From: Candidatus Gracilibacteria bacterium GN02-872
Lineage (GTDB): Bacteria > Patescibacteriota > Gracilibacteria > BD1-5 > UBA6164
NCBI GenBank assembly: GCA_003260325.1
Contig: MOLU01000006.1
Span: forward strand, 1-64,000
DNA length: 64,000 nt
Reading direction: 5' to 3'
Part shown: piece after piece, positions 1 to 64,000 of the stretch
Position numbering within the stretch: the stretch's first letter is position 1
How the letters are laid out: the number at the start of each line of letters is the position of its first letter
Program-made: the position numbers and the translations under genes
Notes under the pieces: model-generated
What the model was told of the DNA's origin: nothing
The model's input: only the letters and a program-made list of their open reading frames with translations
Databases searched by the model: none

Positions 1-27
1 TTTTTTATAAAAAAGTTAAAAAAAGAT

Positions 28-55
28 TTGACAAATATTTTATTATTGATAAAAT
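28..55 (+). promoter_or_regulatory. Sigma70-like promoter facing the 3' end of 16S
   Basis: TTGACA (28-33) and TAAAAT (50-55) are separated by 16 bp, the same layout as the 16S promoter on the other side. Transcription would run rightwards, antisense to the 16S gene. Two good boxes at the spacing used elsewhere in the window support it, but AT-rich sequence can produce them by chance. Confidence 0.4.
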
Positions 56-90
56 GACGTGGCTTTTTGAAGAAAAGCATATAAAGTCTA

Positions 91-127
91 TTAGCACCTT
101 AAAATAAAACGAATAATATATTAGAAG
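91..127. repeat. Left arm of the 16S processing stem (inverted repeat)
   Basis: These 37 bases are the exact reverse complement of 1702-1738. In the minus-strand precursor the two arms would pair across the whole 16S gene. Such stems are the usual RNase III entry site for releasing pre-16S. Confidence 0.85.
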
Positions 128-158
128 AAAAACTACATCTTTCGGTTTCGTTTATTTT

Positions 159-1645
<1,487 letters not shown>

Positions 1646-1701
1646 TTATTTCTTATTTATTCTTTTTTTCCTAAACTATCCTACTCAATTTTTTGGTTTT
1701 C

Positions 1702-1738
1702 CTTCTAATATATTATTCGTTTTATTTTAAGGTGCTAA
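1702..1738. repeat. Right arm of the 16S processing stem (inverted repeat)
   Basis: Perfect 37-base reverse complement of 91-127. It sits in the 5' leader of the 16S transcript, between the promoter and the mature 5' end. Confidence 0.85.
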
Positions 1739-1756
1739 ACTCACAAAAGTGTCACG

Positions 1757-1784
1757 ATTTTAGTTATTTTTTTATATTTGTCAA
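1757..1784 (-). promoter_or_regulatory. 16S rRNA promoter
   Basis: On the minus strand TTGACA (1779-1784) and TAAAAT (1757-1762) are 16 bp apart. They lie about 110 bp upstream of the mature 16S 5' end and just before the processing-stem arm. The flank from 1785 to about 2000 is AT-rich and shows no gene. Confidence 0.8.
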
Positions 1785-2015
1785 ATGTTTTTTATACTTT
1801 TTTTGAAAAAATAATTTAATGCCTTATTTAAGCTATTATTAAAAACAATAAATCTTATTTAATAAATATAAAAATCATAAGTCAAATATCTCTAAAATCT
1901 AAAATCATATTTAATGTATTTTTAATTATAAAAAAATAAAACTTAAAAGCAAAAAAAATTATAATTTAATGTGAAAAAAATGTTAAAAAGTCTTTTTTTT
2001 TGATAATAATACAAA

Positions 2016-2033
2016 TGCTTCAATTCTGAAGCA
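2016..2033 (+). promoter_or_regulatory. 5'-UTR hairpin of the small gene at 2054
   Basis: TGCTTC and GAAGCA form a 6-bp stem with a 6-base loop, directly after a possible -10 (GATAATAAT, 2002-2010) and just before the SD AAAAGGAG (2039-2046). A hairpin at the extreme 5' end of an mRNA often protects it from decay; that role is inferred. Confidence 0.4.
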
Positions 2034-2053
2034 TAAACAAAAGGAGCCTTAAG

Positions 2054-2212
2054 ATGTCCTTAAAAAAACATTTCGAATCAGATACAGATTCTGAAAGATG
2101 GAAGATAAAACAAGAAAGAAAGGATTGGAGAGATTTTGAAAAAAATCTTAAAAAAGTAATAAACTCTCCAAATAGCTCAACCATATCAAATATTGGAATG
2201 ATTGTATTATAA
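2054..2212 (+). CDS. Small hypothetical protein, 52 aa, SD-led and terminated
   Basis: I do not recognise this protein. It starts MSLKKHFESDTDSERWKIKQ and is very charged, with no membrane segment. The start is set by a strong Shine-Dalgarno AAAAGGAG eight bases upstream, rare in this window, and the ORF is followed at once by an intrinsic terminator. It is therefore a complete monocistronic unit rather than a random ORF. Its only glycine is GGA, and there is no in-frame TGA. It lies alone between the 16S promoter and a convergent gene. A start, SD, 5' hairpin and terminator around a 52-codon ORF make it likely real; function unknown. Confidence 0.6.
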   Translation: MSLKKHFESDTDSERWKIKQERKDWRDFEKNLKKVINSPNSSTISNIGMIVL

Positions 2213-2220
2213 AAGGATTC

Positions 2221-2266
2221 GGCTTTAAAGGGAAGCCAAAAAGAGAGCATTAATGCTCTCTTTTAA
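2221..2266 (+). terminator. Intrinsic terminator after the 52-aa gene
   Basis: Bases 2241-2262 are a perfect 22-base palindrome (AAGAGAGCAT/TAATGCTCTC core) running into TTTT. A smaller hairpin GGCTT...AAGCC (2221-2237) precedes it. Confidence 0.8.
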
Positions 2267-2287
2267 ATTTTTAGAATTAAAATATTT

Positions 2288-3841
2288 TTAAACTTTCACT
2301 CTAAATACTTCAAAAATTTCTTCCAATTTTGAAACAATTCCTAATAAGGGAGTTTCCTTATGATTATAATAATTAGTTTCTGAAAATTTTCCTACAGCCT
2401 CGATAAAATCAGAAAATATTTCAAATAGATCTCAGTTTTCATCAAAATTCTTCAAAACATTCAAAAAATGAGTTAATTCTGAATTCTCATTTTTAAAAAA
2501 TTCATCACAAATTATTTTCCAAGAAACATTTTCTGGATCAAGTATTCAATCATAAAATAATTTTTCTAAAAATTGGAAAAATGGTCTTCAAAATTTTTTT
2601 ATGAAACTTCAATCTCACTGAGAATTTATGTTTTCTGGATTGTTTGTGTTAGACATTCTTACATTAAGTCAATTTGGAGACAAAATAAATTTTATAAATT
2701 CTTCATATTCTGTTTCTGAATAATTATCTATTTTTTGCTCTTGTTCAAGTTTCTCTTCTACTTCTTCAGTTTTAGAAGTATCTTCTTTTTGAGCTTCTTG
2801 ACAATTTTTTTTATTCAAAATATCTCAAACTTTACTTTCTATTTCTGAAGTCAATTCAAACGTTTTTGGCTCTGTTTTATCTAAATATTTTGGAATTTTT
2901 TCCAAAATTTCATTTAATTCATTTTCATCAAAACTAGTTCTTTGAGAAATATTTTCAACTCTTGTCAAAATCTGACCAAGTTGAAGAATATTTTTATTTA
3001 TTCAATAATTTAAAATATTTTTTATTTCTTTTCTGTCTTCAGTAGAGAAATCGTTTTCATATAATTCCTTTTCTTTGGACTTTTCTTGATTTTCAATTTG
3101 ATTTTTTGTAAAATTTTTATTTCTAAAAACTAAATTTAATTCTTTTACTAAAGACGGGTATTCAATTTTTATTTCTCTAACTAATTTTTCACTTCAAAGT
3201 CATTGAATACAAGATTTTATCTTATTATCAATTTCTTTATATTTTTTTGATAAATTCCCTTTCTGTGTTAATTTATTTTTTAATTTTTTTGGTCAAGAAA
3301 TAGATTCAATTTGCTCTTTTAATTGGGAAAAACTTTCAACAATACCTTTTAATTCTATTTTATTGAATAAATTATTCATCTTCTTTAGATAAAATCTCTC
3401 TATATCTGTTTTTGAAGAATAAGTTAAACCTATAAATAATTCACAAAAAAGAAATAAAATCTTTTCCATAAAATTATAAAAGCAAAGAAATAACAAAAAA
3501 TTATTGTCATTAAAGTATTTTTCAAGATCTGTTTTTAAAAGATTTAATTTTTTTCTTGATTCAATTACCTGAAAGAATTTATCAAAACTTACCATAAAAC
3601 TATTACTCAATTTAGTAATAGTTTCAGTTCTTTTATCTTCTCCATAAGATTTCCCAGCTTCTTCAACAAATTCTAATAAAAGATTTGAAATATATTTTGA
3701 AATAATTTCAAAATTTTCTCTAGGATTTCCTTCTAGAAAAGCAAATTTATGGGATAAAATTTTTATTTCTTTCTTAACAAATTTATTTTTTATTTCAAAT
3801 GGATCATCTTTTATTTTAAACTCTTTATTATTAATAGACAT
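2288..3841 (-). CDS. Hypothetical charged protein, 517 aa
   Basis: The start MSINNKEFKIKDDPFEIKNK is unambiguous. The frame stays open to TAA at 2288-2290 only if TGA (for example at 3293-3295) is read as Gly. The protein is Lys/Glu/Asn rich and mostly helical in appearance. There is no signal peptide or obvious membrane span, and residues about 330-370 are a very acidic, low-complexity stretch. No family motif is recognised. It is a single-gene unit convergent with the small gene at 2054. The promoter region upstream shows TTGACA-like sequence near 3900. Probably lineage-specific. Confidence 0.75.
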
Positions 3842-3923
3842 TTTTTAAGATTAAATTTAAAATTATACAAAATATATCATAAATAAAATATTTAATTTGT
3901 CAAGATAAATTGTTTTTCAAAAA

Positions 3924-3950
3924 AATAGACTTCTACAAGTCTATTTTTTC
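3924..3950 (-). terminator. Terminator overlapping the terC stop codon
   Basis: AATAGACTT and AAGTCTATT form a 9-bp stem (3924-3945). On the minus strand the stem follows the TerC stop codon, which lies inside it. A-rich and T-rich flanks allow termination in either direction. Confidence 0.6.
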
Positions 3951-4936
3951 TTTTCTTCTTTGTTTGAAGACAAAGACCAAATCATTGTTCAAACCAAGAC
4001 TATTGCGATAAATATCAAAGAATGTGTTGTTTCAACGTGATAAAACGGCATTATTATCATTTTTATTCAAATAAAAGCAAGAATAACAGCAAGTCAATAA
4101 TGAAGTTTTGAAAAAAGTCACATCGAATTTGCTAACAAAAAGTAAAGTGAACGAAGTCAAAGAATCGCAAAAATATTTGAAGTGTAAAGGATAAATGGAT
4201 CACTTGAAATAGAAAATATTGCTGGAATACTATCCACAGCGAAAACTAAATCTGTAATTTCTATCACAACCAAAGTGATAAAAAGTGGAGTTGCAAGTTT
4301 TTTTCAGTTTTCAATAGTAAAAAATTTTGATCAGTCAAGATTATGAGTTGTTTTAAAAAACCTTGTTACGATTCTGTAAGCAAAACTTTCAGATAAATCC
4401 TTAATCTCTTCATTTTCTTCTCATTTCCAAGATTTTATTCAAGCATAAACAAGAAAAAGTCAAAAAATCATTAAAATAAAGTTTAACTCCAAAGGAGAGC
4501 TTAATAATCAAAAGAAATTTGTTGTTATATAAGTTCTATTTATCAACTCAATTCAAGCAAAAATAAATATCGCACGAAAAACTATTGCTCAAATTATTCA
4601 GTAAAAAAGGATTTTGTGTTGATAAATTTTTGGAATTTTAAAAAATCAGAAAACCAGAATAAATACAAATAAATTATCAACTGAAAGAGACTTTTCTATC
4701 CAATAGGCTGATTGAAACTCTGAAAATTTTTCAATTCAGAACATATACCAGATTATTCAAGAAAAAATCATAGCTAAAGAAATCCAAACGATAGAAAATT
4801 TCAAAGCTTCCTTATTTCAAATTTCGTGACTTTTTTTGTTAAAAACTCATAAATCTAAAACAAGCATAAAAATAATAAGAGCAACAAAACCTCAAACAAG
4901 CCAAGGATATTGCATAAAGTCTATAGTATTTGACAT
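3941..4936 (-). CDS. terC: TerC/Alx family integral membrane protein
   Basis: 331 aa starting [20 protein letters not shown] and ending at TAG 3941-3943. The pattern is that of the TerC family: about nine hydrophobic segments, an early LDLGVFNKK turn, the segment [16 protein letters not shown], and [11 protein letters not shown] with its intramembrane aspartates. Related proteins (Alx, TerC) are linked to manganese export or metal handling at the membrane, and that role is inferred here. Several conserved glycines are TGA. The gene is monocistronic, and its stop codon lies within its terminator stem. Length is normal for the family. Confidence 0.88.
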
Positions 4937-4959
4937 ATTTTTTATTAAAATCTAAAAGT

Positions 4960-6816
4960 TTATTTTATTTCTACTCAATCATAAAAATATTTTAAAATCA
5001 TTGATGAAGTCCATCATCTTGATGAAAGATAAGAAGCTCAAGTTCCAGATAATCAAACTCAATGTCAACTTTGAGTTTTTCAAATTCATCACAAATCAAT
5101 TTTTGACTGCAAAAATGGATATTTTTTGCTTTCTTCTTCACAGTATTGAACAGAATTTTTGTTTTTTATACAATATTCATAAAAACTAAAAGTTTTTCCT
5201 TCACTTCTGCTAAAATACCAAGTTTTTACAATTTCTCAATTATAAGTTACGACTATTCATTTTGTTTTATCAATGGCTTTATTCAGGCTTGGACTTCTCA
5301 ATTCTAAATCATATCAAAGATATTTTTGAAAGATATCTGGATCATCACTTCAATCATAAAATTCTCAAGGAAATTTTCTATCTTTTTCTACATACCAAAG
5401 AGCATAAGTTCTAGCTGCAATCATTATTGCTTCAGCTTTTGTTTCGTTTTCATTATTGCTTATTTCTCCTAATCATTTCAAATAATCCTCTATTTTTAAA
5501 ATATTTACAACTACAAGTTTGTTATTCTTTAAGTAAATAAATATTTCTCATCTAAATTTATTATCTTTGTACTTTTTTTCTCTATCCCAAACAGGAGTTC
5601 TGTCCCAAGAAGTTATTTCTACAAATGGCTGAAAACCATTTTTTAAAGAAAAGTTTTCTACTTCTTTTCAATCAACATAAAGTTTATTGTCTTTTTTCTC
5701 GATTTTGTATTCAGTCAATCCATCAGAAAGAGTTATATAATCTCTATCTTCAGGATAAGAAAGTTTTATTTTTATATCTTTATCTGTTCTGTTTGAAGTT
5801 TGAAAAACACTTTTATTTTGCAAATATTTTAACAAATAAGCTCTCAGTTCAGCCACTCTTGAATCATATTTTTCAGCTAAAATTTCTTCTATTTTTTCCA
5901 TCGCATTTATAAGTCTTTGTTCTGGAATTCTTTGAAAAATATCAAAATATTTTTCTTGATTCTCTGAGTAATAAGCTACTTTTCACTGAAGTAAATCTTT
6001 TCTGATTTGAGCTAATTGATCATAAAGCCTTTGTCCTGGACAATCTGTATGAGCGGCATCTCTATGACCAATAATTGGATAATGATAGTTTGTTTCAAGA
6101 GGAGAAACACAATCTTTTCTATTACAATTTCTATGAAATGCTTCCTGTTTATTCAAATCAATTCAATATTTTTCTACTAAATATTTTGTAAGTTTATAAA
6201 GAGAATCATACTGTGCTTGAGAAATAGGTTCTTTATCATAATTTCAAATAAGAGAAATACCTATTGTTTGTCTATTATTCCGAAGTGCGTGTGCTCAAAC
6301 TGCTGTTTCTCATCAAGCTCTTCATTCAAATATTTCTCAATTTATTCAAATTAAAAAATTGTATCCTATGTCTCACCGACCATTTGTTAAAGAATGATAT
6401 TTATAAACACTTCTGATTCATTCATAAGAATCTTTGAAACTTGAATGTGTATGATGTACAACTATTGCTCTGATTTTTTTTGAATGTTCAATTGGCCAAA
6501 CTAATTCTTTTCAATTATAAGTTGTTTGTGTATCAGTAATTTCATTGTCTTCTCTATAATCGTTCACCAAAATACGATTTATTTCTTTTGTTTTTTCTCT
6601 CGCTTTATTTTCTTTTTCTATTTGTTCTGGAGTTTTTGGTTTTGCTTTAGCTTTTTCTATACTTTCATAAATTTTTTTCCATTCTGGTCAATTTTTATCC
6701 ATAAATGAGTCGTCTGCTCACCATTCTTGTCTTGTTATGATTTGTGGCTTATCAAAGGCAAAAGTATTTAAAAAAGAACAAAAAAATAAAAAAAGTAGTA
6801 CAAATATTTTTCTCAT
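4960..6816 (-). CDS. Secreted N-acetylmuramoyl-L-alanine amidase (PGRP) fused to SpoIID domain
   Basis: 618 aa. Residues 1-20 are a signal peptide (MRKIFVLLFLFFCSFLNTFA, then FDKP). Residues about 110-275 are an Amidase_2/PGRP domain with the zinc set His121/122, His256 and Cys259 (HRDAAHTDCPG). Residues about 440-610 are a SpoIID/LytB domain, with EDYLKGLGEISNNENETKAE near the start and GHGVGLSGTGA near the end, where TGA encodes the glycines. In characterised systems the PGRP fold cleaves the stem peptide from MurNAc, and SpoIID is a lytic transglycosylase acting on the denuded glycan. One secreted protein could do both steps. The start is chosen because it gives a complete signal peptide. 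It is divergent from the gene at 6865. Confidence 0.9.
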
Positions 6817-6864
6817 GGGATTTTTTATGTTAAAATAGTAATAGTATTTATAATTATAAATTTT

Positions 6865-7710
6865 ATGAACAATAAAAATATTAAAAATATTCTCAAAATT
6901 GTTACTGTTTTTCTAAGTCTGATTTTGTTTTATAGAATATCAATTTTTCTTGTAAATGCAAATAATAGTATAAAATCAGAAAATAAAAATAGTTCAAATT
7001 ACAAATCGATTTTAGTGAGTGATATCTCAAAAAGTGGAGTTGCTATCACAACAAATATTTGAACAAAATACAAAAAATCAAGCACAATAAACTCAGCTAT
7101 TTATGAAGAGTATTTTTCTATTGAAGAAATAAAGAAAAATAAAAAAATGGCTCAAGATAATCTTATTTCAAATAATTTAATCGCAATAAAAGAATACCAA
7201 GCTTTATTAAGAACTGATTTCAAAGCTTATTTAAACAATTCTACTGATAGAAAAAAAACTTTTGAAGCGATTTACTGACAACTAAGTGTCAGATTAAATA
7301 ACTGAATAAATACAGTAAAAATCTTAGCAAAGCAAAGAGAACTTTTAACAGCAGAAATGGATTCTATAGATAATAAGCTAAAATCTATAAAACAAAAAAT
7401 CACTGTTGATTATAAAAAAGCTGATTGAGGTGCTATAAGTAAAGATATTGAAGAATATCTACTTTTAAAAAATGATTATACTTTTGTCAGAACTTATGTT
7501 GTTTTCATAAACAGCTTTTTGAATTATTACAAAGTTTTAAATGAATATAATTCTAAACTTTTGAATATTTTTAATTCAAATAAAGATGCAATTATAAAGT
7601 GAAGTTATGTAGTTTTACCTTCTGGATGAACAGAAATATTAAAGGATTATTGATTACTTTATACAGAAGATGAATACAAAGCAAAACTTCAAGAAGAAGA
7701 AAAAAAATAA
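6865..7710 (+). CDS. Membrane-anchored hypothetical protein, 281 aa
   Basis: Begins MNNKNIKNILKIVTVFLSLI. Residues about 8-30 are a single hydrophobic anchor or uncleaved signal. The rest is predicted extracytoplasmic and helical, rich in Lys, Asn and Ile, with coiled-coil-like stretches (for example LRTDFKAYLNNSTDRKKTFE). Seven or so TGA codons are read as Gly before TAA at 7708. I recognise no family. It is transcribed divergently from the amidase/SpoIID gene 48 bp away, which may share regulation. A surface or envelope role is only an inference from topology. Confidence 0.75.
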
Positions 7711-7715
7711 AAAAC

Positions 7716-7743
7716 TTGCAAAAAATATTATTTTAGATAAAAT
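7716..7743 (+). promoter_or_regulatory. Promoter for a short terminated transcript
   Basis: TTGCAA (7716-7721) and TAAAAT (7738-7743) are 16 bp apart, the spacing seen at other promoters here. They lie just after the stop codon of the upstream gene, so a separate short RNA would start near 7750. Confidence 0.5.
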
Positions 7744-7746
7744 AGT

Positions 7747-7809
7747 CCGGCACATTGTGCATTTACATCCGGGTGATTTTGAGAACTCAATTGAGTTCTC
7801 TTTTTTTTT
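7747..7809 (+). ncRNA. Candidate small RNA, about 60 nt
   Basis: Between the promoter above and a strong terminator lies an unusually GC-rich stretch with hairpin GCAC-ATT-GTGC (7750-7760), bracketed by CCGG repeats (7747-7750, 7769-7772) that can pair. There is no ATG and no SD. It could alternatively be only the 3' UTR of the preceding gene. Confidence 0.35.
7781..7809 (+). terminator. Intrinsic terminator
   Basis: GAGAACTCAA/TTGAGTTCTC is a perfect 20-base palindrome followed by nine T. It ends the short transcript and/or the gene at 6865, facing the convergent gene at 7812. Confidence 0.85.
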
Positions 7810-7811
7810 AT

Positions 7812-8882
7812 CTAAACTGTTACAAATGGGGCAAAAATCAATCTATTTTTTTCATTTTTTATAAACTCATCTTTCAGAAAATCTAAGCTCAGCTCGCTTC
7901 TGTATCAAGAATTTCATCTCTGAATCATATGATATCAAACTGTTTTTATTTTATAAAAAATATCATAACGATTGCAAGTTCTAGGACAGACATCGTCTGT
8001 TGCATAAAATCATTTTGAAGGATTTTCTACCGCAGAAGTATCACAAAGTCTTCAAGTAAAAACTAAAGCCCAAGGATAATACAAATCTATAGGAAAATCA
8101 TTAAAACGTGAATTATCAAACAAATCAGTTCTTTTTTCCATAAAATCCAGAGTTATCCTATTTACTTTATATTTATTTAAAAAATTTCTGTAAATATCTA
8201 AACTAACTTCTGCTGAACTGTAAAACTTCATCTGCCATTTTACAATTTCTTCTTTTAGTTTTTGTTTTTCTTGCTCAGTTTTATTTTTTATAAGTTCACC
8301 AGCTGGATGCGCATCGTAACCAAAAGTATCAACAAGCGGTGTTTTAAGAATTTTATGAATCAGCCTTCAAAAAGATATTTTTAAATTTGGAAAATTTTTA
8401 TTTACTAAATTCAAAACTCAAAAATCATTCACGACAACTTCAATTGGATTTTTTATTTTTAGAGAATTTAAGTATTCTAAGCTTTCTTTTAGTCTTTCCA
8501 TCATTAAATCTCAAACATAAGGAGTCACAAGAGTAAAAGTTCTGATTTTATGAGGAGGAAAATATTTATCAAATTCTTTAAATTTTTCAATCGCTTTTTC
8601 GAGTTCGGCTTTCATTGGAACCAAATATTCACAATTATCGCTTCAATAATAAATTCCAGAAATTTTATTAAAATAATCCTGCCCAAATCTACGTTTTATT
8701 TCTCTGATTGCCATAAAGTTGACTTCGTATTGTGGAGAAAGAGTTTCAGCCAATTCTCAAGGAAAATTTTGCATAAAAAAACTAGCTAATTCCTTATCTT
8801 CTTTTCACTGAGAAAGCAATTTTCAATTCACAAGTAAATCAAAATATTCTAAATTTGTTCACAAATGTATAAATAATTCCAT
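7812..8882 (-). CDS. U32-peptidase-like protein with cysteine cluster
   Basis: 356 aa starting MELFIHLGTNLEYFDLLVNG. The middle reads like U32 family proteins (UbiU/UbiV/TrhP type), with a segment PIEVVVNDFGVLNLV followed by PNLKISFGRLIHK. The C-terminal part holds cysteines in the pattern RLCDTSAV...DDVCPRTCNRY. Together with an earlier Cys (SDNCEYL) these could bind a 4Fe-4S cluster, as U32 members such as UbiV do. The exact substrate cannot be told. The stop is TAG at 7812-7814, close to the plus-strand terminator. It is a single gene. An uncharacterised TIM-barrel-like protein is the alternative. Confidence 0.6.
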
Positions 8883-8942
8883 AAATATTTTTTATAATTC
8901 AAGTTTTTTGTATTTTAATTATTTTTTAAAAATTTTCAATAA

Positions 8943-8964
8943 AAAAAAGAGGCTTCATGCCTCG
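8943..8964 (-). terminator. Terminator of the two-gene small cassette
   Basis: On the minus strand GAGGC-ATGAA-GCCTC is followed by eight T. A second small hairpin (GAGGATTTCCTC) lies just before it. Confidence 0.8.
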
Positions 8965-8977
8965 ATGAGGAAATCCT

Positions 8978-9112
8978 CTAATTTTTTTCTCCTTTTTCTT
9001 TAGAATATTTTGTAATGTCTTTCTCTATTTTTTTATTTACTATAGTTGTAAGTAAAAAATTTAGCAGAAGAATAATTAAAAATACAATCATTAAAAGTAC
9101 TATCCAACTCAT
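8978..9112 (-). CDS. Small membrane protein, 44 aa
   Basis: MSWIVLLMIVFLIILLLNFL is a single hydrophobic helix, followed by a short charged tail KKIEKDITKYSKEKGEKN. The SD AAAAGGAG lies five bases upstream of the ATG and matches the altered 16S 3' end for seven bases. Its ATG overlaps TGA of the preceding ORF (ATGA), a typical sign of translational coupling. It is followed by an intrinsic terminator. Function unknown; size and layout resemble toxin-like or holin-like small membrane proteins, but nothing proves that. Confidence 0.55.
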   Translation of the reverse strand: MSWIVLLMIVFLIILLLNFLLTTIVNKKIEKDITKYSKEKGEKN

Positions 9113-9261
9113 AATTTCTCCTTTTCCTCACATAGAGCCAATAATATGGCCAGGGTTCCCAGTACTATATTTGGAGCAATAAAGCCCCAAAAAATAGAAT
9201 TATTAAAATACAAACCAGCCCCCGTTCCAGAAAAAAGGAACAGGCTTGACATTAATTTCAT
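9100..9261 (-). CDS. Small hydrophobic protein, 50-53 aa
   Basis: MKLMSSLFLFSGTGAGLYFN then a second hydrophobic stretch ending ALCEEKEKL. The start is fixed by GGAGG nine bases upstream and by a consensus promoter. Glycines are GGA, GGG, GGT and GGC, and base composition is richer in G and C than neighbours. A TGA at 9109-9111 is either the original stop (50 aa, overlapping the next ATG as ATGA) or, in code 25, a Gly followed by Val-Gly and TAG (53 aa). First gene of a two-gene cassette. No family recognised. Confidence 0.55.
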
Positions 9262-9301
9262 AAAAAAACCTCCAAATAGACTGCTTTTAAAAAGCTTCTG
9301 A

Positions 9302-9329
9302 ATTTTAGCTAAAATATTTCAAAAGTCAA
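9302..9329 (-). promoter_or_regulatory. Promoter of the two-gene small cassette
   Basis: TTGACT (9324-9329) and TAAAAT (9302-9307), 16 bp apart. A GCTTTTTAAAAGC hairpin follows in the leader before the GGAGG. Confidence 0.7.
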
Positions 9330-9358
9330 GCTTTTTTATTTAAATTAGTTTTTTGTTG

Positions 9359-9386
9359 TTGAAAAAGTAAGATTTTTATTTATAAT
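9359..9386 (+). promoter_or_regulatory. acs promoter
   Basis: TTGAAA (9359-9364) and a perfect TATAAT (9381-9386), 16 bp apart, 28 bp upstream of the acs ATG. No SD lies between them and the ATG. Confidence 0.7.
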
Positions 9387-9414
9387 AAAAGAAAATTATC
9401 TTTTAAAAATTTTT

Positions 9415-11352
9415 ATGAAAATATTTCCAAACGAAAAATTAGCTCAAAAAGCTTATTTTAAAAATTTCAAAGAAGTACAAGATTTTTATGATTTTTCTAT
9501 AAAAAACTTTGAAGAATTTTGGGAAAAACAAGCTCACGAAAATCTAACTTTTTTTGAGAATTTTACTGAAGTTTTAGATGAAAAAGATTATCCAAAAGTA
9601 AGTTGGTTCAAAAACTGAAAAATAAATATTTGTTTTGAAGCTGTTGATAAACAAGCTGAAAAAAATCCTGATAAAATAGCGATTATTTTTGTGTGAGAAC
9701 CTTGAGATGAAGAAAAAGTCACATATAAAGAACTTCAAAAAAAAGTTTGTAAATCAGCAAATTTATTAAAAAACATTTGAGTAAAAAAGTGAGACAAAGT
9801 TGTCTTTTATATGCCTCAAATTCTTGAAACTATTTATTTAATGCTTGCTTGTTTACGTATTTGAGCAATTCACTCAATAGTTTTTGGTTGATTTTCAGCA
9901 GCAAGTTTGCAGGATAGAATTGAGGATTTGGAAGCTGATTTTTTGATTACAGCTGATTGAGCCTTCCGTAAAGGAAAACCTTATCTTTTAAAAAATATTG
10001 CGGACGAAGCCTTGATTAATTCAAAACACAAAGTAAAGAAAACTTTAATTGTTCGTAGAAATTTTGAAAAAATAAATATTTCTGAAAACGATGTGATTTA
10101 TAATGAAGAAATAGATAAACAAAATGAAATTTGTGATTTTGAAAAAATAGATAGCGAAGATATAAGTTTCATTTTATATACTTCTTGAAGCACGGGAAAG
10201 CCAAAATGAATTATTCATTCTACAACTTGATATGCACTTTGGACAAAACTCACAACAAAATGGGTTTTTGACCTTCATAAAGACGATATTTTCTTTTCTA
10301 CTGCGGATATAGGTTGGATTACAGGACACAGTTATACAGTTTACTGACCACTTTTAAATGGTTGAACAACTCTTATTTATGAGTGAAATCCACTTTTTCC
10401 AAAAGAAGACAGAATTTGGGAAATAATAGAAAAATACAAAGTTTCAAAGTTTTATACAGCTCCGACTTTGATTAGGCTTTTGCACAAAACTGGGGAAAAT
10501 TTACCAAAAAATTTTGATTTATCAAGTTTGAAAGTTTTGTGAAGTGTTTGAGAGCCAATTGACAGTGAAACTTGGGATTGGTATTTTGAAACAGTTGGAA
10601 ACAAAAAAGCTTCTATTGCTGATACTTACTGGCAAACTGAAACTGGAGGGCACATCATAGCACCATTTCCTTTTGCTATTCCCATGAAAAAAAGGTCTGC
10701 AGGCTTCCCTTTACCTGGAATTTGTTGAGAAATAGTTGATAAAAATTGAAAAAAACTTTGAGTTGAAGAAAATTGATTTTTTGTGATTTCAAAGCCTTGG
10801 CCAGCTATGGCTCGATGAATTTGGTGAGATAATGAAAAGTTTGTAAAAGCATATTTTTCAGATATTTTTAGAGAAGGAAAACCTTTATATTTTTCTGGAG
10901 ATGGCTGATTTTATGATAAAGATGGATATATTTTTATCACTGGAAGAATTGATGATGTTATAAATATTTCAGGGCACAAAATTTGAATTGCTGAAGTGGA
11001 AGACATAGTTGATAAAAATGAAAATATTGCAGAATGTGCACTTGTTTGAATTCCTGATGAATTGACCTGAGAAGCACTTTTTGGATTTTTGGTTTTGAAA
11101 GATAAAAAAAATATTTCAAACACAGATTTACTGCAAGAGCTCAACACTTCTCTTAGAAAAGAAATTTGACCAATTGTTTCACTTAAAAATATTTTAATAA
11201 TTTCAGAATTGCCAAAAACCAGAAGTGGAAAAATTGTGCGAAGAGTGCTGAGAAACCTGGCAAAATGAAAAGAAATAGAATGAGATTTAAGCACTGTTGA
11301 AAATAAGGAAGTTTTATGAATAATACAAGAAAAAATCAAAAATTTTAATTAA
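9415..11352 (+). CDS. acs: Acetyl-CoA synthetase (AMP-forming)
   Basis: 645 aa, the normal length. It activates acetate with ATP and CoA to acetyl-CoA. The N-terminal ACAS_N region ([20 protein letters not shown]) is followed by the AMP-binding motif YTSGSTGKPKG near residue 255, [21 protein letters not shown] and SGDGG. The C-terminal [11 protein letters not shown] near residue 605 carries the lysine that is acetylated in well-studied homologues. About thirty glycines are TGA, several inside these motifs. It has its own promoter and no SD. Acetate use, or energy yield by running in reverse, is inferred. It is the largest metabolic enzyme in the window. Confidence 0.95.
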
Positions 11353-11366
11353 TAAATTTAAAAAAC

Positions 11367-11734
11367 ATGATAAATACATCAAATACAAACTCTCAACTTT
11401 TTTAGAGATTATTGATTGGATTGAGGAAAATCCAAATATTTTAATGCAAAAAGTTTGTGATGAAAAAAATGATATAAAAAACTGAGCAAAGCTTATAGTT
11501 CGTGAAAGTCAGTCTGCAATTTTGATTTCTGAATGAAAAATAGCTGATAGTTTTGAAGCTGGAAGTCATAGCCTTTCTACTAAAAATATTCCTATTTTAT
11601 CACAAATAAAAGGTTGGAAGCATGGTTTTGAAAGTCCTTTTAAGGCTGATGTTTATTTTTTCTCAACAAAACAATTTGTAAATGCAAAAAAGCAAACTTG
11701 TAAAAGTTTGCTTTTTATAATTTTTACATTTTAG
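11367..11734 (+). pseudogene. Broken SPFH (YdjI-like, 'virion core protein') gene
   Basis: From ATG 11367 the frame stops at once in CTT-TTT-TAG (11397-11405). Adding one T to the T-run restores FLEIIDWIEENPN, followed by the family landmarks KNGAKLIVRESQSAIL, EGKIADSFEAG, LKGW-like QIKGWKHGFESPF and ADVYFFSTKQF. The gene then ends after about 115 codons, with its tail lying in a terminator stem, whereas intact family members continue for 200 or more residues. So it is both frameshifted and truncated. TGA-Gly codons (NGAK, EGK) show it was resident before decay. The frameshift could be a sequencing error; the truncation could not. Confidence 0.75.
11687..11722 (+). terminator. Terminator at the end of the SPFH remnant
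   Basis: AAAGCAAACTT-GTA-AAAGTTTGCTTTTT is a near-perfect 11-bp hairpin with a T tract. Confidence 0.85.
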
Positions 11735-11735
11735 C

Positions 11736-11763
11736 TTGACATTTTTTTAGATTTTAATATTAT
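11736..11763 (+). promoter_or_regulatory. Promoter of the tetR-hydrolase block
   Basis: Perfect TTGACA (11736-11741) and TATTAT (11758-11763) with 16 bp between, 46 bp upstream of the regulator ATG. Confidence 0.8.
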
Positions 11764-11769
11764 TATTGC

Positions 11770-11783
11770 ATAACAGCTGTTAT
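11770..11783 (+). promoter_or_regulatory. Palindromic operator candidate for the TetR-like regulator
   Basis: ATAACAG/CTGTTAT is a perfect 14-bp palindrome just downstream of the -10, the usual place for autorepression by a TetR-type dimer. A weaker symmetry extends outward. Binding is inferred. Confidence 0.45.
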
Positions 11784-11809
11784 ATTACATAAGTTATAAT
11801 ATTAAAAAT

Positions 11810-12343
11810 ATGCCAAAATCGATGACAATTACCAAAGAAATCATTATAAAGACAGCCTTTGAAATGGTTAGAAAAGAAGGATTTGCAGTGCTTTCAGCTC
11901 GAAATATTGCTAAGAAAATAGGTTGTTCTACACAACCGATTTATTGGTCATACAAAAATATGGATGATCTCAAAGCTGAAGTTTGTCAAAAAGCTTTGTC
12001 ACATCTCAAAAATACTATGTGTCAATACAAAAAAACAGGCAATCCATTTTTGGACTTGGGGCTTGGATATGTGCATATGGCTCACATCGAACCTGCTCTA
12101 TTCAAAGCAGTTTATATAGATAATATTATGAAAGTAAAAATGATTGACATTATTCCTGAAAATAAGGAGGTTATAGAGTTAATGAAAAATACTGAGGATT
12201 TTCAAAAAATGTCTGATAAAGGAATAAAAAATATTTTTTCTAGATCATGGATGTTGGCCCATGGTATAGCTTCTCTGGTAGCTGTTGGAATGTTTGTTTA
12301 TGATGAAGAAAAGATTTTGGAGATTATTAGGGATTATAATTAA
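11810..12343 (+). CDS. TetR/AcrR family transcriptional regulator
   Basis: 177 aa, MPKSMTITKEIIIKTAFEMV. The N-terminal 60 residues form a TetR helix-turn-helix (GFAVLSARNIAKKIGCSTQP, then IYWSYKNMDDLK). The rest is a helical ligand-binding/dimer domain with LFKAVYIDNIM and a C-terminal WMLAHGIASLVAVG. All eight glycines use GGN and none TGA, unlike resident genes, so recent arrival from a standard-code donor is likely. It is first in a row of five co-directional genes, seven bases from the next, and downstream of a palindromic operator candidate. It probably represses this cluster. The ligand is unknown. Confidence 0.85.
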   Translation: MPKSMTITKEIIIKTAFEMVRKEGFAVLSARNIAKKIGCSTQPIYWSYKNMDDLKAEVCQKALSHLKNTMCQYKKTGNPFLDLGLGYVHMAHIEPALFKAVYIDNIMKVKMIDIIPENKEVIELMKNTEDFQKMSDKGIKNIFSRSWMLAHGIASLVAVGMFVYDEEKILEIIRDYN

Positions 12344-12349
12344 AAAAAT

Positions 12350-13168
12350 ATGAATGATATGAAACACAAGACCATAGAAAATAATGGAAATACTATTCAT
12401 TATTATGTGAGTGGAAAAGAGAGTGGAGAAACAATAGTTTTTCTGCATCCTGCTTTTAGTGATCACAGATGTTTTGATAAACAGATAGATTTTTTCTCCC
12501 AAGATTATCAGGTAATCACACTTGATATGTTAGGACACGGTTTGACAGGTGTAGGAAAATCAAAAGACAAGCTAATTGACACTGCCACACATATTGCAGA
12601 AATTCTCAAAGTTGAGAATAAAGACAAACTGCACATTATCTGAGTTTCCCTTGGTTCATTGCTTGCACAAGATTTTGCACTAAAATATCCTGATAAAATA
12701 TTGTCTCTAACAGCTCTTGGAGGCTATAATATCAATAAGGAGCAGAAAGAAATTGCCAAAGCACAAGGCAAAGAAATTTTTAAATGGCTGTTTAAAATGA
12801 TTTTTTCAATGGATTCATTTCATAAATATGTAGCGAAAACTTCTGCTATAAATCCAACTGAACAAATCCGAGCTTATGAAAGTGCGAAACATTTCTCAAG
12901 AAAATCATTTGATACTATGTCTGGATTAAACAAGTTGATGGCTGACAGGATTGTTCAAAGAAGCTTTCCATTATTAATTTTGGTTGGTGAGAAAGATAGT
13001 GAATTAATGATAAAAGCCGCTAAACAGTGGTACAATGACGAGCCGACAAATAGTAATCTTGTCATCATTAAAAATGCGGGACATTGTGCTAATATGGACA
13101 ATGCTGAGGATTTTAACAATATAGTCAAGAGTTTTATAGTTGGAAAACCAATAAATAGTAATTTTTAA
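12350..13168 (+). CDS. Alpha/beta hydrolase
   Basis: 272 aa starting MNDMKHKTIENNGNTIHYYV. It shows the alpha/beta hydrolase order: HPAFSDHRCFDKQ oxyanion region, LDMLGHGLTG, nucleophile elbow GVSLG (Ser near residue 100), acidic residue in LVGEKDSE and catalytic His in NAGHCANMDNAEDF. Only one of about sixteen glycines is TGA (12641-12643), and it is the first Gly of the nucleophile elbow, so the gene would look split under the standard code. Second gene of the acquired block. Substrate unknown. Confidence 0.88.
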
Positions 13169-13179
13169 AGATTAATAAA

Positions 13180-14022
13180 ATGAATACTAAATCAAAAACT
13201 TTTAGAAATATCGCAATATTTAGCTTTGTAGCTGTTATTTGTGGTTGGATAGGTGTTGGTGTAAATAATTTGCTTGGGGAACCTTCAAATTTGGAATCAC
13301 CTGGAGCTTTGATTTTTATTGCTACACCACTTTTGTGTACGATTTTACTTCGTCTTTTTGGATGAGATGGCTGGAAAGACCTTCCCATAAAGCCAAATTT
13401 CAAACAAAATACTTATTGGTATCTGCTCGCTTTTGCAATCTATCCTGTAGTAATCGGTGTAACATTATTTTTTGGAAATTTGATGGGTTGGGCAGATGCA
13501 AGTAAATTTAGTATTGTAGCATATTTGCCTATTTTTGCAGCTGCTTTTTTGCCTGAATTTGTCAAAAATATCTTTGAAGAATCAGTTTGGAGAGGATATC
13601 TCACTGTAAAAATGGAGCAACTTACCAAAAATGAATGGTTGATATATTTGGTTGTAGCTTTGGTTTGGCAAATCTGGCATTTACCATATTATTTGATATT
13701 TTTAGATGATGCTTATCTTGCAAAGTTTTTCCCTTATGGTGAAGTTTTGTTTGTTATAATATGATTTTTTGTGATTGGAGTTTGGACTATTATGTATACT
13801 GAAATATTTTTCCTTTCTCATTCGCTCTGGTTGGTTGTTTTGATGCACACAATGGAAGATGCTTTAAATCCACTTATTTCAGAAGGATTTGTAAATATTC
13901 CCTCTGAATACAATTGGCTGATTTCCCCAAGCTTGTGAATAATTCCATTGACAATATATTTATGTGTTGGATTGTATTTGAGGAAAATTCGTAAAAAAAG
14001 AGACAGACAACAAAATAAGTAA
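13180..14022 (+). CDS. CPBP family intramembrane metalloprotease (CAAX protease type)
   Basis: 280 aa, about eight membrane segments. The active-site motifs of the family are present: EESVWRGYL (EExxxR), WQIWHLPYYL (second His motif) and HTMEDA (third). Such proteases are linked in bacteria to bacteriocin immunity or maturation, or to anchored-protein processing. Three TGA codons encode Gly (after FG at 13363, and at 13762 and 13938), all outside the catalytic motifs. Eleven bases separate it from the hydrolase, suggesting one transcript. Part of the low-TGA block. Confidence 0.85.
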
Positions 14023-14059
14023 TTTAAACTTTCTTTTTTTTAAAAAATCAATAGAATAA

Positions 14060-14154
14060 TTATAACTTATGAAAAAATAGCCACTAATATCAATGGTGAA
14101 AAATCACAAAACGGAGACTCATCCAAAGTAGAAATTTTCATTTCAGTGAAGTAA
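14060..14154 (+). pseudogene. Possible 3' remnant of an unidentified gene
   Basis: A short open stretch with no start codon reads ITYEKIATNINGEKSQNGDS-SKVEIFISVK and then TAA. Its composition is protein-like and it lies in a 200-bp gap of the acquired block. No family can be named; chance is possible. Confidence 0.2.
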
Positions 14155-14223
14155 TCTTCTGTTTGACAAATGGTTAATTGGATATTGTTTTATAAGCTGT
14201 TTTAATTTTTAAATACAATACAT

Positions 14224-15015
14224 ATGCAAACAACTCCTTCTCATCCGTGGAAATTTTTTATACTTGTTTGGATAATGAGTTTGCCTTTTTGGATTGCCTC
14301 ATATTATATACAAGGAAGTAATTTACCAGATAATTTACCTCTAACCGATATTGGAGCCGCACTTACACCTATGATTGCAGCAGCTATTTTGAGATACAAA
14401 GAGGGTGGAACGCAAGCTGTTAAACATCTTTTTGCTCGTACTTTTGATATTTCTCGCATACGAAATAAAAAATGGTTGTGGGTTGCTGTTTTTCTCTTTC
14501 CTCTTTTGTATGTTTTGACATTTATTGTACAAGATTTATCAGGATTTTCTGTGGGAAAATTTGTTTTTCCTTCACTTATGGTATTGTTAGGAACACTTGT
14601 TATGTTTTTTATAGCAGCAACCGTAGAGGAATTAGGTTATGCAGCTTATGCAACAGAAGCATTACAAAAAAAGTATAATTCTTTGATGACTGCATTGATA
14701 ATTGGAGTACCTTGGGCATTGTGGCATCTGAATTCTATGATACAAGTGGGACAAACGCCTCTGCTTATTATTTGGGGATTGCTTGGTACAGTAGCAGTTA
14801 GAGTATTATATGTATGGTTGTTTAACAATACTTATGCTTCGGTCTTTGCACTTATTTTGTGTCATACAATTGCCAATACGGCTCGTACCAATTATCCTGG
14901 TGGACGCTCTGCATACGAATTGGGGGAAGGAATGATAGCCTATTGAATAATTATCATAGTAACAATTATTATAATATGTATTTATGGAAAGGATTTGGGC
15001 AGAAAAATTAAATAA
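14224..15015 (+). CDS. CPBP family intramembrane metalloprotease (CAAX protease type), second copy
   Basis: 263 aa, MQTTPSHPWKFFILVWIMSL, with about eight membrane helices. Motifs are VEELGYAAYATEAL (EExxxxx, with Arg of the classical EExxxR not present at the usual place), VPWALWHLN and CHTIANTA. It is only distantly like the neighbour at 13180 and is a different subfamily, not a tandem duplicate. A single TGA at 14944-14946 falls before the last helix. Read as Gly, it allows another membrane segment and a basic tail GKDLGRKIK. The missing Arg should be confirmed by alignment. Confidence 0.75.
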
Positions 15016-15114
15016 AATAAATTTTATTATTAACAAAATTATAGTAATTATAATATAAAAAATATTTATTGGAAACTTATAAAATAAATAAAAATAAAAT
15101 TAAAATTTAAAAAT

Positions 15115-16098
15115 ATGAATACAGACACAAAAACTTCAATGTATGATAATTGCTGGGATAAAATTTTTCCACAAAGTGATAAAGTTAATCATCAAAAAAT
15201 ATCATTTAAAAACCGCTATGGTATCAATCTTGTTGGAGATTTATATTTCCCAAAAAATATTGAAGATAAGAAACTTTCTGCTCTTGCTATTTGTGGTGGA
15301 TTTGGAGCAGTAAAAGAACAAGCTTCAGGTTTTTATGCACAAACAATGGCAGAGAGATGATTTGTAACTTTGGCTTTTGATCCTTCTTACACAGGTGAAA
15401 GTGGAGGAGAGCCTCGTAATGTAGCTTCTCCTGATATCAATACTGAAGATTTTTCTGCTGCTGTTGATTGTTTGGGACTTCAAGTCTTTGTGGATAGAGA
15501 AAAAATATGAATTATTGGTATTTGTGGTTGGGGAGGATTTGCTCTTAATGCTACAGCTATAGATACACGTATAAAGGCAGTAGCAACAATAGTAATGTAT
15601 GATATGTCACGTATTTTTAGTAAGGGATATTTTGACAGCAATACACCTGAAATGCGTTTGGAAATGAAGCGTTCACTTAATGAGCTTCGTTGGACAGATG
15701 CTGAAACAGGAATACCTACCAAAGGTCAACCTTTACCTGAAGCTGCACCTGAAGGAGCTCCACAATTTTTAAAAGATTACATAGATTTTTATAAAACTTC
15801 AAGAGGTTTTCATGAACGTTCAGTTTCTAATCAAGTTTGGACAGCTACAACATTACTTTCATTTATGAATTTTCCTTTGTTATCATATATAAATGAAATC
15901 AATGTTCCAACTCTTATTATTGCAGGAGAAAATTCTCATTCTCGTTATATGAGCGAAGACACCTATAAAGCTATAGGAACAGAAAATAAAGAATTACTTG
16001 TTATTCCTAATGCTAAACATACTGACTTTTATGACAATAAAGCAGGGATCATTCCATTTAATAAGTTAGAAATATTTTTTAAAGAAAATTTAAAATAA
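15115..16098 (+). CDS. Alpha/beta hydrolase (YcjY/dienelactone-hydrolase-like) with Cys nucleophile
   Basis: 327 aa. The N-terminal region ISFKNRYGINLVGDLYFP is followed by AFDPSYTGESGGEPRN. The elbow GICGWGG has cysteine where serine is usual. The acid lies in IIAGENSHSRY and the His in PNAKHTDFYD. This sequence type, with Cys in the elbow, is common in Bacteroidales and Clostridia of animal-associated communities. Two glycines are TGA (15358, in MAERGF, and 15508, in EKIGIIG); the other twenty or so are GGN. Last gene of the acquired block. Substrate unknown. Confidence 0.85.
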
Positions 16099-16208
16099 AT
16101 AAAATAGAATACTTTTAAACTATAATGCAAGCCTAAAAATTTGCTTTTTTAGCTTTCTATCTATAATTTCAATGTTTTGGATTTTAAATAAGCACAAAAA
16201 TTTATAAA

Positions 16209-16586
16209 ATGATAGAAAATATTTTAGAAAAGCTTAAAAAAAGAGCTGAAGAAATAGCAATAGATGGACAAGAAACAGTTCAAGAAGTTTATGATTCAGA
16301 TGATGATCTTTATAAAAGAGCTTTTTGGTCATTTAAAAAATGATTAGAATGAAAATTTCAAGAAATAATTTCTAAAGGAGAAAATATTTATAAAACTAAA
16401 GTAATTCCTGAAGAACAAAATTTTTGAATTTGACTTTGAGAGTTTCGAAACATAGCTATGAAATGGATGCAAAAAACAGATAAAATAAACGAAATGTTAG
16501 CTCATAAAGAAGCAAAATATAAAGAATATTATCTAAAACTCTCTAGAGAAAATAATGAAAGTGTTACTGATGATATACAGTTTTAA
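16209..16586 (+). CDS. Hypothetical protein, 125 aa
   Basis: MIENILEKLKKRAEEIAIDG, a largely helical, charged soluble protein containing several TGA-Gly codons (for example KKGLEGKF and FGIGLGEF). That marks it as resident, unlike the block just upstream. It has its own downstream terminator. No family recognised. Confidence 0.65.
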
Positions 16587-16625
16587 AAGAAAAAAGAAAG
16601 ATTTTTAAAAAATCTTTCTTTTTTA
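16586..16625. terminator. Bidirectional terminator
   Basis: AAAAAAGAAAGATTTTT and its complement AAAAATCTTTCTTTTTT form a long stem between the convergent genes at 16209 and 16623. Confidence 0.75.
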
Positions 16626-17018
16626 GTAAACAAAATCAACCTTTATTTTTTTATTTCAAAATTTTTTTGAAATTTCAGATTCTCTGACACAAACAACCTC
16701 ATCAACTCAAGAAAATCTTTCAAAAATTTCTTCAAAACTCACTTCAGCTCATTCAAAAGTAGCAAGTTCATAAATCCCCTCTTCATAACTTTCTCAGATT
16801 ATCTCTATTTTATGCTCAGATTCGATACTGATATCATAATGCAAAATCTCAAAATTTTCTCTAAAACTATCAATTATTTCTTTTGAAGAGCTTAATTCAG
16901 TTTCTCAAAAAAAGAAAATATTTTTATTTCAGTCTTTAGCTAAAGATTCTACAAAATCGAAATCAAGTTCAACTTCTGGAGATCATTTTAGAGTTATATT
17001 TCAAGCAAATTTATTCAT
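16623..17018 (-). CDS. Hypothetical protein, 131 aa
   Basis: MNKFAGNITLKGSPEVELDF. Mixed alpha/beta composition, with a segment KNIFFFGETELSSSKEIIDS that may form a strand-helix unit, and an acidic middle. It is the last gene of the galU-yvcK-fhs operon, 17 bp after fhs. No family recognised. Confidence 0.65.
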
Positions 17019-17035
17019 AATTTTTAGTTAAGTTT

Positions 17036-18709
17036 TTAATTTAATCCTACAATTTCTCCTTTCTCATCAATATCTATTTTTAGAGCATTTGGAGATTTAG
17101 GAAGTCAAGGCATAGTCATAATATTTCAAGCAAAAGCGACTACAAATCCAGCTCAAGCAGAAACACTCAAATCAGTGATATTTATAAAAAAATCTTTTGG
17201 CCTTCAAAGAAGACTCGGATCATCTGAAAGTGAAACCGGAGTTTTAGCTATACAAACAGGAAAATCTCAAAATCAAAGTTTCTCTAGATTTTTTATTGAT
17301 TCTTCAGCTTTTTGAGAATATTTTACTCAACTTCATCAATAAATTTCAGTAACTATTTTTTCTATTTTTTGCTTTAAGGAAATATTTTTTTCATATAAAA
17401 AATCAAAATTATTTTCAGAATTTTCTAAAATATTTACTAGTTTTTTTGCTAAATTAGTCATTCCATCTCATCATTTTGCAAATCACTCTCAAACTTCAAA
17501 AGAAACTCATTTTTTTGTGGCAAAATTTTTTACAAAATTTATTTCTTCATCAGTATCAGTTGAAAATTTGTTTAAGCAAATGATGATTGGTAAGCCATAT
17601 TTTGAAATATTTTCAATATGTTTTTCTAAATTTACAATTCATTTTTGCAAAGCTTCTAAATCAGGTTTCTCTAAGTTTTCAAGACTAACTCAAGCATTAT
17701 ATTTAATAGAATTGATTGTAGAGACTAAAACTACAGCATCTGGTTTCAGATCACCAATTCTACATTTTATATCAAAAAATTTCTCAGCTCAAAGATCAGA
17801 CCCAAATCAAGCCTCTGTAATAACAAAATCACTTACTTTTAGTGCTGTTTTTGTGGCTATTAAGCTATTACATCAGTGTGCGATGTTTGCAAAAGGTCAT
17901 CCGTGCACAAAACAAGGAGTATTTTCAAGAGTTTGAACGATATTTGGCTTTATAGCTTCTTTGAGCAGAGCCGTCATTGCTCACTCTATTTTTAAATCCT
18001 TTACTTTAAGCGGTTTTCAATCTAAATCATAAGCAAAAATTATTTCTGAAATCTTTTTCTTCAAATCAAAAATATCCTTAGCCAAGCAAAAAATAGCCAT
18101 TATTTCTGAAGCTGTTGTAATCATCGCGCTTGAAGAAATATTTTCTGATGGTGAATTTTTTCCATCAGAAGAATAACTAAATTTACGAAGTGCTCTATCA
18201 TTCACATCAAAAGCTCTTTTCCAAACAATATTTTTTGTATCTATTTTCAGTTCATTTCAATGAAAAATATGGTTATCAATCGCAGCAGAGAGCAGTAAGT
18301 GAGCCGAAGTTATAGCGTGAAAATCTCAAGTAAAGTGTAAATTTATATCTTCCATCGGAACAATTTGAGAGTATCATCCTCAAGTTGCTCATCACTTCAA
18401 TCAAAAAACTGGTCAAAGAGCTGGTTCTCTCAAACAAATTGCTGATTTTTTACCTATTTTCCACATAGCTTGACCAAGTCAAATCGTTGTTGTTGTCTTA
18501 CCTTCTCAAGCAGGAATTGGATTACAAGCCGTAACTAAAATAAGTTTTCAATTTTTATTATTTTTTATCTTTTGTAGAAATTCACTACTTAGTTTTGCTT
18601 TATTTGTTCAGTAAAGTTCTAGATATTTTTCATCAATATCAAGTTTTTTTGCGATTTCTCTGATATCAAGTTTTTTCGCATTTTTAGAAATTTCTATATC
18701 TGAAAGCAT
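17036..18709 (-). CDS. fhs: Formate--tetrahydrofolate ligase
   Basis: 557 aa, normal length. It makes 10-formyl-THF from formate, ATP and THF. The N-terminal [12 protein letters not shown] is followed by the P-loop region [20 protein letters not shown], then [30 protein letters not shown], and FVHGGPFANIAHGCNS. All match the family closely, with glycines often TGA. It sits between yvcK and a hypothetical gene with 24- and 17-bp gaps, so one operon. It would supply one-carbon units for purines or fMet without a full folate pathway visible here. Confidence 0.96.
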
Positions 18710-18733
18710 TAAAATCAAATTTTAAAAAATATT

Positions 18734-19936
18734 TTATTTATCAAAAAATAATTTTCAAAGTAAATTTAAAAGTTTTACTTTACTATGTTTATAAAAGCTT
18801 TTTTCATCAAGTAAATCAGCTTCTATAAGTTTTATTTTTCTTCTTTCCAATTCTTTTTTTTCTCAATTTGAAACAAAAAGATAATCTCAACCTTTTACTG
18901 AAATATCGCTTTTAAAGGCTTCTAGTTCAGATTTTGATAAAACTGGTTTTTTATTATTTGCAATAAAATAATCAATTCTTTTTCACAAAAATCTTTCTAT
19001 TTTATTTACAAAATCAAGTTGAGTAAGTCACATAGTTTCTCCTCATTTATTTGTATTATTTCAGATGTAAACAATTTTTGCATCGGTTTCACGAATAGAT
19101 TTCTGAACTCAAGAAATTATAAAATTTGAAATAATTGACGTAAACAAATCTCACGGTCAAATAATAATGAAATCTGCTTCTTTAACTGCTTTTCAGACTT
19201 TTTTATGATGAACAGCATCGACTGAACTATCCATCAATTCTAAATCAGCAATTCCTGAAGTATAATTTGCTTCATTGCTTATTTTATCTTGGGTTTCAAC
19301 TATTTCTCAATTTCATAAAACAGCTCTGATAAAAGCTTTTCTCGTTGTCACAGGAATAACTGAGGCTTCAACTTTTAGCAATTGATGCATAAAATCAAGC
19401 ATTTTATCATAATTTTTGTCAAAATTAAAATAAAGCGAAGCCATCAAAATATTTCCAAACTTGTGACCTTTTAGAGTTGATTTTATCGGAAGTTTGAAAT
19501 CAAAGACTTTTAAACATTTTTTTTCTAAATATTTATAAAGTTTTGCTTCTTTACTTGTAGTAAAGTCTTCTAACTCACTTTTAAAATCATTTTTTATTCA
19601 GAAAAATAATATTTCTTTGTGAACTTGAGAAAATAAATCAAAAATTGTAAAATCTGAAATATCTCATTCATTTAAAAAAGTATATTCAAAAACTAGCTTA
19701 AAGTAGTCTTTATATTTAGATTTTGAAAGCGAAAACAAACATCTTCTTAAATCTCAAGGAGGAGGCAAATGTAAGCCAAGCTCACTATCAAAAAGTCTCA
19801 TCAATTCTCAAGTTGTTCTTCAATCATCACTCATAGAAACTATTGAAGAAATCTCTATTTTATCTCAAAAAGCCTTATTCATTCAGTCAAGTAAGTTTGA
19901 TTGTCAGTTTCCTCATCAAATTGTTGTTATTTTCAT
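18734..19936 (-). CDS. YvcK/CofD-like protein (gluconeogenesis factor family)
   Basis: 400 aa. Conserved features: TIGGGNGQSNLLDG at the N-terminus, SMSDDGRTTGELM, HLPPPGDLRR, KGHKFGNILMAS, IIGPGDLFTSI and VYIGNNTNKGGETMGLT. YvcK proteins bind UDP-sugars and influence carbon flow and cell-wall synthesis in Bacillus and Mycobacterium. Placement directly after galU, which makes UDP-glucose, fits that idea. The middle part is longer than in compact homologues. Second gene of the operon, 18 bp after galU. Confidence 0.85.
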
Positions 19937-19954
19937 ATTTTTTAAAGTTATTTT

Positions 19955-20827
19955 TTAATTAAAATTTTTTACTATTTCCTTTAAATAATCCTTTAAATCC
20001 TCTTTTAATTCTTCATTTTTCAATCAATATGCGATATTTGCTTTTAAAAATCATACCTTATTTCAAGTGTCATATCTTTCACCTTTTATTTCAACTCAAA
20101 AAATATCTTTTTCTTTTCTCATCAATTCAAAAGCATCAGCAAGTCTAGTTTCTCAGTCTCATCAAATTGGAGTAGATTTTTCCAAATATTCAAAAATATC
20201 TGGTGTCAAAATATATTTTCCGATAACTCAGTGTCTAGATGCTGTTTCTTCACTTTTTGGTTTTTCAAAAAATTTCTTTACTTTAAATAATTCTCAAGAA
20301 TCATCACTTTCAATTATTCAATAACTACTAACTTCTTTATCAGAAACCGTTACTGTTGCGATAACTGGACTTCAAGTTTTTTCAAAAGCTTCAGTTAATT
20401 GAACAGCTGCAGCTTTTTCTCAATCAACTAAATCATCTCAAAATAAAACTAAAAATGGCTCATTTCAAATAAAATTTTTTGCTCTAAGAATAGCATCTCA
20501 ATCTCATTTCGGATAAGGTTGCCTTATATAAGCGATATTTGCCAGATTATTTACTCATCTAACTGTTGCTAAATAATTATTTTTTCAATCATCACTTAAT
20601 CTTCTTTCTAACTCAATATTTGCATCAAAATGGTCTTCAATAGCCCTTTTGCTTCTACCAGTAATTATAATAATTTCTTCACATCAAGCAGAAACAGCTT
20701 CTTCAACCAAAAGTTGCATCACAGGTTTATCAATAATTGGAAACATTTCCTTTGGAAGAGCTTTTGTAGCAGGCAAAAATCTAGTTCACATTCAAGCTGC
20801 TGGGATAATACACTTTTTTATTCTCAT
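19955..20827 (-). CDS. galU: UTP--glucose-1-phosphate uridylyltransferase
   Basis: 290 aa, normal for GalU. It forms UDP-glucose from UTP and glucose-1-phosphate. Motifs: [20 protein letters not shown] nucleotide-binding start, [20 protein letters not shown] metal-binding Asp pair, EKPKSEE, and RYDTGNKVGFLKA near the end. Several glycines are TGA, including the one in AAGMGTR. First gene of the galU-yvcK-fhs operon. It would provide UDP-glucose for envelope polysaccharides or YvcK signalling. Confidence 0.95.
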
Positions 20828-20893
20828 ACTTTTAAAAAATTAGTTTTTAAAATATTACCCCTATTTTAATCTTTTTTAAAGAAAACACAAGAA

Positions 20894-20925
20894 AAAAGCT
20901 TTCAATTCCTTTGAAAGCTTTTAAG
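20894..20925 (-). terminator. Terminator of the small lipoprotein gene
   Basis: On the minus strand AAAAGCTTTCAA-AGGAA-TTGAAAGCTTTTTTC forms a 12-bp stem with T tract. It overlaps the TAA stop region. Confidence 0.85.
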
Positions 20926-21175
20926 TTGTTCAACTGCCTCCTTCAGTAAAGGCATCAGAAAACTCAGATAAGTCAAAAATTATTTTTGACCCATCAACTG
21001 ATATAATCTTTTTATCTATAGTAGAGATTTCACTCCCATTTTTAAATGAAATTGTAACTCTATCAACATCTCTAATCCTTTTTTTTGTTTCATTTTCTAT
21101 AGGTGTACTAGTACAACCTGAAATTGTAGAAAATGTCAATAGAAAAGTTAAGGTAGAGATTTTAATTTTGAACAT
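20921..21175 (-). CDS. Small lipoprotein, 81-84 aa
   Basis: MFKIKISTLTFLLTFSTISG with lipobox ISGC, so Cys21 would be lipidated. The mature part TSTPIENETKKRIRDVDRVT is a short polar domain, probably outside the membrane. A strong SD AAGGAGG and a perfect TTGACA-16-TATAAT promoter precede it and a terminator follows. Glycines are GGN. A TGA four codons before TAA is either an ancient stop (81 aa) or a Gly in code 25 (84 aa, ending GSGTT). It resembles small immunity or entry-exclusion lipoproteins only in size. No family named. Confidence 0.65.
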
Positions 21176-21227
21176 TTTTTGCCTCCTTAAAAGTATTAAT
21201 GTTCAGCCTCAGGATTAAGATTTTTAA

Positions 21228-21255
21228 ATTATAAAATATTTTTTAGTTTTGTCAA
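21228..21255 (-). promoter_or_regulatory. Consensus promoter of the small lipoprotein
   Basis: TTGACA (21250-21255) and TATAAT (21228-21233), both perfect, 16 bp apart. Confidence 0.85.
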
Positions 21256-21267
21256 ATTATTTTTCTG

Positions 21268-21675
21268 TTAATTTAATATATTTTTTACTTTTATAGAAGT
21301 TTGAGGCATTTTATTTTCTAAAATAGCTATTCTACTTCCTCAATCAAACATAATTATTTTTAATTCTCAAGAAAATATTTTTTCAAGAGTTTCTGTATCT
21401 TGATCAAGAAGCTTATTTGAAAACACTGAGTATGAAACTTCATAAGGCAAATTTTCTTCTTTCAAGGCTTGCTCTATATGTACAGGAAAAACAAAATCTT
21501 TAAATTCTGAGAATTTTAAATTTTCTTCAAAAACTTTTGAATTATATCAATTAGCTCAGAATTTAGAAAAAAGTCCTTCAAAAAGCTCTTTTAATTTTCT
21601 AGAATAAGCTTCATTTCTTTCATCTTCTGAAAGATTGTTCATATAAGAATCATCTACTAATATGATATTTTCCAT
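21268..21675 (-). CDS. Hypothetical protein, 135 aa (paralogue A)
   Basis: MENIILVDDSYMNNLSEDER. It is clearly related to the next gene upstream (21702-22103), sharing FExNLKFxxF, EExLxYEV, LEKIxSGELKI, AIL and KVxNIL in the same order. It is soluble with no signal peptide. Last gene of the metG-ferredoxin operon, 26 bp after its paralogue. No known family. Confidence 0.65.
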
Positions 21676-21701
21676 AAATTTTATTTAAGTTTTAAAATAT
21701 T

Positions 21702-22103
21702 TTATTGAATCAATATGTTTTCTACTTTATTTGAAACTGAAAGTCATCTATTTAAAATTGCTACCTTATCAGGTCAGTTCACAAAACAAATCTTTAATTC
21801 TCAAGAAAGTATTTTTTCAAGAAGAATTTTGTCTAAATCAAGAAATGTCTCAGTATCTACAATAGTGAAAACTTCATACAATAATTTTTCTTCAAAAAGC
21901 AAATAATCTAAATGCTCTTGATTTATAGTATCAGAAAAATCATAAAATTTCAAATTTTTCTCAAATATTTTTTGATCAAAATCTTTTTTTCAAACTTGTC
22001 AAGCTATACTTTTAAAAGTAGATTTAAGTAAATCAGAATAAGCTTTAAAACTCAGTTCTTCCTGTTTATCTTCATATGAAAATGGTAAAATTATACTTTC
22101 CAT
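21702..22103 (-). CDS. Hypothetical protein, 133 aa (paralogue B)
   Basis: MESIILPFSYEDKQEELSFK. Tandem paralogue of the gene at 21268, probably from a local duplication followed by divergence. Three bases separate it from the ferredoxin stop, so translation is probably coupled. It contains TGA-Gly codons. A role with the ferredoxin or metG is possible from position only. Confidence 0.65.
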
Positions 22104-22106
22104 AGC

Positions 22107-22391
22107 TTAATAAATTGTTTTCAAAATAATTTCAGCATCAGGATCAGTAATTCAAGCGATACAAGTCATAACTTCAGTTTCATCAGTTGGGAATCATTCT
22201 TCTCAAGTGAAGTTTTTGTTTATTTTATCACTTCCCTTTTCGATTTCGCACATACAAGCTCAACAAACTCCTGTATAGCAGGCTGCTGGTATATCAATCC
22301 CCGCTTCAGTTAGCTGTTCAAGCAAAGTTTTATTTATATCAGCAGGAATTTCTTTTATCACGTTTCAAAGACTATCTTTTATAGTTATCAT
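22107..22391 (-). CDS. 2Fe-2S ferredoxin
   Basis: 94 aa. Cys38, Cys43 and Cys46 (ACYTGVCGACMC) plus Cys77 (MTCIAG) form the plant-type CxxxxCxxC...C cluster site, and there is an extra Cys48. It carries electrons to an unidentified partner. Five bases after metG and three before the next gene, so co-transcribed. Two cluster-loop glycines are coded GGA and TGA. No reductase is nearby. Confidence 0.88.
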
Positions 22392-22396
22392 AATTT

Positions 22397-23920
<1,524 letters not shown>

Positions 23921-23998
23921 TTCTCAAATTTTAAATTTTATTTTTTTATATTTTAGAGAAAAAACAACATTTGTAAAGATTATTTTTTCACAAAAAAA

Positions 23999-24022
23999 GT
24001 AGGTGAGAAAAATCACCTACTT
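23999..24022 (-). terminator. Terminator of mini transcription unit 1
   Basis: AGTAGGTGA-TTTTTC-TCACCTACT followed by seven T on the minus strand. Confidence 0.85.
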
Positions 24023-24145
24023 TTCGCTTTAGCCATATACAACAGACAAGTTAAAAAAATATCTGTTTCATAAATGGATTTCATTCAACTTATTTCATAA
24101 CTTACTTCATAACTTTCTCCTTTTTCGCAGATTATCCTGCAAGTA
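24020..24145 (-). ncRNA. Mini transcription unit 1, short RNA with two ATG-AAR-TAA minigenes
   Basis: Promoter TTGACA (24170-24175), 16 bp, TAACAT (24148-24153). The leader has hairpin GCAG-GATAAT-CTGC, then SD AAAAAGGAG. ATG-AAG-TAA (24102-24110) and ATG-AAA-TAA (24090-24098) follow, each inside the repeated unit GTTATGAARTAAGTT. A second hairpin and a terminator follow. A Met-Lys dipeptide would be the only product. It ends about 80 bp upstream of metG. Either a regulatory RNA or a set of true minigenes. Confidence 0.5.
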
Positions 24146-24189
24146 GAATGTTAATTAAATATTCTATTTTGTCAAATTTTTTTTAAAAA

Positions 24190-24281
24190 AACCTAGCCAA
24201 TTAAGGCTAGGTTTGTGTTATAACCCTTATTCTTCGTTTAAAAAGTTATTTCATAATTTTCTCCTTTTTCAACTATAGAGA
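24190..24281 (-). ncRNA. Mini transcription unit 2, short RNA with one ATG-AAA-TAA minigene
   Basis: Promoter TTGACA (24309-24314), 16 bp, TATCAT (24287-24292). SD AAAAAGGAGA (24260-24269) matches the altered 16S end for seven bases and is followed by ATG-AAA-TAA (24246-24254). A terminator comes 35 bases later, so nothing longer can be translated. The start context GGAGAAAATTATGAAATAA is nearly that of unit 1. Confidence 0.5.
24192..24211 (-). terminator. Terminator of mini transcription unit 2
   Basis: CCTAGCC-TTAATT-GGCTAGG followed by seven T on the minus strand. Confidence 0.85.
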
Positions 24282-24322
24282 ATTAGATGATATGATTTTT
24301 TTATTTTTTGTCAAATTTTTAT

Positions 24323-24443
24323 AAAAAATTCCCTCTCATTTTTTGAGAGGGAAGCCTTGCAAGTTTTGTCTCAATCCAAAGCTAAATTCTGCAATTCTCC
24401 TAAAATGCAAAAAATCCTTTAAAAATCAGCTTTCTAGATTGAG
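24323..24443 (-). ncRNA. Mini transcription unit 3, structured short RNA
   Basis: Perfect promoter TTGACA (24472-24477), 16 bp, TATAAT (24450-24455). Ends of the RNA can pair: TCTCAATC with GATTGAGA (24437-24444 with 24369-24376), then AAAGCT with AGCTTT. This encloses a region with the SD-like AGGAGA but no usable start codon. Terminator TTCCCTCTCA/TGAGAGGGAA at 24329-24353. About 120 nt. Probably non-coding. Confidence 0.5.
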
Positions 24444-24589
24444 AATTAGATTATAAATAATTTTAAAATATTGTCAAGTTTTTTTTTAAAAAGTTTTTCT
24501 TAATTTGAAAAGAGCATCTAATAATATTGTCACAATACTTCATAATCATATGATAATTATGAAATTTTTGGTAATTTGAAAGGATCTTT

Positions 24590-25837
24590 TTAATTCTGTC
24601 AAACTCTCATTTTCTCAAGAGCTTCAATTCTTTTCAAAATAGTTGGATGAGAATAATAAAAAAATTCATAAGCTGGATGAGGAGCTAAATTTGTTAAGCT
24701 ATTTTTTGATAATTTAATCAAAGCATCTTTTAGATTTTCAGGATTTAATCTAACTCAAGAATATTTATCAGCTTCGTATTCATGTTTTCTTGATAAAATA
24801 TTTCAAAAAATTTCAAAAACCATAGAAAGTGGAGAAAAAACAATAGAAAAAGCTATTATTCAAAGAGCAAGAGATGAAGTTTGGCTTCAAAGAGCGATTC
24901 AGAATTCTAAGTGATTCAAAACTATTCACAAAATAAATAAAATAATTCAAGTCTGAACAATACTGATAAAAAGCATTTTTAAAATATGTTTCTCTTGATA
25001 ATGCCCTATTTCGTGAGCAAGAACAGCTACAAGTTCATCAGTTGTCAAATCATTTATCAAAGTATCAAACAAAACAATTCTTTTTTTCGGTCAAAATCCT
25101 GAAAAATACGCATTTGCCTTTGTTGACCTTTTACTTCAATCAATTACAAAAATATTGTCAAGCTTAAATCATTCTTTTTTAGCAAATTCTTCTATTTTAT
25201 CCCTAAGTTCTCATTCTTGAAGTGGAGTTTGTTTATTAAAAAGAGGAGAAATAAGGCTTTGGTAAAACATAATTGAAAAAATCATAAACAAAACAATGAT
25301 AATCCAAGCATAAAGCCAAAAATTATTTGGAAAAAATGAATAAACCCAAAGTAAAGCTGAAAATAATAATCATCAGATTACAAGACCAAGAAGAACAGAT
25401 TTTAAAATATCTAAAAAAAATATTTTTTTTGTCATTTTATTAAATCAAAATTTTTCTTCAATAACAAAATTTCAATAATAAGAAAAGGGAATATTTAGTA
25501 AAACTTGTCCCAAAAATAAAATTCAAACAAATAATAAATTTGCAAAAAATTCACTTCAAGTTTGGGAAAAAACAAAATCATAAATTTTTCAGAAAATTCA
25601 AAAACTCAAAAAAACTAAAATTAAAATAGTTGAGAAAACTGATTTTATAAGTCAGAATCTATGTTTTTCTTTTTCATATTCCATTGATTTTTTGTATTCA
25701 GTTTCATCATAAATATTTTTTAATTTTTCTGGAATTTCTCACCATTTTGTCGTATTTAAATATTCTAAAACAAAGCTAACTAAAAATTCAAAAATAATCA
25801 AAAAAATAAAAATTCACAAAATAATTTCCGGATTCAT
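24590..25837 (-). CDS. M48 family metalloprotease, STE24/CAAX prenyl protease 1 type
   Basis: 415 aa. The N-terminal half has several membrane helices as in Peptidase_M48_N. The zinc motif is [10 protein letters not shown] (HExxH), followed by [20 protein letters not shown], which holds the third ligand (ExxxD type). The order and length fit the STE24-like M48A group better than HtpX, which is about 290 aa. It is a membrane protease, perhaps for quality control. Many TGA-Gly codons, including the Gly of HEIGH-neighbouring segments. Confidence 0.9.
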
Positions 25838-25896
25838 AATATTTTTAATAAAATTTAAATGTGAATAGTTTACTTATTAAATAAATAAGTCAAATA

Positions 25897-25920
25897 AAAA
25901 AGACTAATTTCTTAGTCTTA
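25897..25920 (-). terminator. Terminator of the L,D-transpeptidase gene
   Basis: AAGACTAAG and CTTAGTCTT-like arms on the minus strand (AGACTAAGAAATTAGTCT) followed by six T. The stem overlaps the stop codon. Confidence 0.7.
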
Positions 25921-26895
25921 ATATAATCTTCAAATTTTTACTTTGAAGTTTTCATATCAATTTTCTTTTATTATTTCATAAATTTCCTGTTGGTAAAAAC
26001 CTGGAGCTCTTATACATCAGTGAGATTCTCATCATCAATTTACTAATCAAATATGTCAATAAATTGATCAAGATATTTGATAAGCAAAAGGCATCACAGC
26101 TCAACCTCAAGTTCTTTCAGGATATGATGAAGAAATATGATATTTATCCAAAGATTGAATATTATAAGTTCTGCTTTGAGGAGTTGGATTTCCTGGAGTT
26201 CAAGGAGAAACATAAGTTAAAACTCTAAGTTCTCCATCAACATACAAAGCTAAATAATATTTTCCGTAAGACAGCTTATCAATTTTTAAAACATTTCCTG
26301 ATTCTGAAGTCATTATTTCTTCTCAAAAGTGATTTAATAATTCTGAACTAAAAAATGTTCCATCAGCATTTTCTCAAACTCATTGTCAGAAAAAATATCA
26401 TTTATGAAAAGCTCATTTCAATCAAGAAATTTTGTAATTTCTAGGATTCTTATAATTTGATAAATTTTTATCAAGTCTAGCTCTAGCTTGCACTTCCAAA
26501 GGAAAAGAATCTATATTTTGAGAATAATATTCTCTATAAATATGCTTCAAAGTTTCAGGTCAAATAACTCAATCTTGCTCAAGTCAAGCTTCAGCCTGAA
26601 TTTCCTTTACTTTTGAAGAAAATGTTGTTTCATCAAGACCAAATTGTCACATAAAAAATCTAACTTCTCTTTCTCAAACATGACGAAAAGATTCACTAAG
26701 TGTCTCTGCTTCAGGAAATTCAAATTCAAAATATTGATCTGAGTTTGTATTTGGTTCAAAATCTAAAATTGATTGAACTGCTTTTGAAGTTTCTGAACTC
26801 ATAGCCAAAGCTCAACCTAAAAGAATTTTTAAAAAATCTCTTCTTGATTCATCTGAAATATTTCTTCAAGATTTTGTTTTATTTAAAGCACTCAT
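25918..26895 (-). CDS. L,D-transpeptidase (YkuD) with Tat-type signal and PG-binding segment
   Basis: 325 aa. Residues about 17-36 read ESRRDFLKILLGGALAMSS, a twin-arginine signal. Residues about 95-125 resemble a peptidoglycan-binding fold (GLEQDGVIGPETLKHIY). The C-terminal catalytic domain ends with GSIYGHIGLVNGDGESHGC, giving the HxxxxxxxxxxxSHGCIR signature with the nucleophilic Cys. It would make 3-3 crosslinks in peptidoglycan or anchor proteins. Catalytic glycines are TGA. Single gene with a terminator. The Tat call rests only on the motif; no tat genes are seen here. Confidence 0.88.
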
Positions 26896-26957
26896 ATAAA
26901 ATTTTAAAATGTAAAAGTTAGAAAATTATAAAATATTTTTATAAAAAGTCAAGTATT

Positions 26958-28481
26958 TTATAATTTTTCTAAATAACTTCCTTCTTTGTTATCAATTATT
27001 TTGTATCACTTTTGAAGTAAATCTTCCCTTAATTTATCAGCTTCTGTGAAGTTTTTTTCTTTTTTATAAATATTTCTTTGATTAAAAATTTCTTGAATTT
27101 CTTCAGGAATTTCACTTTTCTCCAAAACTGAGAAATCAAAAATTCACAAAACTTGATCAAAGGTTTTTAACAAATCAATCAAAGAATCAAGCTCAGAGTT
27201 ATTAAGATTTTTCTCTCTAAGTCAAATATTTATAAACTTTATAACCTCAAAAAGCACAGCCAAGACCTCTGGAGTGTTGAAATCATCTTCCAAATTTTCA
27301 ATAAAATCAGAAAGAAAAATCTGCATTTGTTCACTAAATTCTCTACTTGGAATTTGTCCTTTTTCATCAGTTTTTTCTCTAGAAATATTTTTTAAAACTT
27401 CATCAAAAGAATTTATAATTCAGAAATTTGTTTCAAGTTTTTTAAAAGAAAAATCTATTCTTGTAGAATATTTTCCAGAAATATAACTCAATCTAATTGC
27501 TCTAAATAAAGTTTTTTGAGGTATTTGAGAATATTTTTCTTCTAAATCCTTCAAAGTAAAAAAGTTATTTGCTGATTTTGACATTTTTTTTCAATCAACA
27601 GTCAAATGCTCTCAGTGAAGCCAATACTTAACAAATTCTTTATGAGTACAACTCTCAGTTTGAGCAATTTCATTTTGGTGGTGTGGAAAAATATTATCAA
27701 CTCATCACATATGAATATCAATTTGTGGTCAAAAATATTTCATATTACAAGCGCTACATTCTATGTGCCAACCTGGTCTTCCTTTTATTTTTACTTTTAC
27801 TTCAAGCTCACTTTCTTCTAAAATTTCGACATTTTCATTTTGTAAACTTGAGCTTTTAAATTTTTCATTTTTTGGGATTAAAAATATTTCTTCCCAAAAA
27901 TTTGGTCAATCTGATTCTTTCCACGATTTCCATAAAACAAAATCTGAAACATTATCTTTTTCATATTCATCATTATCAACTCTTGCTCAAGCCTTTAGAT
28001 TAGCTTTATCTAGATTTGCAAGTTCTCAATAATTTTTTGAAGTAGAAATATCAAAATAAATACTTCCGTCTTCTGACAAATAAGCATTTTTTCTTTTCAA
28101 CATCGTATTTATCATTCTAGTCATTTCAGTCATCAAAGTCGTAACAGGAACAATATTATCAGCTGGAATTACATTTAGTTTTTTTATATCATCTAAAAAT
28201 ATTTTTGTATATTTTTCTGTAAAATCTTTCAAACTTTCTCCTTGAACTTGGCTATCTCTGATAGTTTTATCATCAACATCAGTAATATTCATTGTTGTTT
28301 TAACATTGTATCATAAAAATCTCAAAGTTCTCACAACAATATCTTCAAAGACATAAGCTCTCAAATTTCAAATATGTGCGTAATTGTAAACAGTTGGTCA
28401 GCAATAGTAAACTTTTACTTCTCTGCTACTTAAAGGCTTAAATTCTTCTAATTTTCTAGTTTTTGTATTATTTATTTTCAT
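26958..28481 (-). CDS. cysS: Cysteinyl-tRNA synthetase
   Basis: 507 aa. Class I motifs: CGPTVYNYAHIGN, where the HIGH box reads HIGN, and KKMSKSANNFF. Zinc ligands are Cys27, Cys in IECSAC and His in FPHHQNE. There is a normal-length C-terminal helical domain. It charges tRNA-Cys. Its ATG lies inside the 3' end of a small ferredoxin-like gene (14-base overlap), so the two are translationally coupled. No SD. Confidence 0.96.
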
Positions 28482-28710
28482 TTTTATATTTTTTAAGAAT
28501 TAACTCTGAAGTTTTCAGTGGATTTTGGTTTGTAAATATTTCTTTATTTATGTAAATATTTGGTCAAGTTTCGCATTTTCACATACAAGGAGTTGTTTCT
28601 ATTTCTAAATTTTTTAAATCAAATTTTATTTTATCATTTTCTAATCTTTGTCTTATGTATTCAGAAAATCTAGATTTACAAGTTTTTCAAGTACAAATTT
28701 TTATTTTCAT
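28468..28710 (-). CDS. Thioredoxin-like (2Fe-2S) ferredoxin, 80 aa
   Basis: MKIKICTGKTCKSRFSEYIR then ETTPCMGKCETGPNIYIN. The C-x4-C and C-x3-C pairs and the GP turn match the thioredoxin-fold 2Fe-2S ferredoxin domain seen in NuoE-like and stand-alone proteins. At 80 aa it is a minimal version. The 3' end overlaps the cysS start by 14 bases. An electron-carrier role or a link with cysteine/Fe-S supply is inferred from domain and position. Confidence 0.75.
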
Positions 28711-28796
28711 AAATTTTTTCAATTTTATTAAGTCTTGCGCAATTATAAATATTTTTTTTATAATTACAAATTTTTGTATTTTTAAAGGAAAAAAAA

Positions 28797-28818
28797 TATT
28801 ATAACTTAAAGTTATAAT
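28797..28818 (-). terminator. Terminator after tRNA-Phe
   Basis: ATTATAACTTTAAGTTATAAT is a palindrome followed by a T run on the minus strand. Confidence 0.75.
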
Positions 28819-28837
28819 ATCTCTTATCTACAAAAAA

Positions 28838-28912
28838 TGGTGCCGAGGGGCAGAATTGAACCACCGACACAAGGCTTTTCAGGCCTCTGCTCTACCACTG
28901 AGCTACCCCGGC
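28838..28912 (-). tRNA. tRNA-Phe (GAA)
   Basis: 75 nt with the CCA encoded. Acceptor GCCGGGG pairs with CCTCGGC (one G-T). The D arm GCTC/GAGC is present. The anticodon arm has loop CTGAAAA, giving anticodon GAA. T arm GGTGG-TTCAATT-CTGCC. It is a single tRNA unit with its own promoter and terminator. Confidence 0.96.
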
Positions 28913-28924
28913 ATTAAGTGTAGT

Positions 28925-28957
28925 GATTATATTAAAAAATTTATTTTTGGCAAATTT
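28925..28957 (-). promoter_or_regulatory. tRNA-Phe promoter
   Basis: On the minus strand TTGCCA and TATAAT lie 16 bp apart, with TATAAT about 17 bp upstream of the tRNA 5' end. Range is approximate. Confidence 0.7.
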
Positions 28958-28981
28958 TTTTTTAATTTTTTGTTAAAAAAA

Positions 28982-29012
28982 GAAATAAAGGGCCAATTAT
29001 TCCCTTTATTTC
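28982..29012 (-). terminator. Terminator of the PBP gene
   Basis: AGAAATAAAGGG and CCCTTTATTTCT arms on the minus strand followed by a T run. The TAA stop lies in the first arm. Confidence 0.8.
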
Positions 29013-31345
29013 TTACTTTTTGGAATTCAATAATAATCAAAAAGATAAGTTGCAACTTCTTTAAAAAGTTCTCAAGACGTAACAGCTCAATAAACACTTG
29101 TTCTAGGTCTTTCAAGCTTTACAATTATTACAAATTTTGGATCTTCAATTGGTCAATATCCTCAGTAAGAAGCATTTGTCCAACCTGGACCACTTTGATA
29201 TCTTCATTTATAAAGGATTTGCGCTGTTCAAGTTTTTCATGCAATAGAATATCCTTCTACAGCTCAAGTTTTTGCAAAACCGTTGACAGATCAGCTATGA
29301 AGCATTTTTGTAACTAATTGTGAAGTTGATTCTTTTATAACTCTTCTTTTTTCCTCTGTTTTATAATTTATTTCAGCTCAATTTGGATAAATTATTTTTT
29401 CTACGATTTTTGGCTTTACATAAACTCAACCGTTTGCTAAAATATTATAAGCTGTGGCCATTTGTAGAGGAGTTGCAGCAATTCAAAGTCAGTAGCTTTT
29501 TGTAAACAAATTTGCCATAGACCATTTTTCCCAAGAACTAAGGGGAGCAAATACTTCACCTTCTAAATCAACTCAAGTTAATTCTCAAAATCAAAAAGAT
29601 TCTAGATACTCTGCAACTAATGCTTTTCCCACTCTTTGAAATATTCTAATCATTCATACATTACAAGAGAAGTCAAGAGCGTGTTCAAAAGAATGATATC
29701 AAAGACATCTGTCAGATTCATTTTTTATTTCAAATTGATCAATCTTTACACTTCAAGTATCATTATATTTTGAATTTGCATCTATTTCTCATGTATCTAT
29801 TCAAATAGCCATAGTAATCGCTTTCATTATAGAACCTGGTTCGTAAAGTGAAGAAATTGCGTCATTTCTATAAACTCCAGCTCAATATCAATTCTTGTAT
29901 TTATATTTTACTAATGCAGAATTTCACAATTCTTCTGTTGTTGCTTCCCTTAAAAATATTTCTTTGTTATCATAAATAAATTTTTTTCATTCTGTTGAAT
30001 CTTCAACAAAAACAGGATATCAAAGTAAATCTACTGATGGATTTGGATATTTTGATCTTGTGACTTTTTCAAGTTCATAAACATCAGAATAATTATTTAT
30101 ATCATATGTTGGGTAGTTTGCCATAGCTAATATTTTTCAAGTTTTTGGCTCTGTTACAACAATTGTTCACTTATTTGCTTGGTATTTTTTAACTCATTTT
30201 TCAAGTATTTCTTCTATTTTTTGCTGAACATTTCTATCAATAGTTGTAATTATTTTTACTCATTCTCAAATCAAATCATCTTTTTCAAGCGAAATAGTGT
30301 CAATAATTCTTCATTTTACATCTTTTCTTGCAACTATTTTTCAGTTATTTCATTTTAAAATACCATTAAAATATCATTCTATTCAATATCTTCAAACTCA
30401 AGCATTATCTAAAAATCAAATTATTTGTGAACCAACACTATTTTCTGGATAATATCTGCTTGGATTTTCTGACAATATGAAAAAAGAACTAATTGAACTT
30501 TCTTTACTCAAAATTCACTTAGAAATGGCTTCGTTTTGCTCTCTTATAGTATCTTTTACTTTTTCCGAAGAATCAATAGAAAGCTTGTTTATTATTGGCA
30601 TATATCTCAACTCTCTCTTTTTTGTAATTTGTTTTAGTTCTTCTGTTGTCATTAACAAAATGTTTGAAACTTTTGCTAAGTTTTCCTCTGTTTGCGTGTA
30701 TTCCTCAGGATTTACATAAATAGAATTATCATTTATATAGAATCAACGAATATTTAATGCTTGAATTTTTGCTATTTGATCAGCAGTAAAGTCTGTTCAA
30801 AGCAAAACACTTGTCACTTTAGTTTGATTAATTCTAGTGCTTAGTTTCTCTGTAATCTGTTTTTTAACATACTCTGGTGTATTTTCAAAATCTTCCAAGT
30901 CTATAACTTTCAAAAATTTCAATAAATTATCTTTACATTTAGCTTTTATCTTTGAATTACAAATTTCATTATAAACTAGGTCAACAAGATATTCTCAAAG
31001 TTTTTCTTTATTTCCTGTGGCAGTTGGGTCAATTGCTAAATTATAGAGATTTATAGAAGTTGCAAAATAACTGGCTTTGTCATTTTTTCCATCTTTTTCA
31101 ATCGAAGAATAAATAATTCATCTATTTACAGGAACAGAAAAAGTTCAAATTTGCTGTTTATCAGCTAGTCAATTATAAAAATCATATTCTATAACTGTAT
31201 ATGAAAATAATTTCCAAATCAAAGCTGAAAAACAAAAAAGAAAAAAAAGCATAATTGTATGAATATTTTGCCATTTCCCTGAAATATTGTGAAAAGTTTT
31301 ATTTCTTCTTATTTTATAAATTAAATTTTCAAATTTTTCTTTCAT
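29006..31345 (-). CDS. Class B penicillin-binding protein (FtsI/PBP2 type transpeptidase)
   Basis: 779 aa. A short cytoplasmic part and a membrane anchor (IHTIMLFFLFCFSALIWKLF) are followed by a long PBP dimer domain with VGRYGIEGYFNGILKGNNGK. The transpeptidase domain has Ser505-x-x-Lys508 (YEPGSIMKAIT), SCN (SxN) and AGKTGTAQ with Lys704, where both glycines of KTG context are TGA. It crosslinks septal or lateral peptidoglycan. The N-terminal domain is longer than in E. coli FtsI. Monocistronic. The D,D- type complements the L,D-transpeptidase upstream. Confidence 0.93.
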
Positions 31346-31475
31346 TTTATTATTTCTAAAAATATTTTTATAATTATATTTATTTTTGAATTTTTTAAAA
31401 GTAAAAAATATGTTAATTTTTTAAAATCCTTTATTTATGCTAAAATTAACAAGAAAAAGAAAAAATAAATTTTTC

Positions 31476-31503
31476 TTGCAAAATAAAAAAAAAATGATAT
31501 ACT
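31476..31503 (+). promoter_or_regulatory. rpsO promoter
   Basis: TTGCAA (31476-31481) and TATACT (31498-31503), 16 bp apart. Confidence 0.75.
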
Positions 31504-31511
31504 AAATTGCA

Positions 31512-31578
31512 AGTCTAGGTTACTGGTGTATTTTTCTGGTTTCTGCTAGATGATTTATATTTTTAAAAATACATAATT
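31512..31578 (+). promoter_or_regulatory. Structured rpsO leader
   Basis: A roughly 70-nt leader is richer in G than its surroundings. TCTAG and CTAGA can pair around GTTACTGG...CTGGTTTCTG. S15 often represses its own mRNA through such leaders. Function inferred from position. Confidence 0.4.
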
Positions 31579-31848
31579 ATGAGTATTACAAAAGAAGAAA
31601 AAAAAGGAATTATAGAGAAGTTTGCTCCTAAAAAAGGTGATACAGGATCTCCTGAAGTACAAATTGCTATTTTATCAGCAAAAATTGAAAACTTAAAAGA
31701 ACATTTATTAGAGCACAAAAATGATAACCACAGCAGAAGATGAATTTTGCTTATGGTTGCTAAAAGAAGAAAATTATTAGCTTACTTGAAATCAAAATCT
31801 CCAGAGAAATATGCTGAAGTTATTGAAAAACTTGATATCAGAAAATAA
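31579..31848 (+). CDS. rpsO: 30S ribosomal protein S15 (uS15)
   Basis: 89 aa, normal length: [66 protein letters not shown]. The conserved DxHSRRGL loop has its Gly as TGA. It binds 16S at the central-domain three-way junction. Own promoter, leader and terminator. No SD before the ATG. Confidence 0.97.
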
Positions 31849-31849
31849 A

Positions 31850-31876
31850 AACTAGGATAAAATCCTAGTTTTTTAG
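31850..31876 (+). terminator. rpsO terminator
   Basis: AACTAGGATAAAATCCTAGTTTTTTAG, 9-bp stem with T tract. Confidence 0.85.
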
Positions 31877-31888
31877 TTTAAAAATACA

Positions 31889-32167
31889 TTACAAAAATAA
31901 CAACTCTTCCTCTTCCAAAGCTGGTTGTCAAAACCTCAAAACTTTTTTATTTAGCGAATCCGAGACAGGAAAAACGATTATACTATCAGCTCAAGTAAAC
32001 CTTGGAGCATAAATATTTTCAATTTCTGTTTTTAAAATTCACAAAATCCTTTCACTATTTTTTACTTCAAAAACACTGTATTGAAGCCTTCTTCAAAATT
32101 TTTTTAAAAGTTTTCAAAACTTTGTTCTAAGTTTATCGTTGTGAATATCATAAGCTACTATTAGCAT
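31889..32167 (-). CDS. cas2: CRISPR-associated endoribonuclease Cas2
   Basis: 92 aa, normal size: MLIVAYDIHNDKLRTKFGKL, then LLKKFGRRLQYSVFEVKNS. The ferredoxin-like fold with the early Asp (YDI) is characteristic. With Cas1 it forms the integrase that captures spacers. It starts 12 bp after cas1 and is last in the operon. A short rpsO terminator region follows, with no repeats. Confidence 0.93.
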
Positions 32168-32178
32168 ACTTAAAGTAA

Positions 32179-33153
32179 TTAGTTAGTATTTTTTATTATT
32201 TCAAAATTTGGAAATGTAGATTTTCATTTCATAAAATATTTGTAATATTCTTTCACAAAAGTAAAAATCTCAATTTTATAATGTAATATTTCTTTAAAAA
32301 ATATTTGAGTATATTTTTTAGAATTTTCCCATTTCAGAGCATATTGTCAATTTTTAAAGGAAAAATCTTTTTCATTTATTTGTCACAAATTGTACGATTT
32401 AAGCAATGCCTTATCAATAACGCATCTGAAAGGTTCCATCAAATCAAGAGCCAAAGATTTTCTTTGATACCAAGTTCTATGATAAACTCAATAATAATTA
32501 TCAAATCAATAAAGCCTAAGCATAGCTTCTATAAAGTGAAAAAGATAAGTATATCAAATATCTAAAAGTAAGTTCTTTATATCACACTTTGTTCTTGGAG
32601 CTCTTTTATACCATCAAATCTCTCAAAAATAATTTTGAAAAAATATTTTACTGATATTTCATTCGTATCAAAGCAAAACATCATAAGATTCGGCAGAATT
32701 GATTTTTGTGGAAATAGATTTTATTTTTGAAATATTTTCTTTTAAATCTGTACTTTTTTCTCTAAAATTTTTTAATAATTCTAATTGATTTTTTGTTTTT
32801 ATTTTTATAATATTTTTCGCTATTTCAAGCATTTGTTCTTCTGTTTTTTCATATTGTTTTTTTCTCAAAACAAAATTTCCTTCAGTTTCATTTCAAATAA
32901 CCAAATATGGAAGAAAATTTTTCTTCATCAAAACTAAAGTCACTCAAAATTCTTGAAATTTTCTGATGAGTACGCTTGTTATAGTCACTTCTCAAACTAA
33001 AAAAATAGCAAAAATTTTATAAAGAGAAATTTTATTTTTTATCAAATTTCCCTCTTTTATCACGAGATTATCATTTTCAAAATTGATGTTTTTTGTATCA
33101 AAACTTTCTATAATCAGAATTTGTTTTTCATCAAAATCAGGAAGGGAAAGCAT
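32179..33153 (-). CDS. cas1: CRISPR-associated endonuclease Cas1 (type V-A)
   Basis: 324 aa. The N-terminal beta domain (MLSLPDFDEKQILIIESFDT) is followed by the helical catalytic domain. The latter contains LGYTYLFHFIEAMLRLYGFD, GVYHRTWYQRKSLALDLMEP and FR, which give the catalytic Glu, His and Asp. This form is typical of Cas12a loci. Spacer integration with Cas2, and with Cas4 for PAM selection. Gly codons include TGA. Confidence 0.94.
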
Positions 33154-33155
33154 AA

Positions 33156-33767
33156 TTATTTATTATTGAATAATTGAAGTTGTTCTGTTTTTTCTCAGAT
33201 ATAATAATCACAAAGTTCATTGTAAATGCATTCTTTGCATTTGTTTGAGTTTTGTTTCCAGTGTTTCTGTAATAAATCAAATTTTCTATATTTTTCTAAG
33301 GTTTTTTCAAATTCTAAAATTTCTTTTTTACTTGGTTTATAAATTCTGTATTTTTTATTGTCTTTTATACTATAAATCCACAAGCTTTTTACTTCAAATC
33401 ACATTTCTTCTAAACAAAACATTTGTCACCAAAGCTGATATCTTTGTCATCTATAAATTTTTTCTTTTCAGTTTTCATCTTTAAAAATTTGAGTTTTTCT
33501 TTCTATCAATTCTCAAGTTTCTATATTAAAAATATCTATTTTTCATAGTATTTTGTAATGTTCACTATAAACATCCAAACTTTGCAAAATATTTTTCCTG
33601 GAAGAATATGTTTTTTCATCTATACTTTTATGTAGTAGTTTTCACTCTTTTTGAGCTTCTTTGTGAAAAAGAATATCATTATAATTATCATACAATTCGT
33701 GATAATATATAGATTTTTCACAATAAATGAAATCATTTAAAGTTGATAATTTTATGTAAGATTCCAT
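33156..33767 (-). CDS. cas4: CRISPR-associated exonuclease Cas4
   Basis: 203 aa. MESYIKLSTLNDFIYCEKSI carries the first iron-sulfur Cys, and CKECIYNELCDYY at the C-terminus the other three. The RecB nuclease core is seen in ILGKIDIF (Asp) and GELIERKTQ (Glu, Lys), followed by RYQLWGQMFCLEE. It trims prespacers and checks the PAM during adaptation. It ends three bases before the cas1 ATG, so coupled to it. Confidence 0.93.
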
Positions 33768-33786
33768 AAAATAAATAAAAAAAATA

Positions 33787-33811
33787 TACTAACTTTATGT
33801 TAGCATACTTT
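33787..33811 (-). terminator. Hairpin terminator between cas12a and cas4
   Basis: ATGCTAAC-ATAAA-GTTAGTAT followed by eight T on the minus strand. It could reduce transcription of the adaptation genes relative to cas12a. Confidence 0.6.
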
Positions 33812-33830
33812 TATTTTTGATGCAAATAAT

Positions 33831-36800
33831 TTAAGATTTTTGAATAAATTCATCCCATTGTTCATTGTTTACTAATAATTTTGGTTGATTTATTTTTGGA
33901 TTTTTTTGGATTTTTTCCAACATTATTTGTCATTTTCTAGCTATATTATAAGCTCAATTTGCATCTCAAGAAGTTGGTAATCTTAAATAATTTGTGTGTT
34001 CAAACTTTTCATTTTTTTCATCTTCAGACAATTGATCAAAATACGTTTTACTGTTGAAGAAAGGCTTTACAGGAGAAATTATCATATCATTTTCTTTATC
34101 ATCTTTATTTCTAATTTGTAAAATTACATCAATTATCCAAATCAGAGATTCAAAAAATTTTCCTTTTAAGTCAGTTTTTTCCTTTATCTGAGAAATAATT
34201 TCTTTGTTTTTATTTATTTCATTTTCTTCAAATAATTTATCTAATTCATCTGTTGTAAATATTTCATATATTTTCCATTTTCAAGTTTTTTTATCCACAG
34301 TTCATCTCCATCTTTCTCTTCCAGAATACAAAATCCATTCTTTTCACGATATTTTGTATTTGAAAAAATAAGCTTTTTCTTTTTCATCAAATCATATCTC
34401 AAAGAAAATATCTAAAATATTTTTTTTCATTTCTTCTAATTTTCACTTTGATAAGTAAATATTTTTTCTCCATCAAGTAATAGGATCTGTCACTGAAGTA
34501 TAAGCTGGATTTGCATAAAATAAAATTCACCATTGTCTTGATTTTTCTATATCAGAATAGTTTTTAGCCAAAGGACAAAGTTGATATGCTTTTATAATAC
34601 TTCAATTTTCAAAATCTTCAACTCATTTTACTGTTAAATAAGATAATTTTTTCACCAAACTAACTTCTAGGTTTTGATATATAGATTTCTCTATTTTTTG
34701 TCTTCACCTTTTAAATCATTTATTTAGCTTTTCCATAACAACTATTCAATTGTATTTTAAAACTAAATCTGATATTTTTTTAACAACTTGAGAGATATAT
34801 CATTCTTTCAAATTTTTTATATTTCAAATAGATTCCCAATCTTGCTTAGCTTTTAATCTACTATAAGCTCTTTGTGATAATAATCTTTCATAATCTACTC
34901 AATTAATTATATTTAAGCTTCATTGTTCAACTATTTCTCAAGTTAAAGCATTTATTACAGAATAGAAAGCTAAATGTTTTTCTCATCTATCAATTCAAAT
35001 TATATGGATATTTTTATAAAAATCTGGATTTCAAATTTTTGTATTTAGAAATGAATTAAATCATTCTTTCAAATTTCTTCATTTTATAGTTATTGGAAAA
35101 TATAAAAATATTTTATCTGAAGAATATCTTTTTAAGTGGAAAGGATTCTCAAAATCTTTTTCTATTTTAATTCATTTTTTTGTTTCAATAATTTTTTTAT
35201 CAAAAGAGCTAGACTTTCTGAAAAATATTTCTCACTGTCAAAGTAATTTTAGAAATTTATTATTTTTTTCATTCATCAAGTTCAAAAATAATTCTGTTTG
35301 TGTATTTTTATTTCAATTAGAATTAAAGTCTCTACTAGATATTTGATAAAGAAAAATTTTTTCTTCTAAATTTAATTTTTTTATTTTATCAAAATTTATT
35401 TCTTCCCAACTTAGTTTATAGCATAAATCAGCAGTTTCATTATAAAAATCTGCTATTGTTTCATAAGAATTGCTATCACTCCAATTTAAAAAATTATCTC
35501 TAAAACCTTCAAAGTCTTTATGTTTTCTAAATCATTCTTTAAAGTAATCTATAATTTTTGGTAAATATTGTTTGTAAGAATCCTTATTTTTATTTTTTGA
35601 AAAAAGTCATTTATCATAAATTTCTAAAATTGGTTTTGGATCTATCAGTTTTTCCCTTACCATTGGAGAAAATGTATCTTTTTTGGATCTTATAAACCAA
35701 CGAGGAGGATTTTTATTATCAACTTTTTGAGTTTCTAAAACCATTTTTTCGATTTTATTTTCGTCAGTTATTCATTTCCTCAAATCTTCAACATTTTCCT
35801 TTGATAATCCAGTTCAGTTAATTATTCAAATGTAAAAATTATCATTTTTCTTAAAAATCAAAGTTCAATAAGTACTAAAATCAGAATCCCATCAATTAAG
35901 CAAATATCAACAATTAAAGTTTAGTTTAATTTTTTCTTTACTAAAATCTTTTTTTGTTAAATAATTTCTAATTGCATCATAATACTTTGTTACCAAAAAA
36001 TCTTCAATTATTTCATCATAAAAATTATAAAATTCACTTTTAGCTTCTATAAAATCTCTATTTACTTTAAATATTCTGAGAAATTGAAAAATAAAGATTG
36101 ATTTATCAGCAAAAAGTTTCAATATTTTTTTATGCTTTTGATTTTTTGTATTAAAATCCTTAATTATTTCTTCTAATTCTTTCAAATAAGTTAAAAAAGA
36201 TTTTACCGTAAATGTTTCTTCATTTCCGCTTTCAGCAAAAATAATTTCTTCATCTTTTCAAGAATATAAATTTTCAACATCTTCTCTAAAAATTTTTTTA
36301 AAAAATTCCCAATTACTTGTTATTTTTCATCTTTTTTCCTCAAAATATTTTTTAAAGAAATAATTTCTTTTATTTTCTTCAATGTCTGAATAATCTACAA
36401 ATTCAACTTTTTCAAGCATTTCTTTAAAATCTTTTAGAGAAATATATTTCGGAATAGAAAAATTTTCTCCATCTTCCAAATCCTTTTTACTTTTTTTAGA
36501 AAATACTTTTAATTCTACTCATTTTTCAGCTAATATATACCAATTACTAAAATAACGATTTGATATAAAATTTAAATTATTTTTTGATATCCAGATTTTT
36601 TCTAATTCTTTTTCATCATTTTCAAAAATATTTTTTAGTTTTTCAATAATTATAGGAATATTTTTCTTAGATGAATTGGTTAATTTTTCTAAAATTGATT
36701 TAAAATCTTCTTCAGTTTCTACCATTTGAAAAGGAATAGATTTAGATTTTATAGATCATATTTGCTTATACAAAGGCTTAAGCTGAATTTTTTCTTTGTT

Positions 36801-37910
36801 ATTTTTTTGAGAATACTCGTTTAATCTTTGATTTATTCAATCTTCTATTCTTACTCATTTTTCATCTTTTTTTCATCAAATTATTTCATTATATTCATCA
36901 ATTCCTTCTTGAGATAGATATTTATTATAATTTTCTATTTTAAATATTTCATCTTCCTGATTTGATAAACTAATATCAATTTTTTCTAAATTATTTATAT
37001 TTCAAATAAAAGTGATAAAATTTTCGTTTACTATACGGTTTGCAACTGCAGTTGATTTATTTTCACTTGAATAATAATTTTCACGATTGTTGTTAAATGC
37101 TGAAAAATATGTCCAAAAGTCATTTAAATTATTTATTACATCTAAAACTTGTTTTTGAATTTCTTTCAAATCTTTTTTATAAATCTTTTCTAGAATTTCT
37201 TCTAAATATTTTTTTGCTTGATTTTTATCAAAATTTTTTTCATTTTCTCAAGTATTTATACTTGCCCACCAAGAAAAATCTTTTTCATTTTCAATCTTTT
37301 TTAAATAAAAAATAAATTTATTTTCCATCATTTCAATTGCTTTAGAATTTTCTTTTACTAGATTTTTAATTTCTGTTTCATTTTCAAAAATCTTTTTTAA
37401 AACTTTTAAAATTCAAGCTTCTGTTAATATTTTATATCAATTTTCTTTTAAAATAGTTTCTCATTTTTCATCTTTCCATAAATTTTTCCACTTTTCAGCT
37501 ATTTTTTCGTAATTATCTGTTATTTTTTTTCTAAATTCATCTAATTTTTTTTCATAATTATTTTTTTCTTCTTCTTTCCTTTTTTGTAATTTCAATAATT
37601 CTTTATCATCTTCAGTTTGTCTAATTTTCTTATTTATTCCTTCAATTTCTTTCTTATAGGAATTTACTGATTTAGCTAATTCTGACCAATTTTCATTAAA
37701 AAGAAATAAACTTTCTCTTATAAATTTATCGTGCAATTGATCAAAAACAGGTTTTATTATATCATAATCTTTATCTCTAAGTTCATCTTTTTCTTCAATT
37801 CAAAGTTTTTCAGTTATTGCTTTAGTTTGTTCTATTGGTTTCAACTCAAACCTCAAAGTTTTTATAATTTCATAAAGATTTGTAAAATCCTTAAAATTAT
37901 TGTTTTCCAT
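33831..37910 (-). CDS. cas12a: CRISPR-associated endonuclease Cas12a (Cpf1), type V-A effector
   Basis: 1359 aa, slightly longer than the usual 1200-1300. The N-terminus FKDFTNLYEIIKTLRFELKP is the typical WED-I start. RuvC-I is IIGIDRGEKHLAF with Asp974. RuvC-II is GIVVMEKLNKGFKRG with Glu1060. RuvC-III is TSGDANGAYNIA with Asp1316. Between RuvC-II and RuvC-III an Arg in LQIRNKDD corresponds in position to the Nuc-domain arginine. Cas12a cuts double-stranded DNA guided by a crRNA it processes itself. Dozens of TGA codons, including both glycines of IDRG context, mean standard-code gene calling sees only fragments. First gene of the cas operon. Confidence 0.96.
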
Positions 37911-37942
37911 AATTCAAAAAGTTAAAAAATTAAAAAACAAAA

Positions 37943-40159
37943 TTAAACCTTATCAACTCACAAAATAAACGAATTTATTAAAGAATCTCAAAGCTTGATT
38001 TTTAGCCTTTCCAAAAGTCTATCTATGATCATATATTCATAATCAAATATTTTTAATCACAAAATAATCTTTCTCTGAGAATTCCCTATTTTTTCAGTAT
38101 CAATTGTATCAATATCTATTCTCATAGAAAAAACAGTTTCTGTTAATTCTTTCAAAACTCACATTTTATTTTCCAGAATAAAACTAATTTTATAAATAAT
38201 TGATTCTTCCTCTTCTCAGTCAATATATGCAGTCAGAAGCCTATCTTTGTTTACTTCATTTAAAACTTTACAATTTCTTTTATGAATTGTAATTACTCAT
38301 TTATTATTTATGTGTGCAACAATATCTTTTCAAAGTTTTCTCTTACAACAAGAACAAATTTTATAATCCAGTCAAACCTCTCAACCAATAATCAAAGTTT
38401 GTTTTCATCAAGAATGCTTTTCTGTATTTTTTTCTGTTTTTGAAAGATTTCATTTTTTTTCTTTGCTATCAAAATTTGGATCTTGAGCTTTTTGAATTTT
38501 TCTAAGCAAAGTTGGAGCGGGAAGAGAAAAGTTTCAGATTTGTTCAAGCAAAGTCCACCTTTCTTCTTGATTTAAAACTTTTCAGTCAATATTTTTCAAA
38601 AGAAGTAAATCTTTATCAAGTTTTGGAAATCAAAATTTTTCTAAATATTTTTGTAAAATTTCCTTTCACCTCTCTCTATGAAGTTCTTTATCTTCTTTCT
38701 TTAAAAATGCTTTTATTTTATTCTTTGCTTTTACAGTTTTTACAAATGAAATCCAAAATGGATTTGGCTTTCTGTTCTTATCTGTGATAATTTCAACAAC
38801 ATCTCAATTATTTAATTCTTTATCCAAAGGATAAACTTGACTATTTACTTTTGCAACAGAAATGTGGTCTCACAAATCTGAATGAACAGCATAAGCAAAG
38901 TCGATTGGAGTTGATCAAAAAGGCAAATTTATAAAATCTCATTGTGGAGTAAAAACATAAATTCTGTCTTTGAAAACATCTACTTTAAGTGAACCTTCAA
39001 AATCACTGTCTTGAAGGCTATCAACCATATCTTTCAATTCCTTTACCCAATCAACATCTTGAGAAATTTTGCTTCATTTTTCTTTGTATTCAAAATGAGC
39101 TGCAACTCAAATATCTGCATATTCTTTCATTTCAAAAGTTTTGATTTGAATTTCTGTTGGCTGTTTTCTATCTTCTTGAAAAAGTCAAATAATACTTGTA
39201 TGAAGACTTTTATATCAGTTTGGTTTTGGTAAAGCTATATAATCTTTAAATCTTCTAGGAATTGGAGTCCATGTGTTATGAATTATTCAAAGAACTTTAT
39301 AACAATCAGCTTCAGTTTCAACCATAACTCTTGCTCAAAATACATCAAAAAGTTCTGAGACGTGAGATAATCATTTTTTTACTAATTTTCTATGAATTGA
39401 ATAAATAGATTTTACTCTGTAATCAATTTCATAATTTTCCACTTTTCACTTCAAAATTTTATCTATTTCAGATTCTACATTTTTCATAAAAATTCTTCTT
39501 TGTGGCTCTATTTCCCTTAGTTGTCTTTTTAATTCTTTATAACTTTCTGGCTCAAGAATTTTGAAACATTCTTCTTCTAGAGAATTTTTTATAGCAAAAA
39601 GACCAAGCCTATCAGCAATCGGAGCATAAATATTTAAAGTTTCAATTGCGATTTTTTCTCTTTTTTCAGGTTTAGGATGAAATTTCAAAGTTTTCATATT
39701 GTGAAGTCTATCCGACAATTTCACAAAAATAACTCTTAAATCTTCAGCCATAGCGATAAACATTTTTCTAAGACTTCAAATATCTCTTTGTTCTCATTTG
39801 TATCTTACTTTTGAAAGTTTTGACAATCATTCACACAAAAAAGCAACTTCTGAGCCAAATTCTGCTTCTATATCTTCTTTTGTTTTTGGTGTATCCTCAA
39901 TAACATCATGCATAAGACAAGATTGGATAGTAAAAATATCTGGTTTCAAGTCAAGCAAAATAATTGTAGCTTCAACAGGATGCATAATATATGGTTCTCA
40001 AGAAAGTCTAAATTGTCACTGATGCGCTTCTTTTGCATAATTATAGGCTTTAAATACTTCTTCTTTAATGTATTCAATATTTAAATTTGGCATATACAAA
40101 GCAACTCTTTTCACAATTCAATCAACTTTTTTTTCTAATTTTTGATAAAAATCTTCCAT
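37943..40159 (-). CDS. rel: Bifunctional (p)ppGpp synthetase/hydrolase Rel/SpoT
   Basis: 738 aa. An HD hydrolase domain comes first (HQGQFRLSGEPYIMHPVEA, then MHDVIEDT with His84-Asp85). The synthetase domain holds RVKSIYSIHRKLVKK, DVFGARV and KPNGYKSLHTSI. TGS domain VFTPQGDFINLPFGSTPIDF, a zinc-finger-like CSCCKRKL...HKRNC and a C-terminal ACT domain follow. Both catalytic motifs look intact, so it can make and break (p)ppGpp. Glycines are often TGA. Its 3' end lies 33 bp from the cas12a start, on the same strand. Confidence 0.94.
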
Positions 40160-40293
40160 AATTATTAAGTTATCAAATATTTTTTGTATATAATATCAAA
40201 TATCATCAAATTTACAAGGATTTTTTAAAAAAGATTTGTTTTTTTTCAAAAATGATTATTATTTTGCTAATCTTATTTTTTTATAAAAGAAAT

Positions 40294-41103
40294 ATGAAAA
40301 ATTCTAAAAAATGATTTACTTTGGTTGAATTGCTTGTGGTTATAACTATTTTGGCAATTATTTCAGTTGTAGCTTACCAAAGTTTTTCTTGAGCAACAGA
40401 TAAAGCAAATGCAAGTAGAAAATTGCAAGATGTAACAACTATAGAAAGCTGATTACAACAGTATTTTGCAAATAATAATTTTTACCCTCCAGTTGATTTA
40501 ATTGATACTTCAAAAAACAAATATTGATATGACAAGGCTCAAGTTGCAACTCCAAGTAATACTTTAACAGTTACAAAAACTTGAGTAGAAATAAAAGAAG
40601 TAAATGCTGCAACGGGTTGAGGAAAAATAATGTGAAAATGAGATTATTCATCAAAACAAATTTGAGCAAAATGAACTATTTCTCAAGAAACTCTAGGAAA
40701 ACAATATTTAACAAAAGATTTGTATGATCCAGAGCTTTGAGATATGAAAGTTGGTTCAGACAAAATGATTGATAAAGGAATTGGAAGATATGTTTACGCA
40801 GTTTATAAAAAACCAACTGGAAATGATTGGGGAAATGATAACAATACTTGAACTTATTACAATATAGCTTACACTGTTAAAAAAGATTGAACAGAAGATT
40901 ATGAAACAAAAATAGTTTGACCTTATGATAACAAAAGCTGTATAGGAAAGGAAAATGATTGTCCAGAAACATTGATTTGAAGTGGAGAAAATATTCTGAA
41001 GAATAATCAAATTTCGTGAAAGACTTCAGATGGAAAGGATTTACCAAATTTTGATTCAAAACAGCCAAATCAATGAATTCCTTATCCTCTTGGAAATTTT
41101 TAG
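40294..41103 (+). CDS. Type IV pilin-like (pseudopilin) protein
   Basis: 269 aa. MKNSKKG-FTLVELLVVIT is a classic prepilin: cleavage after Gly7 (coded TGA), Phe+1 and Glu+5, then a hydrophobic helix. The globular part has two Cys (SCIGKENDCPE) that may form a disulfide and ends in PYPLGNF. It would be assembled at the inner membrane into a pilus or secretion filament. No assembly genes lie beside it. A terminator follows. Confidence 0.88.
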
Positions 41104-41115
41104 ATAAATTATAAA

Positions 41116-41150
41116 AAAATCTCTTCAAGCACTTGAAGAGATTTTTTTGG
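41116..41150 (+). terminator. Terminator of the pilin-like gene
   Basis: AAATCTCTTCAAG and CTTGAAGAGATTT arms followed by a T run. The rest of the gap to 41334 is AT-rich with no gene seen. Confidence 0.85.
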
Positions 41151-41334
41151 AAAATATTTTTTATTGCTGAAGTTTTTCAGACTCAATTTTCTCATAATAT
41201 AGCGAATCAATTATTTTTTATAAGTTATACTTGAACAATGCAAAATTATTTCTTTTGTTTTTTTAATAAAATTTTTTTTCTTGTGAATAAATTTTAGTTT
41301 ATTTCATATAATTTATTTAAATAAAAAATTCTCT

Positions 41335-42771
41335 TTACCCCAATTTCTTTTTTAGTAAATCATTAAAAATCTTTGGATTTCACTGACCTTTAGAAAGTTT
41401 CATACATTGTCCAACAAAAAATCAGAAAATTCTCTCATTTCATCATTTATAATCAGCAACTTGAGTTGGAGAAGAAGCTATAACTTCATCAACAATTGCC
41501 TCTAAAGCTCACAAATCATTTTTTTGCCTCAAATTATTTTCGTCAACGATTATGTCAGCTTCTCATCCATTATTAAATAATTCTTCAACGACTTGTTTGC
41601 TATTTGTAGACGAAAGTTCGTCATTATTTACAAGCTCTATAACTCTTGCTAATTCTCAAATCTCAAATTTCAAATCTGCAACTTTTTTAATATTTTCTGA
41701 TTCATTCATCATTGCAAGCAAAATAGTTGTAATGTAAGAACAAGATTTTTTTGCGTCTTTTGTCAATTTTACAAGTTCATCAAAATATTCTGATAAATCT
41801 CTATCTGTAGTTAAAATTCTCGCATCGTCTTCGGATAATTTATAATCATTTAAATATCTAATTCTTTTTTCAATTGGAAGTTCAGGAATTTGTTTTCTTG
41901 CATTTTCTATAAAATCCTCAGAAAGCTCTAGTGGAAGCAAATCTGGCTCTGGAAAATATCTATAATCCATTGCGTCTTCTTTGCTTCTTTGAGTCGCAGA
42001 AGTTCCTGTTTCGTCATTCCAACCTCTTGTTTCTTGTTCAACTATTCCTCCTGATTCAATGATTCTAGTTTGCCTTTTTATTTCGTGTTCTATCGCTCTT
42101 CCAATAGCTGAAAAAGAATTCACATTTTTTGTTTCAGTTCTGCTTCATAGTTTTTCACTTCATTCTGGAGCAATTGAAATATTTACATCACATCTCATTT
42201 GTCCTTTTTCCATATCTGCATCAGAAACATGACAAGCTCTCATTATTTTCTGAAGTTCTTTTAAAAATTCCATAACTTCATCTTTATCGTGAAAAACTGG
42301 ATCTGTAACTATTTCCATAAGAGGACTTCAAGCTCTATTAAAATCACAAAGAGTTTTTCATCCTGCGTGAATCAGTTTTCAAGCATCATTTTCCAAATGC
42401 ATATGGTCAATTGCAAATTCTTTTATTTCTCAGTTTACAATAGTTTTTACTGAACCTTTTCAAACAATTGGTTCATACATCTGAGTGATTTGGTAAGCTG
42501 TAGGATTATCTGGGTAAAAATATGTTTTTCTATCAAATCTAGAAAAATTATTTACTTTACAATTCATAGCCATTCATCAAATAAGTCCAAGTCTAACAAC
42601 TTCTTGGTTTAAAGCTGGCAAAGTTCAAGGGAATCACATACAAACTTGGCAAACATTTTTATTTGGCTCGTCTGCCAATTCTACGGCATTTTTACAAGAA
42701 CAGAACATTTTTGTTTTAGATTTCACTCTAATATGGATTTCAAGTCATATTGTTGCTATATATTTTGTCAT
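41335..42771 (-). CDS. gatB: Aspartyl/glutamyl-tRNA amidotransferase subunit B
   Basis: 478 aa. Starts [20 protein letters not shown], with FCSCKN...NVCQVCMGFPG (zinc-binding Cys), [35 protein letters not shown] and MRCDVNISI. The C-terminal Yqey-like tail ends [20 protein letters not shown]. It amidates misacylated Glu-tRNA(Gln) or Asp-tRNA(Asn) together with GatA and GatC, which are elsewhere. Single gene, no SD. Confidence 0.96.
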
Positions 42772-42849
42772 AATTTTTAATTTATTTTTTAATTTGTATA
42801 GTTATATCTAAATATTTAAATTTTTCAAGATGTTTTTTTAGAAAAAGTC

Positions 42850-42877
42850 TTGATTTTAAATTTTAATGTGTTAAAAT
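42850..42877 (+). promoter_or_regulatory. Promoter of the HPF-like gene
   Basis: TTGATT (42850-42855) and TAAAAT (42872-42877), 16 bp apart. Confidence 0.6.
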
Positions 42878-42929
42878 CTTTATGTTAAAAGTTTTTACTT
42901 TTAATTTTATAATATAATTTTTTAAAGTT

Positions 42930-43232
42930 ATGGATATAAAAGTACTTATTAATGTGAATTCTCCTGAAACTAAAGAAGTTACAGAGAGATTAGTTAAACA
43001 AAATTTAGAAAACAAACTAGATAGCTATTTAAAAAAATTTACTGATAAACAAGAGGCTGAAGGAACTATTGAAGTAAAAATAGAAAAATCAAAAAAAGAT
43101 ACTTTCAATTGAATAGTTCATGCAAATCTTGACTGAAAAACTTTTAGATATGAAAGAGATGATTACAAAAACTTAGATGATTTATTAAATCATCTGTTTG
43201 ATCACTTCAAGGAAGAACTAAGCAGCATGTAG
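42930..43232 (+). CDS. Ribosome hibernation promoting factor (HPF/RaiA) family protein
   Basis: 100 aa. The beta-alpha-beta-beta-beta-alpha order is suggested by MDIKVLINVNSPETKEVTER, VEVKIEKS-like strand, GIVHANLDGKTFRYERDD and DLLNHLFDHFKEELSSM. Short HPF proteins of this length bind the 30S decoding region and inactivate ribosomes under stress. Two TGA-Gly codons lie in the second strand. Own promoter and terminator. Confidence 0.7.
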
Positions 43233-43236
43233 TTTT

Positions 43237-43272
43237 AAAAAAAATCCTAAAAAATTTTTCAGGATTTTTTTA
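43237..43272 (+). terminator. Terminator of the HPF-like gene
   Basis: AAAAAATCCT...AGGATTTTTTT hairpin with T tract. Confidence 0.75.
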
Positions 43273-43329
43273 TTTTTCGATTATAACTTAAGAATAAAGA
43301 AAATTTTATAAGATCTATGATATAAATCT

Positions 43330-43418
43330 GCTCATTTTTGTCAGAACGAAGACAGAAATCTATCAAATTGTTACTCATTTTTATTGATTACTGGATCAAG
43401 CCCAATAATGACAAAAGA
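43330..43418. repeat. Degenerate REP-like intergenic palindrome
   Basis: On the minus strand GTCATTATTGGGCTTGATCC and AGTAATC form a hairpin, and 40 bases later comes GATTTCTGTCTTCGTTCTGA. The pair resembles the widespread bacterial intergenic palindromes (GTCATTGCCGGGCTTGACCC type, with the GCCTTCGC-type partner), here eroded toward AT. It fills much of the 265-bp gap between 43233 and 43497. Confidence 0.5.
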
Positions 43419-43497
43419 GGTTCACACAAAAAGTAGAGAATCCATTTTATTCCCTACAAATAAATATCTCTTTTGAAATATTTTTTTAAAAAAATTT

Positions 43498-43863
43498 TTA
43501 TAAATCATCAAGCATAGCCAAAATATCATCTGCATCCTCAGTTTTGTCTTTTGCTTCAGCTGCTTTGATTTTTTCTTTTGAACCTTTTAATTGAAATTCT
43601 TGCCATTCAATTAAATGTTTTTCATTTAGTTGTTTGATTTCTTTTTTGTATTTTTCTTCCAAAGCAGCAAGTTTTTTTCTTTCTGTATCTAAAATATTGA
43701 AAAGTCTATCAATTTGCTCGTCTGTCATTGAAGGCATTATATCAAACCAGTATTGTCTTTCATCATCTTCCATAGACTCAGTTTCAAGAATTAACTTGAT
43801 AAGTTCTGGATAGTTAGCTTGTATTTCATCACTTATTTTAAATTTAACATTAGAATTTGCCAT
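43498..43863 (-). CDS. Hypothetical coiled-coil protein, 121 aa
   Basis: MANSNVKFKISDEIQANYPE. Residues about 45-105 are a strongly charged heptad-like coiled coil (DTERKKLAALEEKYKKEIKQ), and the end is acidic (DDILAMLDDL). It has only one Gly (GGT/GGA type) and no TGA. Single gene. Unknown function; similar small acidic proteins are common in related lineages by size only. Confidence 0.65.
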   Translation of the reverse strand: MANSNVKFKISDEIQANYPELIKLILETESMEDDERQYWFDIMPSMTDEQIDRLFNILDTERKKLAALEEKYKKEIKQLNEKHLIEWQEFQLKGSKEKIKAAEAKDKTEDADDILAMLDDL

Positions 43864-43980
43864 AATTTATATTTTTAAAATTAAAATTTATAAATATATT
43901 ATAACAAACTTATTTTAAATTTGCAAATAAAAAAAACAATAATATAATAAATACATAATTATTTTTATAATTTTTGCAAA

Positions 43981-44265
43981 ATGAGACTTTTTTTAATATG
44001 AGCTTTTACCTTATTATTGGTAATAGTTTGGATATTTTATATAATTATAAGTATACATTCAAAAAAATTTGCAAACTTTTCTTCAAGTATGAATAAGTTC
44101 TTATTTGCTTTATTTTGTATTCTATTATTTTTAAGTATTTCTTGATATTTTGTTTTAGGATTCGGAAAGTTAAGTTGAAGTTCCATTTCAGATTTTTTTA
44201 GCTGAAGTTCTGAGACAAAAGTAGATTTAAAAGATTTAAATATTTGAGACAATACTACTTACTAA
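43981..44265 (+). CDS. Small two-helix membrane protein, 94 aa
   Basis: MRLFLIGAFTLLLVIVWIFY forms a first membrane helix. FLFALFCILLFLSISGYFVL forms a second, followed by a polar tail rich in Ser and Gly, with several TGA codons. 21 bp upstream of the HIT gene on the same strand. No family recognised. Confidence 0.65.
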
Positions 44266-44286
44266 AATATTTTTTAAAAAAAAATT

Positions 44287-44604
44287 ATGCCAACAATATT
44301 TACAAAAATAATAAATAGAGAAATTCCTGCAGAAATAGTTTATGAAACTAATGATTTAATCGCAATAAAAGATATAAATCCGCAAGCTTTGACTCATATT
44401 TTGATTATTCCAAAAAAAGAAATTCCGACGATAAATGATTTAGAAGAGCAAGACAAAGAACTTTTAGCGAATATGTTTTTTGCAGCAAAAAAAATTGCAA
44501 AAGATTTAAAAATAGAAGAATGATATAAACTTAAATTCAATGTTTGACCTAAATGATGACAAGAAGTATTTCACATCCACCTACATTTACTTTCTAATTT
44601 ATAA
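44287..44604 (+). CDS. HIT family nucleotide hydrolase/transferase
   Basis: 105 aa. MPTIFTKIINREIPAEIVYE, DINPQALTHILIIPKKEI and the histidine triad QEVFHIHLHLLSN (HxHxHxx) are as in HinT-type proteins, which hydrolyse nucleoside phosphoramidates such as adenylated lysine. The Gly-rich turn before the triad (VGPKGGQ) is coded by TGA. Slightly shorter than average. Second of three co-directional genes. Confidence 0.93.
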
Positions 44605-44610
44605 TTTTTT

Positions 44611-45954
44611 ATGGAATATAACAGAAACAAAATAATTTTGTTTATAGTTTGATGAATTTTGATTTTTTTCATCGTGGTTATGCTCATTATAATGCTATTT
44701 AACCAAAAAAGTAGAGAAAAGAAAACTGCAAATAATGAAAACTTTACTATTTGGATGGTTTGAGATTCTGCAGAAAGATCAACAGATTTGATTGATGGAT
44801 TTAAAAAATTTTCAAAAACAAAAAAAGATGTAGTTATAGAATCTTTCAACAATTATGAAGAATATTCTTATGCTTTGACAAATGCTATCGCTAACGGAAC
44901 AGCTCCTGATGTATTTGTACTAAATAGTAACGAAAAAGAATCTATTTTTCAATGACAAACTACTTGAATAGAACCAGATATAGTAAATCCAAATTCTTTT
45001 AGAAAAGATTATAAAACTTTTTTATCTGACCAATTGATAGCAAAAACTGACAAATGAGTTGATTATTTAGTTTGAATGCCTGTTTGATACGAAGTTTTGT
45101 GAGTATTTTATAATAGAAGGTTTGTAAATGGTTCTGATGTAGATAGTGCTTCTTCGCTTAGATCAGCCGTTAAAAAACTTAAAGAAAAAAATCCAGATTC
45201 TATTCCAGTTGCAATTTGAAACTGAGCAGCAGTTGATTTTGCTGAAGATATAGCCACTCAATTTATATTAACTGCGTGAGAAAATAGATCAATAGAGCAA
45301 TTAGACAGAAAAGCTATTCAAAAATGATTATGAAATTATGTAGATTTTTGAAATGAAGAGTGAGATAATAAGTATAATACAAGATTAGAAGAGATGAAAA
45401 TAGCAAAACAAACTTGAGTTGATTTATTTTCAAAAGGAGAAACTCTTATAATCGCAGGATATCCTAGACTTATTGAAAAAATAAGTGATAAGTGATTTAG
45501 TAGCAACTTTTTAGCAGCAGCTCCATTTCCAAATGAATGAGAAAAAAGCTGAAAGGCACTGGTAAACTATAATTACTTTGTTATAAATAAAGATACAAAC
45601 AAACTTGATGTTGCAAATTTATTTATGCAATATTTATTTAGTAATGATTGAATAAAAACTTTTTTGGAAGCTTATCCTTACTATTTGCCAGCAGTTAGCG
45701 AGTTTGACAAATGAAATGAAGATCAAAAAATTCATAAAAATTACAATATAAGAATTGCTGATTTTTACAATGATTCCTTAGAATACACAACTTTTGATAA
45801 ATGATTGAAAACTGATTATGATGAGAAATTAAAAGCTATGCTTGATAATGAAAGAACTGTAATTGATGAATTTTCAAAACTACAAAAAGTCACAAATTGT
45901 AGAACTTCAAAGATTTTTTCTCAAAAAGATATTTGAAAAAATTGTGATAATTAA
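44611..45954 (+). CDS. Extracellular solute-binding protein, membrane-anchored
   Basis: 447 aa. KIILFIVGGILIFFIVVMLI anchors it, with no lipobox. The rest follows the family 1 binding-protein fold: FTIWMVGDSAERSTDLIDGF, ANGTAPDVFVLNSNE, PVGYEVLGVFYNRRF, GETLIIAGYPRLIE and LFMQYLFSNDGIKTFLEAYP. Such proteins feed sugars to ABC importers. No permease is nearby, so it could also act as a surface binder. It starts six bases after the HIT stop. Many TGA-Gly codons. Confidence 0.85.
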
Positions 45955-45992
45955 AATAGTCTAGGGAAACCTAGACTTTAATTTTTTAAAAA

Positions 45993-47114
45993 ATGAAAAA
46001 TATAAATAGCTACATACACATCCCTTTTTGCAATAAAAAATGCAAATATTGCAGATTTGCGTCCTTTTCCTGACTAAATCAATTAGCAATAAACAACTAT
46101 GTAAACTTCTTGTGCAAAGAGATAATTTCAACAAATTGAAAATATTGTTTGGACACGATTTACTTTTGATGATGAACTCCAACAACTTTGAGTTTAAGTC
46201 AATTTGAAAAAATATTTTTAAGCTTAAGAGAAAAATTTACTTTCTCTGAAAATATAGAAATCTCTATAGAATCAACTCCAGAGATGGTTACGATTCAAAG
46301 TCTAGAGTGATGGGAAAAGCTATGAGTAAATAGACTGAGTGTATGAATACAAAGCCTAAATCCAAAAACTCTGAAGGAAATTCAAAGATCAGAAAAATGA
46401 GATATTTTACAGTGTTTTGAAACTTTAGAAAAATATTTTCAAAAAAGTAAAAAAATATATTTTTCTCTTGATTTCATTATTGGACTGCCATTTATGAAAA
46501 AATGAGAACTTTTAGAAAATATAAAATTTTTGCTTGAAAACTATATCTTTGTAAAGCATATATCAGTTTATATGCTGGAAGAGTATTATGAAGTTCCTGA
46601 AGAAATAGACTCAAAGTTTGAAAATATTATTTATCCAAATTCTTGGAAAGCAAACTCTATTCCAGAAGAAGATTATTTGGAAGAATATGTATCAATAAAA
46701 GCTTATTTAAAAGAAAAATGATTTTTCCAATACGAAATTTCAAATTTTGCAAAACCTGGATTTGAATGCAAGCACAATTGTTGATACTGGAGCCACAAAG
46801 AAAACTTAGCTTTCGGGCTTTGAGCTCACGGTTTTGTTGAAAATACTCGTTTCTCAAATAGTGAGAATTTTATTGATTATTATGCAAAAAGGAATATTTT
46901 TAAAGAAAACTTGAGTGAAGAAAATATTTTTTTTGAAAAAGTAATGTTTTCAATTAGAACAAAATGAATTTCAAAATGCGATTTAAAACAGCTAAATCAA
47001 GAAAAAGTAAATTATTTTTTAAAAATTTGATATTTAGAAGAAAAATGAGAGAAAATAATTTTGGCTGAAAAAGCAGTTTTGCTTTTAGATTACATCTTAA
47101 GTGAGATTTTATAA
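45993..47114 (+). CDS. hemW: HemW-like radical SAM protein
   Basis: 373 aa. IHIPFCNKKCKYCRF gives the CxxxCxxC cluster site (Cys13, 17, 20), followed by TIYFGGGTPTTLS, NRLSVGIQSLNP, YFSLDFIIGLPF, YEISNFAKPGFECKHNCGYW and AFGLGAHGF. The family was named coproporphyrinogen oxidase-like but HemW proteins are heme chaperones. Lack of the extra Cys of HemN fits HemW. Its end overlaps the convergent methyltransferase by six bases. Confidence 0.9.
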
Positions 47115-47840
47115 ATTATTTTTTAAAATAGAAATAAAATTTCTTCAATTATCAAAAAGTCGATTCTCAATTATTTCAAAATCGGCTTTTCTAAACAAAA
47201 AATCTAATTCTTCCAAAGTAAAACAGTGATAATAACGATAAAATCAAGAGAATTTTATAGAAAAATCTTTACTTTGAAAATCTTTTTCTTTTTGTTTTTC
47301 TTCAAAATCCGATTCATTTTGAAAATCTTTTTTCGTAAAAACAACTTCAGAATTTTTAAATTTTTCTTTATTTATTTCTGAATCCAAAGCCCAATTTGTC
47401 AAAAAAATAATCGAATCTTTTTTTAGAATATTTTTCAGAGACAAAAGAGTTTTTTCCCTTTGCTTTAAAAACATTTTATGATGAAAAGACGCGATAAAAA
47501 AGACAAAATCAAACTCTTTTCATTGTAATTTGTCTAAGTTTTCCATATCTAAAAGCTGGAAATTATGACTTGGAAAATTTATTTTTGCCTCATTTATCAT
47601 CTCAATTGAAGAATCAACTCACAAATAATCAAAATCATTTCTTCAAGTGATTTCAGCTATTTGCTCAAGTAATCTTCAACTTCAACATCAAACATCTAAA
47701 ATCGATATTTTTTCTTTTTTCTCAGTTTTTAAAAAATATTTTTCTAAAAAATAGTTTATTTCTTCCCATTTCATATTTTTTCTTGATTTTGAGAATCATT
47801 TAGCTATTTTATCGTATGTTTGGATGAAGGTTTTGTTCAT
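47109..47840 (-). CDS. TRM9/ABH8-like SAM-dependent methyltransferase
   Basis: 243 aa. NKTFIQTYDKIAKGFSKSRK then W is the TRM9-type N-terminus (YDxIAxxFSxSR). The SAM-binding loop is ISILDVGCGSGRLLEQIAE with its glycines coded by TGA. FVFFIASFHHK and the C-terminal RYYHCFTLEELDFLF also fit TRM9-like enzymes, which methylate modified wobble uridines in eukaryotes. The bacterial substrate is unknown. It has an inserted Lys/Asp-rich stretch near residues 175-200. Confidence 0.75.
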
Positions 47841-47889
47841 AATTATAGTATAAATCTTATAATTTTATAAGTTGAAAAGCAGACTGTTT

Positions 47890-49644
47890 CTACATCTCTT
47901 CTGGCATCTCAATCGCAAGAATATCAAAACAATCTTTCAAAATCTTTGCAAATAAATCAACAAGCAAAATCCTCAAATTTTTCTTTCAAAAATCCTCTTC
48001 TCACAAAATATTTACAGAATTATAAAGTGAATTAAAAGCTTTTGTAAGCTCAAAAACATAAGCGCAAAGTACGTGTGGCATATTTTTTTCAGCTGTTTCT
48101 TGTAAAATATTTTTATAATCAGAAAGAAGCTTCACCAAAGCAATTTCTTCATCAAAGTCAAATCTTCAAATATTTTTTAAATCTAACTTTTCTCAAACTT
48201 TTGATAAAATCTTTTTTGCTCTGACGTAAGAATACTGAATATAAGGTCCACTGTTTCCTTCAAAAGTCATAAATTCGTCCCAATCAAAAACTACATTATT
48301 TTCTCTTGATTTTTTTAAATATCCGTATTTTATAGCTCAAATTCAAATTATTCTTGAAAGATTTTCTAATTCTTCTTCTGAAAAATCTTGTCTTTTTTCT
48401 AAAATAATTTTTCTTGCTCTGTTTTTGCTTTCATTAAGTAAATCTTCTAGTTTTATGATTTTTCATTTTCTCGTGCTCATTGCTCATTCTTTTAGGCTTA
48501 TGAATCAATTTGGAGCATGAATAAGCTGAATTTGTCATAACCATCCTGCATTTTTTGCTATTTCAAAGGCTTGTCTGAAGTGAAGTGATTGTCTGACATC
48601 AACAAAATAAATTATTTTATATGGATTCCAGTTTTGGATTCTGTACTTTATTGCTGCTAAGTCTGAAGCTAGATAACCGTGACTTCAGTCTCTTTTTGCT
48701 AAAACACAGCTAGGAATTTTTAAATTTTCTGCAAACTCAACTCAAACAGAATTATCCGAATTTTTTGTTGCAACTTTTTTTTCTACAAGCTCGCTAACTA
48801 TATCTTTCATAGAATATTTCAAATCTGGATAATCTTCCAATTTTGGCAAACCTAAGCCTTCATAAAAACTTTCTCAAATATTATAATCTGGTTCAACATT
48901 TAAATTTTTTAGTTGTTTTCTTAGCTCTATAATCGAATAATTTGTAAATTTTTTCCAAAGCTCAATTGAGTCTTTATTTCAGGTAGAAAGTTTTTTAAAT
49001 TCTTGTCTTGTTTGCTCTTCTAGTTCACTATTTTCTCACTGTTTTTCTATTTCATTTGTGATTTTTATGTATAATTCTAGCAAATGATTTATAGCATCCT
49101 CTTGCAATTTCTTCTCATCTCACCAAAGCTTAAAAGCCATAATCAGCTTTCAAAAAATAATTCCCCAGTCTCAAATATGTGAATCAGAAATAACTCTAAA
49201 TCAAAGTTTTTTATAAATTCAAATCATTGCTTGTCAAATATTTGGAGTGCACATATGCCCTATATGAAGCGGTTTTCAAACATTTGGTCAAATATAATCA
49301 ATAAAAATAATTTTTCCTTCTCAATCAGTAAAAACGTCTTTTTCAGAAAAATATTTATAATCTTGTAAAAAAATTTCTGTAAAAATACTTTTATCAAGTT
49401 TTATGTTTATATAAGGTCAAGCTTGAGAAACATCAGTTATTTCTGGATATTTTTTTAATTCTTCTATAATTTCTTTTCAAATCTCAATTGGACTTTTTTT
49501 CAGTTCTTTTGCTAGCAAAAATGGTCAAAATGCAAAATCTCAAAGATCTTTTTTAGGAGGATTTTCTAAAATTATTTCGGAATTTTCGATAGAATACAGT
49601 TCTTTGATTATTTTTTTCAGGATTTCTTGTAATTTAGTTTTCAT
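47890..49644 (-). CDS. argS: Arginyl-tRNA synthetase
   Basis: 584 aa, normal. The Add-1 N-terminal domain (NPPKKDLGDFAFGPFLLAKE), HIGH box GKPLHIGHM, KRDGSHGYLASDLAAIKYR, GAMSTRKGKII as the KMSKS equivalent, and a C-terminal anticodon domain ending LAIEMPEEM. It charges tRNA-Arg. Single gene; many TGA-Gly codons. Confidence 0.96.
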
Positions 49645-49718
49645 AATTTCAACTTAGAAAATATTTTTTTTATTATAAAATAAAAGTTTGAAAAAGCAAT
49701 AAAAAAATAAAGAGAACA

Positions 49719-49750
49719 AAAAAACAACCAAATTGGTTGTTTTTTTTAGT
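49719..49750. terminator. Bidirectional terminator
   Basis: AAAACAACCAA/ATTGGTTGTTTT palindrome with A and T tracts on the two sides, next to the stop codon of the membrane protein at 49746. Confidence 0.75.
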
Positions 49751-51911
49751 TATTACTAATTCATAATAATCTTTTTATTTCTGCTACTTCTCTCTCACTT
49801 AATCAAACTTTATTTAATTGAGACTCTATTACTGACAAATTAGCTCTTATTATATTCTCGTTTGATCAGAAATGAGTTTTTATTGAATTTGCTATAGCTT
49901 GTCAGTCACCATTCAATTCTAATTTTTTATTTCCTTGTCAATTAACATTTGGTAAATTAATATCTTTGTTTTCAACATTTATGTTAATTGCAGATTGAGA
50001 GTCTGATTGATTAGATCAAGACGATTCAGGGATAACAGAGTTAGAACTCTTAAGAAAGTCTATTAAATCATTTTCATTTATAGAATCTTTACCAACTATA
50101 TTTCTATAAAATCACCTAGTAACATCACTTTGACTAAATCAATCCGCACTTACTAAAATTTTTGATAAATTTTCAACATTTTTAATATTATCAGCTTTAA
50201 TTCTATCAAATCAAGATGCTTTAAATACTTCAGTTGCTTTCTCTCTATATTTAGGATCAGTTAATAATTCATTATTTGTCTTTATTTGATTCAATAATTT
50301 ACTTATTGCATTTTGTCTAAATGATTGATTTTTTTCATTTCACTTCATTTCAATAAGAGTTCTATTTAATTCATTAATTGCTTGTGAATTTTGACTATTA
50401 TTTAATCAAAATTTTCAAGCTAAATCATCTGCTTTTACAGATGAATATCATTGTAATGCTCACAAAGCCTTATTAGGGAGTTGTTGAAGAGAATCAAGTG
50501 TTTGTCCTCCAGGTAATATAGGAGTAAATTGGGGAATCTTAGTAGCAAGCTCTCAAACAGATTCTCAGAACCTTGAAATTGGCATAATAATTTCTTGTGT
50601 AATTTGAGATTGTTTTAAAGCTGCCATAACAGCTCACCAAAGAACAACTATTCAAAATATCTTTAAAATAAGTGCTCAAATTACTCACAATGCTCAGTCT
50701 CAAATTGTTTTTAAGAAATCTGTAACAGATAAGTCATTTGAAACAGCTCACTCTACAGTTAAAGTAAAATCTCAGATTTTTACTTCTTTATCTTTAACAG
50801 TTAAATCAGTAGTTACTCAAGTCATTCATTTTCAAGAAACAAATATGAAAAATATTCAGAAACTTAAAGCAAGCATAGCATAAACAGGAGTCAGAGTCAG
50901 AGCTATAAATTCTTTAAAATTAAATTTCTGTAAAAATCAATTTCCTCATCATCATTTCTTGAAAAAGTACATTATTCAGAAAAGCGGTGCCAACATCATA
51001 AAAATCCATAACCGAATTCATCTTATCATCAAAGCAAGTCAAAGTGCTATCATCAGAATCGCGTAAACAACAATGAAAAGCAAATCAAAAACTACTTTTA
51101 CAACTATGTCTCATATAGTTTTTATTTGATCTCTTAGTTGTTTCTCATCTATTTTACTAATTCACTCAATATTTACTAATCAATAAGTATAAAGTCAAAC
51201 TATACCAAAAATACCATCAGCAGCTTTATCACTTTTTAATAACTTTGCAACTGAAATTTTTTCTGTTCAACAAGAATATATCTGATTTGAAGGAGTTTTT
51301 TTACTTGAGTCAGTTCATTCTTGTTCTCAAAGAACTCATAGATTTAAAGTACAATTTTTTGGAATATCCACTTTTGACATTTGAGATTCATAATCTTGAA
51401 AAACTTCAAAGGGAAGATTTAAGGCTGAAATAGTCAGAATTGAAGATAATGAAACAAAAAATTGAACAATAAACCAAGAAAAAGGAACTATCAAAATTCA
51501 AACTATGAATCTAGGAAGTGCTTGCTTCAAAGCAAAGTCTCATTGAGTTCAAACTATATTTGCAAAAGCTATCGCAATTAAAATGAAAGCAAAAGCAAAA
51601 TAAACTATGTTTGACATCAAAACCCATATATCTTTTAGGTTTTTTGAAAGACCAAAAACAGTACCACTAGTCCATTCTGGTGTTAAAAACAAAGTTACAA
51701 GATAAGTAAGAGCTCAAAGAAGTACAGAAATAATAGTGGAAATCCACGTTGTAATTTGAATAAATCAGTCTTCTATTTTTTTGAAATCTACGTCATTTTG
51801 AGCACTAGCAAACGAAAAATCCGTCATCAAAAAATATAATCAGAAAAATACTGCTATTTTTGTTAAAAATAGCTTATGTTTAAATAAAGCTTGTTTGATT
51901 TTAGTAAACAT
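49746..51911 (-). CDS. Large polytopic membrane protein, possibly type IV secretion-like
   Basis: 721 aa. An N-terminal signal-like segment (LFLTKIAVFFGLYFLMTDFS) precedes roughly seven or eight hydrophobic helices in residues 50-440, with a short central extracytoplasmic loop containing two Cys (PKNCTLNLG, YSCGTEK). The last 250 residues are polar, Asn/Gln/Ser rich (QSDSQSAINI). Topology resembles VirB6/TrbL-like or other secretion-platform proteins described for CPR genomes, but I cannot see a decisive motif. It lies just after rpoC on the same strand. Naming is tentative. Confidence 0.6.
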
Positions 51912-52057
51912 ATTTTTTGTTTTATCTTGTTAAATTCATTTTTATTTATTTAATAAATCTTATCACACTTTTTTTTTTATTGCAAAAATTTAATAGTTTT
52001 AGAAAATTAAAAAATATTTTTTAGATTCTAAATCTAGTTCAAGATAAAAATAATTAC

Positions 52058-52096
52058 AAAAAAAAGACTTAGAAAAAATATTTCTAAATCTTTTTT
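52058..52096 (-). terminator. rpoC terminator
   Basis: On the minus strand AAAGATTTAGAAA...TTTCTAAGTCTTT (one mismatch) is followed by a T tract, directly after the rpoC stop. Confidence 0.7.
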
Positions 52097-52098
52097 GT

Positions 52099-56133
<4,035 letters not shown>

Positions 56134-56181
56134 TTATTTTATAGTTAAGTAAATAATTTTTTGAAGTTTTTTAAAATATTT

Positions 56182-59658
<3,477 letters not shown>

Positions 59659-59786
59659 AACAAAAAAATATTTTAAATAAGTAAGATAAAGGCAAAGGAC
59701 GGGAATTACACAATCGTTGTTATCCTTATTTAAATACGAAAAATAGAGCACAACCTTACAGAATTACACAATCATAGTTGTACCTA
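59659..59786 (-). promoter_or_regulatory. Structured rpoB leader with duplicated element
   Basis: The 128-nt leader has two copies of GATTGTGTAATTC (59703-59715 and 59761-59773), 58 bp apart. Each is preceded by a pyrimidine-purine AACxAyGATT context. CATAG-GTACAA-CTATG forms a hairpin at the 5' end, and AAATAAGGATAA can pair with TTATC...CTTATTT. Probably regulatory; mechanism unknown. Confidence 0.5.
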
Positions 59787-59793
59787 TGAGGAG

Positions 59794-59821
59794 ATTATAT
59801 TTATTTTATCTACAAAATCAA
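59794..59821 (-). promoter_or_regulatory. rpoBC promoter
   Basis: TTGATT (59816-59821) and TATAAT (59794-59799) on the minus strand, 16 bp apart. Confidence 0.75.
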
Positions 59822-59901
59822 GAGATTTTTTAAAATATTTTATTTTGATTTAAAAATATTTTTTATATAATGTTTTTAAGTTAATTTCTAAAAATTTTCT
59901 T

Positions 59902-60753
59902 ATGAAAAAAATAATTTTTGTTGTTTTATCAATATTTTTACTAAACTCTTGTGAAACAAAAAATAATACAAATATTTCTAAAGATAATACTTCAACTTGA
60001 CTCATTTCTAATGAAAATATTGAAAATCTTAAAAAAGATGATTTAGAAAAATGAAAAAAATTAATAAATAAAATAATAACTCAAATGTGAGATACAACTT
60101 TACCTGAAAATCAAAGAGAAATTTTAATTGATTTCAGTGAACCTGTTTATCTTAGACTTCATGATGATTGAAGTTTTTCTGAACTTGTTTATGATGAAAA
60201 AACTGATACTGTTATTCCTACAAAATCTAGAAAAAGTATAAATAAAATGCAGAAACTTGATAAAATTCTCTATCCTATACTTTCTGAAAATGAAGCTGTT
60301 TGTAAAGCTTGAGAGAAAAAAATGACTGTTGAGTGATGATATTATACTGCTTGTTTAGCTGATTATTATGAATGATGTGGTGATGGTATGTGATGTTGAT
60401 GAAACAAAGATGATAACTGAGAAAACTCAACTCAATATTTTATTCCTGAAGTAAATTTAGTTGATAATAGATTAAATAACTATATAGGTCCTTCTTGGCA
60501 TTGAAGTTTTAATGATGAAAAGAATCGTCTTGTAATTAATAAAATAGCTAAAAATCCTTTTTGAAATCAAGACAACTATTATTGAAAATTATATTATTTT
60601 AAAAATATTATTTTCCTAGATTTTTATGATAAAGATTTTAAATATCTTTACACAGAAGTTTTTATGTTTAATTGAAAAAAATCAATTGGATTTAGATATA
60701 ATAAATACCTAAAAGATCATAGGAGATTCCTTGAAACTGTCCATATGAAATAA
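59902..60753 (+). CDS. Hypothetical lipoprotein, 283 aa
   Basis: MKKIIFVVLSIFLLNSC is a lipoprotein signal with lipobox LNSC. The mature part holds a Cys/Gly-rich segment ACLADYYEGCGDGMGCGGN in which most glycines are TGA, and a second Cys (AVCKAGEK) upstream, so disulfides or metal binding are possible. No family recognised. Divergent from rpoB, and 100 bp before mltG on the same strand. Confidence 0.7.
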
Positions 60754-60855
60754 TAAACTTTTGTTTGTTATTTTTTTGTAATATTTTTGCAAAAATTTGG
60801 AATAATAAACTTTATAAGTATAATAAAAAATATCTTAATCTTTGAAAAAAATAAA

Positions 60856-61908
60856 ATGAATTTCAGACAAAATGCATTAAACAGACAAAAAAAACCAAGT
60901 AAAAATTATATTTTTTATATCTTAGTAATTGTTATAATTCTATGATTTTCAGTAAAATACAAATATGATAACTTCCCAACTGAAACTGAAATAAAAGAAA
61001 GTAGAAGCATTATAATCAAAAAATGAGATACTTTTTCTACCCTTGGAGAAAAAATTCCTGAGTTTAACAGTATTTTTTATAAATTATACATAAGATTTAA
61101 TCCTCCGAGTTTTGAATTGAAAGAATGAAGTTATAAAATAGAAAAATGAAAAAATATTATTGAAACAATTGAAAGTTTGAAAAAAACAGCTCCATTAACA
61201 AATAATGTAACAATTCTAGAATGATGGAATATTTATGATATAGATAAAACTTTGGCTAGCAAATGACTTATTTCAGAGTGAGAGTACATAAATTACGTTA
61301 CAAGTTCAGAAAAAATAGTAGCTTTGAAACAATTTTTTCCTTTTTTAGATTTAAATTTAGAAAGTTTAGAAGGTTATTTATATCCTGATACTTATAGTGT
61401 TGATTCTGCAACTTTCAAAATAAATAATTTTGTAATTATGCAACTTGAGGAATTTGAGAAAAAAGTTTATGAAAAGCTTTTCAAAGATAAACATGATAAC
61501 AAAACTATTTATGATGTTATAAATTTAGCTTCAATTGTGGAGAAAGAGGAAAGCATAACTGAAAATAAAGCAACAGTTGCTTGAATTCTCAAAAAAAGAT
61601 TAAATGCTTGATGGCAAATTTGAGCTGATGCTACAGTTTGTTATGCTTTTAAACTACCTACAAAAGAATGTACTCCAAAAAAGGTTTTAGAGTATCTGTA
61701 TGAAAAAAATGATTACAATACAAGACAAAAAAAATGACTTCCAAAAACTCCAATCTGAAATCCTAGTTATGAGACTATTGAAGCAACTCTAAATGATAAA
61801 AAAACAGAATATTGGTATTATCTACATGATTTATCTGGAAAAATTTATTATTGAAAAACTGATGCAGAGCACGAAGCAAATAAAAAAAATTTTATGAATA
61901 AAAAATAA
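60856..61908 (+). CDS. mltG: Endolytic murein transglycosylase MltG
   Basis: 350 aa. A short cytoplasmic part and anchor (NYIFYILVIVIILGFSVKYK) are followed by the LysM-like start KKGDTFSTLGEKI. The YceG fold shows LEGYLYPDTYSV, INLASIVEKEESITENKATV (catalytic Glu in EKEE), GADATVCYAF, KKGLPKTPIGNPSYETIEAT and YYLHDLSGKIYYGKTDAEHE. It cuts nascent glycan strands and sets their length. Normal size. Works with the PBP seen at 29006. Glycines mostly TGA. Confidence 0.94.
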
Positions 61909-61926
61909 ATTTTAATTTAAAAAATT

Positions 61927-62814
61927 ATAAATAAAAAAATATTAGCAATTTGAATAATTTCAAGTTTAACTTTACTTTCTTGTACACAAAACAATTCTGA
62001 AAATACAGTAAATAATTCTTGAGCAACTGAGCATAGAAAATAATGCTTCTTGAGCTCTAGATAACACTATAAATAATATTTCAAATATAGATAAAGCAAA
62101 AGCTATTTTAAAAGCATTTGAAAACAATAATGCAGAAGTTACAAAATACATGAATTCTGAAAAATATATACAACACAATTTGTGAGCAGCTGATTGAGTA
62201 GAAGCATTTAAAAATACTATTGCTTTTTTCAAAGATAAAGGTGTTGGTGTAGGGATTTTAAGAGAATTTGAAGATTGAGATTTTATAATTTTACATTCAA
62301 ATTATAATTATTGAGATTTTGAAACTTCAACTTTTGATGTTTTTCGTTTTGAAAATGGTTTAGCAGTAGAGCATTGGGATAATTCTCAAGTTATCACTGA
62401 AAATAGTGTAAACTGAAGTTCTATGATTGCTTGAGGAAATGAGTTAACAGATTTAGGAAAAACTGATAAAAATAAAGAATTGGTTGAAAAGTTTGCAAAT
62501 GATGTTTTAAAAGATAAAAAAACTGAAGATATTGAAAAATATTTTTCAAGTAAATTTATACAACACGATCCAGCAACAGCAGCCTGAACAGCTGGAATAA
62601 AAAAGCTCTTGAAAAAATAAATTATGAAAAAATTCACAAAATCCTTTGACAATGAAATTTTGTTTTAGTGATGAGTGAAGCAAAAATTTGATGAGAATCT
62701 AGTTCAATTTATGATTTATATCGCTTAGAAGATTGAAAAATAATTGAACACTGGGCTACAACAGAAAAAATTCCACCAAAAACTGAATGGAAAAACCAAA
62801 ACTGAAAATTTTAA
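61927..62814 (+). pseudogene. Frameshifted lipoprotein with two SnoaL/NTF2-like domains
   Basis: Three defects are visible. The expected start codon is ATA (61927) with an in-frame TAA just upstream. The frame shifts near 62030. It shifts again in an A6 run near 62600. Conceptual repair gives a signal NKKILAIGIISSLTLLSC (lipobox LLSC), a first domain with YIQHNLGAADGVEAFKNTIA and AVEHWDNSQ, and a second with KFIQHDPATAAGTAGIKKLL and KIIEHWATTEK. These are SnoaL-like polyketide-cyclase-type folds, in tandem. TGA-Gly codons throughout. Homopolymer sequencing error could explain part; three separate lesions favour real decay. Confidence 0.75.
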
Positions 62815-62819
62815 GAAGT

Positions 62820-62852
62820 AAAAGGTTCACTTTGCTGTGAGCCTTTTTGTTT
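62820..62852 (+). terminator. Terminator of the SnoaL-like pseudogene
   Basis: AAAAGGTTCAC-TTTGCT-GTGAGCCTTTTT hairpin, with a G-T pair. Confidence 0.8.
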
Positions 62853-62966
62853 ACTTCAAATATACAACCAATTAAAATATTTTTTAAAAAATAATAAAAA
62901 TTTTTATTTTCCATTTTTTCTATTTTTAAGTATAATCTGAAAAATATTTTTTAAGTTTTTTAGAAT

Positions 62967-63941
62967 ATGAAAAGATTTTTTATTTTTTTAGGAATTTTTA
63001 TCAGTGTTTTGTGTGTAATTTACACTTTTAAAGGATTATTTTTTACAAAGCATATCTGACATTTCAAAACTTCAGCTGGAAAACTTGAGTATTTCAAATA
63101 TTATGATGAAATAATGAAAAGTATCCCAAGTCCAACAAGTACGCATCAAATAGAGACTGCTTGGGGTGATGTATTTGTTTATGAATGGAGAAATCAAAAT
63201 GCAAAAGATTTTTCACCAATAATTTTGCTTTCAGGTCATAGTTCAGGAACACCTATGTGGTCAGAAAATTTAGAATATTTCACAAAAAATCACACTGTTT
63301 TTTCAATTGATACTTTGTGAGATGTTTGAAAATCTGTACAAAATGTTCCTTTAGAAAATGGTGATGATTCACTTTGGCTTGCTGAAGCGATAGAAAAGCT
63401 TTGAATTAAAAAAGCTCATTTTGTAGGGCATTCGTTTGGAGCTGGATATTTGGCAAATTTTGCTGTAAAAAATCCTGAAAAAGTAGAAAGTTTGACGCTT
63501 TTGGAACCAGCCATTGCTTTAAATGGTCTTTCATTTAAAACTATGTTTTGGACTACTATAAGCAGTATTTGATTTTTCCCTGAGTCTTGGAAAAACTATG
63601 CACTAGCTCAAATCTCTTGAGAAGATTCAGAAAATATTTCTACTGAAAATCCTCTAGCTCAAATGATAAAAGCGGCAAGTACAGAATTTTCAAGCTCTCT
63701 ACCAAGCCCAAACACACTTTCAGCTGAGGAATTAAAAAATATAAACTTTCCTGTTTATGTTGCTCTTTCTGGTAAATCTGCAATAACAGGAAAAGCTGCT
63801 GAAGATGCTGCAAAGCTTATCCCAAATGCAACTGTAAAAGTTTGGGAAAACACAAGCCACTCACTTCCAATGGAAGTAAAAGAGGAGCTTGCAAAAGATC
63901 TAGAAATTTTTTGGAAAAAAATTGATTTTACTAAAAAATAA
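62967..63941 (+). CDS. Alpha/beta hydrolase, membrane-anchored
   Basis: 324 aa. FFIFLGIFISVLCVIYTFKG is an N-terminal anchor or signal. The hydrolase part has LLSGHSSGTPMWSENLEYFT, IDTLGDVGKSV, nucleophile elbow VGHSFGAGYLANF (Ser), an acidic region near LEPAIAL or LSGKSA, and the His in WENTSHSLPMEVKEE. The start at 62967 is chosen over the Met at 63114 because the frame upstream, read with TGA as Gly, gives a good anchor. Substrate unknown. Gly codons mix TGA and GGN. Confidence 0.85.
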
Positions 63942-63976
63942 TTATAATTAAAAATATTATTTTCTAAAAAAATAGA

Positions 63977-64000
63977 ATGAAAAAATTTACAAATATAACA
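63977..64000 (+). CDS. Start of a gene cut by the window edge
   Basis: ATG followed by seven open codons (MKKFTNIT) after an A-rich leader like that of other genes here. Too short to identify; may be nothing. Confidence 0.25.

What the first reader, a model, noticed from the sequence alone, without database searches (positions are those of the whole stretch)
23999..24477. Tandem array of three mini transcription units with ATG-AAR-TAA minigenes
Within 480 bp lie three promoter-terminator units. Two carry a strong SD (AAAAAGGAGA) followed by a two-codon ORF ATG-AAG-TAA or ATG-AAA-TAA, in unit 1 twice within GTTATGAARTAAGTT. The third is a structured RNA exposing AGGAGA. Such minigenes in E. 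coli sequester tRNA and ribosomes by peptidyl-tRNA drop-off. Here they may titrate initiation, act as SD decoys for the altered anti-SD, or tune metG just downstream. I know of no described system like this.
Basis: partly seen in the sequence, partly recalled or inferred. Interest (0 to 1): 0.75.

Follow-up and report, generated by a model that had tools for sequence, protein, structure and literature searches.

The report
Tandem dead-end two-codon RNA units
A small-genome bacterium carries, in one gap between genes, three back-to-back short RNA units, two of which should pull in ribosomes with unusually strong signals to a reading frame that stops after two codons; it may be a ribosome trap, but nothing shows yet that it works.

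Summary
On the minus strand between an M48 peptidase gene and metG, three short units follow each other (24477-23995). Each has an exact TTGACA -35 with a 16-nt spacer and ends in a hairpin. Units 1 and 2 carry AAAAAGGAGA and a two-codon frame, ATG-AAR-TAA (twice in unit 1); 29 of 34 bases around this module are shared between them, which 0 of 500 shuffles reach.

It stands out because the genome hardly uses Shine-Dalgarno sites: 0 of 41 ORFs of at least 120 codons have a strong one, and the first unit 1 minigene pairs with the 16S tail better than each of 35 genes scored. Of 4 intergenic AAGGAGR-ATG sites in the window, 2 are these minigenes.

No second array was seen in 353 class genomes (hits examined in part). 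A relative with the same two neighbours has an 88-base gap without it. DNA of the closest relatives (MetG 80-95%) was out of reach, so conservation is untested. I favour RNAs that park ribosomes on a dead-end ORF (0.35) over decaying duplications, ribosome-shielded sRNAs or a metG leader. Two-codon minigenes are known; a free-standing tandem array is a new variant.

The parts
24450..24477 (-). Unit 3 promoter-like site, TTGACA-16-TATAAT
   Evidence: 12 of 12; one of two such sites in the window
24323..24443 (-). Unit 3 predicted RNA: imperfect hairpin holding AGGAGA (24401-24396), no minigene, then terminator 24353-24329
   Evidence: fold z -4.0; terminator; start inferred from the -10 box
24287..24314 (-). 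Unit 2 promoter-like site, TTGACA-16-TATCAT
   Evidence: 11 of 12
24260..24269 (-). Unit 2 Shine-Dalgarno AAAAAGGAGA
   Evidence: duplex with the 16S tail -9.9 kcal/mol
24246..24254 (-). Unit 2 minigene ATG-AAA-TAA
24220..24249 (-). Unit 2 hairpin that begins at the minigene stop codon
   Evidence: minimum-energy fold
24189..24214 (-). Unit 2 terminator hairpin followed by a T run
   Evidence: not listed by the scan
24148..24175 (-). Unit 1 promoter-like site, TTGACA-16-TAACAT
   Evidence: 10 of 12
24116..24125 (-). Unit 1 Shine-Dalgarno AAAAAGGAGA
   Evidence: duplex with the 16S tail -10.3 kcal/mol, better than each of 35 genes
24102..24110 (-). Unit 1 minigene 1, ATG-AAG-TAA
24090..24098 (-). 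Unit 1 minigene 2, ATG-AAA-TAA, in the same frame
23995..24024 (-). Unit 1 terminator hairpin (12-nt perfect arms) followed by a T run
   Evidence: not listed by the scan
23950..23977 (-). Promoter-like site of metG (TTTACA-16-TAAAAT), outside the array
   Evidence: 10 of 12
22397..23920 (-). metG, methionine--tRNA ligase, downstream neighbour
   Evidence: Pfam PF09334; relatives named so

Best explanation
Three tandem, self-contained units make short RNAs from strong promoters. In two of them a very strong Shine-Dalgarno loads ribosomes on a frame that ends after fMet-Lys at UAA. The ribosome makes fMet-Lys-tRNA, then terminates slowly, drops the peptidyl-tRNA or starts again on the same SD, so ribosomes and Lys-tRNA are held on a message that codes for nothing. 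The net effect would be a ribosome-parking RNA that damps translation in a cell whose other genes hardly use SDs. Shown from sequence: promoter-like sites, hairpins, SDs, minigenes, SD poverty of the genome. Inferred: transcription, ribosome loading, drop-off, any effect on the cell.
For: Exact -35 sites with the 16-nt spacer also seen before the 16S gene. SD-16S duplex -9.9 and -10.3 kcal/mol against a median of -1.7 and a best of -9.3 for 35 genes. 0 of 41 ORFs with a strong SD; 2 of the 4 intergenic SD-ATG sites are these minigenes, and 252,842 bases from relatives hold 1 such site, before 12 codons. Units 1 and 2 share 29 of 34 bases over the module; at most 26 in 500 shuffles. The three copies differ only AAA/AAG, both Lys. 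Two codons, strong SD and UAA are the traits reported to make E. coli minigenes most toxic (PMC8708949, Discussion part 1), and fMet-Lys dissociates fast (PMC10192219, passages).
Against: No expression data. No second array seen in 353 class genomes and none at metG in 22 relatives' loci. Unit 3 has no minigene and its AGGAGA is mostly paired. Exposure of the SDs in units 1 and 2 falls to 0.36 or 0.19 if the RNA starts 2-3 nt elsewhere. The leader minigene tested in PMC8708949 was not toxic and acted only in cis. The likeness of units 1 and 2 may be recent duplication rather than selection.
Confidence: 0.35

Rival explanations
1. Neutral leftovers: a promoter-SD segment was duplicated and lost its genes, and the two-codon frames are truncated starts that happen to remain.
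For: Lineage-restricted as far as seen; an orthologous gap in L038 is 88 bases against 669 here; units 2 and 3 share 72% over 54 bases of promoter region.
Against: Three intact promoter-like sites, each with its own unrelated terminator stem, and an SD-minigene block kept at 29 of 34 while flanks differ.
Confidence: 0.27
2. The units are ordinary trans-acting small RNAs; the SD-minigene only seats a ribosome that shields the RNA from RNases, as proposed for leader minigenes.
For: Ribosome loading at a mini-ORF is proposed to protect mRNA in axe-txe and LEE4 (PMC8708949, Introduction and Discussion part 1); the RNAs are structured.
Against: Outside promoter and SD-minigene I found no likeness between units 1 and 2 that could be a shared target-pairing part; no Rfam family. 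Targets were not searched.
Confidence: 0.22
3. Unit 1 is a leader of metG: initiation at its ATG codons senses charged initiator tRNA and decides read-through into metG.
For: Same strand, metG begins 75 bases after the terminator hairpin; one 9-pair alternative partner for the terminator arm exists.
Against: 5 of those 9 pairs are G-U, and units 2 and 3 have only 5-pair candidates; a promoter-like site lies between terminator and metG; relatives' metG lacks the leader.
Confidence: 0.08
4. Unit 1 encodes a small protein: ribosomes leaving the second minigene restart at 24084 on a 34-codon frame.
For: The frame is open under code 25 and starts 5 nt after the second TAA.
Against: It runs through the terminator hairpin, no SD lies directly before it, and unit 2 shows no counterpart (my reading).
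Confidence: 0.04

Closest known systems
Phage lambda bar minigenes and synthetic two-codon minigenes of E. coli
   Same: Strong SD, two sense codons, UAA; peptidyl-tRNA accumulation and tRNA starvation are described for them (titles in the reference list of PMC8012679; Discussion of PMC8708949).
   Different: Here the minigenes sit in tandem autonomous units in a chromosome gap, the codon is Lys, and no effect has been measured. The codon of the bar minigenes is from recall only.
Leader minigenes: axe-txe mg2, EHEC LEE1 (two codons) and LEE4 (six codons), B. subtilis ycbK dipeptide ORFs
   Same: Very short ORF behind an SD in a bacterial transcript (PMC8708949, Introduction).
   Different: Those lie upstream of a real gene in the same transcript and act in cis; here a terminator follows and no gene of known kind is in the unit.
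Tandem small-RNA arrays (sibling sRNAs; recalled)
   Same: Neighbouring promoter-terminator units of about 150 bp with partly shared sequence.
   Different: The shared part here is a ribosome-binding module; no Rfam match.
Leader-peptide attenuators (such as trpL)
   Same: Short ORF followed by hairpins and a terminator on the strand of an aminoacyl-tRNA synthetase gene.
   Different: No convincing antiterminator and a separate promoter-like site for metG.

Membership tests
Two-codon minigene (lambda bar type) | ORF of two sense codons with its own SD at normal spacing | tested here: met
   SD AAAAAGGAGA, then ATG-AAR-TAA; duplex -9.9 and -10.3 kcal/mol
Two-codon minigene (lambda bar type) | UAA stop codon | tested here: met
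   3 of 3 copies end in TAA
Two-codon minigene (lambda bar type) | Translation causes peptidyl-tRNA build-up and growth inhibition | not testable with these tools
   needs expression in a laboratory strain
Leader minigene acting in cis (axe-txe, LEE1) | A main ORF follows in the same transcript | tested here: not met
   terminator hairpins follow in both units; only a 34-codon frame that overlaps the terminator in unit 1
Transcription attenuator of metG | Terminator and antiterminator that exclude each other | tested here: inconclusive
   terminator clear; best alternative partner 9 pairs, 5 of them G-U
Known RNA family (Rfam 15) | Score at or above a family's gathering threshold | tested here: not met
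   none in the array; best sub-threshold match 24.8 bits against 54
Conserved regulatory array | Present with changed flanks in close relatives | not testable with these tools

The most novel reading that the evidence does not exclude
A natural, free-standing ribosome and Lys-tRNA sink: a tandem array of messages whose only job is to seat ribosomes on fMet-Lys-stop frames. The retained anti-SD of an almost SD-free bacterium would then serve as a control point, letting SD-bearing decoys compete with the largely SD-less mRNAs.
Probability: 0.25. Interest if true: 0.78.

Novelty: new variant of a known kind. Interest (0 to 1): 0.48.

Why it matters
The two-codon minigenes that I met in print are phage or laboratory constructs, or act on the next gene of their own transcript. 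An autonomous array would be a cellular use of dead-end translation as a regulator. It would also offer a reason why a lineage with almost no SD-led genes keeps an intact anti-SD core. The array is short enough to be tested in a laboratory strain.

Tried and rejected
Rejected: unit 3 as an exposed SD decoy; known RNA families. Mobile DNA as the source is not supported: no match at E 1e-5 in 50,697 phage or 72,556 plasmid records, 0 exact pattern matches in viral contigs, no MetG relative among viral-contig candidates.

Homologous arrays: the exact pattern gave 0 of 8 genomes reached through loci and 6 hits in 5 of 48 family genomes. All 6 were read: 5 lie in a sense open frame of 174 to 978 codons (code 25), and 1 (L042) lies in no frame longer than 62 codons but is single. 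The two-mismatch pattern gave 59 places in 49 of 353 class genomes, against about 27 for the reversed control (my counts of the rows). None is exact, two have one mismatch, and no two lie near each other. I examined 12 of the 30 loci given; all 12 overlap an open frame of at least 156 codons on one strand, one of them (L086) being a plain gene start with an SD. The other 18 loci and the places without a locus were not read. With any second codon: 10 hits in 10 of 48 genomes, 10 for the reversed control, contexts not read, so SD-minigenes are not enriched there. The blastn search with the whole array matched 335 of 353 genomes at E up to 1, which I take as AT-rich background; I looked at 6 of the 10 loci. 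The best (L107, E 1e-8) lies in a 549-codon open frame without the SD; L109 shares a promoter stretch.

metG loci: of 40 loci I used 22 (L001-L019, L037-L039; two are from one genome) and dropped 18 of other phyla or with weak matches. Some contigs end soon before metG (L009 at 368 bases, L013 at 688). A looser scan found very short ORFs behind GGAG here and there, including GTG-AAG-TAA in L018 and L038 and TTG-AAA-TAA in L019, none within 4 kb upstream of metG.

Led nowhere: finding close DNA. Dropped before counts: 6 of the 41 genes were left out of the 35 (five with TTG or GTG starts and 40252-41103); one search is a separate count with ATG ORFs of at least 120 codons only, which leaves out the SD-led 81-codon gene at 20930 and the 44-codon ORF at 9112 (-9.9 kcal/mol).

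Full report
What was checked. The window is AT-rich (GC 26.7%). Its genes read through under code 25 (TGA = Gly): MetG has 21 TGA codons read as Gly, and its relatives in named records are mostly Candidatus Gracilibacteria. The array lies on the minus strand in a 669-base gap between an M48 peptidase gene (24590-25837) and metG (22397-23920).

Anatomy. Unit 3 comes first in the direction of transcription: an exact TTGACA-16-TATAAT (24477-24450), then a predicted RNA of about 121 nt that folds into an imperfect hairpin plus terminator (z -4.0). Unit 2: TTGACA-16-TATCAT, SD AAAAAGGAGA, ATG-AAA-TAA, a hairpin that begins at the stop codon (24249-24220), then a terminator. Unit 1: TTGACA-16-TAACAT, the same SD, ATG-AAG-TAA and, 12 nt on in the same frame, ATG-AAA-TAA, then a terminator with 12-nt perfect arms. 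After it comes a promoter-like site that ends 30 nt before metG (23977-23950). RNA starts are inferred from the -10 boxes; no RNA data were available.

Is it more than chance? The window has two 12-of-12 promoter-like sites; unit 3 owns one of them, and the other lies before the SD-led 81-codon gene. Thirteen sites have an exact -35, a 16 or 17 nt spacer and at least 4 of 6 at the -10; three are in this array and one lies before the 16S gene. The SD-minigene pattern is present twice, against once in 60 shuffles of the window, and has 6 hits in 48 relatives' genomes against 3 for the reversed control. Units 1 and 2 share 29 of 34 bases over the SD-minigene block; 500 shuffle pairs reach at most 26, and 491 real stretches of the window compared with unit 1 reach at most 24. 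The repeat finder gives the same block at 85%. Among the three ATG-AAR-TAA copies the only difference is AAA or AAG, both Lys.

Setting. This genome hardly uses Shine-Dalgarno sites. The median duplex energy with the 16S tail upstream of 35 genes is -1.7 kcal/mol; the best is -9.3 (the small gene at 20930-21175). The minigenes score -9.9 (unit 2), -10.3 and -7.9 (unit 1, first and second); a 44-codon ORF at 9112 also scores -9.9. In a separate count, 0 of 41 window ORFs and 4 of 195 ORFs in 22 relatives' loci (252,842 bases) reach -8. Intergenic AAGGAGR-N3-8-ATG occurs four times in the window: these two minigenes and two small ORFs of 84 and 44 codons. In the relatives' loci it occurs once, before 12 codons. 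The 16S gene ends in CTATCTCCTTA, so the core that such SDs need is intact.

Relatives. No GGAG-led ATG-AAR-TAA lies upstream of metG in the 22 loci. L038 has the orthologous peptidase gene (58% identity over 411 residues) directly before metG, with 88 bases between them and no array. Searches over 353 class genomes showed no second example among the places I read, with the limits given under Tried and rejected. The closest MetG in a reachable genome is 71% identical. So the array may be young or kept only in a narrow lineage; this is the largest gap in the case.

How it may work. By PMC8708949 (abstract, Introduction and Discussion part 1 read), two-codon minigenes are the most toxic in E. 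[quoted passage not shown] the same paper found its own leader minigene not toxic and acting in cis. PMC10192219 (passages) reports that fMet-Lys dissociates fast and that Lys- and Phe-tRNAs are depleted when Pth fails. Units 1 and 2 combine these traits and have no following gene before a terminator, so a cis effect on a neighbour needs read-through. What remains is an effect in trans (sink), on the RNA itself (shield), or none (remnant). I lean to the sink because the part that units 1 and 2 share is the ribosome-loading module, but recent duplication explains the likeness as well, unit 3 does not fit a minigene mechanism, and SD exposure in units 1 and 2 depends on a start site that I could only infer. 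No step beyond the sequence is shown.

Novelty. Searches of the held open-licence library listed no free-standing minigene array, and the listings for Gracilibacteria with Shine-Dalgarno or with small RNA or transcriptome show no study of their small RNAs by title. Subscription papers are mostly not held. Of four papers opened I saw passages (PMC6851277, PMC8012679, PMC10192219) or named sections (PMC8708949). I therefore call it a new variant of a known kind.

Noticed in passing
window 32179-37940, minus strand: Cas1, Cas4 and Cas12a (Cpf1) genes by Pfam, with no direct-repeat family of 20 nt or more in 31300-32250, so no CRISPR array was seen on that side; the other side was not searched.
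   Followed up: partly
window 8970-9261, minus strand: Two small SD-led ORFs in a row (ATG at 9261 and 9112), hydrophobic, followed by a terminator-like hairpin; with the gene at 20930 they are the few clear SD users that I saw in the window.
   Followed up: partly
window 20930-21175, minus strand: 81-codon gene behind the other 12-of-12 promoter and an AAGGAGG SD; the start looks like a lipoprotein signal, no Pfam match.
   Followed up: no
L089, L090, L091: In three class genomes a near-identical AGGAGAAGATTATGAAATAA lies at the start of a long open frame on the opposite strand; perhaps a conserved promoter or leader, not a minigene unit.
   Followed up: no
window, most gene starts: Many genes show A+T-rich stretches with TATAAT-like boxes 8-20 nt before the ATG and no SD, which suggests leaderless or very short-leader mRNAs (my reading).
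   Followed up: no
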